64,000 bases of DNA. Source: an uncultured Methylococcaceae bacterium (GTDB taxonomy: Bacteria; Pseudomonadota; Gammaproteobacteria; Methylococcales; Methylomonadaceae). The notes beneath the pieces were generated by a model. The model saw nothing but the letters and a program-made list of their open reading frames with translations, was not told the DNA's origin and ran no database searches. The position numbers and the translations under genes are program-made. The stretch is from positions 24,588 through 88,587 of the forward strand of contig CAIYRS010000036.1 of assembly GCA_903928685.1 (NCBI GenBank), read 5' to 3'. Of the stretch, positions 1-64,000 are shown piece by piece; position 1 is the stretch's first letter, and each line of letters opens with the position of its first letter.

Positions 1-2
1 AT

Positions 3-518
3 CCGCCACTGGTGTTTACGCCGCCGTGCGCTACTGAGTTGTTGCGGACGGCATCGGTGCCGCAGCTGGATTATAGCTTGCCAGGTCATTACGACATGGA
101 GGCGTCGGCGTTTTATGAAACCGCCAGCCGTTTTACTTGTGCGGAGTTGATCCAGTGCTTGAAGGTGGTTTCGGATAATCAGGAGGCCAATTTGATTTCG
201 CCGGACGTACGTTTGGAGGCTAAGCAGGTGGAGGCTTTGCTTGCCGGGCAGGTGGCTGTAGTCGAGCAATTAGTGGCAAGTTTGCGGCAGTTGGCTAGCC
301 ATTTGCCTGCGGCTACGTTGGCTATTGGGCAATATCCGGCGTGGCTTTCGGCGTATCGTTTTACCGCTGCCGAAAGCCAGCAATTGCAGAAGTTGTTGGC
401 GGGCTTGGCGGTGGTCGGGCAATCGTTGCCAGATGTCGCTGATGGGCAGTTTGCTAATGGCAAGGCTGTGTTGGCGTGGTTGCGGCAACAGCGTGATGCT
501 GGGGAATTTTATTTGTAG
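3..518 (+). CDS. Nucleoside phosphorylase-fold protein, C-terminal part (5' end outside window)
   Basis: The frame is open to the left edge, so this is the last ~171 codons of a longer gene. The segment around residues 28–52 (DMEASAFYETA, then CLKVVSDN) is the classic end of the purine nucleoside phosphorylase/MTA-SAH nucleosidase fold: the Met-Glu contacts the ribose and the later Asp is the catalytic acid (SDN). The ~115 residues after it are helical and rich in Ala, Gln and Leu, longer than in MTAN itself. It is therefore a relative rather than the standard Pfs nucleosidase. Its substrate cannot be told from this fragment. Confidence 0.7.
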   Translation, partial: PPLVFTPPCATELLRTASVPQLDYSLPGHYDMEASAFYETASRFTCAELIQCLKVVSDNQEANLISPDVRLEAKQVEALLAGQVAVVEQLVASLRQLASHLPAATLAIGQYPAWLSAYRFTAAESQQLQKLLAGLAVVGQSLPDVADGQFANGKAVLAWLRQQRDAGEFYL

Positions 519-520
519 GC

Positions 521-540
521 GTCCAAAATATGTTTTGGAC
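521..540. repeat. Short palindrome, GTCCAAAA…TTTTGGAC family
   Basis: An 8-bp perfect inverted repeat around a TATG centre, immediately after the stop of the nucleosidase-like gene. The half-site TCCAAAA/TTTTGGA recurs at 1118–1143, 4810–4835, 4931–4966, 29541–29570 and 35586–35617, always between genes. No long T-run follows, so a terminator role is uncertain. Confidence 0.7.
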
Positions 541-583
541 TCCTGTCTTGGACTCCGGTTTTGGATGTCGAATTGCTAAGTTT

Positions 584-660
584 GTAGGATGGGCTGACGA
601 CAGGAAGCTCATCAAACCAAACACCCCAACGATGGGCTTCCTAGCGTCAGCCCATCCTAC
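584..660. repeat. REP-like inverted repeat (GTAGGATGGGCTGACG…)
   Basis: A 77-bp imperfect palindrome: GTAGGATGGGCTGACG at the left end matches CGTCAGCCCATCCTAC at the right end, with an inner AGGAAGCTCATC/GATGGGCTTCCT pair. Related elements lie at 59454–59532 and 62360–62446. It separates two convergent genes. Confidence 0.75.
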
Positions 661-673
661 TTTGCAAGCTTGG

Positions 674-1036
674 TTAAATAAAAAAGAACGGGTCTTTGGT
701 GACGGCGACGATGCCGATATAAACAAAGCAAGCCATCGCGCCAGCAAAAGCCAGCCAGCGTTTTGTGCCACGGGTACGCATGGTCACTACGCCTAAGCCT
801 ATGTAGAAAACTAGGGCGGTAATTTTGGCGATAATCCAGGAGTATTCGGTGCTTAACCACGCGCCTTGGATTACGAGGGTGATGCCGCTGAGTAATAGTA
901 GGGTGTCGATGATGTGCGGGGCGATTTTGAGGATTTTTAGTTTCAGTAACTCAGGACGGGTTTCTGATAACACCAGCCGACCGACAAAGCTGGAAAGGGA
1001 GATAAGGATAAAGCTAAGGTGCAGAATTTTAATCAT
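674..1036 (-). CDS. SirB2 family integral membrane protein
   Basis: 120 residues, the usual SirB2 length. Four hydrophobic segments (about 5–23, 38–60, 66–86 and 93–113) make it an inner-membrane protein. The opening His-Leu-Ser-Phe, the Gly-Arg pair near residue 20 and the KIAPHIIDTLLLLSG segment are family hallmarks. SirB2 was named for a link to Salmonella invasion-gene expression, but its biochemical role is unknown. It stands alone, convergent with the upstream gene across a REP. Confidence 0.8.
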   Translation of the reverse strand: MIKILHLSFILISLSSFVGRLVLSETRPELLKLKILKIAPHIIDTLLLLSGITLVIQGAWLSTEYSWIIAKITALVFYIGLGVVTMRTRGTKRWLAFAGAMACFVYIGIVAVTKDPFFFI

Positions 1037-1117
1037 GTGTTGCTCTTTTTTTAGGTTACTGAATAGCGGTTGCCGTTAAAGGTAGCAACACGGATTTCCT
1101 TTTGTGTTATGGGTATA

Positions 1118-1143
1118 GGCATCCAAAACGGGTTTTAGATGCC
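1118..1143. repeat. Short palindrome, ATCCAAAAC…GTTTTAGAT variant
   Basis: A 26-bp near-palindrome (GGCATC-C-AAAAC, GG, GTTTT-A-GATGCC) with one mismatched pair. It lies between the SirB2 start and the end of the kinase gene and belongs to the same loose family as the element at 521–540. Confidence 0.6.
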
Positions 1144-1174
1144 AGCAGCAAACCTTACTAAGATTGGCGCGTCT

Positions 1175-2056
1175 TTAGTGTAGTTCAGCTAGTAAAAATT
1201 CCATCATTTGTTGCGATTGCTTGAGGTAACCACCACCAAATAAATTCAGGTGGTTGAGGATGTGGTAGAGATTGTACAGCGTTTTGCGGATAGCGTAACC
1301 GTCGTCGAGCTGCCAAGTGGCGCGGTAGGCGGCGTAAAAGTCTGGGCTAAAGCCGCCGAATAGTTCGGTCATGGCTATATCGGTTTCGCGGTCGCCGTAA
1401 TAGCAGGCGGGATCGAATATCGCGGGTTGTCCGCTGTCGGTTACCGCCCAATTGCCGCCCCATAAATCCCCATGCAATAGTGAGGCTTGCGGTTGGTAGC
1501 TGTTAAAGAAGGTCGATAAGTTTGCCAGCAGTTGCTCGCCTAAGTGTTGTAGTTTGCCGTTATAACCGTTGTCGGCGGCGAGTTGCAGTTGTTTGCCTAG
1601 GCGTTGGTCACGCCAAAAATCGCACCAGTTGGAATAGGCGGGATTGGTCTGTGGCGTGCTGCCGATGGTGTTGTCCCTATGCCAACCGAAATAAGGCTGT
1701 TGTTTTTGATGCAGGGCTGCCAAGCCAGCGCCTAAAAGTGCGGTTGCCGATTTATTGCTGCCGCCGAGTTTAAGGTAGGTTAGGACTAAAAACGCTTGCT
1801 GTCCGGCAATACCGTGAACAATTGGTTTGGGGATGGTTAATTGTTGGCTGGCGGCGAGTTCGTTTAAACCATCGGCCTCGGCGGCAAACATATCAGCAAG
1901 GCTGGCGCGGTTGAGCTTAATAAAATAGCTTTGCCCCGCGCCTTGTAGGAAATAAGCGTTGTTGATGTCGCCGCCAGTAAGCGGCTGGGCGTTGGCGACA
2001 GCAAATGGCTGTCCGGTGGCAGCGGTGATGGAATCTGCAATGGGTTGCCAGTTCAT
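1175..2056 (-). CDS. Fructosamine kinase / ketosamine-3-kinase family protein (YniA-like)
   Basis: 293 residues, matching the bacterial FN3K-like family (protein-kinase-like fold). These enzymes phosphorylate ketosamines on glycated proteins so that the sugar is shed. ATP-lysine is K47 in FIKLN. The catalytic loop HGDLWGGN is at 195–202 (Asp197) and the metal-binding FDPA at 214–217. The downstream YYGDRETDIAMTELFGG block is also conserved. It is monocistronic, and its ATG lies just outside the mscL neighbourhood. Physiological substrates of the bacterial members are poorly defined, so the reaction is inferred from the family. Confidence 0.88.
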   Translation of the reverse strand: MNWQPIADSITAATGQPFAVANAQPLTGGDINNAYFLQGAGQSYFIKLNRASLADMFAAEADGLNELAASQQLTIPKPIVHGIAGQQAFLVLTYLKLGGSNKSATALLGAGLAALHQKQQPYFGWHRDNTIGSTPQTNPAYSNWCDFWRDQRLGKQLQLAADNGYNGKLQHLGEQLLANLSTFFNSYQPQASLLHGDLWGGNWAVTDSGQPAIFDPACYYGDRETDIAMTELFGGFSPDFYAAYRATWQLDDGYAIRKTLYNLYHILNHLNLFGGGYLKQSQQMMEFLLAELH

Positions 2057-2135
2057 AATCTATACCTTTCAGCGCAGAAAATTTAAGCCTAGCCTAAAAA
2101 AGGCGACAAAAACCGCACTTCAATATGGCTAATGC

Positions 2136-2594
2136 CTATTTGTTTTTGAGTAAATCCCGAATCTCCGTGAGGAGTTTAATATCTTCAGGTATCGGTGGCG
2201 CTACTGCCTTTTCCTCTGAAGCGTTCTTGTTTGATATTTCCACAAGCTTATTCATGGGTTTGATAATAACGAAAAATACCACGGCGGAGGTAATAAGAAA
2301 GCTGACTACTGCGCCAATAATACCGCCTATATCGAGTTCAATTAGTTTGTTTACGGTATGAATCACCTCTTGGCCTGCCGCATTTTTTTCCGTCACATCG
2401 ACAAGCTTTTTCATAATCGGAATGGTTAGCTTAGGTTGCGGCCCGCCCCCTGCAAGCGCAAGAAGTGGTTCAACTATACCCTTGGTGAAAGCCGTTACGA
2501 TGCCAGTAAAAGCCGCACCAATAATAACCCCCGTGGATAGGTCGATAACATTTCCTTTAAGGATAAATTTTTTGAACTCAGCTAAAGTTTTCAT
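2136..2594 (-). CDS. mscL: Large-conductance mechanosensitive channel MscL
   Basis: 152 residues. It forms a homopentameric inner-membrane pore that opens under membrane tension and vents solutes on osmotic downshock. The N-terminal helix (MKTLAEFKKFILKGNVIDL) leads into TM1 with the constriction region GVIIGAAFTGIV. TM2 is around residues 91–113. A charged C-terminal helix follows, with the PPIPEDIKLLTEIRDLL bundle segment. The periplasmic loop holds PKLTIP. Complete and normal, in its own transcription unit. Confidence 0.97.
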   Translation of the reverse strand: MKTLAEFKKFILKGNVIDLSTGVIIGAAFTGIVTAFTKGIVEPLLALAGGGPQPKLTIPIMKKLVDVTEKNAAGQEVIHTVNKLIELDIGGIIGAVVSFLITSAVVFFVIIKPMNKLVEISNKNASEEKAVAPPIPEDIKLLTEIRDLLKNK

Positions 2595-2783
2595 GTTTGG
2601 TTCTCTGCGCTAGGGAAATAAATAGTGATGTCGTTATCGCGACAGATTTATTTAAGCAGTTTCACTAACTATAAGGCGAGGTATTTTTTTGTCCGGTTTC
2701 AGCAACTGATCTTGCTGCCATTGCCTGACACCGCAAATTAGCAAAACTATTTTGTTACTGGGTAACGTCTTTATCAAAACGAA

Positions 2784-2815
2784 AAAAGCGGATTCCGTTG
2801 CCAGAATCCGCTTTT
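2784..2815 (-). terminator. Rho-independent terminator of the TauE/SafE gene
   Basis: A 12-bp perfect stem (AAAAGCGGATTC / GAATCCGCTTTT) with an 8-nt loop. It is 35 bp past the stop codon of the minus-strand permease and ends in a T-run on the minus strand. Confidence 0.85.
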
Positions 2816-2849
2816 GGGTTAAGCGATTGCTTGTTTTTAGCTTGTGGTT

Positions 2850-3674
2850 TTAAGCGGTAACAAACTTAACGCCAATCAAAAGCAAAATGGTTGCTAAGGT
2901 AGGGCGTAAAAAGCGTTCTGGGATTTTCGCGCTTAAGTGGCTGCCTATCCAGATGCCTGGTAACGAGCCTGTCAATAAGCTGACCAATAACACCACGTCA
3001 ACGTTACCTAAGCTAAGATGGCCTATGCCCGCAACGGTGGTTAACGGAATGGCGTGTGCCAAGTCGGTGCCGACGATTTTTAAGGTGCTCATTCTAGGGT
3101 AGAGGTACAACAAGGCCACTGTGCCTAAGGCACCAGCACCAACTGATGTCAATGTTACCAATACGCCCAATACTGCGCCGATTAAGATAGTGGCTGGGAT
3201 TTGCATTTTTTTGAAGCGACCGCTGTTATCTTCGGTGCTTTCTTCGTCTTTAATGATGCCGAGTTTTTCTGAGCGGCGGATTAATACGCTACGGACGATT
3301 AAAGAAAGGGCGGTCAATAATAGTGCGATACCTAAAGTAAAAGTGATAGCACCAGTGATTTCTTTGCCGACAGACATTAAATGTTTAATGACGTATAAAG
3401 TGATGCCTGCCATGGGTAAGCTGCCTGATGCCAGCCAGCCGACAATGCGCCAATCAACCGAACCATGTTTACCGTGATGTACCCAAACGCCGCTGGTTTT
3501 GGTGATAGCGGCAAACAATAAATCAGTACCTACCGCGACTGACGGTTTAAAGCCGAACAAAAACACCAATAGCGGTGTCATTAATGAGCCGCCGCCGACG
3601 CCTGTAACGCCAACTAGCAAACCCACTAGAAAACCAGAAACTGTGTAACCAAAGTTAAAAAAACCAAAATCCAT
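2850..3674 (-). CDS. TauE/SafE family permease (putative sulfite/sulfur-anion exporter)
   Basis: 274 residues with about eight hydrophobic segments in two halves. Each half starts with a glycine-rich hydrophobic stretch typical of the family (GLLVGVTGVGGGSLMTPLLV near 18–37, and GAVLGVLVTLTSVGAGALG near 166–185). Members move sulfite, sulfoacetate or related anions. It is divergent from a CysB-type sulfur regulator with 127 bp between starts. That makes a sulfur-anion role and CysB control plausible, but both are inferred from context. A strong terminator follows. Confidence 0.85.
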   Translation of the reverse strand: MDFGFFNFGYTVSGFLVGLLVGVTGVGGGSLMTPLLVFLFGFKPSVAVGTDLLFAAITKTSGVWVHHGKHGSVDWRIVGWLASGSLPMAGITLYVIKHLMSVGKEITGAITFTLGIALLLTALSLIVRSVLIRRSEKLGIIKDEESTEDNSGRFKKMQIPATILIGAVLGVLVTLTSVGAGALGTVALLYLYPRMSTLKIVGTDLAHAIPLTTVAGIGHLSLGNVDVVLLVSLLTGSLPGIWIGSHLSAKIPERFLRPTLATILLLIGVKFVTA

Positions 3675-3730
3675 AAAATCACCGTTCTTTGTAAAATAAA
3701 AATCTGGGGCAACTATAGCAGTGCTTATCT

Positions 3731-3752
3731 ACAACTATTAATGATATGTTGT
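3731..3752. promoter_or_regulatory. Possible LysR/CysB-type binding site between divergent genes
   Basis: ACAAC and GTTGT lie 12 bp apart with A/T-rich sequence between them, in the only gap between the divergent permease and cysB-like genes. The spacing suits a LysR-type dyad. It is a weak match and could be chance. Confidence 0.35.
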
Positions 3753-3801
3753 GCTATCTTTATCTCGTTTAATTATAAGGAAGCGAAAATAGGCGGGAAT
3801 T

Positions 3802-4755
3802 ATGAAGTTACATCAACTGCGTTATGTGCGCGAAGTGGTTAGGCAAAGCATGAATATTTCCCAAGCAGCGGAAATATTGCATACCTCGCAATCTGGGGTG
3901 AGCAAGCAAATCCAATTACTGGAAGAAGAGCTTAACCTGCATATTTTTCAGCGTAGCGGTAAGCGGCTGATGGGCTTGACGGAATCGGGGAAAATTATCG
4001 TCAGCATGGCGGAGCGGGTGCTGCGGGAAGTGGAAAACATTAAATTAGTCAGTGAAGAATTCAGTCAGAAAGAAACGGGCACATTAACGCTGGCAACTAC
4101 ACACACCCAAGCCCGTTACCATTTGCCCGCCATCGTCACCGCTTTTATGCACCGACATCCTGATATTAAGCTGCACATCCATCAAGGTACACCTAGCCAA
4201 GTCGTTGAGCAGGTGGTCAGCGGTGAGGCCGATATTGGCATTGCCACCGAAGTTATTAACACCTATGACAAGTTATTGTGTTTTCCTTGTTATCAATGGA
4301 ACCGCTGTGTCATCGCCCCGCCTTGGCATCCATTATTGACGGATTTGCCGCTAACCTTGGAAAAAATCGCCAAATATCCATTGATAACCTACGACTTCAC
4401 CTTTACTGGCGGGTCTTTGGTGAATAAGGTTTTTAGCCAAGCAGGTTTAGAGCCGAATGTGGTATTGACGGCAATTGATGCTGATGTCATCAAAACCTAT
4501 GTGAATTTAGGCTTAGGCGTTGGCTTGATGGCGAGCATTGCTTACAACGCCGAACGCGATGGCAATCTGGTGATGATGGATGCCAGCCATTTATTTCCGC
4601 CCAGCACTACCTATTTGGGCATACGCCGCGACAGTTATTTACGCGGCTATATGTACGAGTTTATCCAATTGTTAGCGCCGCAATTTGACCGCAAAGCAGT
4701 AACTTTGGCGATGCAGGGTATGGCGATTAACCAATTGTATTTGGGGTTTGTGTAG
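3802..4755 (+). CDS. cysB: CysB-type LysR family transcriptional regulator
   Basis: 317 residues against 324 in E. coli CysB. It has the N-terminal winged HTH (MKLHQLRYVREVV, SQAAEILHTSQSGVSKQI, about 1–60) and a periplasmic-binding-protein-like sensor domain. CysB hallmarks are present: TLATTHTQARYHLP, the CYQWNR segment, the TYDFTFTGGS segment and ATDADVIKTYV-like AIDADVIKTYVNLGLGVGLM. CysB activates cysteine/sulfate assimilation genes in response to N-acetylserine. The adjacent divergent TauE/SafE permease is the natural local target. The C-terminal tail is shorter than in enterobacteria. Confidence 0.9.
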   Translation: MKLHQLRYVREVVRQSMNISQAAEILHTSQSGVSKQIQLLEEELNLHIFQRSGKRLMGLTESGKIIVSMAERVLREVENIKLVSEEFSQKETGTLTLATTHTQARYHLPAIVTAFMHRHPDIKLHIHQGTPSQVVEQVVSGEADIGIATEVINTYDKLLCFPCYQWNRCVIAPPWHPLLTDLPLTLEKIAKYPLITYDFTFTGGSLVNKVFSQAGLEPNVVLTAIDADVIKTYVNLGLGVGLMASIAYNAERDGNLVMMDASHLFPPSTTYLGIRRDSYLRGYMYEFIQLLAPQFDRKAVTLAMQGMAINQLYLGFV

Positions 4756-4809
4756 TTGCAGTTTTGAGCATGATGGACGCTGGCAGATTCTATCTGTTGG
4801 CCTGGTTTT

Positions 4810-4835
4810 GGAGTGAAAAACATGTTTTTCACTCC
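4810..4835. repeat. Perfect 26-bp palindrome (GGAGTGAAAAACA / TGTTTTTCACTCC)
   Basis: Both 13-bp halves are exact reverse complements with no loop. It is 54 bp downstream of cysB and 95 bp before the next copy of the family. Confidence 0.85.
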
Positions 4836-4930
4836 GTTTAGTACCTCGGTTGAAATGGGGTGTAATCCGTCCCATTCAATATAAGTGACAATCAAAGGTT
4901 TTTAATAACGGTAGTTGTTAGTTGGTCCAT

Positions 4931-4966
4931 ATTTAGGAGTCCAAAACATGTTTTGGACTCCTAAAT
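4931..4966. repeat. Perfect 36-bp palindrome (GGAGTCCAAAACATG core)
   Basis: An exact self-complementary element with outer arms ATTTAGGAGTCCAAAACA and centre CATG. It is the longest and most regular member of the palindrome family in this window. It lies in the 294-bp gap between cysB and the convergent hydrolase gene, which holds nothing else recognisable. Confidence 0.9.
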
Positions 4967-5049
4967 AAATGGGTAGTGGCTAAATTTTAAATGATATTTT
5001 TTAGAGTAAAGATTTAGGTTCACGGATGGTTAGAAAAACAGATTTCAGT

Positions 5050-5835
5050 TCAGCAAGCGTTGGTGACAAACTCAATGGCCGCTGCGACTACTCGCTGGTC
5101 AGCAAGAATGCGCTTATGACCCAAGCCCTCGACGCGCAGGTGTCGGGCACCCGGCCAGGCGGCTGTGCTTGCCAAGCTATCTTCGATTGCGATAACAAGG
5201 TCGTCAGTCGAATGGATGAACAATGCTCGCTGATGCAGGTGCGGCGCGTGACGCGGCATCGATATCTCGCTCACGTCGGCGTCAATTGCATCGCACAGCA
5301 ATTTCAGCATCGCTTCTGTACCCTCGGTATCCAGCCCGGCGGTTACCGCAAAGTGACGTGCATAACTTTCATAGTACGCGGGGGCTGAGATCAGCACCGC
5401 ACGTTGCGCTGCCAAACCGGCGTATAGCGCCTCGGTCAGTATCGCCGATCCCATCGAATGTGCAATCACCGAGTGCAGCGGCCCCAAAGCCTCGCCCACC
5501 TCGCACAGTGCGCGTGCCGACTGAGGAATCGACGACTGCTGTCCTGCCGAAGCGCCGTGCGCAGGCAGGTCCATTGCTAGCACGCTGTAACCGGCTTTAA
5601 GCAACGGTGGAGCGAAGGCAGCAAGATCTGAAGCCCGCCCCTCCCAGCCATGCAATAGCATGACCGCCGGGCCAGAGCCCGCACGCTGTAGTGCGACTTC
5701 GCCTTCCTTCGTGGCGATGCGCAGAGTTTCGCCGCCATCGAGTGCTAGTGTCCGGCGCCGTTTCGGTAGCCGGGGGGTCAAAAAAGCGTGTACGACTTGT
5801 TCAGGGCTGGGGTGCGGGGTGGTGAGGACGTTCAT
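5050..5835 (-). CDS. Alpha/beta hydrolase
   Basis: 261 residues with the complete alpha/beta-hydrolase signature. There is an oxyanion LLHGWEG at 60–66, a nucleophile elbow AHSMGS with Ser127, an acid in HSTDDLV (Asp211/212) and His240 in GLGHKR. No signal peptide, so it is cytosolic. Substrate unknown. The coding DNA is clearly richer in G+C than the flanking housekeeping genes, and the next four genes look foreign or damaged. This suggests it arrived with a catabolic cluster. It ends close to a palindrome-rich gap. Confidence 0.85.
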   Translation of the reverse strand: MNVLTTPHPSPEQVVHAFLTPRLPKRRRTLALDGGETLRIATKEGEVALQRAGSGPAVMLLHGWEGRASDLAAFAPPLLKAGYSVLAMDLPAHGASAGQQSSIPQSARALCEVGEALGPLHSVIAHSMGSAILTEALYAGLAAQRAVLISAPAYYESYARHFAVTAGLDTEGTEAMLKLLCDAIDADVSEISMPRHAPHLHQRALFIHSTDDLVIAIEDSLASTAAWPGARHLRVEGLGHKRILADQRVVAAAIEFVTNAC

Positions 5836-5964
5836 TTTGAGACGGATTTATTTAGCATAATTCACCTTAATCATCAGGCAGCTATCGACGCGCAGTTACA
5901 CTAGATGCTGGCGAGAATGAGATATTTCACCACCGCTTTGCACCTGAGCTTTCCGATAAAGGCT

Positions 5965-7161
5965 TTAACCTAAGCCAAAATCCTTCCTTAAACTTGAATC
6001 CACGGCACCGAAGGGCATGAAACGCCGTAAAAAGCTCAACAATGACGCTTGGCCTTTAGGAGGGCGTCGCATTTTCCATTTTCCAAAAGCGGCCTCGGCA
6101 ATCGTATCTGCAACGCCATCGGGGCCGGGAGCTTTACTCAAATTCTTATGAATAGCCTTTGATACTTTCCCGCGTTCCTCGTCATAAGCAGAGATTAATG
6201 AATGATCGATAAGAAGATTCAGCGCTTTTTCGGAAGATAGCGGCGCCAAAGTCGTCGCCGGATTCAGCGGATCGCCAGCATTGAAAGACGCCATGCGTTT
6301 GACAAAACCCTCCAAGAAAGCCTTGCCGCGCTCCTGCCCAACTACGATGATGCGTTTGGAGCCAACACAACACTGACCGTTGTTAAACATGCGACCAAAT
6401 AAGGCGCTATCCAGCGTGGGTTCGAGCGGCGCGTCTTCGAGAACAATTAGTGGATCGCTTCCGCCCATTTCAGCGACGACTTTTTTCAGCGCGCGACCAG
6501 CACGCTCAGCGACAGCCGCACCCGCCCGTTCGCGGCCAGTTACAGTAACGCCACGGACACGAGGGTCGTCGATGATGCGACCGACTTGTTCGATACTGGC
6601 AAATAAATTGGTATAAACCCCGGTCGGCGCGCCAGCCTCTTCGAAAAGCCTAGCCAATGCCAGTGCCGACTGCGGCACATTTTCTGCGTGTTTGAGCAGC
6701 AACACATTGCCAGCCATCAACTGCGGTGCCGCCACCCGCGCAACCTGATAATAAGGAAAGTTCCAGGGTTCTATGCCCAGCAGAACACCTATAGGCTCAA
6801 TCAGCACTTTCGCGTTTGGCGATTCCGCCAAATCTTTGGGAGCCAAATAAGATTTAGCATTTTTGGCATAGTACTGGAGTATCCCAGCCGTAATTTCGAC
6901 TTCTGCGTAAGCTTCGCCGATGAGCTTGCCCATTTCTAATGTCAAATATTGCGCGTACTCTGCTTTTCTTTCCAGCAGAATGGCGGCTGCCTTTGCCATG
7001 ATCTTGGCGCGCTCCTCGATTGAACGATGACGCCAATCGGTTCTAAAGGCGCTATCAGCGTTAGCAATGGCGAGTTCCAAATCTGAATTGGATAGCTCCG
7101 GATAAGAGGCGAGTAATTCGCCAGTTGCCGGATTGATGGATTGATAAGCCATATTTTTCAC
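5965..7161 (-). pseudogene. Aldehyde dehydrogenase truncated and fused to the C-terminus of an SDR oxidoreductase
   Basis: Residues 1–~319 are an aldehyde dehydrogenase of the succinate-semialdehyde type: INPATGELLASYPE, EPWNFPYYQV, general base E231 in EMGGSDP and catalytic Cys265 in NNGQCCVGSKR. From about residue 320 (base ~6204) the sequence switches to a different family: YDEERGKVSKAIHKN, then APGPDGVADTIAEAA, LLSFLRRFMP and SSLRKDFGL are typical of the tail of short-chain dehydrogenases. The ALDH oligomerisation and substrate-binding C-terminus (~150 residues) is missing. A deletion between two neighbouring genes is the simplest cause. The frame is open, but function is unlikely. The true start may be Met4. 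Confidence 0.8.
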
Positions 7162-7250
7162 TCCTGTTTAGTGGATTCCGCCTCGCTCAGAAATACTTAG
7201 CAGCACTGGCAACATGATCTCGGACGGATAACGATGATTGAGAGAATAAA

Positions 7251-7275
7251 TGCCCGGCCCATAATGAACCGGGCA
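7251..7275 (-). terminator. Possible terminator after the tautomerase gene
   Basis: TGCCCGG / CCGGGCA form a 7-bp stem with an 11-nt loop, 12 bp beyond the stop. On the minus strand it is followed by TTTATT. The T-run is short, so the assignment is moderate. Confidence 0.5.
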
Positions 7276-7286
7276 CTGGTTTTTAG

Positions 7287-7874
7287 TTAACCCGTCACGC
7301 CTGGAGCCAAGAAAAAGTGACCCGCCGGGAGTTTTTCTTGATAGGTGTAAGGACTAGCCTTGTTGTCAGCAACCCAGCGTTTTTCAGCTATCGACTCGAA
7401 AGGCGGGGGGATTTCGCCTTGTAGCGTCCAAAGATCAAATGGGGTTTCATCAATCGAAACTTCCCAATCGAAACCTCGCTCTTTAACAAACGGCGCAATC
7501 ACTTCCTCAATGGTTCGCATCCACCATTCTCGTATGATGGGGCCTGGTAATGTTCTTGCTATTTGGTCAATCTTGAAGCGAACAAACTTGTCGTTACGCA
7601 CGCCGCCGACGAAGCAATTGCCTTCAGTCAGCTCTTCAAAAATGACCACGGCATAAAATTTTGGGATTGGAACACCCGCATAAACGTTAGTGATTTTTTC
7701 AGCTAATTCTTGTTTGTCTTCTGCGCTGAACGCACCGGTTGGATGATAGACTTTCCACAAAGGGATGATATTGACTCCAGTAAAATGAAATATTGTTTTA
7801 ATTATCCAAAACTTACTTAGGTTTTTAGTGACTACCGTTGTACTTATATGAATAACCTCGTTGAGAACGGACAT
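7287..7874 (-). CDS. cis-CaaD-like tautomerase superfamily protein with abnormal N-terminus
   Basis: The core from PLWKVYHPTGAFSAEDK through FVGGVRNDKFVRFKIDQIAR matches the cis-3-chloroacrylic acid dehalogenase/putative oxalocrotonate tautomerase family. There the initiator Met is removed and Pro1 is the catalytic residue. Here the Pro codon (7763–7761) is preceded by ATC, not ATG. A TGGAG ribosome-binding-like motif stands 8 nt upstream of that ATC. The only upstream ATG (7874) adds 37 unrelated residues and would bury the Pro. Either the start codon has mutated, leaving a dead or non-catalytic protein, or a rare ATC start is used. An operator-like palindrome lies 61 bp upstream of 7874. 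Confidence 0.7.
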   Translation of the reverse strand: MSVLNEVIHISTTVVTKNLSKFWIIKTIFHFTGVNIIPLWKVYHPTGAFSAEDKQELAEKITNVYAGVPIPKFYAVVIFEELTEGNCFVGGVRNDKFVRFKIDQIARTLPGPIIREWWMRTIEEVIAPFVKERGFDWEVSIDETPFDLWTLQGEIPPPFESIAEKRWVADNKASPYTYQEKLPAGHFFLAPGVTG

Positions 7875-7934
7875 AGATTCTGTGAAGAAATACTGAGTGC
7901 TTTTTGAGGGAAGCCCTCATTACTATCTATTTTT

Positions 7935-7948
7935 GTACCGTTCGGTAA
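7935..7948. promoter_or_regulatory. TetR-type operator candidate (GTACC-GTTC-GGTAA)
   Basis: The inverted repeat TACCG-TT-CGGTA is flanked by T- and A-runs, about 61 bp upstream of the tautomerase ATG. It has the same half-sites and 4-bp spacing as the site at 9921–9936 upstream of the MATE gene. Confidence 0.65.
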
Positions 7949-8123
7949 AAAATAATACAGGCAACTTATACCGCTGTCAATTGAAAGCGTTAAAAATATT
8001 TGTTTTGATTTATTTCGTATCAAAATTATTGATAATAAAGGGATGTTTTTTATTCAGTGACCTGATTTTAGGATGCGCCGATCCACAGAAAGTGGACGAG
8101 GAAGGCGTCTGAGTTCTACTGGC

Positions 8124-8267
8124 TCAGCAAATTTGGGTGCGTAATCTCTGAAGGGCTATCTCGTTTTCAGTTTGATAGCGGTCACGGACGAGCAGATTGA
8201 GATGGGCATTGATGTCGTGATCGGCGGCGATGGATTCGCAGTAGCCGCCGTAGGTAACACCACCAAG
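8124..8267 (-). pseudogene. Remnant of the 3' end of an unidentified gene
   Basis: Within the 595-bp gap between the tautomerase start and the MATE stop, the minus strand holds 47 open codons between two stops. The peptide is protein-like (YGGYCESIAADHDINAHLNL, ending RLRTQIC) but has no start codon. The local G+C is as high as in the damaged catabolic genes around it. Probably the tail of a deleted gene. I do not recognise the family. Confidence 0.4.
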
Positions 8268-8349
8268 CTATTTTTCTGGGGAGTTAAAAGTGAGGGTTTG
8301 GTTTGAGCAGAATTGCTTTAGATTATCCTGACTGTTATGAGGTGCTGAA

Positions 8350-8466
8350 CTAATCGATTCCGATCATGTTTCGACAGGCTCTCGGCAACTGCTCTATGCG
8401 TTGCTCATGCAGTCGAGCACGAACGGAATCAATTAGTTACCGTTCGGCCTGAGCTTTTCGAAGGTT
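8350..8466. repeat. REP-like element with GTTTCGACAGGCT / GAGCACGAACGG motifs
   Basis: Contains CGATTCCGATCATGTTTCGACA on one side and CGAGCACGAACGGAATC on the other, then a second inverted segment (CCTGAGCTTTTCGAAGG). Related elements are at 29605–29669 and 45151–45217. It sits directly at the 3' end of the MATE gene. Confidence 0.7.
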
Positions 8467-8469
8467 TTG

Positions 8470-9858
8470 TTATCTAAACCATGAACCAAAACGCACGGCT
8501 GTTGCGATGATTACACCGTATAAGATCATCGCGATTGCTAACGCAACGAAGATAGCGTCACTTGTGCCGGTGATATGAAGCCCATACCATCCGCCGCCAA
8601 GCGCGACGACAAGGCGGATAACGCCACTTAATATTGGCCAAAACATCCTGCCGACACCCTGACAGGCAAAATAGAGTGCCAAGCCCAGACCGAAGAAGCC
8701 ATATAAAGGGCCGACTGTGCGCAAATACGCGCTGCCTACGGCGATCATATTCGAGTCGGCGCTGAATAAACTCAGCCATTGTTCAGGCCAGGTTGCCGCC
8801 AACATTCCGATTATTTCGGTGACGACGAACGCAAACGCACCACCAGTAAGGGCAATATTCAAAGCACGTTCACGCTGACCAGCACCACTATTGGTTCCGA
8901 CCAGCGCGACCAGCGGTGCGCCGATTCCGAAGATTAAAGGAATCAGTAAATATTCGAGTCTCGCACCGGTACCGAATCCGGCTACTGCATTGAAATCGGC
9001 AACCGAAGCGATGAGTGAAGTTGCGCCAACCATGATGCCAGTCGTCAAGAGTGTATTGATGGCTGATAGCGCACCAATGTACAGAATGCTACTGAGGTAA
9101 GCCCAACGCAGCTGCACCCAGCGGAAGCGTGCTGCATTTCTGCCGGATAAAATGTACCCGAACATGGCTAAGCTGCCGAAAAAATAAAAAATGATATGGG
9201 CGATGCCGCCACCAGTAATACCTAAGGCTGGAATAGGGCCGAAACCAAAAATCAGCAAGGGCGACAGGGGAATTAAAAGTAAGGTGCCAATACAGGTGAC
9301 GACCGCAGGGAAAAGCATATTGCCAGTACCGCGTATCACGCTGGCAAGGCCATTCATCAGCCAAAGAAAAATATTGCCGGCAAATATCACGTTTGAATAG
9401 GTAAGTGCCGCTTGGAGAGATTCATCTTGCCCGCCCATGGCGCTATAAATGGGCTCACCGAAAATGAGAAACACCAAACTGAAGACCACGCTGATTACTA
9501 TGTTGATTACAATTGCGTGCAACACGAGTCCATCCGCTTCTTCTTGGCGACCGCCACCAAGTGCCCTGGCGACTGCCGAAGAGATACCGCCTCCCAATGA
9601 GCCAGCCGAAATCATCGTCAACAGCATGACAACAGGAAATACCAAAGCCATCCCCGCTAATGATTGCGTTCCGAGTTTGGCAATCCACCATGTCTCAATC
9701 AAACCAGTACTGGCTTGAGCCAGCATAATTAACATGTTCGGCCAAGCCATCCTAAGCAGCAGCGGAATGACGGGCGCTTGCAGTAAGTTTAGGGTTCTGG
9801 CGTCTAGGGATGGGGATTTTGGTTGGCTGATTTGAGCCGTACGATTTTCTAATGACAT
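8470..9858 (-). CDS. MATE family multidrug/Na+ or H+ antiporter
   Basis: 462 residues with about twelve hydrophobic segments in two homologous MatE halves. The N-terminal helix region PVIPLLLRMAWPNMLIMLAQASTGLIETWWIAKLG carries the usual family pattern, and GGGISSAVARALGGGRQEEAD follows TM2. Such inner-membrane exporters expel cationic drugs or metabolites by Na+ or H+ antiport. It is the last gene of the patch of catabolic-like genes. A TetR-type palindrome 63 bp upstream of the ATG suggests ligand-induced expression, but no regulator gene is visible here. Confidence 0.9.
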   Translation of the reverse strand: MSLENRTAQISQPKSPSLDARTLNLLQAPVIPLLLRMAWPNMLIMLAQASTGLIETWWIAKLGTQSLAGMALVFPVVMLLTMISAGSLGGGISSAVARALGGGRQEEADGLVLHAIVINIVISVVFSLVFLIFGEPIYSAMGGQDESLQAALTYSNVIFAGNIFLWLMNGLASVIRGTGNMLFPAVVTCIGTLLLIPLSPLLIFGFGPIPALGITGGGIAHIIFYFFGSLAMFGYILSGRNAARFRWVQLRWAYLSSILYIGALSAINTLLTTGIMVGATSLIASVADFNAVAGFGTGARLEYLLIPLIFGIGAPLVALVGTNSGAGQRERALNIALTGGAFAFVVTEIIGMLAATWPEQWLSLFSADSNMIAVGSAYLRTVGPLYGFFGLGLALYFACQGVGRMFWPILSGVIRLVVALGGGWYGLHITGTSDAIFVALAIAMILYGVIIATAVRFGSWFR

Positions 9859-9920
9859 GTTTGTTTTACTGTGTTTTCATTGGTTAATCCTCCATATAGT
9901 TGTGGAGGCGCTATTAATTA

Positions 9921-9936
9921 TGTACCATACGGTACA
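9921..9936. promoter_or_regulatory. TetR-type operator candidate (TGTACC-ATAC-GGTACA)
   Basis: A 6-bp perfect inverted repeat with a 4-bp centre, 63 bp upstream of the MATE start. The geometry and half-sites are those of the site at 7935–7948, also about 60 bp before a start codon. The pair therefore looks like one regulon. Confidence 0.7.
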
Positions 9937-10012
9937 AATAATGTATGCCTGAGACCTGCGTCTGTCAATAGATGGATTTTTGGTCAATGGGTGTAATCGT
10001 TGCTATTAAAAT

Positions 10013-10332
10013 CTGACGTTACGCAGTAACGTGCTTTTCTCCCGTTTGCCGCGTCGAGCACCGGAGTATTTGTCGGGAATAGCCCGAAGGGGCGCGGCAG
10101 GGAAGCCGCGCGGCGGCAAAGGGGCAGGAAGCCCCTTTTGCCGTCCCCCGACAAATGCGAGGAGCGCAAGACATGAGCGGCGATCGGGCCGCCTTTTCTT
10201 TGGTTACTTGCTTTTGGCGGCGCAAAAGAAAGTAACTCGCCTTCGGGTGCGAGAACCCGATTTAATAAACATCGCGATAGCGATTCATTATTGTTTATTT
10301 TCATCTCACAAAAAGTGAGTGCGTAACATCAG
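10013..10332. mobile_element. MITE-like element, copy 1 (320 bp)
   Basis: Terminal inverted repeats CTGACGTTACGCA (left) and TGCGTAACATCAG (right) differ at one position. The interior has nested GC-rich hairpins (GGGCGCGGC…, GGGGCAGGAAGCCCC) and the GGTTACTTGCTTTTGG / AAAGAAAGTAACTCGCC pair. No transposase is encoded, and frames read through it are artefacts. It fills most of the gap between the MATE gene and htpG. Copies 2 and 3 are at 15247–15632 and 63792 onward; copy 1 lacks two internal segments present in copy 2. Confidence 0.8.
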
Positions 10333-10402
10333 TTAAGACTAAAAAAGTAATTACTCTAAAACCCGTTATCAACAAAATTTAAGCCGAATAAATTACCCTA
10401 AC

Positions 10403-10430
10403 CTTGAAAAAAATTCCCGCATCCCCACAT
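10403..10430 (+). promoter_or_regulatory. Sigma-32 heat-shock promoter of htpG
   Basis: CTTGAAAA, then 12 bp, then CCCCACAT. This matches the RpoH consensus CTTGAAA-N(11–16)-CCCCATNT with one deviation. It lies 50 bp before the chosen htpG start, consistent with heat-shock control of that chaperone. Confidence 0.85.
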
Positions 10431-10480
10431 CTTCCTGCAATCACTTTTAAATGATTTTTCTTAAACTCAGGAATACCAAA

Positions 10481-12442
10481 ATGACTGTTGAAGCACAAAA
10501 AGAAACCCTAGGCTTTCAAACCGAAGTAAAACATCTGCTGCATTTGATGATCCACTCCTTGTACAGCAACAAGGAGATTTTCTTGCGCGAGCTGATTTCC
10601 AACGCCTCTGACGCGTCTGACAAATTGCGCTTTTTGGCTTTGTCTAACGACAGCTTGTACGAAGGCAACAGCGATTTGAAAATCCGCTTGGAATTCAATA
10701 AAGACCAACGCACCATCAGCATTATCGACAACGGCATCGGCATGACCCGCGAAGAAGTGCAGGAACATATCGGCACGATTGCCAAATCCGGCACTAAACA
10801 ATTTTTTGATGCCTTAACGGGCGACCAAGCTAAAGACAGCGAGCTGATCGGTCAGTTTGGTGTGGGTTTCTATTCGGCGTTTATCGTTGCTGATAAAGTC
10901 ACGTTAATTACCCGCAAAGCTGGTGCAGACAGCAGCGAAGGCGTGCGTTGGGAATCGGCAGGTGAGGGCGATTACACCATTGAATCGGTGGATAAAGCCA
11001 CGCGCGGCACGGAAATTATCCTGCATTTGCGCGAAGGCGAAGACGAGTTTTTGGACGGTTACCGCATCCGTTCAGTAGTAAGAAAATTCTCTGACCATAT
11101 CTCTTTGCCGATTGTGATGGACAAAGACGTCACGCCAGAAATGGATTTTGATGATGAAGATGAGGCGGTTGAAGGCGAAGAAAAAGCGGAAAAAGTCAAA
11201 GCTGAACCAGAAATTGTTGAAGAAACCATCAACAGCGCCTCGGCCTTGTGGACAAAATCCCGCCAAGAAATTTCTGACAGCGATTACAACGAATTCTACA
11301 AACACGTTTCGCACGACTACCAAGACCCGTTGGTGCATGTGCATAGCAAAGTGGAAGGTAGCAATGAATACACCTTATTATTGTATGTGCCTGCCCGTGC
11401 GCCGTTCGATATGTGGGATCGTGATAGCAAACACGGCGTAAAACTGTACATCAAAAAAGTCTTCATCACTGACGATGCCGAACAACTGATGCCGCGTTAT
11501 TTGCGTTTCATCAAAGGTGTGATTGATGCCAACTCGCTGCCGCTGAACGTGTCGCGCGAAATCCTGCAACAAAGCAAACAAATCAGCAACATCAAATCCG
11601 GCGCGGTGAAAAAAGTGCTGGGTATGTTGGAAGGTTTGGCACAAAACGAGCCAGAAAAATACGCGACTTTCTGGAAAGAATTCGGCAATGTCATCAAAGA
11701 AGGCCCGGTGGAAGACCACAGCAACAAAGACCGTGTTGCCAAATTGTTGCGCTTTAACTCCACGCATACCGATTCAGATAGCCAAGAAGTGAGCTTTGAG
11801 GCTTACGTGAGCCGTATGCAAGAAGGCCAAGAAAAAATCTATTACGTCACTGCCGACAGCTTTGCCGCTGCTAAAAACAGCCCGCACTTGGAAATCTTCC
11901 GCAAAAAAGGCATTGAAGTGTTGTTGTTGTCTGACCGCATCGACGAATGGCTGATTTCTTCATTAAGCGAATTCGACGGCAAGCATTTGCAATCGGTCGC
12001 TAAAGGCGAGTTGGATTTAAGCGAATTGGGTGAAACCGAAGAAGACAAAAAAGCCCAAGAAGAAGTAACCCAAGATTTCGAAAGCGTGTTGAAGCAAATT
12101 AAAGAGGTGTTGGCAGATAAAGTCAGCGAAGTGCGCTTAAGCCACCGTTTGACTGAATCGCCTGCGTGTTTGGTATCCGACGTGTACGGCATGAGCTTGA
12201 ACATGGAACGCATCATGAAAGAAGCCGGACAGTCGATGAATTTCGGCAAAAAGCCTATTTTTGAGCTGAACCCAACGCACGCGTTGGTAGCAAAACTGAA
12301 AAACGAGCAAGATGATGCCCGTTTTGGTGATCTGACCCACATCCTGTTCGACCAAGCCATCTTGGCAGAAGGCGGTCATTTGGATGACCCAGCGGCGTTT
12401 GTCCACAAACTGAACGGCTTGCTGCAAGGTTTGTTGCACTAA
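10481..12442 (+). CDS. htpG: Chaperone protein HtpG (Hsp90)
   Basis: 653 residues from [12 protein letters not shown]. This start is preferred over an in-frame ATG 30 bp upstream because homologues begin here and CAGGA lies before it. The N-terminal GHKL ATPase has N41 in [20 protein letters not shown] at 83–88, [11 protein letters not shown] and [12 protein letters not shown] strongly acidic linker (around 215–245) is followed by the middle domain (NVSREILQQ, with its conserved catalytic Arg) and the C-terminal dimerisation domain. It acts as a cytosolic homodimeric ATP-dependent chaperone. Driven by a sigma-32 promoter and closed by a strong terminator. Confidence 0.98.
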
Positions 12443-12465
12443 ACTAAACGCTTGCTGATATAGCG

Positions 12466-12493
12466 AAAAAGGCCGGATTTTCCGGCCTTTTTT
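12466..12493 (+). terminator. Rho-independent terminator of htpG
   Basis: GGCCGGA / TCCGGCC stem with a TTT loop, A5 before and T6 after, 24 bp beyond the htpG stop. Confidence 0.95.
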
Positions 12494-12539
12494 GGTTGTA
12501 AAAAAATTAAGCGAGTCGCTATTTTTCTTTAATATTTTA

Positions 12540-12799
12540 CGGGCGTCCTGCCCGAAAATCCGCAAAAACTACGCGACGGTTAGATTACTCCGCAAGCCCG
12601 CGCCGTCCTGTCACAATATCGTCCCGACCCAACAAGGGGATCGGGACATCGAGCCACTGACTCTACGCCCTCAACATCGCTCGGTTGCATTTTATTCTTC
12701 GCGAAAAGCATGCTCGAAAAAACGCCAGTTGCGATGAGGGCTACGCGGGACTAACGGCACTAACTTCTCCCGACTCCGGTTCGAAGTTCCATGTGCCGT
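12540..12799. other. GC-rich structured noncoding block with four consecutive hairpins
   Basis: No gene is found in the 770 bp between htpG and the rhomboid gene. Four inverted repeats follow one another: CGGGC/GCCCG (12540–12554); GTCCCGA/TCGGGAC with inner CCC/GGG (12621–12647); GCCCTC-AA-CATCGC/GCGATGAGGGC (about 12667–12741); and ACGGCAC plus AACTTC paired with GAAGTT plus GTGCCGT (12754–12799). The third hairpin has CTACGCCCT/AGGGCTACG ends like REP palindromes. It may be a structured RNA or a cluster of worn REPs. The following ~410 bp are A/T-rich and featureless. Confidence 0.5.
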
Positions 12800-13212
12800 C
12801 AGCGAACGCTTTAAAGTCGGATTAGACGAGAAATTAAGCGTAAATATCAGTTATTATCTGCACATAGAACTAAATGCCGCTGCATTTATTCAACGGTTTT
12901 TGTTCTTTTTAAAAACACTTTTAATTTTATCCCGACTTTTTAATTATTAAAGGAAACAGAAAGTATTGTTGAGTATGAAAAAGCTCAGGTGAAGTTAAGC
13001 AAATCATGGTGTACAAAAAGAAATAATAAAAAAGCGATTGGGAAATCCCTAACTGATTTTTATTGTTGCTAATTTAGTTTTAGGATTTTCGTTTATCGTT
13101 TCACTTTTTAAACTATGCCTGTTTTTTGAGCCGCTACAATACCTGCCATTGCTAATCAGCATTTAACTGTTAAGCTTAAGCCAGCATTTTTTACGGATTA
13201 AAGGATGGTCTG

Positions 13213-13884
13213 ATGATACCTATTAGAGATACCGCACCGTGTTATTCAAAACCGATTGTTACTTGGTGTCTGATTGGCGTTTGTACAGTGGTTTTTTTGG
13301 CGATGTATTTTATGCCAGATGCTTGGAGTTATCGGCTGCTGTATTTGTTCGGGATGGTGCCTGTGCGCTACGCCAATGGCTGGGAGGGCAATTTTGGATT
13401 GCCGTTTGATGGCTATTTATCGTTTGCGACCAATTTGTTTATCCATTCCAGCTGGCTGCATCTGTTGGTGAATGTCTGGTTTTTGTGGATTTTTGCCGAT
13501 AACGTCGAAGACCGCATGGGGCGTTGGCGGTTTTTGGGGTTTTATCTGTGGTGCGGGGTGTTTGCTACCGCCTTGCAATGGTATTTTGATCCTGAGTTGT
13601 CTATTCCCGTTGTGGGCGCATCCGGTGCGATTGCTGGGGTGTTGGGGGCGTATTTCTTTTTGTATCCGCTAGAGCGGGTGATTGTGCTGGTGCCGCCGTT
13701 GCTTTTTAATATTCCGGCAATTGCTTTTTTAGGCGTATGGATTTTGTGGCAGTTACATAATGCCACTACGGAAATGCTCTTTAAAAATGGTCCGGTGGAT
13801 GTTGCTTGGTGGGCGCATTTGGGCGGATTTATTGTTGGCGCTATCAGTTATCGCTGGTTTCTTCGGCCTTGGCATCGACAATAA
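13213..13884 (+). CDS. Rhomboid family intramembrane serine protease
   Basis: 223 residues, six or more membrane segments. The catalytic dyad is Ser137 in GASGAIAG and His202 in WWAHLGGF. The HLLVN motif (H83, N87) supplies the oxyanion residues. The N-terminal MIPIRDT and a first loop with WEGNF…FATNLFIHSSWLHLLVN match the bacterial rhomboids of this subtype. It cleaves single-pass membrane proteins within the bilayer; its substrate is unknown. An AAGGA ribosome site lies 8 nt before the ATG. The next gene is 113 bp downstream. Confidence 0.93.
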   Translation: MIPIRDTAPCYSKPIVTWCLIGVCTVVFLAMYFMPDAWSYRLLYLFGMVPVRYANGWEGNFGLPFDGYLSFATNLFIHSSWLHLLVNVWFLWIFADNVEDRMGRWRFLGFYLWCGVFATALQWYFDPELSIPVVGASGAIAGVLGAYFFLYPLERVIVLVPPLLFNIPAIAFLGVWILWQLHNATTEMLFKNGPVDVAWWAHLGGFIVGAISYRWFLRPWHRQ

Positions 13885-13997
13885 AGCTACAGTATTTGTT
13901 TGTCAGTAAGGTATAATCCGCGACTTTAAAAGTGGGGCTGTTTATAAATATGACCACATTAAAGGCTTCTTAAAGTTATCTGGATATTGACACTACT

Positions 13998-14324
13998 ATG
14001 AAAAAAGTTAACGTTGCGTTGGTAAGGCTACTGCAGTTTATCGTTTTTGTTTTGTTTACCTTTATGGTGATCGCTTATTTTGGGGCGATGGTTTTATTGC
14101 CGTTGGATGCTATTGCTATGTTGATAAAGCTGTTGGGCGTTATCGGTTTGCATGGTTTTATCGGCGCGTTGTTGGCAATTCCAGCAGTCGGTTATTTGTG
14201 TTTGATTGTTTATAAAACACCAGGTTTGTGCACTATGGTAATTGAAACAGGCGTTGATTTAATGACGACTGGTAAAACCAGAGTTGAAGCGTTTAACAAA
14301 ATTGTTGCAGAATTAAACGCCTAA
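13998..14324 (+). CDS. Small hypothetical membrane protein
   Basis: 108 residues. Two or three hydrophobic segments (about 8–37, 42–65 and possibly 66–75) are followed by a soluble tail, TTGKTRVEAFNKIVAELNA. I do not recognise a family. The start is convincing and a strong terminator follows 20 bp after the stop, which argues for a real gene. It may share a transcript with the rhomboid gene. Confidence 0.6.
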   Translation: MKKVNVALVRLLQFIVFVLFTFMVIAYFGAMVLLPLDAIAMLIKLLGVIGLHGFIGALLAIPAVGYLCLIVYKTPGLCTMVIETGVDLMTTGKTRVEAFNKIVAELNA

Positions 14325-14344
14325 GTTAGGTTTTTACCTGACCT

Positions 14345-14379
14345 AAAAAAGGGGATTCCATTTGGAATCCCCTTTTTTT
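14345..14379 (+). terminator. Rho-independent terminator
   Basis: GGGGATTCC / GGAATCCCC, 9-bp stem with ATTT loop, flanked by A6 and T7. It ends the transcript of the 108-residue membrane protein. It is symmetrical but far from the convergent esterase end. Confidence 0.93.
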
Positions 14380-14480
14380 ATGGCGGTGATTTTATAGCGG
14401 GTTTTTACGCGATTGCTGCGCTTAGTGCTTCAGCGCATTTTTCTTATTGATTGTTTGATAAAACAGCGACGGAGTTGGTT

Positions 14481-15158
14481 TTAAGGAAATGGTTTAAAAA
14501 GGTTGTTGATAAACTCGCTGATGTGTTGGATTTCTTCAACACATACCGAATGCGCCATCACGTAATCGCGCCAAGTAATTTGATAACCCATAGCCGTTAA
14601 GCTGTCGTATGCGGCTTTGGCGGTTTCTATTGAGACCACTAAATCTAGGATGCCGTGTGCCATAAAAATCGGCACGTTGTTGTTTGCTGCCGAGCGTTCA
14701 AGTGCCAATTGCCGGGTTGTTGGCAAATAAGTGGATAAGGCCAGTATGCCTGCCAATCGTTCTGGGTATCGTAAGCCAGTATGTAAGGCGATAACGCCGC
14801 CTTGGGAGAAACCTGCCAGCAAGATGTGTTCGGGTTTTATGCCCTTTGCTTGCTCTTGTTGGACGAGTTCGGCGATGGCGGCGGCTGATTGGTAAATGCC
14901 ATCGGTATCTACTTGATTTTCTAAGGCGCTGTCGGCAATGTCGTACCAAGCCCGCATGTTGATGCCGCCGTTTACGGTGACGGGTTGCACGGGAGCGTTT
15001 GGAAATATGAAGTGGATATTGGTTGCGGCGGCTAATGCCAGTTCTGGGACTATACCTTCAAAATCATGCCCATCTGCACCTAAGCCATGCAGCCATATTA
15101 CGGAGTAACGGTGGGTGGAAAAGGGTTTGATATTGACGGTGGTGAGTTTGCTGGTCAT
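14481..15158 (-). CDS. Carboxylesterase / phospholipase family serine hydrolase
   Basis: 225 residues of the YpfH/acyl-protein-thioesterase-like group. The signature is complete: LHGLGADGHDF (23–33), nucleophile Ser118 in AGFSQGG, Asp172 in HGILDLVV and His203 in YVMAHSVC. Cytosolic, acting on short-chain esters. The C-terminus ends FINNLF, as usual for the family. Monocistronic, followed upstream by a MITE copy. Confidence 0.92.
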   Translation of the reverse strand: MTSKLTTVNIKPFSTHRYSVIWLHGLGADGHDFEGIVPELALAAATNIHFIFPNAPVQPVTVNGGINMRAWYDIADSALENQVDTDGIYQSAAAIAELVQQEQAKGIKPEHILLAGFSQGGVIALHTGLRYPERLAGILALSTYLPTTRQLALERSAANNNVPIFMAHGILDLVVSIETAKAAYDSLTAMGYQITWRDYVMAHSVCVEEIQHISEFINNLFKPFP

Positions 15159-15246
15159 GGTAAGTCCTGCTGGTTATTAATGGATTTCAGCTAAGCATAA
15201 ATTATGGGTTATTGTCGTCAAACTCGCCGACTTTTTAGGTTTTTAA

Positions 15247-15632
15247 CTTACGTTACGCAGTAACGCGTTTTCTCCCGTTTGCCGCGTCGAGCACCGCAGC
15301 ATTTGTCGGGAATAGCCCGAAGGGGTGCGGCATGGATGCCGCACGGCGGCAGATGGGCAGGAAGCCCATTCTGCCGTCCCTCGACAAATACCCCACAGGG
15401 CACAAGTGCGAGGAGCGCAAGACATGAGCGGCGATCGGGCCGCCTTTTCTTTGGTTACTTGCTTTTGGCCGAAAATTGCTCCTGCATTTTCGGCATTCGC
15501 CACATCCTTGTGGCTTGCGGCGCAAAAGAAAGTAACTCGCCTTCGGGTGCGAGAACCCGATTTAATAAACATCGCGATAGCGATTCATTATTGTTTATTT
15601 TCGTCTTACAAAAAGTAAGTACGTAACATCAG
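15247..15632. mobile_element. MITE-like element, copy 2 (386 bp)
   Basis: Ends CTTACGTTACGCA and TACGTAACATCAG are worn versions of the copy 1 termini. TTTTTAA occurs directly on both outer sides and could be a 7-bp target duplication. Compared with copy 1 it carries two extra internal segments (around 15391–15410 and 15471–15519). It occupies most of the 585-bp gap between the esterase and aguB. Confidence 0.8.
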
Positions 15633-15743
15633 TTTTTAAAACCTGAAAGGTCTCATCAGTGATGTTTCGTTAACGTTTGAAATGGCATTACGCTGTCGAC
15701 ATAGTTTATTTGCTGTTCATGGACACGCTTGTATCTACTGCGT

Positions 15744-16628
15744 TCAATCAATAAACCGTTTGACCAATTCCCCATAAGCATCAATTCGTCTATCCCGCAA
15801 AAACGGCCAAATGCGGCGGACATGTTCGGTGCGCGCCATGTCCAATGTCCATGTTAGTAAGGTATCGTCGCTGTCATTGGCGCGGCTGAGGATTTCCCCT
15901 TGCGGGCCGGCGATGAAACTGTTGCCCCAAAATAAGATGCCCGCATCGGAATCTGGCGCTTGTTCATAACCAATACGGTTGCAAGCAATCACAGGCAAAC
16001 CATTGGCGACGGCATGACCGCGTTGTACGGTTACCCACGCCTCCAATTGGCGCTGCTGTTCTTCGTTAGTATCTGCCGTGTCCCAACCGATGGCAGTCGG
16101 GTAGATGAGCATGTCTGCACCCGCCAAGGCCATCAAACGCGCCGCCTCTGGATACCATTGATCCCAACAGACTAACACGCCCAGTTTGCCTATCGAGGTT
16201 TCAATCGGTTTAAAGCCTAAATCGCCGGGGGTGAAAAAATATTTCTCATAAAAACCCGGATCGTCAGGGATGTGCATTTTGCGGTATTTGCCCGCGATGC
16301 TGCCGTCTTTGTCGAACACCACGGCGGTGTTGTGGTACAAACCAGCGGCGCGGCGTTCAAAAATAGTGGACACGATTACCACTTTGGCTTGCTTGGCAAC
16401 TGCTGCTAAAACTTCCGTTGTTGGGCCAGGAATGGCTTGCGCCAAATCAAAATGTTGATGGTCTTCGTTTTGGCAGAAATACGGCCCTAGGTGCAATTCT
16501 GGTAAGATCACCAATTCCGCGCCAGCGGCAGCGGCTTCGTGTACTTTGCTGATGGAATAATCCAGATTGCTTTGGCGGTCAAGATTGCAGGGCTGCTGCA
16601 CTGCGCTGACAATTAAAGATGGTTTCAT
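15744..16628 (-). CDS. aguB: N-carbamoylputrescine amidase
   Basis: 294 residues of the nitrilase superfamily. It hydrolyses N-carbamoylputrescine to putrescine, CO2 and ammonia, the last step of the agmatine route to polyamines. The catalytic triad is Glu44 (LPELHLGPYFCQ), Lys117 (KYRKMHIPDDPGFYEKYFF) and Cys154 (VCWDQWYPEAAR). The subgroup motifs NEDHQHFDLA and YPTAIGWDT are those of AguB. The usual partner aguA (agmatine deiminase) is not adjacent; the gene is alone and divergent from the glycosyltransferase cluster. Confidence 0.93.
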   Translation of the reverse strand: MKPSLIVSAVQQPCNLDRQSNLDYSISKVHEAAAAGAELVILPELHLGPYFCQNEDHQHFDLAQAIPGPTTEVLAAVAKQAKVVIVSTIFERRAAGLYHNTAVVFDKDGSIAGKYRKMHIPDDPGFYEKYFFTPGDLGFKPIETSIGKLGVLVCWDQWYPEAARLMALAGADMLIYPTAIGWDTADTNEEQQRQLEAWVTVQRGHAVANGLPVIACNRIGYEQAPDSDAGILFWGNSFIAGPQGEILSRANDSDDTLLTWTLDMARTEHVRRIWPFLRDRRIDAYGELVKRFID

Positions 16629-16769
16629 GTCGCGGTTAAGCCGTGGGTAGTTGTTGATGCCGATAGTTTATAACGGTTTGTTAAAAAATTTGAGCGACAC
16701 CACACTTTATTCGACCCTAAAGTTCGAATGCACTACCATAGTGACATGTTAAAGCGAGGCATCCTTTTT

Positions 16770-17933
16770 ATGAAAATACTTACCTACACCACCTTGTATC
16801 CCAACGACGTAAAGCCCCGTCATGGCATTTTTGTTGAGCAGCGGCTTAGGCATTTGTTAGGAAAAATGCCAGTTAAAGCCAAAGTGATTGCTCCTGTACC
16901 ATGGTTTCCTTCGCGTTCCGAACGCTTTGGGTCGTATGCTGATTATGCAAGGGTCGCCCAACATGAGCAACGTTACGGCATTGATATTTTCCATCCGCGT
17001 TATCCAGTGATTCCAAAAATTGGCATGGTGTTTGCCCCAGTATTGTTGGCTGCTGCAACCTTGCCAGCGGTAAAAAAACTATTGAATGAGGGATATGAAT
17101 TTGATGTCATTGATGCTCATTATTTTTACCCTGACGGTGTGGCGGCTGCGATTATTGCTAAGGTAGTCGGCAGGCCGTTGATAATTACTGCACGTGGGTC
17201 GGATATCCACTTAATTCCCAATTACCTTTTGCCCAAAAAGATGATTCTATGGGCAGCGCAACAGGCAGATCAAGTGATAACTGTTTGTGAGGCATTGAAA
17301 GGTGAGATGGTTCGCTTAGGAAGTGATGGAGGTAAAATTCATGTTTTGCGTAATGGTGTAGACTTACAGACCTTTATACCTAAAGACCGTATTCCGTTGC
17401 GCAAAGAATTAGGCTTGATTCACCCAACATTGTTATCGGTTGGTAATTTTATTGAGTTAAAAGGCCATCACTTAATCATCGAATCCTTACTGCAATTACC
17501 TAATTATCAATTGTTGATTGTCGGCGATGGCGAGGAATTACCGCGCTTACAGGCCTTGGTTGAAAAGTTGCAATTGCAGGGTAGGGTGCGGTTTTTAGGG
17601 GCATTAAGCCATCAGCAACTTGCCAATGTTTACAATGCCGCCGATGCGCTGGTGTTGGCATCTAGCCGCGAAGGTTGGGCGAATGTGTTGCTGGAAGCTA
17701 TGGCCTGCGGTACGCCAGTGGTTGCTACCGCTATTTGGGGAACGCCAGAAGTGGTACGCACAGCCGCTGCCGGGGTATTGGTGGCAGAGCGCAGTGCAGC
17801 TGCCTTGGCTCAAGGCGTGTTGCAACTATTTGCCAATTATCCAAACCGTCAAGAAACCCGCCGTTATGCCGAACAATTTTCTTGGGATGATACCGTGGCG
17901 GGTGTTTATCAGTTGTTGGCTAGCGTAAAATAA
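16770..17933 (+). CDS. Glycosyltransferase, GT4 family
   Basis: 387 residues from MKILTYTTLYPNDVKPRHG. This start is preferred because GAGG lies 10 nt upstream and homologues begin here; the longer frame adds 14 residues with no ribosome site. GT-B fold. The donor-site motif EGWANVLLEAMACGTPVVAT (about 300–320) carries the E-x7-E pair. IITARGSDIHLIPN and VGNFIELKGHH are typical of bacterial polysaccharide GT4 enzymes. It probably transfers a sugar to a lipid-linked glycan on the cytosolic membrane face. First gene of a three-gene set with a second GT4 and UDP-glucose dehydrogenase. Confidence 0.88.
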   Translation: MKILTYTTLYPNDVKPRHGIFVEQRLRHLLGKMPVKAKVIAPVPWFPSRSERFGSYADYARVAQHEQRYGIDIFHPRYPVIPKIGMVFAPVLLAAATLPAVKKLLNEGYEFDVIDAHYFYPDGVAAAIIAKVVGRPLIITARGSDIHLIPNYLLPKKMILWAAQQADQVITVCEALKGEMVRLGSDGGKIHVLRNGVDLQTFIPKDRIPLRKELGLIHPTLLSVGNFIELKGHHLIIESLLQLPNYQLLIVGDGEELPRLQALVEKLQLQGRVRFLGALSHQQLANVYNAADALVLASSREGWANVLLEAMACGTPVVATAIWGTPEVVRTAAAGVLVAERSAAALAQGVLQLFANYPNRQETRRYAEQFSWDDTVAGVYQLLASVK

Positions 17934-17976
17934 ACCGCTAACCGTTGTAACTCTCTTCTCAAACGCGACTATTACG

Positions 17977-19113
17977 ATGAAAATTCTGTACCATCACCGC
18001 ATTGCTTCCAAAGACGGGCAATATGTCCATATTGAAGAGTTAATCACCGCTTTAAAAGCCCAAGGCCATGAAATTATTATGGCTGAACCCCAAGCGATAG
18101 AAAGTAAAAGTTTTGGCAATAGCTCATCAAGCGTGGCCTTGATCCGCAAGTTTTTGCCGGGTTTTTTGCACGAATTTATCGAGTTTACTTACGCGCTGTT
18201 TGATTTTTACAAGCTTGCACCTTTGGTTGCCAAGCACAAGCCCGATATGATTTACGAGCGCTATAACTTATTTTTCCCTTCTGGCATTTGGGCAAAAAAG
18301 CGCTTTAAAGTGCCTTTGGTGTTAGAAGTTAATGCGCCTTTGTATGAAGAGCGCAAAAAACATAACGGCATTCAATTGGATTGGCTGGCAAAATGGACGG
18401 AACGCTATTGCTGGACGCAAGCCGATTATGTCTTGCCCGTCACCCAAGTGCTGGCTGATAAAGTCATCGCGGTAGGTGCATCGGTGGATAAAATTACCGT
18501 CATCCCCAATGGCATTAATCAAGAGCGCTTTGGCACAGTGATTGATAGCAGTGATGTCGTTGAGCGCTACCAATTGCAAAATAAATTGGTGTTGGGTTTT
18601 ACTGGCTTTGTGCGGGATTGGCATCGCTTAGATAAAGTCGTGCAAGCGATTGCCGATAATCAAGATGCTAATTGGCATTTGTTGTTGGTTGGCGATGGCC
18701 CGGTACGCGCTGAAATTGAAGCGCAAGCACAAGCATTGGGTATCAGTGACCGCGTCAGTATCACCGGCATTATTGACCGTAACGAGGTTGCCCGGTATGT
18801 GGCTACTTTTGATATTGCCTTGCAACCGGATGTGGTCGCTTATGCGTCGCCGCTAAAGCTTTTTGAATACATGGCCTTAGGAAAAGCGATTATTGCCCCC
18901 AACCGTGCCAATATCCGCGAAATTTTAACGGATGGTGAAGATGCCTTATTGTTTGATCCCGAAGCGGAATCTGCGTTCACCGAGCAACTCGCCACGCTTT
19001 GTTTTGATAGCCAGTTACGCAGACAGCTGGGTCTTGCGGCAGCGGCAACCATAGACCGTAAAAAGCTTTATTGGCAGGAAAATGCCCGAAGAGTTGCTAA
19101 TTTACTCAACTAA
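17977..19113 (+). CDS. Glycosyltransferase, GT4 family
   Basis: 378 residues, GT-B fold. Opens MKILYHHRIASKDGQYVHIEEL. The acceptor half has YERYNLFFPSG and LEVNAPLYEER. The donor half has FTGFVRDWHRLD, VGDGPVRAEIE and SPLKLFEYMALGKAIIAPN, the GT4 E-x7-E region. It starts 43 bp after the preceding GT4 stop, in the same direction. With UDP-glucose dehydrogenase just downstream, a uronic-acid-containing exopolysaccharide or glycolipid is a reasonable product. Acceptor and donor are not identifiable from sequence. Confidence 0.87.
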   Translation: MKILYHHRIASKDGQYVHIEELITALKAQGHEIIMAEPQAIESKSFGNSSSSVALIRKFLPGFLHEFIEFTYALFDFYKLAPLVAKHKPDMIYERYNLFFPSGIWAKKRFKVPLVLEVNAPLYEERKKHNGIQLDWLAKWTERYCWTQADYVLPVTQVLADKVIAVGASVDKITVIPNGINQERFGTVIDSSDVVERYQLQNKLVLGFTGFVRDWHRLDKVVQAIADNQDANWHLLLVGDGPVRAEIEAQAQALGISDRVSITGIIDRNEVARYVATFDIALQPDVVAYASPLKLFEYMALGKAIIAPNRANIREILTDGEDALLFDPEAESAFTEQLATLCFDSQLRRQLGLAAAATIDRKKLYWQENARRVANLLN

Positions 19114-19197
19114 TCAAGCCATTAGCCCCGCTTTGTGAAGCTATTTGTTAATAAGGCAGTAAAAATTTAATTACGACGAAAAATTTAGGAAACACGA

Positions 19198-20520
19198 ATG
19201 AAAGTAACAGTATTTGGTTCTGGTTATGTCGGTTTAGTCACTGGCGTTTGCTTGGCAGAAGTCGGTAATGACGTGCTTTGTGTCGATGTGGATGAAACCA
19301 AGATTGCTAATCTTAAAAAAGGCATTGTGCCGATTTTTGAACCTGGCCTCGACGATTTAGTCATCGCTAACCAAAAAGCCGGGCGTTTACGTTTTACCAC
19401 CAATGTCTTTGAAGCGGTCGATCACGGCGTGTTCCAGTTTATCGCTGTCGGTACGCCGCCGGACGAAGATGGCGCAGCTGATTTGCAATATGTGTTGGCG
19501 GTTGCCAAAACCATTGCTGAAAATATGCAGGAATATCGGGTAATTGTTGATAAATCTACCGTGCCAGTGGGTACCGCTGATCGTGTTAAAGAAGTGATAG
19601 AAAAAGTGCAGGATGCGCGGGTCGTCGATATTCCTTACGATGTGGTCTCTAATCCTGAGTTTTTGAAAGAAGGGGCGGCGATTGATGATTTTATGAAACC
19701 AGACCGCATTATTATCGGTACTGATAACGCGAAGGCGGAGAAGTTGTTGAAAGCCCTGTATGCGCCTTTCAACCGTAACCACGAACGCATCATTACTATG
19801 GATGTGCGTTCTGCGGAATTGACCAAATACGCTGCCAATGCCATGTTGGCGACAAAAATCAGCTTTATGAACGAATTGGCAAACCTTGCTGAGCGTTTAG
19901 GCGCTGATATTGAGCAAGTGCGGAATGGCATTGGTTCGGATAGCCGCATTGGGTATTCGTTTATTTATCCGGGTTGTGGATATGGTGGCTCGTGTTTTCC
20001 TAAAGATGTCAAAGCCTTGGAGCGTACAGCTCAGCAAATGGGTTATGAAGCGGAATTGTTGAAAGCGGTAGAAAATGTCAACAATCGCCAGAAAGAAGTT
20101 TTGTTCAGCAAAATTACCCAGCATTACCAAGGCGACTTGCAAGGCAAAACTTTTGCCATGTGGGGGCTTGCCTTTAAACCGCGTACTGATGACATGCGGG
20201 AAGCACCTAGCCGCGTGGTTCTTGAAGCCTTAATTGCCGCTGGGGCAACGGTGCGGGCTTATGATCCTGAAGCAATGGCTGAAGCTAAACGGATTTATGG
20301 TGATAATCCGGGCTTAATCTTGGCTAATAGCGCTGAAGAGGCTTTGCAAGGTGCAAATGCTTTGGTGGTGGTTACCGAATGGAAAACTTTTTGGAGTCCG
20401 GATTTTGATCTGCTGAAAAATACCCTGAAAGATGCGGTAATTTTTGACGGACGCAATCTGTATAAACCCGAATTAGTAAAAGAGATGGGCTTTGTTTACT
20501 ACGGTATTGGTCGGTCATAA
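19198..20520 (+). CDS. ugd: UDP-glucose 6-dehydrogenase
   Basis: 440 residues. It oxidises UDP-glucose twice with NAD+ to UDP-glucuronate, a precursor of acidic exopolysaccharides. The Rossmann motif [15 protein letters not shown] is at 7–21, followed by [16 protein letters not shown] and [14 protein letters not shown]. The catalytic Cys266 is in [14 protein letters not shown] and the C-terminal domain has [16 protein letters not shown]. Full length. It is 84 bp behind the second glycosyltransferase and probably co-transcribed. Confidence 0.96.
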
Positions 20521-20791
20521 GGCTTTTTTGTCGTGTTTATAAAACTGCTTGGTAACTCGCGGTTTTATAAACCAATCCGCTAGCGATCAGCGTAATTAAC
20601 CAAATCTGTCCAACAGGTTTTTATGCGATTGCTAGCCATCGTTTGTTTTGCACGCATTTCTTAATCCGTCTATTTACGCGAAATATCACCATAATCCGAA
20701 TTTTGAGTAATCAAAACTAAAAGACTATCAAGGATATGGTATTGTCGATTAAAATGACACGATTTTGAACGCGTCCCCCCGTTATTGTTAA

Positions 20792-22432
<1,641 letters not shown>

Positions 22433-22508
22433 GGTATTTAGAAACGAGTGTTTTGCGTTTGAATAGCATTGCGGCAATTAAGTTTTCTTCAAGCAAACAA
22501 GGTGCAAT

Positions 22509-22985
22509 ATGAACTGGCAAGAAGTCTGCGAACATCCTAGCTTACAAGATTTGCCTTTTAAAATTGAGCTGGATGAAAACGGTAAAATTATTATGAGTCC
22601 GGCAAAGGTTTATCATTCTTTTTTCCAAAGTGAAATTGCATTTTTGCTGCATTCCTCATTGAAAGACGGTAAAACGCTAACCGAGTGCGCGATAAAGACC
22701 AGCAAAGGCACTAAGGTTGCAGATGTGTCGTGGGCTTCATCTGAAGTTTGGGCGATTATTAAAAGCCAAGCCGAAGCTTCAGTTACACCGGAAATTTGTG
22801 TGGAGATTATCTCTAGTAGCAACACTCAAAAAGAAATGGCGGATAAACGTCAGTTATATTTTGAAGCGGGCGCAAAAGAAGTCTGGATGTGCGATGAACA
22901 CGGCGAGATGAGCTTTTTTAATGCCCAGCATCCGTTGATCCATTCTGAATGTGTGCCTGACTTTCCGTTACATATTGACAGTTAA
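22509..22985 (+). CDS. Uma2 family endonuclease (DUF820), copy 1
   Basis: 158 residues of the PD-(D/E)XK-like Uma2 family, widespread in cyanobacteria and some methanotrophs; function not established. Conserved features are VADVSWAS (Asp), EICVEIISSSN (the E-x-E strand) and DKRQLYFEAGAKEVWM. It lacks the long N-terminal arm of the next two copies. Part of a tight tandem: 76 bp after pyrG and 18 bp before copy 2. Confidence 0.8.
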   Translation: MNWQEVCEHPSLQDLPFKIELDENGKIIMSPAKVYHSFFQSEIAFLLHSSLKDGKTLTECAIKTSKGTKVADVSWASSEVWAIIKSQAEASVTPEICVEIISSSNTQKEMADKRQLYFEAGAKEVWMCDEHGEMSFFNAQHPLIHSECVPDFPLHIDS

Positions 22986-23003
22986 TCAAAGCAGGCGGTG
23001 TTT

Positions 23004-23618
23004 ATGGCTTCTGCACAATTGCGTTTTTACAGTCCAAACGACTATCTTGCCGATGAGTTGGAGCGCGACACCAAGCATGAATACCTGAACGGGTCTATTT
23101 ATGCGATGGCAGGGGCGAGCAGAAACCATCAGCACATTATCAGTAATTTGGTGATGACGTTTGTGCAACACCTACGCGGCACGCCTTGCGCCGCTTATGC
23201 TTCGGATATGAAAGTCAAAATCAGTGATTTGGCGTTTTTTTATCCCGATGTGGTTGTCGCTTGTGATGACCAAACCGAAGGCGATGCGTATTACACGGAA
23301 ATGCCGAAAATCATTGTCGAAGTGTTGTCGAAATCGACGCGCCGCCACGATGAAACCACCAAACGGCGGCTGTACCAAAGCCTGCCCAGTTTGCAGGAAT
23401 ATGTGCTGATCGAGCAGGATATTGTCGATGTGGAAGTATGCCGTCGTAGCAACCATTGGCAATCGGAGCATTATTTTATGGGCGATACAGTGACGTTTGC
23501 CGCGCTGGACTTGAGCTTAACGGTGCAAGATATTTACGAGCGGGTGGTTAATGACGATGTCAGCAGTTTTTTAGCGGAGTTCGCGAAAGCATCCACAGAA
23601 GTTGGCGACATTGTCTGA
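23004..23618 (+). CDS. Uma2 family endonuclease (DUF820), copy 2
   Basis: 204 residues from MASAQLRFYSPNDYLA; a GTG six bases upstream is possible. Family motifs: YLNGSIYAMAGASRNHQHI, FFYPDVVVACD (Asp) and PKIIVEVLSKSTRRHDETTKR (E-x-E/K), then LQEYVLIEQD. These are the active-site positions of a restriction-like nuclease fold. Divergent from copies 1 and 3, so not a recent duplication. Confidence 0.85.
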   Translation: MASAQLRFYSPNDYLADELERDTKHEYLNGSIYAMAGASRNHQHIISNLVMTFVQHLRGTPCAAYASDMKVKISDLAFFYPDVVVACDDQTEGDAYYTEMPKIIVEVLSKSTRRHDETTKRRLYQSLPSLQEYVLIEQDIVDVEVCRRSNHWQSEHYFMGDTVTFAALDLSLTVQDIYERVVNDDVSSFLAEFAKASTEVGDIV

Positions 23619-23647
23619 GTACGTTGTTATCAATCGTAGGATAAATC

Positions 23648-24262
23648 ATGGCTGACATCACTGAGTTATCGCAATTGGATCTAAACCAAACCTACAGTTA
23701 CGCCGATTATTTGACTTGGCGGCTTAAAGACGCGGTTGAGCTGATTAAAGGCAAAATCATGTTGATGTCGCCTGCGCCGAATGTGGGACATCAACGGATT
23801 TCGGCTGATATTAACGGCATGTTGTACAACTATTTTAAACATAGGCCTTGTCAGTTTTTTGCCGCGCCATTCGATGTGCGCTTATATGACCGCAAAAAGT
23901 CCATCCTAAAAAGCCAAGAAATTTACACGGTAGTACAGCCGGATTTATGTGTGATTTGCAATCCTGAACTGTTGGACAAACAAGGCTGTAACGGTGCGCC
24001 GGATTGGATTATTGAAATCTTATCCAAAGGCACAGCCAAGCGCGATACCCAAATCAAACACCAGCTTTATCAAGAAAGTGGTGTGCGGGAGTATTGGCAA
24101 GTTTTTCCAGAAGCCGAAGCCGTTTACCAATTTGTGCTGGACGACAATGGGCAATACCAATTAAAAAACATGTACGCCGAAGACGACAAAGCCATTCCAA
24201 GCTTATTTCCTGATTTGGCAATTGATTTGGCGGAACTCTTTGCTGGCTGCGTGGATGACTAA
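23648..24262 (+). CDS. Uma2 family endonuclease (DUF820), copy 3
   Basis: 204 residues. [33 protein letters not shown] opening, [11 protein letters not shown] (Asp), [21 protein letters not shown] (E-x-E/K) and [17 protein letters not shown] place it in the same family. It is 29 bp after copy 2 and 38 bp before kdsA, so the three genes lie within the housekeeping transcript and would be co-expressed with it. Confidence 0.85.
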
Positions 24263-24300
24263 CATCCTCAAACATTTTTATATTAAACAAGAGAATATTC

Positions 24301-25134
24301 ATGCAATTATGTGGTTTTGAAGTCGGTTTAAACCAACCCTTATTTTTAATCGCTGGCCCTTGTGTCATCGAAAGCGAGCAACTGGCCTTGGATACCGCTG
24401 GGTATTTAAAAGAACTCACCACTGAATTGGGTATTCCGTTCATTTACAAATCCTCATTCGACAAAGCCAATCGTTCGTCGCACGAAAGCTTTCGTGGTTT
24501 GGGTGTGGAAAAAGGCTTGGAAATTCTGGCGAAAGTGAAAGCGCAAATTGGTGTTCCGGTCTTAACTGACGTTCACGAAGATACGCCATTAGCAGAAGTC
24601 GCCAGCGTGGTGGATGTCATGCAAACGCCTGCATTTTTATGCCGCCAAACCAATTTTATCCAAGCCGTGGCCTCACAAGGCATTCCGGTCAATATCAAAA
24701 AAGGCCAATTCCTCGCACCTTGGGATATGGCTAACGTCGCCAAAAAAGCCAAAGCGACTGGTAACGACAAAATTATGGTTTGCGAACGCGGTGTGTCATT
24801 TGGCTATAACAACTTGGTTTCCGATATGCGTTCACTCGCAGTGATGCGCGACACCGATTGCCCGGTGGTCTTTGATGCCACCCATTCGGTGCAATTGCCA
24901 GGCGGACAAGGCAACTGTTCTGGCGGTCAACGTGAACATGTGCCTGTATTGGCACGGGCGGCAGTAGCGGTTGGGATTGCTGGGATTTTTATGGAAACCC
25001 ATCCAAATCCAGCTGAAGCAAAAAGCGATGGCCCCAATTCTTGGCCTTTGCACCGCATGAAAGAATTGTTGGAAACCTTGTTGATTTTGGATCGGGCCGT
25101 TAAAGCCCAGCCGTTTATTGAAAATACCCTGTAA
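24301..25134 (+). CDS. kdsA: 3-deoxy-8-phosphooctulonate (KDO-8-P) synthase
   Basis: 277 residues. It condenses phosphoenolpyruvate with arabinose 5-phosphate to KDO-8-phosphate for lipid A inner core. Diagnostic segments: [77 protein letters not shown] and [14 protein letters not shown]. The N-terminal AGPCVIES has no metal-ligand-type change that I can verify. Complete; its place before eno is the normal order. Confidence 0.97.
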
Positions 25135-25169
25135 TAACACGCAGATATTGTTATTCAAAAACAAGCTAG

Positions 25170-25646
25170 ATGAGTAAAGCGAATCGTAAAAAACATTTGC
25201 AACGCCTACAAAAAGCGACGCTACAAAAATACGATCAGGTCAAATTAGCCGATGCGATTACTCATCTCTGTAAGCCATTTGCTAGCGATAGGCTGGATTT
25301 TGACAGCCATTATAATTTGATGGCATTGGGCGTTGCCGCTTGGAATATTGCCTTATCGGCTAACCTTGAAGACCGAAAAGTGAACTTAGTCTCGGTGCTG
25401 GCGGCATTGCCTGAGTTCGGGCAGCCGTTTGAACCGGATACTAACGTTTTCTTTGACATCCAGCCGTTGATGCAAGGCTCATCCGAATCCATCATGAAAT
25501 GCTGTTTGGTGGCGGAACTGATGAAACGCAAAGACGAGCTGTATCCCAATGATGAACGGCATATTGTCGACTTTACGTTTGCGCCAACGCCTAAAGGTTC
25601 GCAGTTACAAATCAAATCCTTAATTCCGAAACGTTCGGGTGGATAA
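25170..25646 (+). CDS. Conserved hypothetical protein
   Basis: 158 residues, soluble. A basic start (MSKANRKKHLQRLQKATLQKY) is followed by a globular segment with DSHYNLMALGVAAWNIALSA and LVAELMKRKDELYPNDERHI. No catalytic motif or membrane segment is visible and I do not recognise the family. It sits 35 bp after kdsA and 78 bp before eno on the same strand, so it is probably in the operon. Confidence 0.65.
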   Translation: MSKANRKKHLQRLQKATLQKYDQVKLADAITHLCKPFASDRLDFDSHYNLMALGVAAWNIALSANLEDRKVNLVSVLAALPEFGQPFEPDTNVFFDIQPLMQGSSESIMKCCLVAELMKRKDELYPNDERHIVDFTFAPTPKGSQLQIKSLIPKRSGG

Positions 25647-25670
25647 CTCATTCACAGAAACATTTTTTAA

Positions 25671-27005
<1,335 letters not shown>

Positions 27006-27017
27006 AGCATGATCGGC

Positions 27018-27046
27018 GGGGATAGCGTTTGCTATCCCCCTCTTTG
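27018..27046 (+). terminator. Terminator/attenuator between eno and ftsB
   Basis: GGGGATAGC / GCTATCCCC, 9-bp stem with GTTT loop, followed by the pyrimidine-rich CTCTTTGGTTTTT. It lies 13 bp past the eno stop and 18 bp before ftsB, so it would reduce read-through into the cell-division gene. Confidence 0.75.
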
Positions 27047-27065
27047 GTTTTTATCTAGTCTGCCT

Positions 27066-27341
27066 ATGAAATATTTAGTGATTTTCCTGGTTTTGTTTAC
27101 CGCGCATTTGCAGTATCGCTTGTGGTACGGCACGGATGGCAGTATTGGGCAAATTAAAGACTACGAGTCGCAACTTGAAGATATAAAAAAGCAAGTTGAA
27201 GATAAAAAACAACGTAATGCAGCTTTATATGCAGAAGTTGAAGATTTACGCCAAGGCCAAGACGCTTTAGAAGAACGCGCCAGAAATGAGCTAGGCATGA
27301 TTAGGGAAGGCGAGGCTTTTTTTCAAGTGATTGAAAAATAG
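27066..27341 (+). CDS. ftsB: Cell division protein FtsB
   Basis: 91 residues from MKYLVIFLVLFTAHLQYRLW. It has a short cytosolic start, one membrane helix (about 2–16), a periplasmic coiled coil (about 26–62, heptads rich in Lys, Glu and Leu) and the conserved C-terminal ERARNELGMIREGEAFFQVIE. FtsB bridges FtsL and FtsQ in the divisome. eno–ftsB adjacency is typical of gammaproteobacteria. The usual next gene ispD is absent here; a flippase follows. Confidence 0.94.
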   Translation: MKYLVIFLVLFTAHLQYRLWYGTDGSIGQIKDYESQLEDIKKQVEDKKQRNAALYAEVEDLRQGQDALEERARNELGMIREGEAFFQVIEK

Positions 27342-27498
27342 GCTAACGATTCGTTTGGCAGATTTAAAACCTTTGCAACATCGCCCACCGTCCAACATTG
27401 TTTAGCAATAACCCGCTATAAAATCGCTTCCATATAATTACTGCAAGCGATACCCCCGCCAACGTTATAATTGCCCTTATTTATCATCACTACAGATT

Positions 27499-28977
27499 AT
27501 GGGCATCCTTAAAAAACTCGCCTCACAAACCGCTGTTTACGGCCTCAGCAGTATCTTCGGACGCTTTCTCAATTACCTGTTAGTCCCGCTTTACACCTAC
27601 TATTTTTCCGCTGCCGAATATGGTGTGGTCTCCGAGTTTTACGCCTACGCAGGCTTTTTTTCGGTAGTGTTGTTGTTTGGTTTTGAGACAGGCTACTTCC
27701 GTTTTCGCGATAAAGACCAACCCTTGCGCGATGTGACTTATTCAACAGCACTGGTATTTGTACTGCTATTGAATGCCGCATTTTTTGCCAGCATTACTTA
27801 CTTTAATCAGCCCTTATCGGCAGCGTTAAATTATCCGCATCATCCCGAATACCTGTTGTGGTTCAGTGGCATATTAACCTTAGATGCCATTGCCGCCATC
27901 CCGTTTGCGCGTTTGCGCGCCGAAAACAAAGCCTTTCGCTTTGCTGCCATTAAGATAATAGAAATTTTGATGACGGTATTTCTTAGCCTGTTTTTCATCG
28001 TCTATTGCCCAAAACTGTACCAACAAAATCCGCAATCGTGGATAGCAACGCTTTACCAACCCAGCATTGGCGTTGGCTATATTTTTATCGCCAACTTAAT
28101 CGCCAGCGGCATCAAATTTCTCCTGTTGTTGCCGCAATTGCGGGGCTTATCCTGGGGATTTGATGCGAAATTGCTGTGGCGGATGCTAAGTTATTGTGCG
28201 CCAATGGTCGTGATTGGTTTTGCAGGTATCATCAATGAAATGCTAGATCGCGCTTTGCTGAAACACCTATTGCCCTACGACAGCCAAACCAATATGCAGC
28301 AGTTAGGCATTTACAGCGCCTGTTACAAGCTTTCTATTTTGATGTCTTTGTTCATCCAAGCCTTCCGCTTTGCCGCCGAACCCTTTTTCTTCGCCTATGC
28401 CGACAAGCACGATGCCCGTCCGGTATACGCCAAAGTATTAAAGTTTTTCGTGATTTTCTGTGTCGGCATCTTTTTGCTGGTCACCTTGTATTTGGATTTT
28501 TTCCAATACTTTCTCGGACGGGAATTCCGCGTCGGTTTGCAAGTCGTGCCCATTTTATTGCTGGCTAATTTGTGTTTGGGAATGTACGTCAACTTATCCA
28601 TTTGGTACAAACTCACTGACCGTACCTTGCTCGGCGCAGCGGTATCGCTATTTGGCGCGTTACTGACCATCGCCCTGAATATCTGGTGGATACCGCTGTT
28701 TGGCTACCTAGGATCAGCGTGGGCAACCTTAGCCTGTTACGCCACCATGGTGATTTTGTCTTATGGCTTAGGGCAAATTTATTACCCGGTCAATTATGAT
28801 ATTAAAGGCATTTTTGCTTATATCAGCGTGGGCTTAGGGCTTTATGGCCTACACGGTTTTGCCGAAACTATCGGTTGGCAACCGTGGCTATTGGCGTCGG
28901 CATTGTTACTGGTTTACTTATTGGTGGTGCTGTTATTTGAGGGTAGGGGGCGATTGCGGGCACTGGCTAAGGCTTAG
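27499..28977 (+). CDS. Oligosaccharide flippase (Wzx/MOP superfamily)
   Basis: 492 residues with about 12–14 hydrophobic segments. The N-terminus (ASQTAVYGLSSIFGRFLNYLLVPLYTYYFS…EYGVVSEFY in pieces) is the polysaccharide-synthesis MOP signature. Further support comes from the PFARLRAENKA loop and the central YCAPMVVIGFAGIINEMLDR. It probably flips an undecaprenyl-linked glycan to the periplasm. It could serve the product of the glycosyltransferase/ugd genes 8–10 kb upstream, though they are not contiguous. Confidence 0.88.
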   Translation: MGILKKLASQTAVYGLSSIFGRFLNYLLVPLYTYYFSAAEYGVVSEFYAYAGFFSVVLLFGFETGYFRFRDKDQPLRDVTYSTALVFVLLLNAAFFASITYFNQPLSAALNYPHHPEYLLWFSGILTLDAIAAIPFARLRAENKAFRFAAIKIIEILMTVFLSLFFIVYCPKLYQQNPQSWIATLYQPSIGVGYIFIANLIASGIKFLLLLPQLRGLSWGFDAKLLWRMLSYCAPMVVIGFAGIINEMLDRALLKHLLPYDSQTNMQQLGIYSACYKLSILMSLFIQAFRFAAEPFFFAYADKHDARPVYAKVLKFFVIFCVGIFLLVTLYLDFFQYFLGREFRVGLQVVPILLLANLCLGMYVNLSIWYKLTDRTLLGAAVSLFGALLTIALNIWWIPLFGYLGSAWATLACYATMVILSYGLGQIYYPVNYDIKGIFAYISVGLGLYGLHGFAETIGWQPWLLASALLLVYLLVVLLFEGRGRLRALAKA

Positions 28978-29234
28978 CATCTAGTCTTTTTTATGGCTTT
29001 TTATGGGTTTCGGTTTTTTTACCAAAACAGTCAGTAACGAAGACAATAAGCTTTCCCCCGTTTTCTGACATTAAGGACAAACTTAAAAAATTCTCAGATA
29101 CAGTGGCAACTTGGTCTTTGATATGACCCGATACGGCCGTAACCAAGCCTCCAAGCGGCTATAGATGTTGTATTTGTCTGTATATATTCGTATGACAAGT
29201 ATAACTGTAATGGACTAATAATTTTGGTATGTGA

Positions 29235-29412
29235 TCAGCGATTGTACCGAACATAAACCATGTGCCAGTGACCAAAAGATGCAGGCAAATCGTGCCAAGG
29301 CGAACCCGTACGGGCTATCCATGGCACTGCTTCAAAATAATCGGTTATTGGCGGCTGTGACGCCACTATCGTTGGATTTGCCGGGTAAAAAATCTTTTAT
29401 ACGTTCCCTTGG
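29235..29412 (-). pseudogene. Remnant of an IS5-family transposase N-terminus
   Basis: On the minus strand, RERIKDFLPGKSNDSGVTAA then NNRLF is read in one frame and then stops. A −1-type shift continues as FEAVPWIARTGSPWHDLPAS and FGHWHMVYVRYNR before a TGA. This is the standard N-terminal region of IS5/IS427-group transposases (GK-D-GVTA-NRLF-EAVLWIARTGSPWRDLP). It has at least one frameshift and no downstream DDE domain. It lies in the 717-bp gap between the flippase and amt. The first 250 bp of that gap show nothing recognisable. Confidence 0.8.
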
Positions 29413-29540
29413 TCATGTTCGATCCATGGTTTTCCAAGGCAAATGGATATTAAAACACGCCAATGGGCTTATTTGTTTAGAATTGGTTGAGAACACTCCC
29501 TAGGTTCGAAGCTCCCTGTTCTTTCAGCGGTGGTCGTATA

Positions 29541-29570
29541 TAGGAGTACATAACAGGTTTTGTACTCCTA
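29541..29570. repeat. Short palindrome, TAGGAGTACA…TGTACTCCTA
   Basis: 10-bp perfect arms around TAACAGGTTT. Same family as the perfect palindrome at 4931–4966 and nearly identical to 35586–35617. Confidence 0.75.
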
Positions 29571-29604
29571 AATCAAAGTGCTTCAACAATTGACATTCGC
29601 TTAT

Positions 29605-29669
29605 GCTTCGACAAGCTCAGGCTGAGCGGTAACCAATTGATTTCGTTCATGCTGAGCTTGTCGAAGGCT
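29605..29669. repeat. REP-like element GCTTCGACAAGCTCAG / CTGAGCTTGTCGAAGGC
   Basis: A palindrome with 15-bp arms and an inner segment holding GGTAACCAATTGATTTCG, immediately downstream of amt on its 3' side. Relatives are at 8350–8466 and 45151–45217. Confidence 0.8.
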
Positions 29670-29694
29670 TTGTTCAGCTCTTCTTTAAAAACTC

Positions 29695-30990
29695 TTATAA
29701 ATCCAAATAGCCAGTTTCTTCGTGTAAAACCGTATCTAAGCCTTGGACTTCTTCATCAGCGGTTACCCGCAAACCCAGCCAAGCATCAAGCATTTTTAAA
29801 ATCAAATAGCTAAACAAAGCACTCCATATAATAGTGACGATGATTGCTAAGGCTTGTACACCAATTTGTTGCCATATCGACACGCCATCTTTAAGACCCA
29901 TGCCGCCCAAATTGCTGGCAGCAAATACGCCTGTCAGCAATGAGCCAGTAATACCGCCAACGCCATGCACCGGAAACACATCTAAAGAATCGTCAATTTT
30001 CAAGGTGCGTTTGACATACTGCGTGGCATAAAAACACACAACCCCGGCAGTAATACCAATCACTAACGCGCCAAATGGACCAACAAAACCGGATGCCGGG
30101 GTGATTGTTCCTAAACCAGCGACCATCCCGGTAACAATCCCTAAAACACTGGGTTTGCCAAAACGTTGCCACTCAATTGTCATCCACGTTAACGAGCCTA
30201 CCGCTGCGCCTATATGGGTAACCAGCATGGTCATGCCTGCGTGACCATCGGCAGTTAAGGTGCTGCCCGCGTTAAAGCCGTACCAACCTACCCACAGCAT
30301 ACCTGCGCCCGTCACCACCATGGTCATATTGTGTGGTGGCATGGCGGTATTGGGGAAACCTTTGCGGTTGCCTAATACCAAAGCCGCGACTAGGGCGGCA
30401 ATACCCGCATTTACATGAATGACGATACCGCCTGCAAAGTCCATAGCACCCAAATCAGCCAACCAACCGCCGCCCCACATCCAATGGCAAATAGGCACAT
30501 AAACCACCAACAGCCACAAGGCGCTAAACCATAACATCGCCGAAAATTTCATACGCTCAGCAAATGCGCCGACGATCAGTGCCGGGGTAATGATGGCGAA
30601 GGTCATTTGAAACATGAAAAACACCGTTTCAGGAATATCGCCCGTCATCGATTGGGTATCCATGCCAGCAACAAACATTTTAGATATGCCGCCGATAATT
30701 TTTTGCAAGTCGCCGCCGTTGCTGAAGACAAAACTGTACGCGCCAGCCAGCCATAAAATCGACACCAAACAGGTAATGGCAAAACATTGCATCAACACTG
30801 ACAACACGTTCTTGCTGCGTACCAGGCCTGCATAAAACAAAGACAATCCTGGGATCGTCATAAATAGCACCAACGCGGTTGACGTTAGTACCCATACGGT
30901 ATTTGCTTGGTTGATGCCTTCAGCACAAGCTAATTGTGGGACAAAAAATAAGCCTGTTATCAGGCTTTTATAATTATTTTTAAAAGTCAT
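29695..30990 (-). CDS. amt: Ammonium transporter (Amt/MEP/Rh family)
   Basis: 431 residues from MTFKNNYKSLITGLF, with AGGAAG 5 nt before the ATG. Longer in-frame starts overlap the glnK remnant. A signal-peptide-like first helix precedes the mature INQANTVWVLTSTALVLFM, and eleven membrane helices follow. Family motifs: PGLSLFYAGLVRSKNVLS, DFAGGIVIHVNAG, GWYGFNAGSTL, FPVHGVGGITGSLLTGVFA. It conducts ammonium/ammonia. Normally gated by GlnK encoded just upstream, but here that gene is wrecked. Confidence 0.95.
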   Translation of the reverse strand: MTFKNNYKSLITGLFFVPQLACAEGINQANTVWVLTSTALVLFMTIPGLSLFYAGLVRSKNVLSVLMQCFAITCLVSILWLAGAYSFVFSNGGDLQKIIGGISKMFVAGMDTQSMTGDIPETVFFMFQMTFAIITPALIVGAFAERMKFSAMLWFSALWLLVVYVPICHWMWGGGWLADLGAMDFAGGIVIHVNAGIAALVAALVLGNRKGFPNTAMPPHNMTMVVTGAGMLWVGWYGFNAGSTLTADGHAGMTMLVTHIGAAVGSLTWMTIEWQRFGKPSVLGIVTGMVAGLGTITPASGFVGPFGALVIGITAGVVCFYATQYVKRTLKIDDSLDVFPVHGVGGITGSLLTGVFAASNLGGMGLKDGVSIWQQIGVQALAIIVTIIWSALFSYLILKMLDAWLGLRVTADEEVQGLDTVLHEETGYLDL

Positions 30991-31009
30991 GATTCTTCCT
31001 TGATTGCTA

Positions 31010-31290
31010 TTAACTAGCATCCTCGACCGTGTTTGCGGTTCTAGTACAAATACCCTGCTCAAATCGGTTAACAATAATTTTATTGCTGCCCATTTCGCCT
31101 ATGTTGGCGCTAGAGACAATGGTGTTGATTGCTTTAGGCAAAAAAATCGACCGCATTTTTAGCCCTCCTGAGACAATTTGGTGTGGCTTTTTTGCCGCCC
31201 AAAAACCTTGGTTTCGGCAGGAATTACCGACAAAATTTCGCAATCATTAGCCATGTTGAATGGCTTAATGACCGCTATGATTAGTTTCAT
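31010..31290 (-). pseudogene. glnK: Degenerate glnK (PII signalling protein)
   Basis: A PII-like start at 31290 reads MKLIIAVIKPFNMANDCEIL, then KVFGRQKSHT, ending in a stop after about 43 codons. The next frame gives AKNAVDFF, and a third gives LPKAINTIVSSANIGEMGSN and KIIVNRFEQGICTRTANTVEDAS to 31010. Compare intact GlnK: MKLITAIIKPFKLDDV, GFGRQKGHTE, YVVDFLPK, IGDGKIFV, RIRTGE. Two frameshifts and a loss of roughly 20 residues remove the T-loop tyrosine region and an ATP-binding strand. It is placed exactly where glnK should be, 20 bp before amt. Confidence 0.85.
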
Positions 31291-31527
31291 AGAATCTCCT
31301 AAGACGCTTTAATAATTTACAACGGGGAACATTAAAGAGCGGCAATCATAGAGAATTCCTAGGTAACATACAACGAATCTAGCCAGCAGGGCGATCCACA
31401 ACGAGTGTTAAAAACTTTTGAAAGTGATTGGCGTTGTGATGACTATAATCATGGCATCGCTTCGGGATTATTGGTTTTTATATCGCTACAAAGGTATTTA
31501 GAAATTTTGAATTAGGTGTTTTAAACA

Positions 31528-32463
31528 ATGATGAAATTTACTGTAACCCTTGTTATGTTGCTTTTTTCGTTGTCTGTTTTTGGGAAAAAGCTATACAAAT
31601 TTAAAGACGAAAATGGCAATTGGTCTTTTACTGATAGATCTCCGAATACGGAAGCTGAAGTAACGGTAAAACAGCTTGATGTACAAAATAAACAGCTGAT
31701 TTTTTTGTTAAAGTCTGGAGATAGCCAACAACCTGATTACTATTTTCATAATGATTATGCGGGGCCGGTAGAAATAGAAGTCAAGTTTGTAAATAAAGTA
31801 AATGTATTGTCATTTCCTGATTTACCCAGTCGATTTGTAGTTAAAAATGGAAAATCAGATACTGTATTTAGGGTTCGCAGTGCTGATAGTAGTCGCCCTT
31901 GGGAATACAAACTTGAATACAATTCCGTCGTTGGTTATCCAATGAAGCATTATTTTTCCGATGAGGGCTATTTGCCACCTATTGAGCCTAATAAATCATT
32001 CCAGGTTGCTCAAGCTTTTGGTGGGGAATTTAGCCACACAGATAAAGAAAACAAATATGCCGTGGATATTACTATGCCAGTTGGAACGCCAATTTTTGCC
32101 GCGCGGGATGGACAGGTTATGTCGGTAGATAGTGACTTTTATAAAAATGGCATAGATAAAAAATATTTATCTAAAGCAAATAATATTCGGATATTACACG
32201 ATGACGGATCGATGGCGCTTTATGCCCATTTAGAATTAGAGAAACTTGAAGTTTATCCTGGTCTAAAAGTGCGGGCAGGGAAACTGATTGGCTATTCAGG
32301 TAATACTGGGTATTCGTCAGGGCCGCATTTACATTTTGTTGTCCAATACAATAGGGGAATGGAGTTGGTTTCTACGCCGTTTAAATTTTTTAACAAAAAC
32401 GGGCAACTAGAAGAGCCAATAGTAGGCAAAATGCTGGTTGGTATTTCTACGAATTTGGATTAG
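31528..32463 (+). CDS. M23 family metallopeptidase with N-terminal DUF4124-like domain
   Basis: 311 residues. Signal peptide 1–19 (MMKFTVTLVMLLFSLSVFG), then a DUF4124-type start LYKFKDENGNWSFTDRSPN. The C-terminal LytM/M23 domain has zinc ligands His170 and Asp180 (FSHTDKENKYAVDI), catalytic His234 (LYAHLE) and His267/His269 (GPHLHFVV). It is a periplasmic or secreted peptidoglycan endopeptidase. All catalytic residues are present. Codon use is A/T-richer than in flanking genes. Stands alone. Confidence 0.88.
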   Translation: MMKFTVTLVMLLFSLSVFGKKLYKFKDENGNWSFTDRSPNTEAEVTVKQLDVQNKQLIFLLKSGDSQQPDYYFHNDYAGPVEIEVKFVNKVNVLSFPDLPSRFVVKNGKSDTVFRVRSADSSRPWEYKLEYNSVVGYPMKHYFSDEGYLPPIEPNKSFQVAQAFGGEFSHTDKENKYAVDITMPVGTPIFAARDGQVMSVDSDFYKNGIDKKYLSKANNIRILHDDGSMALYAHLELEKLEVYPGLKVRAGKLIGYSGNTGYSSGPHLHFVVQYNRGMELVSTPFKFFNKNGQLEEPIVGKMLVGISTNLD

Positions 32464-32662
32464 TTGGTGTTCAAACTATTTCAGTTAACAAAAACCACAT
32501 TGGGCGGATATAAGTTAGCCAAAAAAAGGTTAATTTTGAAATGAAAGCGATATTCATTGGCAAATTTATGCCAACACTTTCTCATTTTCAGATGCGATTC
32601 CTAGGATTATGTCTTTGAATTGTTAACATTTCCTCGCGTTTTTTTCCAATTTCGAGGTCATT

Positions 32663-35554
32663 ATGTTTTCAAGCAATATTCAGCCACTGATTTTTAAGTC
32701 CATCACATTTTTGTTTTTCGGGTTTTTATTGAGTACCACTGTTTTGGCGTTTGAGCAGCCAACCAACTGGGTTCGTATCGAACAGTCCGCCAGTGAAGAC
32801 AAAACTACCGAAATCAATGATGCCATCGCAAAAATGGCTAGAGAAGGTGGCGGCACAGTGTATTTGCCTGCGGGTACATTTTTAATTTCCTCACCTTTGA
32901 AGATTGGCGCAACAACGCCTTCCGATTATCCGCTTAACGTCCGCCTGCTAGGCCATCGCCCTATTAATTCCTTTGCTGTGGCGGATGGCACAGAAACGCG
33001 TTTGGTGTGGACTGGGGCTGCGCCCGACCAGCCTGTGATAGACGTGGCGCATGCTCGTGGCACTACTATCCAAAATCTGCGCATTATTGCGGCGGCGGGT
33101 AAACGGTTTCGGTATGGTATTTTTGCCCACCGTACTAATCCTGTGAAGTTTGGGGAAAATGTCGTACAAGACCCATTGCAACTTATTGCGCCAACGGCTT
33201 TAACGGTGTTGGATTCTGGAATTACTACAGGTGATGGGCAATTTACGGTCGGTTTACGCATCAACGATGCCCACGACCATCAAGATTTGTTGCTGCAAAA
33301 CAAAACCATTGATGCCAACGTCGACCATAATTTCATTGAAAATTTATATGTTAGCGGTGCTACTGATGATGATGGTGGTACTGATGGTACCAATGGTACG
33401 CCTGCGATTTTGGATGACGGCATGAATTCGGCAGGTATCTATTTAGATGGTTCACAAGTACAAGCAGGTAATTTCCATAACATTAATGTTGAAAACTCTG
33501 GCACGGGCATTTTCGTTTGGGATGGTCAGTTGGAATTATTCGGTGGTTGGTTTGCCAACAATACCCAGCCGCCGCCAGGTGCCGACCAATCCACTGCCGA
33601 TGACAATCATTCATCAAATGGTGATCCTTATGGTCGTGGCGGCGGTGATATTGTGTTCCGCAGCGGTTACAGTGCTGGACATGTCATTCAAGATGTCACC
33701 AGTGTCAATTCATTCCGTTTCTTGACTAGTTTTTATGAAGACCAAATTGAAGGTAGAGAAAACTTACCGGACACGGGTGAAAAAAACGATTGGGCGAGCA
33801 ATTTAGCGGTGTCTTTGGCCGTGGTTGGTTGCGATATTCAACGCACTGCAAATCCTAAGGGCGAAGTGGTGTTTCTGCGTGGTAATGGTGGCCCAGTATC
33901 GTTTCTGGGTTGCAATTTTGGCGGCAACCACGGTGTTGCCCAGAAAATTGTTGCCGCCGAGCAGTCTTCGGCTTCAGTGGTGGTCGCACAAAGCCAGTTT
34001 AACCATACGGGCAATCCTTTCACTACCTTGATTGCGCCAAAAGCCTTTCAGCCCACGCTAGTCCCAAAACCGCGATTTTCTCGTTTGACTTCCAAAGGCT
34101 GTGCGCCCGTTTGCCAAGATTTACCGGATTATTTTAGTAATAAAGCGGATAAAACTCCGCAAACGCCGTTAGATTTAAAGTGGGTGAAAGCGCGATCTTA
34201 CGATGAGCGGCCTGTTGCCCGTGGTTTGGTAGTGGATTTATCACAGCCTGTTGTTTATGAAAATTATTCGTACAGAGCGAAATACAATTTGTCAGATAAA
34301 AAATTGCGTAGCTATGATAATGCGCCCGTTATTAATGCGGCAATTGCCAAAATCAAAAATGAATCGCCAGAGGCGGGTGGCATAGTGTGGTTTCCCAATG
34401 GCTTGTTTCGCATTGCTTCGACTATCAAATTAGAAAATACCCATGGTATTAGCTTAATGGGTGTCGGGGGACGAGGTGGTGCCGTCCGTACAGGTGGTAC
34501 TACACCAACCAAAGGTAGCATCTTGGCTTGGGATGGGGTAACGCAAGGTGACGCTTCAAAAATGCTGCTTATTAATGGTTCTGATAATAGTATTGTCAGC
34601 GGCTTGTTACTGACGACTATGGCAAGACCTGAGGAAAAAGGCGGTAGCCAGACGGTAAAAGAGATGATCCACATTTCCGAAACTGCGGGCGAATCCCATG
34701 ATATTTGGTTGGAAAATCTTTCCGTACAATGGCATGGTGGTTATGGGAAAGGTTTGCCATTAGGCACGCTGGGTGTTGCCAGTACAGCGGTGCATATTGG
34801 TGACGGCATATCAAATAATGGCCCAGAAAAAATTACCTTGCGTGGTGTTGCCGTTTCCCACATTGCGCAACAGGGTGTACTTTTAGATGGTGGCGCGCAA
34901 GATGTGCAATTGCAGCAATATGTTGCTGTTAGCTGCAAACGCGCATTACGTAGTAGCCAGGCAGGTGGTTCGGTCGCTTGGTTTGGTGGCGGTGGCGGCA
35001 ATAATCTCGTCGATAACGAAACAGTAACGGCTGTTTACAGCAATCCCATCATGATTGAGTTGGATAATGTGACTGGGCCTGTGCAAATCGCTGGGCTGGA
35101 AATGCAAGATGTCTTCCCGACCCGCGTACTCCGCACTAGCAACCGTATTTTGGATATTCCACCCGCTAGCCAAGCGGGACGGATACTGATGTATGGCAAC
35201 AACCATTTATTGGGCGCACCCAAAGGTGACCGCATTAGCATCGATGTGGCTTGGCAAAGCAGCAGCGAAACTAAGCCGCTCTTAGCTATTTTAGGTTCTG
35301 GCCTTAATTTCCGCAGCGTTGGTGCAGCCGTCCCGTTTGATTTCTTGAATTATCAGGCGAAAATTGTTGCCCGTAATCAGAGCCGTATCTTGTCATTGTC
35401 AACTCTGCATAATGTGGTGGGTGCGGAGAAACCTTGGCAAGCGTTGGGTGGGGCTTTAATTGAGTCGCTGGGTGGGCGCGCCAATGATTTAAAACCAGGT
35501 TTGCTTTGGTATCAACGTATCCAAAATTGGCCTTATCGTATTAATGTTAATTAA
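32663..35554 (+). CDS. Large secreted right-handed beta-helix protein (pectate lyase_3/GH28-related), duplicated
   Basis: 963 residues. Signal peptide 1–29 (cleavage after VLA). Two homologous parts: the first opens INDAIAKMAREGGGTVYLPA near residue 50, the second INAAIAKIKNESPEAGGIVW near 556. Each starts with the pectate-lyase-superfamily N-cap (NDAI…GG-V-LP-G-F) and continues in short beta-helix coils with GTTIQNL-, SIVSGLLL- type repeats. Likely cell-surface or secreted. It could bind, lyse or epimerise an acidic polysaccharide, matching the ugd/glycosyltransferase cluster, but no catalytic residues can be assigned by eye. Confidence 0.8.
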   Translation: MFSSNIQPLIFKSITFLFFGFLLSTTVLAFEQPTNWVRIEQSASEDKTTEINDAIAKMAREGGGTVYLPAGTFLISSPLKIGATTPSDYPLNVRLLGHRPINSFAVADGTETRLVWTGAAPDQPVIDVAHARGTTIQNLRIIAAAGKRFRYGIFAHRTNPVKFGENVVQDPLQLIAPTALTVLDSGITTGDGQFTVGLRINDAHDHQDLLLQNKTIDANVDHNFIENLYVSGATDDDGGTDGTNGTPAILDDGMNSAGIYLDGSQVQAGNFHNINVENSGTGIFVWDGQLELFGGWFANNTQPPPGADQSTADDNHSSNGDPYGRGGGDIVFRSGYSAGHVIQDVTSVNSFRFLTSFYEDQIEGRENLPDTGEKNDWASNLAVSLAVVGCDIQRTANPKGEVVFLRGNGGPVSFLGCNFGGNHGVAQKIVAAEQSSASVVVAQSQFNHTGNPFTTLIAPKAFQPTLVPKPRFSRLTSKGCAPVCQDLPDYFSNKADKTPQTPLDLKWVKARSYDERPVARGLVVDLSQPVVYENYSYRAKYNLSDKKLRSYDNAPVINAAIAKIKNESPEAGGIVWFPNGLFRIASTIKLENTHGISLMGVGGRGGAVRTGGTTPTKGSILAWDGVTQGDASKMLLINGSDNSIVSGLLLTTMARPEEKGGSQTVKEMIHISETAGESHDIWLENLSVQWHGGYGKGLPLGTLGVASTAVHIGDGISNNGPEKITLRGVAVSHIAQQGVLLDGGAQDVQLQQYVAVSCKRALRSSQAGGSVAWFGGGGGNNLVDNETVTAVYSNPIMIELDNVTGPVQIAGLEMQDVFPTRVLRTSNRILDIPPASQAGRILMYGNNHLLGAPKGDRISIDVAWQSSSETKPLLAILGSGLNFRSVGAAVPFDFLNYQAKIVARNQSRILSLSTLHNVVGAEKPWQALGGALIESLGGRANDLKPGLLWYQRIQNWPYRINVN

Positions 35555-35585
35555 GTCCGAAGGTCAATAATTACATGGCTTGGAT

Positions 35586-35617
35586 TTAGGAGTACAAAAC
35601 AGGTTTTGTGCTCCTAA
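35586..35617. repeat. Short palindrome, TTAGGAGTACAAAAC…GTTTTGTGCTCCTAA
   Basis: 15-bp arms with one mismatch and a two-base centre, between the convergent beta-helix and xthA genes. Confidence 0.78.
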
Positions 35618-35638
35618 TAATGCTAAACAACTTAAAGA

Positions 35639-36409
35639 TTAAGGATATTGGTAATCGATAATCAGTGGTGCGTGGTCGGAGAAGCGTTGTTGTTTGTAGA
35701 TGCTGGCGGCGGTTACTTTGGTGCTTAAAGAGCTGCTGATGATTTGGTAATCAATCCGCCAACCGACGTTGTTTGCCCAAGCTTGTCCACGGTTTGACCA
35801 CCATGTGTATTCGTCAGCTTGTTGGTTGACGAGCCGGAAAGCATCTTGCCAATTTTCTCTGGTAAATAAGCCGTCAAGCCAAGCGCGTTCTTCTGGGAGG
35901 AAGCCGGAGTTTTTCTGGTTGCCGCGCCAGTTTTTTAAATCAATTTCTTTATGGGCGATATTCCAATCGCCGCAGATGATGATGTCGCGGCCTTCTGCGG
36001 CCCGTTGTTGCAGGTAAGGGCTAAATCGCGCCATGGCGTGAAATTTTATCGCTTGCCGTTCTTCACTGGATGAGCCTGAAGGCAGGTACAGCGATATGAC
36101 GCTAAGATTGCCAAATTGGGCTTCTATAAAACGGCCTTCCGCATCAAAATCTGCCCAACCTATGCCGCTGATAACTTTGTCGGGTTGCTGTTTGGCGTAA
36201 ATGGCAACACCGCTATAGCCTTTTTTTTCCGCATCGTGGTAGAAACAGTGCCAACCCGCCGGGCAAAAAATAGCCGGATCAAGCTGGTTTATTTGCGCTT
36301 TAGTTTCCTGAATGCAGACCACATCGGCCTGTTGTTGCTCTAGCCAAACAAAAAAGCCTTTACGTTCTGCCGAGCGGATGCCGTTGGTATTTAAGGTTAT
36401 GATACGCAT
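35639..36409 (-). CDS. xthA: Exodeoxyribonuclease III
   Basis: 256 residues of the EEP nuclease family. It removes abasic sites and 3' blocking groups during base-excision repair. Catalytic and metal residues: N-terminal MRIITLNTNGIRSA, Glu35 in CIQETKAQ, GDWNIAHKEIDLKN, the WRIDYQI segment and the terminal SDHAPLI His. Complete. Convergent with the beta-helix gene and divergent from rpmE. Confidence 0.95.
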   Translation of the reverse strand: MRIITLNTNGIRSAERKGFFVWLEQQQADVVCIQETKAQINQLDPAIFCPAGWHCFYHDAEKKGYSGVAIYAKQQPDKVISGIGWADFDAEGRFIEAQFGNLSVISLYLPSGSSSEERQAIKFHAMARFSPYLQQRAAEGRDIIICGDWNIAHKEIDLKNWRGNQKNSGFLPEERAWLDGLFTRENWQDAFRLVNQQADEYTWWSNRGQAWANNVGWRIDYQIISSSLSTKVTAASIYKQQRFSDHAPLIIDYQYP

Positions 36410-36500
36410 TAATTAATTCGGTTGCTGTTTTGAGGTTTAAATCGTATTATAGGGGGCTTTTTTAATCAATCTGTAGCCCGTTTGCGGGTAATGTGAAGCT

Positions 36501-36701
36501 ATGAAACCAGAAATTCATCCTAATTATAAACAAATTACTGTAACCTGCGGTTGCGGTAATACTTTTGTGACCGGTTCTGTTTTAGCTAAGGATTTACTAG
36601 TTGAAGTTTGTTCATCTTGTCATCCTTTCTATACCGGCAAACAGCGCGTTGTTGATACAGCAGGTCGTGTTGATAAATTCCGTAAAAAATACGGCAAATA
36701 A
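36501..36701 (+). CDS. rpmE: 50S ribosomal protein L31, zinc-binding (C+) type
   Basis: 66 residues. The four cysteines C16, C18, C37 and C40 mark the zinc-containing paralogue. [20 protein letters not shown] is the conserved C-terminal block. Located on the outer surface of the large subunit near the 5S RNA. Short 91-bp gap from divergent xthA. Confidence 0.97.
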
Positions 36702-36723
36702 GCAAGCACGATTTTGTTCAGTA

Positions 36724-36751
36724 AATGCAGACGCAATCCTGTGTCTGCATT
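36724..36751. terminator. Hairpin between convergent rpmE and cupredoxin genes
   Basis: AATGCAGAC / GTCTGCATT, 9-bp stem with a 10-nt loop, 22 bp after rpmE and 14 bp after the minus-strand stop. No T-run on the plus side, so a bidirectional terminator is possible but weak. Confidence 0.5.
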
Positions 36752-36765
36752 CAGCTCGCCCCCGA

Positions 36766-37404
36766 CTATTTGTTCCTGGTAATCAGGAACGGTATCACCC
36801 CGCCTACCAACAGGCACAACAGCAGTAAACCAATCGCCGTATTGCTCCATTCCACCGGATAAACATCCGCATTAACCGCCGCCGTTATGCCGGGAATGCT
36901 CGGTAAATCACCATCACCGCCATCGACTTTCAATTGCGCTTTCATGCCTTTTTCTGCATGTTGCGGCAACTCACAATGCACCAGATAGGTTTTCTTTTGG
37001 CTAGGTAAAATCAGCGAAGCCTGTAATTGCCCTGCGCCATACAACTCCAAATGGAACATGCCATCCGGGTATAAATAGCCCGGCAAACCGTGGATCATCA
37101 ACTGATGGCGAATATCATCATCGTTAATAAAAGTGATATTAATTTTCGCGCAAGGCTTTACATCCCATTGTTGCTGGTCAAAAGCGAACATTTTGCCGTT
37201 AAATTTCAGCGCGTGTTTTTGTCCCGCGTGGATAGTTATATCGACATTTTCAGAGATTTTCTCGCAGTCACGCGGCAAATTGCTGCTGTTGGCATTCATA
37301 ATCATGCCTTTGTCGTCCATTTGCATACCGTGATGACTATGTTCCATCGCCATGCCTGCTTGGCTTGCCAGCAGTAATAAGCCAATTAAAATCCGCTTTT
37401 TCAT
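36766..37404 (-). CDS. Membrane-anchored periplasmic cupredoxin
   Basis: 212 residues. Signal peptide 1–19, then a His/Met-rich stretch (EHSHHGMQMDDKGMIM). A cupredoxin domain carries a complete type 1 copper set: His100 (DIRHQLMIHG), Cys144, His149 and Met154 (HCELPQHAEKGM). A C-terminal helix (about 188–207) anchors it outside the inner membrane. Its ATG overlaps the TGA of the multicopper oxidase by 4 bp, so the two are translationally coupled. It probably passes electrons to or from that oxidase or handles copper. Confidence 0.85.
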   Translation of the reverse strand: MKKRILIGLLLLASQAGMAMEHSHHGMQMDDKGMIMNANSSNLPRDCEKISENVDITIHAGQKHALKFNGKMFAFDQQQWDVKPCAKINITFINDDDIRHQLMIHGLPGYLYPDGMFHLELYGAGQLQASLILPSQKKTYLVHCELPQHAEKGMKAQLKVDGGDGDLPSIPGITAAVNADVYPVEWSNTAIGLLLLCLLVGGVIPFLITRNK

Positions 37405-39080
37405 TGCTTATCCTTGTCAGTTTTGTTGGCTTGTTTACGGTTTAACGCCCAGATCAGCAAACCGACCAGCGAACCCACCGACAAACCAAAGATAATAATT
37501 TGCACATAATTTGGTGCAATAACGCCAGCATCACCAAGCACCTTGGCGTAATCGGCTTGTTGCCAGACCGCCTGTTGTTTCGCGTAATAATCTTTGCTGA
37601 AAATTTGGCTGAACAACGCATCGTGCATTTTGGGCATCCCGCGTTCATCCAATAATGGCTGGTAAGCCAAAATCGCCATATTACCGCCAGGTTCCAAACC
37701 ATCGCTGGTCGTACCCGTTGGTACATGGTCATGGAACATCCACAGCCCCGGTCCATAACTATTCAAACCATTATTTTGGGTTTTCAGGCTCAAATCTACG
37801 CGTTGTGCCGTTGCTATATCGAAGACATCACGGGTAATTTGCTGGTTTTCCGGTAGCTCAACACCGTCATAACTGGTGATAGTCGCCTTATGCCCATGAA
37901 TATGCAAAGCCACGGTTGCCCGTTGCAAATTGCCGACCCGCAACTTAATGTTTTCATTATCATTGGCAATCACCATGCTATCGCGCAAAGTGAACGGGAA
38001 TGAGTGCCCATTTAACAGAAAATAATTCTCAAACGATTCGGTAATGTTGTAATCCCGCGCCATGCGTTGCGCCACCAGCCTTGGATCGTTGGCGGTTTGT
38101 ACGATAGCCGCCAAACGCTTATCCACCGATTGGTACAGCAAATCATATTCTTGGCTATAAGCTTTCGCGACTGCCACCGATGGATGGCGGACATGGCCTG
38201 CGCCGATATTGAACGTTTGCACCCAATTATTCGGACGGTTCTCCTCCACCACAAACAGGCCACCCAAGCCCATCATCATATGCTGCGCGGTTTGTACATG
38301 GCAGTGGTACAACATACTGCCCGTGTGGCGCGGCTGGATTTCGTAAGTATGGCTTTTGCCGGGATACACCGCGTGTTCTTCCATGCCATCATTATCGTGG
38401 CCTGCCGCCGTCATCCACGGGTGGTCAACACCGTGCAAATGGATAGTGTGCGGTAAATAATGGGTGTTTTCTAAAGTAATAAAGACCTTATCACCTTGTT
38501 CGACACGAATCGTTGGTGACGGCGCACGCAATATCGGCGCAGCAACTTTAGAATTAAAATTCTTCACCCCCATCCCGCGTGATTTTGGCGCATACACCCA
38601 TAAACCCGGTTGAATACCCGGCGCGATGTCATAGGTATTCATCAAAAACGTGCCATCAGGGCTAGCACCGTTCAACTCCACCACTTCCAGCTTGATGTGG
38701 ATAACATCAGGATCGCCATCGTTATCGACATCATCACCCATCACCAACGCATCTTGCGCCAAATCCGTCTGCATCAAAGTTGCCATCGAGACATTATTCG
38801 TGCCTTTAACAGCAGTGGCGACATCGTAAGGATTATCCGGTTGGCAAGCCGGAGAGGCCGTGATGCTGACGCCATCAATCACCTGCGCTTGCCGCCATTC
38901 CGGATGCTCATTAGGGCAGGGCTGCTCCGTGCTAAGCGTGGCATCAGCAGATTGCCGATTAACCGTACCAGGCGCATCAATACCCGCTGGTTCAGCAAGT
39001 TGCGGATGCCAAAACACCGCCACTGCCAGCAGCGCGGTGACCAATAAAGCCAATAAGGGGATGAGATATTTTTTTTTCAT
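37401..39080 (-). CDS. Membrane-anchored two-domain multicopper oxidase
   Basis: 559 residues. N-terminal signal/anchor (about 5–23) and C-terminal helix (526–546) bracket a periplasmic body. Copper motifs: HTIHLHG (H214, H216), LYHCHVQTAQHMM (H259, C260, H261, H267, Met), ALHIHGH (H393, H395, H397) and MFHDH (H450, H452). The Cys-containing type 1 motif lies in the first cupredoxin domain. This differs from classical three-domain laccases, where it is at the C-terminus, and resembles type B two-domain oxidases. Substrate unknown; metal oxidation or copper tolerance are options. Coupled to the cupredoxin gene. Confidence 0.85.
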   Translation of the reverse strand: MKKKYLIPLLALLVTALLAVAVFWHPQLAEPAGIDAPGTVNRQSADATLSTEQPCPNEHPEWRQAQVIDGVSITASPACQPDNPYDVATAVKGTNNVSMATLMQTDLAQDALVMGDDVDNDGDPDVIHIKLEVVELNGASPDGTFLMNTYDIAPGIQPGLWVYAPKSRGMGVKNFNSKVAAPILRAPSPTIRVEQGDKVFITLENTHYLPHTIHLHGVDHPWMTAAGHDNDGMEEHAVYPGKSHTYEIQPRHTGSMLYHCHVQTAQHMMMGLGGLFVVEENRPNNWVQTFNIGAGHVRHPSVAVAKAYSQEYDLLYQSVDKRLAAIVQTANDPRLVAQRMARDYNITESFENYFLLNGHSFPFTLRDSMVIANDNENIKLRVGNLQRATVALHIHGHKATITSYDGVELPENQQITRDVFDIATAQRVDLSLKTQNNGLNSYGPGLWMFHDHVPTGTTSDGLEPGGNMAILAYQPLLDERGMPKMHDALFSQIFSKDYYAKQQAVWQQADYAKVLGDAGVIAPNYVQIIIFGLSVGSLVGLLIWALNRKQANKTDKDKQ

Positions 39081-39246
39081 GGCGGCTATTGTAACTGATG
39101 TTCAGCGGGTAGATGTCTTGGAAGATGGCTAAGTTGTGTAAATCCGTGAGGAGCAATATAGCGATGGTGTATTGTGCCGCATGGAAGTTGCGCTAATGTC
39201 AGGTTTTTTTAAAAGACCAGCAAATAGCCAATAGTGAGTACCTCGG

Positions 39247-39525
39247 ATGGTGCTTGCGGAATCCGAGGGCTTTGTTGAACTCGGTAGCCTTGCACTGCTG
39301 ATTGCCGCCTATATTTGCTGGAAAAAACAACAATTCGGCTGGCTTTTCGCCTGTGTGGCATTGGCAACTCTGCCGGGCATGCTGATGCGTCTTACCGCTT
39401 TTGCGCGCCTTTATGATGCAGTAGCAACACCTTTTGAATTCATAACAGCCTTATCACTAGCGGGATCTATCCTTTATTGGATGACTTTACTGGTCGCAAT
39501 TTTTATAAACCGTAAAGCTCAGTAG
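39247..39525 (+). CDS. Small hypothetical membrane protein
   Basis: 92 residues with three hydrophobic segments (about 11–23, 30–46 and 63–86). No family recognised. The ATG is within an 8-bp stem (CCTCGGAT/ATCCGAGG, 39241–39268), which could hide the start. A stop lies in frame directly upstream, so the gene cannot be longer. Borderline gene call. Confidence 0.45.
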   Translation: MVLAESEGFVELGSLALLIAAYICWKKQQFGWLFACVALATLPGMLMRLTAFARLYDAVATPFEFITALSLAGSILYWMTLLVAIFINRKAQ

Positions 39526-39591
39526 GATAGGTATTGCGTACCTTTTTGAGCTAAAGCTTGACTTCCGTATCCTTTAGGAAACAATAGAGCC

Positions 39592-39891
39592 ATGAAATAC
39601 GAACTTCAAAGCACAACAACCTTTAATCATTGGTTTTCTAAGCTGAAAGACAAAACGGTCAAAAACTAATTACTGTCCAGATTGGCAAGGATCGAAAACG
39701 GAAACTTTGGCGATACCAAAGCCTTATCACCAAATTTGTTTGAGTTACGTTGTTTCTTTGGCGGCGGCATTAGGCTGTATTACACCATCCGCAACCAACG
39801 GATTGTCTTGTTATTGGTCGGTGGCGACAAATCTAGCCAAGACAAGGCTATTGAAAAAGCCAAATCTATTTTGAACACATTGAAGGATTAG
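39592..39891 (+). pseudogene. HigB/RelE-family toxin interrupted by one in-frame stop
   Basis: From the ATG at 39592 (AGGAAACA upstream) the frame reads MKYELQSTTTFNHWFSKLKD, KTVKN, TAA, then continues in the same frame LLSRLARIENGNFGDTKAL…FELRCFFGGGIRLYYTIRN and LLLVGGDKSSQDKAIEKA. This is the full-length addiction-module killer family (about 100 residues). Only the nonsense codon at 39667–39669 breaks it. A downstream TTG restart would lack the N-terminal strand. Antitoxin follows after 3 bp. Confidence 0.85.
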
Positions 39892-39894
39892 ACA

Positions 39895-40194
39895 ATGAGC
39901 AATGCAAAAGCCAGCGAAGCTGAAATCATAAGTTCCTTTGATATAGCCGAACACTTAGAAACCGACACCGATATACAGGATTTTCTGCGTGAAACCGCGC
40001 AAACGGGTAGCCCATCCGATTTTATCCATGCCCTTAACATCGCCGCCCGCGCCAAAGGCATGACCGAAGTTGCCAAGCAAGCAGGCGTTACCAGAGCCAG
40101 CCTTTATAAATCATTAGCAGAGGACGGCAATCCTCGTTTTGAAACGATTGCCAAGATTGTTGAGGCGTTGGGGTGTAAATTGGTTGTTTCTTAA
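39895..40194 (+). CDS. HigA-type antitoxin (addiction module antidote, HTH)
   Basis: 99 residues, intact. The C-terminal HTH (GMTEVAKQAGVTRASLYKSL, then NPRFETIAKIVEALGCKLVV) is typical of the antidote family paired with Gp49/RelE-like killers. The N-terminal part (DIAEHLETDTDIQDFLRETA) binds the toxin in relatives. It starts 3 bp after the toxin stop. It would normally autorepress the operon; its toxin is now interrupted. Confidence 0.9.
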   Translation: MSNAKASEAEIISSFDIAEHLETDTDIQDFLRETAQTGSPSDFIHALNIAARAKGMTEVAKQAGVTRASLYKSLAEDGNPRFETIAKIVEALGCKLVVS

Positions 40195-40223
40195 ATAATG
40201 TTGTCTTGGCTAGAGTATTGTAG

Positions 40224-40240
40224 GGTACGCATTGCGTACC
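40224..40240. repeat. REP core GGTACGCA-T-TGCGTACC
   Basis: A perfect 8-bp inverted repeat with one central base, preceded by TGTAG. A partial copy (GGTATTGCGTACC) is at 39529–39542, so the pair flanks the higBA locus. Confidence 0.7.
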
Positions 40241-40270
40241 TTTTCGTGTTTAAGCGGAGCGGAAAAATTG

Positions 40271-40382
40271 TAAGGTGGATTCGCCGATAGGCAATCCACA
40301 ATTTCGTGGTTGCCTACACATACCATTTCTAGGTCATGTTATGGTGGTTTGCCTATCGGCGAAACTACCTTATGGGTTAAAC
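40271..40382. repeat. Long imperfect inverted repeat with TTCGCCGATAGGCAA arms
   Basis: Left arm TAAGGTGGATTCGCCGATAG and right arm CTATCGGCGAAACTACCTTA pair over about 24 of 28 positions, separated by about 56 bp. The left arm itself contains GTGGATT/AATCCAC. A fragment (TATCGGCGAAACCAC) recurs at 41221–41235. It separates the two toxin–antitoxin loci. Confidence 0.7.
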
Positions 40383-40508
40383 CATGATAAATTGTTAATT
40401 TTCCAAGGCATAATATCAGTAAGCCTTTCAGTTTATGGCGGTTTGCTGTTGGTGAAGCTGTCATAAACATTTATCCATCCCACAAATAACCATTGCCAAA
40501 TAATCATC

Positions 40509-40739
40509 ATGTTAAAAAGTTACGCCGCGATTTATAAACAAGGTCATTTAAATTGGTTAGATGACGCACCTGAACAAGATAACGTCAAAGTTATTGTGAC
40601 TTTAGTTGAAACAATCCCTCAAAACTTACCAGTGCGGGCGCAGGAAATTTTACAACAAGCGTGGGCATGTATGGAAAAACCACATACCATTCAACAAATT
40701 GACAATGATATTGCCCAAATGCGTTCTGAATGGGAATAA
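40509..40739 (+). CDS. Putative VapB-type antitoxin
   Basis: 76 residues: LKSYAAIYKQGHLNWLDDAP then VKVIVTLVETIP, a small beta-strand-rich DNA-binding-like start, and an acidic helical tail (IQQIDNDIAQMRSEWE). It is directly upstream (3 bp) of a PIN-domain gene, the usual antitoxin position. The family is not certain; the call rests on position, size and the charge pattern. Confidence 0.65.
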   Translation: MLKSYAAIYKQGHLNWLDDAPEQDNVKVIVTLVETIPQNLPVRAQEILQQAWACMEKPHTIQQIDNDIAQMRSEWE

Positions 40740-40742
40740 CCA

Positions 40743-41129
40743 ATGGTCATTGACACCAATATTCTCATTTAGTGTCTGAATCCACAGCTACCTGAATCCG
40801 TTAAAGCGGGGGTTGATGAACATATCTTATCAGGCAGTACCATCTCGATAATTACACGTATTGAGGTTCTAGGCTGGCAAGGCCATACCGAACAATCATT
40901 ACTTGCTGCCAAGGCTTTGCTGTCACTGTTTGAAGAAATAAATTTGCATCAAGCCATTGCCGATTGCTGTATCCAACTCCGCAAAACCTACCGAATAAAA
41001 TTACCCGATGCCATTATTGCCGCCACGGCCTTAGTGCAGAAACAAACCCTGATGAGCCGAAACGAAGATGATTTTATTAAAATTGCTGGTATGGCGTTAT
41101 TTAATCCGTTTGTAATTGAAACTAAATAG
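40743..41129 (+). pseudogene. PIN-domain (VapC-type) toxin interrupted by one in-frame stop
   Basis: MVIDTNILI, then TAG (40770–40772), then the same frame continues CLNPQLPESVKAGVDEH through SIITRIEVLGWQGH, LPDAIIAATALVQKQ and LMSRNEDDFIKIAGM to 41129. PIN acidic residues are in DTN (first Asp), the IEVLG Glu, LPDAIIAA and NEDDF. Homologues have Tyr after NILI, so one base change (TAT/TAC to TAG) explains the lesion. Restart downstream would lose the first catalytic Asp. The upstream antitoxin gene is intact. Confidence 0.88.
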
Positions 41130-41293
41130 AAATGTTCTGCTGGCTATGACAAGTAAATAAAATAGGTTGGTATAATTCAATACGAAATCAACTTCACCAT
41201 CCTTTTTATGATGGATTGTATATCGGCGAAACCACACAACAACCCTTAAGCAATAACCTTAGAAAAAACCACAAACATTTTAATCGGTAAGCA

Positions 41294-41983
41294 ATGAAAA
41301 TAACCGCTGAACAACTCTATGAAAAACTGGTAAACGACTACCAATTAATCGGCCAAAAGGGAAAAATTTCATTTACCCTCAAAGATATAACCGTAGAAAT
41401 TGAAACCAAGGACACAGTCGGCAATTTAATCCAAGAATGGCTAAAAGCCTGGATGATTTCCCAATCCATCGAATTTGGACGACCTTCACATAGCCAAGAT
41501 TTTCCTGATTTTTTGTTGGATGCCGACAACCCGACGACGGGCTTATTGGAAGTAAAAACCTTTGATTACGCAAAATCAGCCAACTTTGATGTTGCCAATT
41601 TTATGGCTTATAGGCGGTCGGTTTTGGCGCATCCTTATCGGCTCGACTCTAACTATCTGATAATCGGTTATAAAATGACAGGCAATAATCTTGAAATTGC
41701 TGGGGTTTGGCTAAAGAAAGTTTGGGAAATTACCGGCCCAAGTGAAGACTGGCCTTTAAAATGCCAAGTCAAACAAGGTGAAGTGGTCAATATTCGGCCT
41801 GTAAAGTGGTATAACGCGGAAAGGACGACCTTTAAGCCATTCAATTCCGCGCTTGAATTTATTACCGCTTTTGATGGGAATCAACGGCAATGGACAAGAA
41901 CACAAAGGGATGCAATTACCAGCACTTGGTTGAGAAATGTAATCAAAGGTTACAAAGCAGCAACAGGCAACGATTTGACTTGA
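41294..41983 (+). CDS. Type II restriction endonuclease, NgoBV-like
   Basis: 229 residues resembling the NgoBV restriction endonuclease family (recognition GGNNCC in the named enzyme). PD-(D/E)XK core: Asp72 in FPDFLLD, then Glu86 and Lys88 in GLLEVKTFD. The C-terminus has KWYNAERTTFKPF. Its end overlaps the convergent methyltransferase gene by 34 bp, a normal restriction–modification pairing. The recognition sequence here is inferred only from family resemblance. Confidence 0.75.
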   Translation: MKITAEQLYEKLVNDYQLIGQKGKISFTLKDITVEIETKDTVGNLIQEWLKAWMISQSIEFGRPSHSQDFPDFLLDADNPTTGLLEVKTFDYAKSANFDVANFMAYRRSVLAHPYRLDSNYLIIGYKMTGNNLEIAGVWLKKVWEITGPSEDWPLKCQVKQGEVVNIRPVKWYNAERTTFKPFNSALEFITAFDGNQRQWTRTQRDAITSTWLRNVIKGYKAATGNDLT

Positions 41984-43308
41984 GAATGTTTCGCTTGGTT
42001 TTGTAAGGAAGCAATATAAGTTTCCGCCAATCTTTCCGCGACAGCATCAACGACATTGACGGCAACGGTATTGCCCAATAAATCAAAGCCATCGTTATCA
42101 TTCACGGGGATTTTAAACCATTCGGGATAACCGAAAAGCCGCAAACCTTCACGGAGTGTCATCCGCCTTAAACCCTTGCCATCCGGAACAACCAAACGCG
42201 CCATGTCGGTGGCGACCAGCGTAGGAGCGAGGCCATTGGGGTCGAGAATCTTATTAATTTCGTAGCTTAATTTGCCAGAAACAATGTTGTAGCCAGGCTT
42301 TAGTTTTTTATTTTCTAAGCGATAAGTTTTACTGCCAAACAAGGTTTGTTCAGTGACCAATTGTTTAGGATGCTCAAATTTTAAATACTTTTTAGCCACC
42401 AAATCGTCAAGCAACGCCTGCAAATTTGGCGAATCGTGAAAGGTTTGGATTTGTTCCAGCGTTAGGGGAATGCCATCCATCCAATCAATACCAATTTCCG
42501 CCGACCAGTGTTTTTTCCGCCGTTCTTTAAACAGCTTGTTTAATAGCGTGCTTTGTTCTTCGGTGACACTGCCTTTAAAACCAATATCCCAACTGTGGAT
42601 GTTATCGCCACCACCGCGCTTGTCTTTAATAGATTTGCCGTGCAATTGCTCAATAGAAAAATGCGCTAACAGCAAATCGGCAAACTTACTTTGCATGGGC
42701 GGCAAGCCTTTTTCCAAGATATTTTTAATAGGCATTTTTTTGACTGGAAAGTCATGTAGGCTAATTTTTCCGGTTAATGCGCCGACAATAAAAACCCGTT
42801 TACGCTCTTGCGGCAAGCCAAAATTAGCAGCATTCAGCACACCCCAGCTGACGTTATAGCCGAGTAATTCCAGCTTATCCAAAATCACCCGCAGTGTTCT
42901 GCCAACTTTATCGCTTTTGTTTTCAAGGTCATGCTTTACCAAGCCTTCAACATTTTCCAGAATAAAGCCGTAAGGTTTTTTTTCGGCTAGTATCCGTTCA
43001 ATTTCAAAAAACAACGTGCCTCTGGTATCGACAAATCCCAAGCGCTTGCCGCCTGCGCTGAACGGTTGGCAAGGAAATCCGCCCAGCAAAAAATCAAAGT
43101 CAGGGATGGTTTCATTTCTGACTTGGGTTATATCGCCAACAAAATAGTCGTGTGAAAAATTGCTTTCTAAAACCTGTAAGGCGTGGGGTTTAATCTCGGA
43201 GGTCATCACACATTCTGTTGCTATGCCGACACGGCTAAACGCAGTTTCAAAACCCAAACGCAAGCCGCCTATGCCAGCAAACAAATCAATAAATTTAACC
43301 GTGTTCAT
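41950..43308 (-). CDS. DNA (cytosine-5) methyltransferase
   Basis: 452 residues with all main C5-MTase motifs: I FIDLFAGIGGLRLGF, IV catalytic Cys80 in GGFPCQPFSAGG, VI FILENVEG, VIII FGLPQERKRVFIVG. A long target-recognition region (about 185–380) is followed by motif IX RLVVPDGKGLRRMTLREGLR and X LLGNTVAVNVVDAVAERL. It protects host sites from the convergent NgoBV-like nuclease. Its start overlaps the upstream DUF6471 gene by 4 bp, so the two form one operon. Confidence 0.95.
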   Translation of the reverse strand: MNTVKFIDLFAGIGGLRLGFETAFSRVGIATECVMTSEIKPHALQVLESNFSHDYFVGDITQVRNETIPDFDFLLGGFPCQPFSAGGKRLGFVDTRGTLFFEIERILAEKKPYGFILENVEGLVKHDLENKSDKVGRTLRVILDKLELLGYNVSWGVLNAANFGLPQERKRVFIVGALTGKISLHDFPVKKMPIKNILEKGLPPMQSKFADLLLAHFSIEQLHGKSIKDKRGGGDNIHSWDIGFKGSVTEEQSTLLNKLFKERRKKHWSAEIGIDWMDGIPLTLEQIQTFHDSPNLQALLDDLVAKKYLKFEHPKQLVTEQTLFGSKTYRLENKKLKPGYNIVSGKLSYEINKILDPNGLAPTLVATDMARLVVPDGKGLRRMTLREGLRLFGYPEWFKIPVNDNDGFDLLGNTVAVNVVDAVAERLAETYIASLQNQAKHSQVKSLPVAAL

Positions 43309-43601
43309 GACTTCGCCTTCGTTTTGGGGTTTTTAGGTTTATACAACACAATCGGTTCAGATACCATCATCTGGGAATCAATTTCAGGGACAAACGAGCG
43401 AACGCCCATGGCATTCAAGCATTGGATAAGGAAGGCGGCGCTAAAACTGCCTCGGCTGATTTTGCTATCAATACTGGCTTTGGTTTCTTCAACACCGATA
43501 TTTTCGAGTAGCACCACAAGGTCTTCGGTATTGATGCCACGGCGGATAAGTTCCGATTTTAATAGCCGCTTGGCTTTTTCGTTCCAATCTGATTTAAGCA
43601 T
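43305..43601 (-). CDS. DUF6471 domain protein, probable controller of the R-M operon
   Basis: 98 residues: WNEKAKRLLKSELIRRGI, then VEETKASIDSKISRGSFSAA and FLIQCLNAMGV. This is the helix-turn-helix-like DUF6471 pattern. It is translationally coupled (ATGA overlap) to the methyltransferase. An 18-bp perfect palindrome lies 34 bp before its start. Position and size suggest a DNA-binding regulator of restriction–modification expression, which is inference. Confidence 0.75.
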   Translation of the reverse strand: MLKSDWNEKAKRLLKSELIRRGINTEDLVVLLENIGVEETKASIDSKISRGSFSAAFLIQCLNAMGVRSFVPEIDSQMMVSEPIVLYKPKNPKTKAKS

Positions 43602-43634
43602 AAAAATACTAAGTAATTGTCAAATACGAATTAT

Positions 43635-43652
43635 ATTATCATATATGATAAT
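43635..43652. promoter_or_regulatory. 18-bp perfect palindrome, operator candidate for the R-M operon
   Basis: ATTATCATA / TATGATAAT with no loop, 34 bp upstream of the DUF6471–methyltransferase operon, in the core promoter position. A protein-dimer site is likely; the natural candidate ligand is the DUF6471 protein. Confidence 0.7.
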
Positions 43653-43829
43653 TTTAGTATTGTTGTATTCGACTGTTGATGACAGTTTGCCGAATCCGGA
43701 GGACGTGGCTTCGATTTTCCTGCATAACGTAAAGCTTCATGTGGGCTACTCGCTATTCTGACAGATGTAAGATTGCTGAATTTAATTGCCCAAATTTTGT
43801 ATCAGAAAGTAGATACAAACCTCTTTCTA

Positions 43830-45176
43830 TCAATCCAACCTCGAAACATCTTTAGTCTCCCTCATCCCCAAAGACACCACCAAAGCCAAAGCCGCACAGC
43901 CGCTCACATAATAAGCAAACCACTCAGGATGCCCGGCACTTTTCAGCCATAAGGCCAGATATTCGGCGGTGCCGCCGAACAGGGCGACGGTGAGTGCATA
44001 CGGCAGGCCGACACCTAAGGCGCGGATATGTACGGGAAAGAGTTCGGCTTTGACGATGGCGTTGACGGAGGAATAGCCGGAAATAATCAGCAGGGCGCAG
44101 ATGTACCAGATCAGGGCAGAAGCCATGCTTTGTGGTTGTGATAGTTGCGTCAGAATCGGCACGGTAAACACCGTTGCCCCTGCACCAAAAGCAATCAGCA
44201 TAAACCGCCGCCCGACAAAATCCGACAGCAAGCCGTACAGCGGTTGGATGACCATAAACACCAGCAGGGCGAGGGCGGAAATGGTGGTGGCGTCGTCTTT
44301 ACTGAATCCGGTAGTGTTGACCAAGAATTTTTGCATGTACACGGTGAAGGTGTAGTAAGACACCGTGCCGCCTGCGGTGAGTGCGACGACGGTGAGCAAT
44401 TCCTTGGGGTATTTGAGCAGTTCGCGCAAATGGGCATTGCGGCTGGAAAAGGTGTGCTGTTCGACAAACGCGTTGGTTTCCGCCATATTGCCGCGCAAAC
44501 CCATTGCAATCACCGCCAACAAACCGCCGATGATAAACGGGACGCGCCAGCCCCATTGGTGCAGTTCTTCGCTAGTCAACAGCCATTTTTGCAACACCAT
44601 CAACAACACCAAGGCCAGTAATTGCCCCAACACAATGGTGACGTACTGGAAGCTGGAATAATAGCCGCGCCGTTTGCTGTGCGCCATTTCGCTTAAATAC
44701 GTTGCCGAACTGCCGTATTCACCGCCAATACTAAAACCTTGCAGCATACGCGCAAACAGCAACAACGCTGGCGCCCAGCCGCCGATGACGGCATAACCGG
44801 GTGTGCAAGCGATAATCAGCGAACCCAAACACATCAAACTGACCGACAGTAATAACGCGCTTTTGCGGCCTTTGCGGTCTGCCATGCTGCCCAGCAACCA
44901 ACCGCCTAAAGGCCGGAAGACAAAACCCACGGCAAACACGGCGGCGTTGTTCATCAATTGTGCGGTTTGGTCGCCTTCAGGGAAAAATTCTGGGGCAAAA
45001 TACAGTGCGAACGCGGCATAAATCGCCCAGTCGAAATATTCCACTAAGTTGCCGATTGAGCCGCTGAAGATGTTGAGTAGGCGGGTTTTGTGGGTGAGCG
45101 GGGAGGTTGCTTGCTTCACGGGAAGATTCCAGTTTTGATGACTTAAGGAAGTGCTGAACTGATTGATTCCATTCAT
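43830..45176 (-). CDS. MHS-family MFS transporter (metabolite:H+ symporter)
   Basis: 448 residues with twelve membrane segments. The MHS signature is FSGSIGNLVEYFDWAIYAAFALYFAPEFFP near TM1, then RPLGGWLLGSMADRKGRK and FSIGGEYGSSATYLSEMA. Relatives carry dicarboxylates, shikimate, proline or betaine. The ATG at 45176 lies in a REP element and encodes about 20 atypical residues. A GTG at 45119 (giving MKQATSPLTHKTRLLNIF) fits homologues better and may be the true start. Confidence 0.88.
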   Translation of the reverse strand: MNGINQFSTSLSHQNWNLPVKQATSPLTHKTRLLNIFSGSIGNLVEYFDWAIYAAFALYFAPEFFPEGDQTAQLMNNAAVFAVGFVFRPLGGWLLGSMADRKGRKSALLLSVSLMCLGSLIIACTPGYAVIGGWAPALLLFARMLQGFSIGGEYGSSATYLSEMAHSKRRGYYSSFQYVTIVLGQLLALVLLMVLQKWLLTSEELHQWGWRVPFIIGGLLAVIAMGLRGNMAETNAFVEQHTFSSRNAHLRELLKYPKELLTVVALTAGGTVSYYTFTVYMQKFLVNTTGFSKDDATTISALALLVFMVIQPLYGLLSDFVGRRFMLIAFGAGATVFTVPILTQLSQPQSMASALIWYICALLIISGYSSVNAIVKAELFPVHIRALGVGLPYALTVALFGGTAEYLALWLKSAGHPEWFAYYVSGCAALALVVSLGMRETKDVSRLD

Positions 45177-45217
45177 GCTTCGACAAGCCCAGCACGAACG
45201 GAATCAATTAGTTACCG
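45151..45217. repeat. REP-like element (CATGCTTCGACAAGC, AGCACGAACGGAATC)
   Basis: GAACTGATTGATTCC and GGAATCAATTAGTT form the arms around CATGCTTCGACAAGCCCAGC. Same family as 8350–8466. It overlaps the annotated start of the transporter gene; the neighbouring 45300–45335 stretch (CCATGCAGTCGAAGCATGAG) is a fragment of it. Confidence 0.75.
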
Positions 45218-45340
45218 TTTTCGGCTTTGACTGCATGGATGCGGGAGGTAGGGCAACGCAGGAGCAGTTGCTAAGCCACAGGGATGTGGGGAATGCAGAT
45301 AAACTATCTGTCCATGCAGTCGAAGCATGAGCGGAAGCAA

Positions 45341-48300
45341 TTACTTCAGCGCTTCCTCAACAGACTTCTGCAACAACGGCGTTAATGTCGGTTTAAGGAA
45401 TTTCATAATTTGTACGGGCAGGGAGCTGGTGAAGTGGTAACTGCCTGCATTGTCGCCAGCAACGTAGGCGGTAATCACACCAAAAAACCTATCGCCGATG
45501 AAAAAGGTAAATACCGCAGCGCGGCTGATGAATTTAGATTCAATCAAGCGTCCACCAGCGCCCCAGACTTCTTTGCGATGGTCACCCGTACCCGTTTTGC
45601 CGCCGACTGCAAAGGCTTTGCCGTTGGCATCGGTGTACACGCCGTTTAGTCGTGATGCGGTACCGCCTTGTACGACGCCTATCATTGCGCCTCTGGCGGC
45701 TCTGGCTAATTCCGGTGGGAAGATGCGTTGCCCCGGTTCTGGGGTTCTGGTCATCACGGTTTCGTAAGGTGTGCCTTGGGCGAAATGCAGGTTTTCAAAG
45801 CGTACTGTCGGCAGTCTAACGCCGTCATTCAATAAAATCCCGACCAATTCTGCCAATGCCGCTGGGCGGTCACCGGATGCGCCAATGGCGGTGGCGTAGG
45901 AGGGCGTAAGGGCTTCAAAGGGGTAGCCTGTTTGTTGCCAGGCTTCATGGATGGCGCTAAATGCTTCGCTTTCCAGTAAGGTCATGATGCGCCGTTGTTG
46001 GGCGACTTTTTTACCGCTTTTTAATAACCAGCGGTACACGTCTATGCGCTGCTGGGTACTGGCGAGCAGCATTTCTTCGCGGCTCGCTTTCGGGTGTTTT
46101 ACCAAATAACTGGCTAACCACAATTCCAGCGGATGGATTTTGGTGATGTAGCCTTGGTCTTGCAGATCAAATTTGTTGGGCGAATATTTATCGTACAGGT
46201 CGTAAATATTGTTATCGCTCAATAAAGATTTATCGACGCGTTTGCTGAGAAAGGTTTTTAAGGCGCGTTCGTCAGCGTCTGGATAAATGGCGCGGAACAG
46301 CATGGTAAGCCGCGATGGCATGGCGTGGACGCGATCGGATAGCGTGGCTACGATGTCTTCTGGGGTTTTGTCGCGGTATTTGCCAAAAAAACGGTTGAGG
46401 TAGGTGCTGCCTTCGCGGTTGGCAAAGCGTTCCAGATATTCGTTGCGGCGTGGGTCGTCAGGGCTTTCTAGCCAACGCGCCAAACCTTCGGGTTTGTATA
46501 AATGGTGGTAGACCAGATCGCGCATTAAGCGGATAAACACCAAGTTGACGGAATCGCGCAAGGCGTGGCGCACGGACATGATTTTGCCGTTTTCATCTTT
46601 GGTGAAATTGGCAAAAGTATGCAAACCACCGCCCGTAAAAAACGCTTCGCCTGTGCTGGCGGAATAGGTTTTATCCAAGGCTAAATTTAATAGTGCTTCT
46701 AGGCCAATTTTGGGATTGGCTTGCAATTGCCCAACCACCCAAATCGAAAGAAAATCCCTAGGATGCAATGGCAATTCGGCGAGTTGTTTGGCTGGGGTGT
46801 TTTTATATTGTTGGTAGATTTCATTAATGAGTTCTAAGTAATGCACCGTGGTACGCAATTTGGCGGTGGAGCCTAAATCTAGGCGGATGCCTTCATTAAT
46901 ATCTAGCGGTTGATCGTAATTGTCGGTTTGTACCCGCAGCATATTGCCGTGTTCGCCGCGTTCAAACAGCATTAGGCTGTAAACAATCGGCGTCATATCG
47001 GTATTGTCATTCAACATGCGCTTGCCCAACATGCCTGCGTCACGGGCGTTTTCTTGTTTATTTAATCGATGTAATTGCTGGCTGACGGCTTGCTGGGTTT
47101 GGTAGTCCAAGGTGGTTTTAACCGTTAAATCCAAGCGATCTAATTCATAAGCGGATTTAACATCCAAGGCTTTGGCAAGACGGCTACGCAATACAGATTG
47201 GGTTTTGCGTTCACTGGCAAATTTACTTATTACCGCTTCTGGTTTCACAGGCCGAACAGTGACTTCTTGCAAGGCGGCATCGCGCAAGGCGTTGGAAATA
47301 ATGCCTTGTTCCGCCATTAACCGTAAGTATTGATTGGTTAAGTTTTGTAAGGCGGTAAAGCCTTTGCCTAGCAAATACGAAGGCCGCCGTTGGGATAGCA
47401 ACAGACTTAACACTTGCCGATAGGCTTGCGCTTGTTGCTGGGTGATGACGCTGGCATTTAAAGCCTGGCTGCTCAGCAATTTATTGGTGGTGGCAAAATC
47501 GGCCTCAAACCACGCGGCAAGGCCATCGCCCAAACCATGTACTTCACCGGATTGTGGGGTTGCCGCCAAGGGCATGGAATTTAAATACGACAAGGCAATT
47601 TCTTGGCGCATGGCGTGGGTATCCGGGCCGAGTAAATAAGCGCGGATAGAAGCAGTGCCCATTTGCCGGAATTTGTCGGTGATGGAGTTGGTATAGCCGT
47701 TGGGGGAATGGCGATATTTTTCAATTTGCGTTGCTAAGGTACTGCCGCCTGCGACATTACCAATCACGCCGAGTTTGCTCGCCATCATTTGTATGGTGGC
47801 AAAACCTAAGCGATCCCATTCTATGGCAGGATTTACGGTGTTAAATTTCTCGTTTAGCAATTCCCGGTTTTCTATATACAACAGTGTGTTGAGGATAACG
47901 GGTGGGATGGCATGAAAACTAGGGTAGCCATAAACCGGGTAAAGGGTATTGAAAATAGGGTGGTTGTTGTGGTCAAGAATGCTTAAGCCCGCTTGGTTTT
48001 TTTCATGATAGATAGGGAAAAGGCCGTAATCGACCAGTTCTGCCATCTTCGGCGAAAAAACCGCTTGTGAGGCAACGCTGTAACCCGCGTCTTTCAAACG
48101 CTCGATGGCGTTGGGCAACAAGGTGTAGCCTAAGCGTTCATCATAAGGGCCATATTTGGGGTAACTGATGGTATCGCTTGAACCAGGCGCTAATTTATAG
48201 GCCAATTGCTTGCTGATTTGCGATAAGTACTTCGCTTGGTATTGGGAAGTCTGTACTTCACGGCGGGCAACAAAGATGATGACAGCAATCAAGACAACCA

Positions 48301-48361
48301 GCATCACAACTATATAAGCTGTCAGCAGTTGTTGGATGCGCTTTTTAGTTTGTTGTGTCAC
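45341..48361 (-). CDS. Class A-like penicillin-binding protein, divergent
   Basis: 1006 residues. One N-terminal membrane helix (about 12–32), then a GT51 transglycosylase domain with ENRELL and GGSTLATQIEKYR (about 207); canonical enzymes have EDxxF and GGSTITQQ. A very long linker leads to a transpeptidase domain: Ser-x-x-Lys in GSTAKLRT (about 498–501), SVN (about 604–606) and KTGTG (about 921–924). All three penicillin-binding motifs are present, but the distances are unusually long. Probably a peptidoglycan synthase of a separate lineage. Alone between repeats. Confidence 0.82.
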   Translation of the reverse strand: MTQQTKKRIQQLLTAYIVVMLVVLIAVIIFVARREVQTSQYQAKYLSQISKQLAYKLAPGSSDTISYPKYGPYDERLGYTLLPNAIERLKDAGYSVASQAVFSPKMAELVDYGLFPIYHEKNQAGLSILDHNNHPIFNTLYPVYGYPSFHAIPPVILNTLLYIENRELLNEKFNTVNPAIEWDRLGFATIQMMASKLGVIGNVAGGSTLATQIEKYRHSPNGYTNSITDKFRQMGTASIRAYLLGPDTHAMRQEIALSYLNSMPLAATPQSGEVHGLGDGLAAWFEADFATTNKLLSSQALNASVITQQQAQAYRQVLSLLLSQRRPSYLLGKGFTALQNLTNQYLRLMAEQGIISNALRDAALQEVTVRPVKPEAVISKFASERKTQSVLRSRLAKALDVKSAYELDRLDLTVKTTLDYQTQQAVSQQLHRLNKQENARDAGMLGKRMLNDNTDMTPIVYSLMLFERGEHGNMLRVQTDNYDQPLDINEGIRLDLGSTAKLRTTVHYLELINEIYQQYKNTPAKQLAELPLHPRDFLSIWVVGQLQANPKIGLEALLNLALDKTYSASTGEAFFTGGGLHTFANFTKDENGKIMSVRHALRDSVNLVFIRLMRDLVYHHLYKPEGLARWLESPDDPRRNEYLERFANREGSTYLNRFFGKYRDKTPEDIVATLSDRVHAMPSRLTMLFRAIYPDADERALKTFLSKRVDKSLLSDNNIYDLYDKYSPNKFDLQDQGYITKIHPLELWLASYLVKHPKASREEMLLASTQQRIDVYRWLLKSGKKVAQQRRIMTLLESEAFSAIHEAWQQTGYPFEALTPSYATAIGASGDRPAALAELVGILLNDGVRLPTVRFENLHFAQGTPYETVMTRTPEPGQRIFPPELARAARGAMIGVVQGGTASRLNGVYTDANGKAFAVGGKTGTGDHRKEVWGAGGRLIESKFISRAAVFTFFIGDRFFGVITAYVAGDNAGSYHFTSSLPVQIMKFLKPTLTPLLQKSVEEALK

Positions 48362-48449
48362 CGATGGATTCCGTAAAGTGTATTTACTGAGGAGGTAAAA
48401 AGCTGCTGCTGTTGTTAAGTTTTTTGTAAACCGTGTTTATGGATTTATA

Positions 48450-48560
48450 GTTCCCACGCTCCGGCGTGGGAACTCATCGACCAACGCTCCAGCGTTGTTT
48501 GCTGCTGAAATGCAGCGCTGGAGCGTTTGCGGCGACATTCCCACGCCGAAGCGTCACAGC
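48450..48560. repeat. REP cluster: GTTCCCACGC-TCCG-GCGTGGGAAC and derivatives
   Basis: A 10-bp perfect hairpin at 48450–48473. It is followed by CAACGCTCCAGCGTTG (about 48482–48497), an ACGCTCC/GGAGCGT pair and a final CATTCCCACGCCG. A tandem of worn REPs in the 492-bp gap between the PBP and holA genes; nothing else is coding there. Confidence 0.8.
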
Positions 48561-48621
48561 CATTAAGTTAATTAAATTACGTTTAAAATCAAATTGTTAA
48601 AAAATCCGTAAAACGCCTGTT

Positions 48622-48707
48622 GTAGGGTGCTATAGGCGATAGCCGTATTGCACCGCATGTTGGATTTCAAGCATCCGGCGTATTACGCTATCGCTAATAC
48701 GCCCTAC
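48622..48707. repeat. REP element GTAGGG…CCCTAC
   Basis: An 86-bp imperfect palindrome: GTAGGGTGCTATAGGCGATAG at one end and CTATCGCTAATACGCCCTAC at the other, with GCATGTTGGATTTC in the middle. Downstream of holA. Confidence 0.78.
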
Positions 48708-48853
48708 GACATTGTTATCTTTTCGAAATTAAAGGTATAAATCCTTAACTTAATGGCAGTGACGCCGGAGCATGGGAACGATAGCCAACCCAACACCTGC
48801 GTCAATCCTGTTGAGTTGCAAACAGCTCAACCCAACCTACGTGTGTTGATGGT

Positions 48854-49882
48854 TTATACGGAAATAGTCAGGGTCTGCATGGATGCAAACCGTAAGCAAA
48901 TATGCCGTAAGGTTTCCCAAACATCGCCTTGTTCTTGGCCTTTGCTTTGTCGGTCGGCTTTGGCGCTTAATACTAAAACCGCGTTTAATTCATCAACAGA
49001 TAATCGGCTGAGTGCGGCATTTACTAGGGCTTTGCGGTTTTCAAAAACTTGGTTGTTCCTAAAAGCGGTATCGCGGGCTTGGCCTTGGGATAAGGCCAAT
49101 TTTATTTTAATTAACGCCCGTGCTTCCCTAGTTAATGCCCAAAGCACGATTTGTGCGGCAGTGCCTTCGGCATGTAATCCTGAGAGGATTTTTACAATCC
49201 GATTGCCATTGGCTGCAAGTACCGCATCCGCCAGTTTATAAACATCGTACCGGGAATTGTCGGCGACAGCTTCGGTAATTTGTTCTATACCAATGCGGCT
49301 TTCCCCATATAAAACATACAGTTTTTCAATTTCTTGCGCGGCAGCCAATAAATTGCCTTCTACGCGGGCGGCGAGCATTTTCACTGCGTCTGATTCTACA
49401 AGCAATCCGCGTTGCTGCATACGCTGCTGTAGCCAAGGCACTAAGTCTTTATTTTCCAAAGGCCAAATCTGGCTAATCACGCCGATTTTATCAATTGCCT
49501 GTAACCAGCGGCTTTTAAAAGCGTCTTTGCTGATTTTTCCTGCGGTGATTAATAGCACCGTATCTTCTTGGCAATGTTCACAATAATGGCCTAAGGCTTT
49601 TGCGCCTTCTATGCCTGGTGTGCCTGAGGGTAAACGTAAATCTAGGAGTTTTTTGTCGGCAAAAATCGATAAGGTAGCGGCGGCTTCATTGAGTTGTTGC
49701 CAGTTGAAGCCAGCGGTATCCGCCGATAACACTTCCCGATTTAAATAACCCGCTTGCCGCGCTTTAGCCCTAACCGCATCTGCCATTTCCCCTAACCGTA
49801 ACGGCTCGTCTCCGGTAAAAAAATACACCGCTGCGAGTTTTTTTTGTAAAGCGGCAGCCAGTTGCTCAGGTTTTAGCTGCAT
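48854..49882 (-). CDS. holA: DNA polymerase III subunit delta
   Basis: 342 residues, the clamp-loader subunit that opens the beta clamp. MQLKPEQLAAALQKKLAAVYFFTGDEPL is the standard start, followed by REVLSADTAGFNWQQL, SLFADKKLL-type SIFADKKLLDLRLPSGTPG and LFGESR-like LYGESRIGIEQITEAVADNSRYDVYKLADA. Full length. Last gene of the conserved leuS–lptE–holA operon; overlaps lptE by 1 bp. Confidence 0.95.
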   Translation of the reverse strand: MQLKPEQLAAALQKKLAAVYFFTGDEPLRLGEMADAVRAKARQAGYLNREVLSADTAGFNWQQLNEAAATLSIFADKKLLDLRLPSGTPGIEGAKALGHYCEHCQEDTVLLITAGKISKDAFKSRWLQAIDKIGVISQIWPLENKDLVPWLQQRMQQRGLLVESDAVKMLAARVEGNLLAAAQEIEKLYVLYGESRIGIEQITEAVADNSRYDVYKLADAVLAANGNRIVKILSGLHAEGTAAQIVLWALTREARALIKIKLALSQGQARDTAFRNNQVFENRKALVNAALSRLSVDELNAVLVLSAKADRQSKGQEQGDVWETLRHICLRFASMQTLTISV

Positions 49883-50403
49883 TATTTGTCATTGGCATTA
49901 AGCACCACCCGCGCCCGATTAATAATAGTATGCGCGGCTTGCTCATACATTTCGTTGCGGATCATGGTTTGTTCGTAATCTTTCGCCAAAATGTCGGATT
50001 GGTTATTGAAATATTCGCGTTTTATTTCAAGCGCCTGTCTTGGTAGCAGCACTTCATTACGACCACTATGGATTTCGTATTCCAAATGATAATACAGCTC
50101 CAGCTCGTTGGAGCGGCCCCGATCATTTAATGACAGCACCCGTGAATTGGATTGCTCAGAAAATAACTTAATGGTTACGCCGTCGGGAATCGCTTGGGTA
50201 GGAAAATGACCCGCAGCGGGGCGAATAACTTTGGCGAATTGGTCGCGCAGATTATAGGAACCGCCTTCCAAATAGACATTTTTCAAGCTAGAAGGCACGG
50301 CGTATTCGCCGCGTGGATGAAAGCCACAAGCCGTCACTAACAGGGCAGAGCATAAAATGAGGAGACTTTTTGCAAACACGGTTTCATCCGGAAAATTCCG
50401 CAA
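49882..50403 (-). CDS. lptE: LPS-assembly lipoprotein LptE
   Basis: 173 residues. Lipobox VTAC with Cys26 after a hydrophobic stretch (SLLILCSALLVTACGFHPRGEY); the GFHPRG motif after the lipid cysteine is diagnostic. It plugs the LptD barrel in the outer membrane and helps insert lipopolysaccharide. Between leuS (26 bp) and holA (overlap), the usual order. Confidence 0.94.
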   Translation of the reverse strand: MRNFPDETVFAKSLLILCSALLVTACGFHPRGEYAVPSSLKNVYLEGGSYNLRDQFAKVIRPAAGHFPTQAIPDGVTIKLFSEQSNSRVLSLNDRGRSNELELYYHLEYEIHSGRNEVLLPRQALEIKREYFNNQSDILAKDYEQTMIRNEMYEQAAHTIINRARVVLNANDK

Positions 50404-50429
50404 CCCGTTTAACGGGCTGCGGAGAGTTG

Positions 50430-52919
<2,490 letters not shown>

Positions 52920-52955
52920 TTAAATCTAAAGTGTCATTTTGAAAGGAGCGAGATC

Positions 52956-53447
52956 ATGAATAAAAATAAACTGCTTAACGCCTATACCGATCTCATGGAA
53001 CACCTGTACGAAATCATGGACGACACCCTGCATTCTTTTGCCGATGCCATCGAAATCGGTAAAGACAAACTCAAAGAAGCGGGCGAATTGACCGCCGAAG
53101 AACTCGATAAAGTCGCCAGCTTCGTCAAACGCGATATAGAACACGCCGCCCAACATTTAACCTCAGAAGAAAGCAACGACTCCTTAGCCGCATGGCTAAA
53201 GTTTGATGTCGAATTGTTAGAAAATTTCGCCTTAGATGCTTTCTTAAGCATTGCCGACAAAACCCGCATCGAACTGGCGAAGCTGCAACAACAAGCCATC
53301 AAACACGTTTACCATAGCGGCGACATCACTTTGCCAGGCACGTTTGTTTGCCAATCTTGCGGCAAAGAAATTGCCTTTAAAGAACCTAGTGAAATTCCCG
53401 AATGCCCAGTTTGTGGCAGCCAGACTTTTGTGCGGGTTTGTGGGTAA
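52956..53447 (+). CDS. Zinc ribbon-containing protein, YbeL/DUF1451 family
   Basis: 163 residues from MNKNKLLNAYTDLMEHL. AAGGAG stands 7–13 nt before this ATG; a much longer open frame running back into leuS antisense is rejected. A long helical N-terminal region ends in a C-terminal zinc ribbon CQSCGK…CPVCGS. E. coli ybeL is likewise divergent from leuS, which supports orthology. Function unknown. Confidence 0.9.
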   Translation: MNKNKLLNAYTDLMEHLYEIMDDTLHSFADAIEIGKDKLKEAGELTAEELDKVASFVKRDIEHAAQHLTSEESNDSLAAWLKFDVELLENFALDAFLSIADKTRIELAKLQQQAIKHVYHSGDITLPGTFVCQSCGKEIAFKEPSEIPECPVCGSQTFVRVCG

Positions 53448-53601
53448 TCGCTAGTTTTTAATAAGAAGGAGCGCGAGCATCTTTCTCGCCATTACGGTCA
53501 AGATGACCGGACTCCAATATCAAAACCAATTTTTCAACACCAAGACAACAACCCTTAATATATAATACTGGCTTTATCCAGTTGATTTTTATGGAAATAC
53601 A

Positions 53602-54384
53602 ATGCGTAGAGTGATATTTAATCAAAAAGGCGGGGTGGGCAAATCCACTATTACCTGTAATTTGGCGGCGATCAATGCGGTTGAGGGTAGACGCACGCTG
53701 GTGATTGACTTAGATGTGCAAGGCAATTCCACGCAGTATTTGCTAGGCCGTAAAGTGACTGAAAGCGATAAAACCATCGCCTTGTTTTTTAAAGACAGCT
53801 TGAGCATATCGTTATTCGGCGGTAACAATGCCAACTCTGGCTTGGAAAACATCATCCACGAAACGCCGTTCCCCAATTTGTTCGTACTGCCTTCGCATCC
53901 TGAATTGGAGCCGCTGCAAGGCCGTTTGGAATCCCGCTTTAAAATCTTCAAGCTCAAAGAAGCCTTGGAAAAACTGCAAGGTTTCGACGACATCTACATC
54001 GACACACCGCCAATCTTAAATTTCTACAGCCAATCCGCGTTGATTGCCGCGCAAAAATGTCTGATCCCGTTCGATTGCGACACGTTTGCCCGTGAAGCTT
54101 TGTACACGCTGATGCACGCCATCGCCGAAGTCAGGGCTGACCATAATCAAAGCCTAGAAGTGGAAGGCATTATCGTCAACCAATACCAAAAACAAGCCAA
54201 CTTGCCACGGCAACTGGTTGAAGAACTGATTGCCGAAGGCTTGCCTGTGTTGACTTCAATGATTTCACCGTCGGTAAAAGTGCGCGAATCGCATTCGGTT
54301 TCCCAGCCATTAGTACATTACAAGCCGTATCATAAATTGACTGATGAATTCCGCGCCTTGTATGCGGAAATCCAGTCTAAATAA
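53602..54384 (+). CDS. ParA/MinD-type P-loop ATPase, solitary
   Basis: 260 residues. Deviant Walker A KGGVGKST at 9–16 with the signature lysine, then VIDLDVQGNSTQYL (the usual DPQGN has Val for Pro), Walker B DIYIDTPPIL and NQYQKQANLPRQLVEEL. Partitioning ATPases move chromosomes, plasmids or protein cargo. No ParB or parS-like site is visible beside it. Cargo unknown. It is followed 70 bp later by the radical SAM gene. Confidence 0.88.
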   Translation: MRRVIFNQKGGVGKSTITCNLAAINAVEGRRTLVIDLDVQGNSTQYLLGRKVTESDKTIALFFKDSLSISLFGGNNANSGLENIIHETPFPNLFVLPSHPELEPLQGRLESRFKIFKLKEALEKLQGFDDIYIDTPPILNFYSQSALIAAQKCLIPFDCDTFAREALYTLMHAIAEVRADHNQSLEVEGIIVNQYQKQANLPRQLVEELIAEGLPVLTSMISPSVKVRESHSVSQPLVHYKPYHKLTDEFRALYAEIQSK

Positions 54385-54454
54385 TCCCTGTATTTAAGAT
54401 TCCCAAGTGGGGCAGTATTTTGCCCCACACATCAACCTTAACGGACAGCATTTC

Positions 54455-55531
54455 ATGTCCAAACCCTTAATCCACAAAGGCCGTGGCAGTATCAGCAATC
54501 AGGCCGGACGTTTCGAAAAACACAGCAGTAGCGCAGAAGACGATGGCTGGGGCAGTTTGGATGCACCACTAACGCCGCTAAAAACCGAAGTTATCATCGA
54601 CACGAGCAAGTCGGTGATTACCTACAACCAATCGCCAGACATCCCCTTCGACCGCTCTATTAATCCCTACCGTGGCTGCGAACATGGCTGCATTTATTGC
54701 TTTGCTCGGCCTTCCCACGCCTATTTAGGCTTATCGCCGGGCTTAGATTTTGAAAGCCGCATTTTGGTTAAACCCAATGCCGCGCAATTGTTACGCTCTG
54801 AATTAGCCAAACGAAATTACCAATGCGCGCCGATTGCTTTGGGGACGAATACCGATCCCTACCAGCCTTTAGACCGTAAGCACCAAGTCATGCGGCAAAT
54901 TTTGGAAGTGTTGGCGGAAGCTCGGCATCCGGTAATGATTGTCACCAAATCCGCACTCATCGAACGCGATGTCGATTTATTATCAGAAATGGCCGCACAG
55001 GGATTGGTGTCGGTGCATTTATCGGTGACTACCTTACAACGGTCTTTGTCGCGCAATTTAGAACCCCGCGCCGCCGCACCACAACGCCGTTTGCAGACTA
55101 TCGCTGCTTTGCGTGCCGCGAATATTCCTGTCGGCGTATTGGTTGCACCCATCATTCCAGCATTAAACGACCATGAATTAGAAAGCATAGTGCAAGCCGC
55201 CCATGCCGCAGGTGCTATGCAAGCCGACTATATTTTGTTGCGCTTGCCTTTAGAAGTCGCGGATTTGTTTACCGAGTGGTTAAAACAACATTACCCCTTA
55301 AAAGCCGAGCATATCTTAGGTTTGATTTACCAAAGCCGTGGCGGCAAAGCTTATGATCCGGCATTCAACCAGCGTATGCAGGGCACAGGGCAAATCGCAG
55401 AATTGATAAACCAGCGATTTCGGTTATTCAGCAGGCGATTGGGCTTGGATCAGCCACTACCACGATTACGCTGTGATTTATTCAGAAAACCTAATGTAAG
55501 TGGACATCAGCAACTGGATATTTTTGATTAG
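54455..55531 (+). CDS. PA0069 family radical SAM protein
   Basis: 358 residues from MSKPLIHKGRGSISNQAGRF, the family start; an upstream ATG adds 16 poor residues. The cluster motif is C75-x3-C79-xx-C82 in YRGCEHGCIYCFARPSH, the CxxxCxxC of radical SAM enzymes. GTNTDPYQPLD, SLSRNLEPRAAAPQRRL and LNDHELE follow, as in PA0069/SplB-like proteins. No known reaction. Possibly co-transcribed with the ParA gene. Confidence 0.92.
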   Translation: MSKPLIHKGRGSISNQAGRFEKHSSSAEDDGWGSLDAPLTPLKTEVIIDTSKSVITYNQSPDIPFDRSINPYRGCEHGCIYCFARPSHAYLGLSPGLDFESRILVKPNAAQLLRSELAKRNYQCAPIALGTNTDPYQPLDRKHQVMRQILEVLAEARHPVMIVTKSALIERDVDLLSEMAAQGLVSVHLSVTTLQRSLSRNLEPRAAAPQRRLQTIAALRAANIPVGVLVAPIIPALNDHELESIVQAAHAAGAMQADYILLRLPLEVADLFTEWLKQHYPLKAEHILGLIYQSRGGKAYDPAFNQRMQGTGQIAELINQRFRLFSRRLGLDQPLPRLRCDLFRKPNVSGHQQLDIFD

Positions 55532-55715
55532 CAGGACATCCATTAGAACCATTGTAGCGGCGACTGGCTGGTCGCCCGCGTTTTCGGTTTGAAACAGGGC
55601 AAGAAATCCTGTGATGGTATCGTGATAGTGCGTTCACTTTCAGTTTCCGCCTCAGTTAGGTGCATAAATCGCTGTTTGGCTAGCTTGGCACTTAGATTGC
55701 TTGTTTTTTGCCGAT

Positions 55716-55749
55716 ATTTTGGCGTTTGCTTAACAAGCGCCGCCAAAAT
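55716..55749. other. Hairpin ATTTTGGCG…CGCCAAAAT
   Basis: A 9-bp stem with an inner GCTT/AAGC pair, in the 302-bp gap between the radical SAM gene and the phosphorylase-kinase-like gene. The start of the gap (about 55555–55580) also has a GCGAC…GTCGC REP-like hairpin. Could be a terminator of the upstream gene, but no T-run follows. Confidence 0.5.
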
Positions 55750-55833
55750 CACTATTCTGTTCATAAATTAAGAACCGTAGGTAAGCGTTGTATCCAGCTC
55801 GCCACTTTCATCGAATCCGTAGGCCAATCCACT

Positions 55834-58800
55834 ATGAACAACAGCCAGTCTGACCAGTTAGATAAATACTATCAACAGGTACAAAGCATCATCCTTAATA
55901 AACAAGATTTTATCAGCGGCTTATTGCCAGCCAGCACCGCTATTACTGTGCATGGCAATTACACCGATGCTTGGGTAAGGGATAACGTCTATAGCATTTT
56001 GGCGGCGTGGGGTTTGGCGTTAGCTTACCGCAAAGCTGGCGTAGCTGAAGATAAGGTGTATGTGTTAGAACAAAGCACCGTTAAATTAATGCGTGGCTTA
56101 TTGACGGCAATGATGCGCCAAGCCGCTAAGGTGGAAAAATTTAAGCACAGCCAAAATCCCTTAGACGCACTGCACGCCAAATACGACACCCGCAGCGGCA
56201 ATGTGGTGGTTGGCGATAATGAATGGGGGCATTTGCAATTGGATGCCACCTCGCTATTTTTGCTGATGCTGGCGCAGATGATCGCCTCTGGTTTACGCAT
56301 TGTTTACACCATCGATGAAGTCAACTTTGTGCAAAACTTGGTGCATTACATCAGCCGCACTTACCGCACTCCCGATTACGGTATTTGGGAACGCGGCAAT
56401 AAAATCAACCACGGTATCGCCGAACTCAACGCCAGCTCCATTGGCATGTCCAAAGCGGCGATGGAAGCCATGTCCGGCTTTAATTTATTTGGCAAAGATG
56501 GCGGTCAAGCGTCTATCGTCCATGTCATCAGCGATGATATTGCCCGCACTCAAATTACCTTAGATTCGCTATTGCCGCGCGAATCCTTATCTAAAGAGGT
56601 CGATTCAGCGGTGTTAAGCGTGATTGGTTACCCGGCGTTCGCGGTTAAAAATCCTAGCATCCGCGCCAAAACCGAAAGCCTGATTTGTAGCAAACTCCAA
56701 GGCCGTTATGGCTGCAAACGCTTTTTGCTGGACGGTCACCAAACCGCCATCGAAGACCACAACCGCCTACATTACGATCCGCAAGAGCTTAAGCAATTCA
56801 TGCACATTGAATGCGAATGGCCGTTGTTTTTCTGTTATTTACTGTTGAACAAACTCTTCGCTGGCGAAACCGAAGCGGCGGCGGATTACCGCAGCAAACT
56901 GGAAAGCTTGCTGGTAGAAGAAAACGGGCAACTGTTATTGCCGGAACTCTACACCGTTCCCAAAGATTTGATTGCCGCCGAGAAAGCCCAACCGCAAAGC
57001 CAAACACGCACACCGAATGAAAACGTGCCGCTGGTTTGGGCGCAAAGCCTATTCATTTTAGGATGCTTAGTGCAAGACGGCCTACTCGATAAAGAAGATT
57101 TAGACCCGTTGGCACGGCACAAACAATTAGATGAGCACCACGAATACCGCCTGCAAGTCGCCTTATTGGCACAAGATGACAGCGTGCAACAGGAATTGGC
57201 GCAATACGGCATCCACGCCCAAACCTTGGCAGAAGTATCGCCGATTCAAATCCGCGAAGCCCATGAATTGGCGGGCGCATATACCCAAGTAGGCCGTAAC
57301 GACCGCATCGGCCTGACTGGCAGGCCATTCCGGCAATTGCGTACTTTGGCGACTTCAAAAATGTATATTTTGTCGAAAGAGCGCTTGGTGTTTTTACCGC
57401 AATGCCTTAACCAAAAAGGCTTTTATCTGGCGATGGACAACCGCTTATTGATTGATCGCTTGCGCCTAGAATTTTTGTACATCAACCGTTATTGGGACAG
57501 ACCCGGCAACCCGCTGGTGGTTATCACCATCAAACACAACATGCTGGCTAGCCACAAGCAAATCTTGATTGATTTCATCGAAGAACTTAGTAATGGTTCT
57601 AGCAATGGCGTACCGCTGTCGCTAGGCAATTTGGCGGATTTTGCCGACACCTGCAATTACGAAAAAATCAGTTACCTGCACGACTTTGAGTTTTCCAAAG
57701 CCAGTTGGCAAGAACCGGAACGCCCGTGGCTGCATGTGTTGCCGATGGCGCACACAGAGAACGCGCCGTTATCCGCTTACGAACTTAACCAATGGGAAAT
57801 TGCCGATGACGCTTTTTTGCTAAAGCAACTCACCAGCAATGCCAATCTGTACGCGCAACTGGAAGCGTTGACTTTATTAGCATTACGCCAAGGTTTGGCT
57901 TATCAATTACCCATCAGTAATGCTGAAGGTATTACTGGCACAGTCGCGGATTTGCTGGAAGAGATTTACCAACGCGCAGGCGACCAGCACGTCTGGTATG
58001 TAGTCAGACGTTGTGCCGGATTATTGGGCAAATACGACATCAATCTGGAACAAGCGGCGACTGATATTTTAGTGCGCCAACACCATTTAACCGTAGGCCG
58101 CGCCTACAGCGGCAAAGCCACCTTAGTCAGGCCGACTGATTCTTGGGAAATACTGGAAACCATCCGCACCTTTAATAATAACGATGCCAGCGAGTTTGTG
58201 ATTATTCAGGAGCTGATTTTATACCTGGGCATGTTAATCAAATCCAAAGCCGAATTGCTGGCGGACATCCACACCATCCGCGTAGGCCACATTCTGCAAC
58301 TGATTTTAGTCCGGCATAAACGCGAATTTAAATGCACTTTAGACCAAGCCTTTAACGAGATATTGGCCTTGCCGCCCTATCAGTTGGCAATGAAGCTAAA
58401 AGAAACCTTAGAAAATTACGGCAACACCGAAAACCAATTGGAACGGGTGGAATCCTTGCAATACGAAGGCGATTGCCAGGATTTACAAGCAGCGCGGTTT
58501 TCTGAAAGCATCAACCCAAATGACCGCGCTTTTGGTGAGGATTGGTACGAATGGCGCGAACACCAAGGCAGCGTCGGACGGGAAAATGAAGCCTTTTACG
58601 CCAGTGTTTGGAGTATTCTGCACCACTGCCAAGGCTTGATGATCGGCGTAAAACTCAACAGCAAACGCCGTTTGGATAGCGAAACCATTTTGTCGCAAAT
58701 GACTTCTGGCGAACAAAGTTTCAAGGTTTACGTCAACCATTTGCTCAATAAAATCCAAGCCCCGGTGTATCGGCAATTGACCGTGGAAGCCCTAAAAGCC

Positions 58801-59028
58801 ATCGCCTTTATTTTCCGCGACAGCACCGTACAAATCGATGATACCCTAGTCACCGATGTCATCATCGGTCACGCCGTGCGTATCAATTGGCTAACGGCGC
58901 ATCCGCAGCATCAAGATAATTACGACGAACACGTGGCAATGGCGTGGCAAAGTTTTTACCAACTACCGCCCCATCAAGTCGCCAACCGCATATTGGATGC
59001 TTTGCGGCATTTGTTGAATAATAAATAA
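55834..59028 (+). CDS. Bacterial homologue of phosphorylase kinase alpha/beta subunit (GH15-like)
   Basis: 1064 residues from MNNSQSDQLDKYYQQVQSII; the 42-codon upstream extension lacks conservation. It aligns by eye over most of its length with eukaryotic PHKA/PHKB: TDAWVRDNVYSILAAWGLAL, LMRGLLTAMMRQAAKVEKF, GHLQLDATSLFLLMLAQMI, TPDYGIWERGNKINHG, KAAMEAMSGFNLFGKDGG, FLLDGHQTAIEDHNRL, HIECEWPLFF and TGRPFRQLRTLATSKMY. The N-terminal half is a GH15 (alpha/alpha)6-type glucoamylase-like domain, followed by the helical PHK C-terminal region. Cytosolic (no signal). No catalytic gamma-type kinase is present. Glucokinase lies downstream. A glucan-binding or hydrolytic role is inferred. Confidence 0.85.
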   Translation: MNNSQSDQLDKYYQQVQSIILNKQDFISGLLPASTAITVHGNYTDAWVRDNVYSILAAWGLALAYRKAGVAEDKVYVLEQSTVKLMRGLLTAMMRQAAKVEKFKHSQNPLDALHAKYDTRSGNVVVGDNEWGHLQLDATSLFLLMLAQMIASGLRIVYTIDEVNFVQNLVHYISRTYRTPDYGIWERGNKINHGIAELNASSIGMSKAAMEAMSGFNLFGKDGGQASIVHVISDDIARTQITLDSLLPRESLSKEVDSAVLSVIGYPAFAVKNPSIRAKTESLICSKLQGRYGCKRFLLDGHQTAIEDHNRLHYDPQELKQFMHIECEWPLFFCYLLLNKLFAGETEAAADYRSKLESLLVEENGQLLLPELYTVPKDLIAAEKAQPQSQTRTPNENVPLVWAQSLFILGCLVQDGLLDKEDLDPLARHKQLDEHHEYRLQVALLAQDDSVQQELAQYGIHAQTLAEVSPIQIREAHELAGAYTQVGRNDRIGLTGRPFRQLRTLATSKMYILSKERLVFLPQCLNQKGFYLAMDNRLLIDRLRLEFLYINRYWDRPGNPLVVITIKHNMLASHKQILIDFIEELSNGSSNGVPLSLGNLADFADTCNYEKISYLHDFEFSKASWQEPERPWLHVLPMAHTENAPLSAYELNQWEIADDAFLLKQLTSNANLYAQLEALTLLALRQGLAYQLPISNAEGITGTVADLLEEIYQRAGDQHVWYVVRRCAGLLGKYDINLEQAATDILVRQHHLTVGRAYSGKATLVRPTDSWEILETIRTFNNNDASEFVIIQELILYLGMLIKSKAELLADIHTIRVGHILQLILVRHKREFKCTLDQAFNEILALPPYQLAMKLKETLENYGNTENQLERVESLQYEGDCQDLQAARFSESINPNDRAFGEDWYEWREHQGSVGRENEAFYASVWSILHHCQGLMIGVKLNSKRRLDSETILSQMTSGEQSFKVYVNHLLNKIQAPVYRQLTVEALKAIAFIFRDSTVQIDDTLVTDVIIGHAVRINWLTAHPQHQDNYDEHVAMAWQSFYQLPPHQVANRILDALRHLLNNK

Positions 59029-59057
59029 AGGATAATTTCCGTAAAAATGGAACATAA

Positions 59058-59399
59058 ATGAACCCAGTTAAAGAAGCACTCCCTTTCATTAAAATGAATC
59101 TTGGAACGTATGGTATCGAATGGATAAATACGGATCGAGCGAGTACAAATTTTAAATTCCTTATTTTTGGTCGACCTAATTTTGGAAAACAATTTGGAAT
59201 TTATCAGAGAGAAACTACTGTAATAAGGTTAGAAAAATATGATCAAATTATTGAAGGTATAACAATTCAACATAAGTGCGCAAAATCTCACGCGGCAGAG
59301 TCAGAATACTCAAACTTCAAAAACGAGCGAGGTGACTGTGTGTCAGTAGAAAACACAATATCTCTCAAAAAACTCTTAGATTGGTACTACAACGTTTAA
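59058..59399 (+). CDS. Hypothetical protein
   Basis: 113 residues, starting 29 bp after the PHK-like gene. The protein is soluble and basic (EWINTDRASTNFKFLIFGRP, RLEKYDQIIEGITIQH, SLKKLLDWYYNV). A/T-rich and with different codon use from its neighbours, which suggests recent acquisition. No family recognised. Confidence 0.55.
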   Translation: MNPVKEALPFIKMNLGTYGIEWINTDRASTNFKFLIFGRPNFGKQFGIYQRETTVIRLEKYDQIIEGITIQHKCAKSHAAESEYSNFKNERGDCVSVENTISLKKLLDWYYNV

Positions 59400-59453
59400 T
59401 CGACATTTGTTGACCCGATTTTTGAATAAAATGATGATCCAACTTTAATACAT

Positions 59454-59532
59454 ATAGGATGTGCCGACGACAGGAGGCGCATCAATCGCGTACAAACTCG
59501 ACAGATGCGCTTCGTTCCTCAGCACATCCTAT
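59454..59532. repeat. REP element ATAGGATGTGCCGACG…
   Basis: A 79-bp imperfect palindrome: ATAGGATGTGCCGACGACAG at one end and CTCAGCACATCCTAT at the other, with GGCGCATC/GATGCGC inside. Its reverse complement matches 62360–62446 closely. In the 304-bp gap before glk. Confidence 0.82.
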
Positions 59533-59608
59533 GACTTTGCTCACGGATTTTTCCTTAGCTTAAGGGCGATGACACCAGAACGTAGGAACTATAAATAATG
59601 TTTTTTGT

Positions 59609-59663
59609 GTCCACGAAAAATACCGTCCAAATACTTTCGTGCCTTTTCGTGCCGTTCGTGGAC
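59609..59663. repeat. Repeat GTCCACGAA…TTCGTGGAC
   Basis: 9-bp perfect arms enclosing TTTCGTGCCTTTTCGTGCCG, directly upstream of glk. The same TTCGTG-rich unit occurs at 63709–63751. Confidence 0.7.
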
Positions 59664-59703
59664 AAACCCAATAAAAATAACAACCAGCACTAAGGTGAAC
59701 AGC

Positions 59704-60681
59704 ATGATACTCGCAGGTGATATAGGCGGCACTAAAACCACATTGTCGTTACAACAAAAACAAGCCGATGGCAGTTTAACGTGCCTTTTGGAACAAACTT
59801 TTGCCAGCCAAGATTATCCGCAGTTTGATGCGGTGCTAGCCGCGTTTTTACCAAAAGACATCGCCGTCACCTCAGCCTGTTTTGGTATCGCCGGCCCTGT
59901 GGTAAACCAACGCTGCCAAACCACCAATTTGCCGTGGTTGGTTGATGGCGAACACTTAAAACAACAATTAAAAACCGAGCAAGTAAAACTGCTGAATGAT
60001 TTGGAAGCCATGGCCTTGGGTATGCTGGTGCTGCCGGAACAAGATTTAGTAGAACTAAACCCCAACGCTCAAACGCAAACTGGCAATATCGCCGTGATAG
60101 CAGCAGGCACAGGTTTAGGGGAAGCGATTTTATATTGGGATGGCAAACAACATTTACCGATGGCAACCGAAGGCGGTCACAGCGATTTTGCGCCATTAAC
60201 CAGCCAACAAGATTTATTGCTAGGCTATCTTCGCCAACGCTTTACCGAACACGTCAGTTATGAACGCATCCTAGCGGGCGTCGGCTTCAGCCATTTGTAT
60301 GATTTTTTAGTGGAATACGGCTTCGCCCCCGCCTGCCTAGCCGTGCCAGAAATCGGCAGCCCAGACATCGACCGAAATGCCGTCATCTCCCGCTTAGGCA
60401 TTAACGGCGAAGATGCCTTATGCGCCGAAGCGGTAAGGCTGTTTGTCGAAATTTATGGTGCAGAAGCTGGAAATTTAGCGTTGAAATCCCTAGCAGTCGG
60501 CGGCGTATTTATCGGCGGCGGTATCGGCCCAAAAATCCGCACCGCCTTAGAAAACGGCGCGTTTATGCAGGCCTTCACCAGCAAAGGCCGATTTGCGCCG
60601 CTTTTGTCAACTGTTTCGGTAAAACTGGCTACCAATCCGCGTACGCCTTTGTTGGGGGCGATTAATTATTTCAATGGTTGA
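59704..60681 (+). CDS. glk: Glucokinase
   Basis: 325 residues from MILAGDIGGTKTTLSL, with AAGGTGA 7 nt upstream; a longer frame runs through a repeat and is rejected. It phosphorylates glucose with ATP. Phosphate-loop DIGGTKT, glucose-binding NDLEAMALGM with catalytic Asp, PGTGLGEA-like AAGTGLGEAILYWDG, EGGHSDFAP and the C-terminal GGGIGPKI fit the bacterial ROK-independent glucokinase family. Complete. Next to the PHK-like protein, suggesting a glucan/glucose theme. Confidence 0.94.
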   Translation: MILAGDIGGTKTTLSLQQKQADGSLTCLLEQTFASQDYPQFDAVLAAFLPKDIAVTSACFGIAGPVVNQRCQTTNLPWLVDGEHLKQQLKTEQVKLLNDLEAMALGMLVLPEQDLVELNPNAQTQTGNIAVIAAGTGLGEAILYWDGKQHLPMATEGGHSDFAPLTSQQDLLLGYLRQRFTEHVSYERILAGVGFSHLYDFLVEYGFAPACLAVPEIGSPDIDRNAVISRLGINGEDALCAEAVRLFVEIYGAEAGNLALKSLAVGGVFIGGGIGPKIRTALENGAFMQAFTSKGRFAPLLSTVSVKLATNPRTPLLGAINYFNG

Positions 60682-60881
60682 GGATGTTTTCAGAGTAGAG
60701 GGAGAATTTGCTGCTTCTTTTTTTATACCGTTGATATTAGGTCTATTGCTTGTACAGCATTATGAGCAAAAAAGTTGATGCCATAAAACTAATTTGTTAT
60801 GTTCTTGATTCAATAATTGCAGTTTAAAAATATACGCAACCGTTTTATTTTCTTTCTAGCTTAATTCTTAGGATCAATAAC

Positions 60882-62339
60882 ATGATTATATCCCCCAATC
60901 AAAAAAGCATTTGCGAACGTGTCATCAACGCTTTTGAAACTGGCAGTGCTGATGGTGATTATTCCAATATCTCTATTTATCACGACGGCCCTAATCGCAT
61001 TCGACAAATTACCTATGGTCGGGCTCAAACCACCGAATATAGCCACTTGCGTGAATTAGTGGAAATGTATATCAACGCTAACGGAATGTACGCCGCGTCC
61101 ATGAGGGAATATCTGCCACTGATTGAACATACTCCACTGGTTGATAACACTGAGTTCAAAAATTTGCTACGCAAAGCTGGATCGGAAGATTCAATCATGA
61201 GGGAAACCCAAGATCAGCTCTTCGATGCCAAGTATTATCAACCTGCGCTTAAGTGGGCGGGCGACAACGGCTTTACCCTAGCGCTTTCGCTTCTGGTTAT
61301 CTATGACTCTTTCATTCACAGCGGTGGAATTTTGAAGCTAATTCGTTCACGCTTTCCAGAAATACCACCTGCACAAGGAGGCGACGAGAAAGTCTGGATT
61401 ACCCAGTATGTCGATGCACGGCAGAATTGGCTGGCTAACCATAGCAATCCCGAGCTGCATGCCACTGTCTATCGGACAAAGTGCTTCCAAAGGGAAATCA
61501 ACCGCAGTAACTGGGATTTAGCCCTAACTCCCATCAACGCTAACGGTGTCATGGTCAGTGCCAAGGCTGCGACTAGCTTAACTCAAATTGATTTTGCAAC
61601 CATAAACCAGAACTTAGCAAATGGGGAGATTCCTTTCCTCGGTGATCCGCACCTAACTGGGGAGGCTGGGTCGATTGTGAGCGCACTCGCTGCCACGTCC
61701 ATTGCTACGGATTCGCAAGGGTTTGAAGCCCAATCCGCAACGATTTCAGAAGGAGAGTGGAATTTTTTTGGTCGTCAAAATTATAATTTGTCCGGAACAG
61801 TCACCCATGTAGGACATAAAGAGGGTGAGGACGGATACTATCAGCGGGTAGGTTTATATTGGAGTCAGGGAGTGGGTCGTGATGACTTGGATGGTCGAGA
61901 TCATGACTGGCCGTGGTCAGCGGCTTTCATTTCTTGGGTCATGGGAAAAGCGGGAGCCGGAACGCGCTTCCACAACGCTGCGCAACATTCCCAATACATC
62001 AGCAAAGCCATCCGTGACCGCATCCAAGGTAATGACAAAGCTGGATATTGGGGTTATCGCCTCAACGAGATGAAACCAAAAATCGGTGACATTGTTTGTT
62101 GGGGTCGCGAAATCGGGGTAGATTACGATCATCAACATCAAGGAGACTATTCGGGTCACTGCGATATTGTAGTGGCGGTTAATAGTAACCAGATTGAGGT
62201 AATCGGTGGCAATGTAGGCAACTCTGTTACCCGTCGACCGCTAGCCTTAGATACCCAAGGCTACCTGCAATCCACCGTGCAGGGCGGCGAAAACCTGTTT
62301 GCCCTGATGTCTTGCCGGATTTCCTCATCTAACGCCTAA
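60882..62339 (+). CDS. GH46 chitosanase fused to a C-terminal DUF2272 domain
   Basis: 485 residues. The N-terminal part (1–about 225) is GH46-like: ISPNQKSICERVINAFETG, YHDGPNRIRQITYGRAQTTE, RETQDQLFDAKYYQPALKWA and LLVIYDSFIHSGGI. Glu19 and Asp35 are likely the acid/base pair. The C-terminal part (about 285–480) is DUF2272, an NlpC/CHAP-like hydrolase family: DWPWSAAFISWVMGKAG, KPKIGDIVCWGR, HCDIVVAV, IEVIGGNVGNSVTRR. No signal peptide. It could be a secreted enzyme, a lysin or an interbacterial effector; none is shown. Confidence 0.8.
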   Translation: MIISPNQKSICERVINAFETGSADGDYSNISIYHDGPNRIRQITYGRAQTTEYSHLRELVEMYINANGMYAASMREYLPLIEHTPLVDNTEFKNLLRKAGSEDSIMRETQDQLFDAKYYQPALKWAGDNGFTLALSLLVIYDSFIHSGGILKLIRSRFPEIPPAQGGDEKVWITQYVDARQNWLANHSNPELHATVYRTKCFQREINRSNWDLALTPINANGVMVSAKAATSLTQIDFATINQNLANGEIPFLGDPHLTGEAGSIVSALAATSIATDSQGFEAQSATISEGEWNFFGRQNYNLSGTVTHVGHKEGEDGYYQRVGLYWSQGVGRDDLDGRDHDWPWSAAFISWVMGKAGAGTRFHNAAQHSQYISKAIRDRIQGNDKAGYWGYRLNEMKPKIGDIVCWGREIGVDYDHQHQGDYSGHCDIVVAVNSNQIEVIGGNVGNSVTRRPLALDTQGYLQSTVQGGENLFALMSCRISSSNA

Positions 62340-62359
62340 TTTTAATCCAAGGTCATAAA

Positions 62360-62446
62360 ATAGGATGTGCTGAGGTAACGAAGCGAAGCTCATCGCTCGC
62401 GTTAAGGTACGCGAACGATGCGCCTCCTATCGTCGGCACATCCTAT
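62360..62446. repeat. REP element ATAGGATGTGCTGAGG… (inverted copy)
   Basis: An 87-bp imperfect palindrome whose right end, read in reverse, begins ATAGGATGTGCCGACGATAG like the left end of 59454–59532. So the two elements lie in opposite orientation. Confidence 0.82.
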
Positions 62447-62510
62447 AACTGAAAACAAAGCCTACCCACACGTGTAAAACCAAACGCACTTACCCCAATC
62501 CATCCCACCC

Positions 62511-63692
62511 ATGACAAACACCAACCCAACCGTCAACAACACCCAATTACTACAACAAATGCAGCAATGGCGGCAGCATTTGCACCGCTTTCCTGAGATT
62601 GCTTATGAAGAAACCCAAACCGCTGCGTTTATCGCTGAAAAATTACGCAGTTTTGGTTTAACGGTGCATCAAGGCTTGGCTAAAACGGGCGTGGTTGCCA
62701 GTTTGTCGGCAGGTAGTGGCGATAAAAAAATCGCTTTGCGGGCTGATATGGACGCTTTGGCAATCCAAGAACAAAACCACTTCGACTATAAATCCCAGCA
62801 TCCCGGCAAAATGCACGCGTGTGGACATGATGGACATTGCGCCATGTTGTTGGGTGCGGCGGCGTATCTGTCTGCAAATCCTGATTTTAATGGCACGGTG
62901 CATTTTATTTTTCAGCCCGCTGAGGAAGGCCGCGCGGGGGCAAAGCAAATGTTGGATGACGGGCTATTTGAGTTATTTCCGGCGGATTATGTGTTCGGCT
63001 TACATAATTTCCCCGATATTCCGCTTGGGCAGTTTGCCGTTAAATCTGGGGCTATGATGGCGGCGCTGGATTGTTTTGAAATCACCATCAGCGGTAAAGC
63101 TACCCACGCCGCCATGCCGCATTTGGGTAATGATGCCATTATCGCCGCCGCGCATTTAGTCACCGCTTTACAAACCATCGTTAGCCGCACCATCAACCCT
63201 GCCGATACGGCGGTGGTCAGCATTACCCAAATCCACGCAGGTGATACCTGGAATGCCATTCCGGAATCGGTGTTGTTAAGAGGCACTTTCCGTTGCTTTA
63301 GCACGGCGGTGCAAGCCCAGATTGCCGACAGTATCCAGCAATTGGTCGCAGGTGTTTGCGCCAGTTTTAAGGTAACTGCCGAAGTGCGTATTAATCCAGA
63401 AAATATCGGTTATCCGGTCACTTTTAATGATGCTGCCGCTACCGATTTGGCAATCGCCGCCGCCACAGCGGTAGTTGGCGAACACGGTGTCAATCGCCAG
63501 CCTGTCCCCAGTATGGGTTCGGAAGATTTTGCTTTTATGTTGCAAGAAAAACCGGGCTGTTATCTGTGGATAGGCAATGGCTCATCGGAAAACAGCTGCC
63601 TGTTACACAATCCGCATTACGATTTTAACGATCAAATCCTCGCTAATGGTTTGGCCTATTGGCTGCAACTGGTAAAAAATTTATTGGTTTAA
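62511..63692 (+). CDS. M20 family metallopeptidase/amidohydrolase
   Basis: 393 residues of the hippurate/N-acyl-amino-acid hydrolase group. Start RQHLHRFPEIAYEE; metal site HACGHDGH (Cys104, His106), the Glu pair in QPAEEGRAGAKQML, the dimerisation-domain KATHAAMPHLGNDA and the C-terminal MGSEDFAFMLQEKPGCYLWIGNG. The Cys104 bridging position is as in amidohydrolases such as hippurate or N-acetyl-diaminopimelate deacetylases. Cytosolic. Substrate undetermined. Confidence 0.92.
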   Translation: MTNTNPTVNNTQLLQQMQQWRQHLHRFPEIAYEETQTAAFIAEKLRSFGLTVHQGLAKTGVVASLSAGSGDKKIALRADMDALAIQEQNHFDYKSQHPGKMHACGHDGHCAMLLGAAAYLSANPDFNGTVHFIFQPAEEGRAGAKQMLDDGLFELFPADYVFGLHNFPDIPLGQFAVKSGAMMAALDCFEITISGKATHAAMPHLGNDAIIAAAHLVTALQTIVSRTINPADTAVVSITQIHAGDTWNAIPESVLLRGTFRCFSTAVQAQIADSIQQLVAGVCASFKVTAEVRINPENIGYPVTFNDAAATDLAIAAATAVVGEHGVNRQPVPSMGSEDFAFMLQEKPGCYLWIGNGSSENSCLLHNPHYDFNDQILANGLAYWLQLVKNLLV

Positions 63693-63708
63693 TCGGCCTG
63701 TATATTTT

Positions 63709-63751
63709 GTCCACGAACGGCACGAAAAGACACGAAAAGACACGAAAGTGG
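63709..63751. repeat. Repeat with GTCCACGAACGG and tandem CACGAAAAGA units
   Basis: Near-copy in reverse of the element at 59609–59663, with CACGAAAAGA twice in a row and then CACGAAAGTGG. Between the M20 gene and MITE copy 3. Confidence 0.65.
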
Positions 63752-63791
63752 ATTTTGGCGGTGTTCTAGGCAATTGCACTCACTTATATAA

Positions 63792-64000
63792 CTGACGTTA
63801 CGCAGTAACGCGCTGTTTCCCCGTTTGCCGCGTCGAGCACCGGAGTATTTGTCGGGAACAGCCCGAAGGGGTGCGGCAGGGAAGCCGCACGGCGGCAGAT
63901 GGGCAGGAAGCCCATTCTGCCGTCCCCCGACAAATACCCCACTGGGCACAAGTGCGAGGAGCGCAAGACATGAGCGGCAATCGGGCCGCCTTTTCTTTGG
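63792..64000. mobile_element. MITE-like element, copy 3 (cut by window end)
   Basis: Begins CTGACGTTACGCAGTAACG as copy 1 does and follows the same order of hairpins (GTGCGGCAGGGAAGCCGCAC, GATGGGCAGGAAGCCCATTC). It contains the CCCCACTGGGCACAAG segment that is in copy 2 but not copy 1. The right terminus lies outside the window. Confidence 0.8.

What the first reader, a model, noticed from the sequence alone, without database searches (positions are those of the whole stretch)
55834..59028. Phosphorylase-kinase alpha/beta homologue in a bacterium without the kinase
Extended similarity to the eukaryotic PHK regulatory subunits covers the GH15-like domain and C-terminal region. In eukaryotes these regulate glycogen phosphorylase through a gamma kinase, absent here. 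The protein may be a cytosolic glucan hydrolase or glucan sensor and could show the ancestral role. Glucokinase lies 675 bp downstream.
Basis: partly seen in the sequence, partly recalled or inferred. Interest (0 to 1): 0.75.

Follow-up and report, generated by a model that had tools for sequence, protein, structure and literature searches.

The report
Kinase-free bacterial phosphorylase-kinase-like glucan hydrolase
A methane-eating bacterium and many of its relatives carry a protein built like the large regulatory subunits of animal phosphorylase kinase but with no such kinase beside it; it keeps both sugar-cutting glutamates and in most relatives sits right next to a glucokinase gene, so it likely frees glucose from stored glycogen, which would be the trade the animal subunits had before they became regulators.

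Summary
Confirmed: window 55834-59028 encodes a 1064-aa protein of full PHK alpha/beta architecture (Glyco_hydro_15 plus KPBB_C), 56% identical to human PHK alpha in domain D1 (alpha to beta: 48%). The host is a Methylococcales methanotroph. The family is known in databases. New is evidence that the bacterial form is most likely an enzyme. (1) All 209 distinct bacterial rows compared keep both GH15 glutamates (E186, E371) and the HG[ND]Y tyrosine; the PHK alpha row keeps the glutamates but is six residues short at that loop, which could explain its reported inactivity. (2) Glucokinase follows directly in 70 of 80 PHK-positive family genomes. (3) Of seven PHK-positive genomes outside the family, three have it in a glgB/glgX cluster and three (two of them the same) have no glycogen phosphorylase to regulate. 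(4) Published glucokinase mutants of a methanotroph lose glycogen. Most likely: a cytosolic exo-alpha-glucosidase feeding glucokinase. Activity and substrate are untested, active-site loops are poorly modelled, and the best GH15 fold match is an isomaltose hydrolase. In this genome repeats and a 113-aa ORF separate the gene from glk.

The parts
55834..59028 (+). PHK alpha/beta-like GH15 protein, 1064 aa, no CaaX end; N-terminus MNNSQSDQLDKYYQ shows no signal peptide to the eye (no program run)
55855..57123 (+). D1, GH15-like (alpha/alpha)6-barrel domain (residues about 8-430)
55951..55962 (+). H40-G41-N42-Y43: active-site loop; Y43 aligns with the GH15 tyrosine that contacts the general base; the PHK alpha row is six residues short here
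   Evidence: role of the Tyr from PMC12446779 (passages)
56224..56226 (+). W131 in the alpha3-alpha4 loop, where alpha-1,4-specific glucoamylases carry a Trp (exact register partly recalled)
56389..56391 (+). E186, predicted general acid (PHK alpha Glu185)
56944..56946 (+). E371, predicted general base (PHK alpha Glu371; Lys in PHK beta)
58324..59022 (+). KPBB_C domain (residues 831-1063), the C-terminal region shared with PHK alpha/beta
59029..59703 (+). 675-bp interval between the two genes that is special to this genome (relatives: mostly -17 to +13 bp)
59058..59399 (+). 113-aa ORF without Pfam family inside that interval
59448..59554 (.). about 107-bp palindrome-bearing dispersed repeat, many full or partial copies in the genome
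59704..60681 (+). glucokinase (PF02685), 325 aa, the usual neighbour in relatives

Best explanation
This is a member of the PHK alpha/beta family, without a PHK-type kinase gene beside it, whose GH15 domain keeps both catalytic glutamates, and it is likely an active, cytosolic, inverting exo-alpha-glucosidase that would free glucose from glycogen or maltodextrins for the glucokinase encoded next to it. Shown by calls: full-length homology, invariant catalytic residues, PHK-glk adjacency in most relatives with overlap of the reading frames in some, glg-cluster context in some other bacteria, no CaaX end. Inferred: catalysis, alpha-1,4 preference (Trp in the alpha3-alpha4 loop), inversion (Pro-Glu rather than Gly-Glu at the base), a homodimer through the helix that in PHK pairs alpha D1 with beta D1, and co-transcription with glk. 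Inferred too: animal PHK alpha and beta would derive from such an enzyme, alpha silenced by a shortened active-site loop and beta by loss of the base, both recruited as scaffold and regulator of a kinase.
Confidence: 0.6

Rival explanations
1. A catalytically silent glucan or glucose sensor that binds glucokinase (or another enzyme) and adjusts its activity, as PHK alpha/beta do for their kinase.
For: The PHK alpha relative is silent and the D2-D5 scaffold is kept; coupling to glk would suit a protein partner; the helix that makes the alpha-beta D1 contact in PHK is strongly conserved (window 78-104).
Against: All seven active-site positions counted are invariant in 209 of 209 rows, more than binding alone would ask; in three genomes of other clades the partners are glgB/glgX(/malQ), not glk.
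Confidence: 0.2
2. A GH15 hydrolase of another alpha-glucoside (isomaltose, trehalose or maltose) made during glycogen turnover, still feeding glucokinase.
For: Best GH15 fold match is isomaltose glucohydrolase (name from PMC12446779); weak NCBIfam hit to trehalase TreH1 (27.5 bits, cut-off 820); trehalose rises in glk mutants (PMC8062543).
Against: W131 stands in the loop where alpha-1,4-specific glucoamylases have a Trp; the glg-cluster context points to glycogen or maltodextrin.
Confidence: 0.13
3. A regulator of glycogen phosphorylase working with a Hanks-type kinase coded elsewhere, a bacterial PHK in pieces.
For: The genome has one glycogen phosphorylase and three Hanks-type kinase domains.
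Against: The kinases lie on other contigs and look PknB-like or mixed; three of seven PHK-positive genomes outside the family have no PF00343 phosphorylase; no CaaX end in 214 of 214 rows.
Confidence: 0.04

Closest known systems
Phosphorylase b kinase regulatory subunits alpha and beta (PHKA, PHKB)
   Same: Same domain order with GH15-like D1 and KPBB_C; 232 of 417 D1 positions identical to PHKA, 183 of 423 to PHKB; both glutamates shared with PHKA
   Different: No CaaX end, no gamma kinase gene beside it, about 160 residues shorter than PHKA (1064 against 1223 aa); keeps the HG[ND]Y loop that the PHKA row lacks; beside glucokinase in most relatives
GH15 alpha-glucohydrolases (glucoamylase, glucodextranase, isomaltose glucohydrolase, GH15 trehalase)
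   Same: (alpha/alpha)6-barrel, general acid, general base, Tyr of the alpha1-alpha2 loop, W-x-R-D motif
   Different: Extra domains D2-D5, Leu instead of Gln after the base, 12-17% identity over the barrel; no bacterial member with this architecture turned up with a measured activity in my searches (long answers were seen only as capped listings)
Glycogen phosphorylase GlgP (GT35)
   Same: Predicted place in the pathway: removal of glucose from non-reducing ends; three PHK-positive genomes have no PF00343 match
   Different: Unrelated fold; GlgP yields glucose 1-phosphate, this would yield free glucose that needs glucokinase and ATP

Membership tests
PHK alpha/beta family (by sequence) | Glyco_hydro_15-like domain followed by KPBB_C | tested here: met
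   matches reaching the C-terminal region
PHK alpha/beta as kinase regulatory subunit | PHK gamma-type catalytic kinase encoded beside it | tested here: not met
   Whole-genome PF00069 search: three domains, all on other contigs, PknB-like or mixed; five neighbouring ORFs scanned carry no kinase domain of this kind. A partner coded elsewhere is not excluded
PHK alpha/beta as kinase regulatory subunit | C-terminal CaaX farnesylation motif | tested here: not met
   Window ends LLNNK; 0 of 214 bacterial full-length rows have Cys at -4; motif described in PMC10978961 section 8
GH15 inverting alpha-glucohydrolase | (alpha/alpha)6-barrel like characterised members | tested here: met
GH15 inverting alpha-glucohydrolase | Glu general acid in the alpha5-alpha6 loop and Glu general base in the alpha11-alpha12 loop | tested here: met
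   E186, E371; loop definition from PMC12446779. By sequence and helix order only; the geometry is not resolved (low pLDDT)
GH15 inverting alpha-glucohydrolase | Tyr of the alpha1-alpha2 loop contacting the general base | tested here: met
   Y43 present, with the same Tyr-to-Asp spacing (+7) as TtGA Tyr337/Asp344 and AgGD Tyr326/Asp333; the contact itself is not shown
GH15 inverting alpha-glucohydrolase | Release of beta-glucose from alpha-glucosides | not testable with these tools
   needs purified protein
Retaining GH15-like transglucosidase (dextran dextrinase type) | Gly-Glu dyad at the base | tested here: not met
   Pro-Glu in 208 of 209 rows, Ala-Glu in one; criterion from PMC12446779
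Retaining GH15-like transglucosidase (dextran dextrinase type) | Phe-Tyr dyad in the alpha9-alpha10 loop | not tested
   not examined

The most novel reading that the evidence does not exclude
Animal phosphorylase kinase grew out of a working bacterial glycogen hydrolase: a homodimeric GH15 enzyme, coupled to glucokinase in methanotrophs and standing in for glycogen phosphorylase in some other bacteria, was taken into eukaryotes, duplicated, silenced (alpha by shortening the active-site loop, beta by losing the catalytic base) and turned into the scaffold that controls a kinase acting on the rival route, phosphorolysis.
Probability: 0.4. Interest if true: 0.78.

Novelty: new member of a known kind. 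Interest (0 to 1): 0.55.

Why it matters
The GH15 domains of human PHK alpha/beta are a stated open puzzle: alpha looks like an enzyme but shows no activity (PMC10978961). A bacterial relative with the same domain plan, all catalytic residues, an unshortened active-site loop and a glucokinase neighbour makes the puzzle testable by one purification and assay. For methanotrophs it names a gene that could release the glycogen-derived glucose seen in glk mutants, which was ascribed to GlgP, GlgX and MalQ (PMC8062543); that paper's main text does not contain the words glucoamylase, GH15 or phosphorylase kinase.

Tried and rejected
Rejected: similarity confined to GH15. Rejected: the protein as a replacement of GlgP in Methylococcales; GlgP is in 140 of 151 family genomes and in this genome. 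Not supported: dependence of glucokinase on PHK; 133 of 151 genomes have glk and only 80 have PHK, although PHK without glk occurs in only 2 of 80 (G076, G106), both listed under 80% complete.

Led nowhere: cyanobacterial neighbours (13 loci; a divergent gene cluster recurs in 6, and the two members scanned are WecG-type glycosyltransferases; of six neighbour proteins scanned none is a glg enzyme, and blastp with the window's glk found none in any of the 13). Trees: PHKA and PHKB lie nearest cyanobacteria, but with long branches, 65/88 support for the pair and no root (one search left out six of the 44 rows: L033, L119, L049, L042, L036, L121). A CRISPRi screen paper of a methanotroph had none of five search terms in its main text, and the M. 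capsulatus genome paper none of three of four terms. Literature searches (open-licence PMC papers only, long answers seen as capped listings, e.g. 20 of 3,525) showed no study of bacterial PHK alpha/beta function. Pallen 2003 and Carriere 2008 are known to me only as references in PMC10978961; Pallen 2003 was not held.

Bias to note: the 80 loci were fetched with patterns that include HG[ND]Y and VRDN, so for Y43, W47, R49 and D50 they are not independent. The other 141 rows (the 120 listed proteins, the window and 20 loci) were not chosen by these patterns and show the same residues, but nearly all are Methylococcales. One search dropped identical rows (221 to 209), used the first 700 residues of each, and counts some genomes twice because they were reached by two tools. 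Glk gaps use the longest reading frame, so the five gaps of -94 to -154 probably reflect upstream start codons.

Full report

Host and distribution. The best protein hits with names are Methylovulum, Methylobacter and other Methylococcales. One 'same genus' genome, G024, has a contig of 4,687,143 bases, the length of Methylovulum miyakonense HT12 scaffold NZ_KB913025.1, so the host is probably a Methylovulum; this is inferred. KPBB_C is found in 80 of 151 genomes of the host's family, in 8 of 398 of its phylum, the own genome included, and in Synechococcus elongatus alone among 14 control genomes. So the family is common and already annotated, as 'glycoside hydrolase family 15 protein' or 'phosphorylase kinase alpha/beta subunit'.

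Own genome. One glycogen phosphorylase, two Glyco_transf_5 (glycogen synthase type) matches and two reading frames of 739 and 712 aa with alpha-amylase family matches, by size perhaps GlgB and GlgX (not scanned further) show that glycogen metabolism is present. The PHK-like protein is the only Glyco_hydro_15 match.

Kinase. The genome holds three Hanks-type kinase domains on contigs C108 (two) and C56, whereas this gene is on C36. The best one is nearest PknB among the 60 of 2,777 structure matches shown; NCBIfam puts the second nearest PknB too and the third among repeat-bearing effector-type and kinase models, all below cut-off. None is next to the gene. This is evidence against a PHK-like kinase complex, not proof.

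Active site. Two profile comparisons with seven true GH15 rows align the window's Y43, W47, R49, D50, E186 and E371 with Y260, W264, R266, D267, E391 and E556 of L149 (hhalign E 0.00037 and 0.00024, probabilities only 36 and 43%). In the paper on dextran dextrinase (PMC12446779, passages) the GH15 general acid lies in the alpha5-alpha6 loop, the base in the alpha11-alpha12 loop, and a Tyr of the alpha1-alpha2 loop bonds to the base; in our model E186, E371 and Y43 fall between the matching helices, though with low confidence at the loops. These six positions and W131 are invariant in 209 of 209 distinct bacterial rows (see the bias note under Tried and rejected). The human PHK alpha row keeps W47, R49, D50, W131, E186 and E371 but has a six-residue gap over the loop, with Gln in register with Y43; its nearest Tyr is two residues further out, so a local shift could restore it, and only the structure can tell. 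The PHK beta row lacks Y43, W47, R49, W131 and E371 (Lys). PMC10978961 (abstract, section 7 and passages) calls the alpha site intact, with Glu185 and Glu371, and reports no activity on maltose, isomaltose or glycogen. The shortened loop is my proposed reason for that; it is inferred from one eukaryotic alpha sequence.

Gene context. In the 151 family genomes, comparison of KPBB_C and glucokinase positions gives glk directly downstream on the same strand in 70 of 80 PHK-positive genomes: 12-114 bp from domain end to domain start in 69, and 685 in this one. Of the ten others, eight have a glk elsewhere (seven on another contig, one on the same contig far away) and two have none found. In the 67 named loci that are not cyanobacterial, glk follows in 56; five of the other eleven are cut by the contig end. 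Twelve of the 56 show a 4-base overlap, several reading ATGA, six a 17-base overlap, and thirty a gap of 2-13 bp. All seven PHK-positive genomes with two glucokinase matches have one of them beside PHK; in one of them, G083, the PHK match is a fragment. Of the seven PHK-positive genomes found outside the family, G435, G308 and G336 have no PF00343 phosphorylase and four have one; a dedicated phosphorylase regulator would make no sense in the former. In the family itself two PHK-positive genomes, G025 and G111, show no phosphorylase either, but they are listed as 76 and 85% complete. G336, G518, G490 and G498 show no glg gene among the one or two neighbours each that I scanned and no glk nearby, and cyanobacterial neighbourhoods gave no hint.

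Physiology. In Methylotuvimicrobium alcaliphilum a gdh/glk double mutant has 690-fold less glycogen on methane and 50-fold (methane) or 32-fold (methanol) more glucose; a single glk mutant has 50-fold less glycogen (PMC8062543, sections 11 and 13; the single mutant is cited there from a paper I did not see). The authors infer permanent glycogen breakdown and name GlgP, GlgX and MalQ as sources. A glycogen hydrolase upstream of glk fits, but MalQ remains able to explain the free glucose. PMC6406325 (passages) also suggests that Glk recovers glucose from glycogen.

Quaternary structure and evolution. PMC10978961 section 8 describes an alpha-beta contact in which the Asp68-Arg94 helix of alpha takes part. 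The matching stretch in bacteria has many invariant residues (window 78-104), so a homodimer of that kind is predicted. The trees put PHK alpha and beta nearest cyanobacteria; Proteobacteria form one side of a branch with 69/97 support. Direction and timing of transfer are unresolved.

This genome's peculiarity. Between PHK and glk lie a 113-aa ORF (59058-59399), with eight database homologues at 61-68% identity besides its own near-identical copy, and a repeat of about 107 bp (59448-59554); a second short repeat (59632-59677) recurs too. The genome search listed 59 alignments to this interval, self and reverse-strand duplicates included, with 40 of 135 candidates scored, so the copy number is a rough lower bound. 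Coupling to glk may therefore be weakened here.

Verdict. A known database family with a neglected biology. The best reading is an active glucan exo-hydrolase coupled to glucokinase (0.6). The case for animal PHK subunits as retired enzymes is attractive and testable, but unproven.

Noticed in passing
window 59448-59554 and 59632-59677: Dispersed repeats, the first with an imperfect palindrome, between PHK and glk; dozens of full or partial copies elsewhere in the genome.
   Followed up: partly
window 59058-59399: 113-aa ORF without Pfam family; nine database hits (one its own near-identical copy), most on short contigs. A 13-bp near-repeat of the PHK 3' end lies at 59401-59413, perhaps an insertion trace.
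   Followed up: partly
window 60882-62339: 485-aa protein with GH46 (chitosanase-like) domain and a C-terminal DUF2272/CHAP-like domain, an unusual fusion.
   Followed up: no
G083:C6:20820-21107: Short 112-aa frame with part of KPBB_C just before glk, possibly a decayed PHK-like gene or an assembly break.
   Followed up: no
G435, G308, G336 (L033, L036, L034): PHK-like gene present but no PF00343 glycogen phosphorylase in genomes listed as 100% complete.
   Followed up: yes
window 53602-54384: ParA-like ATPase gene two genes upstream, next to a PA0069-family radical SAM gene.
   Followed up: no
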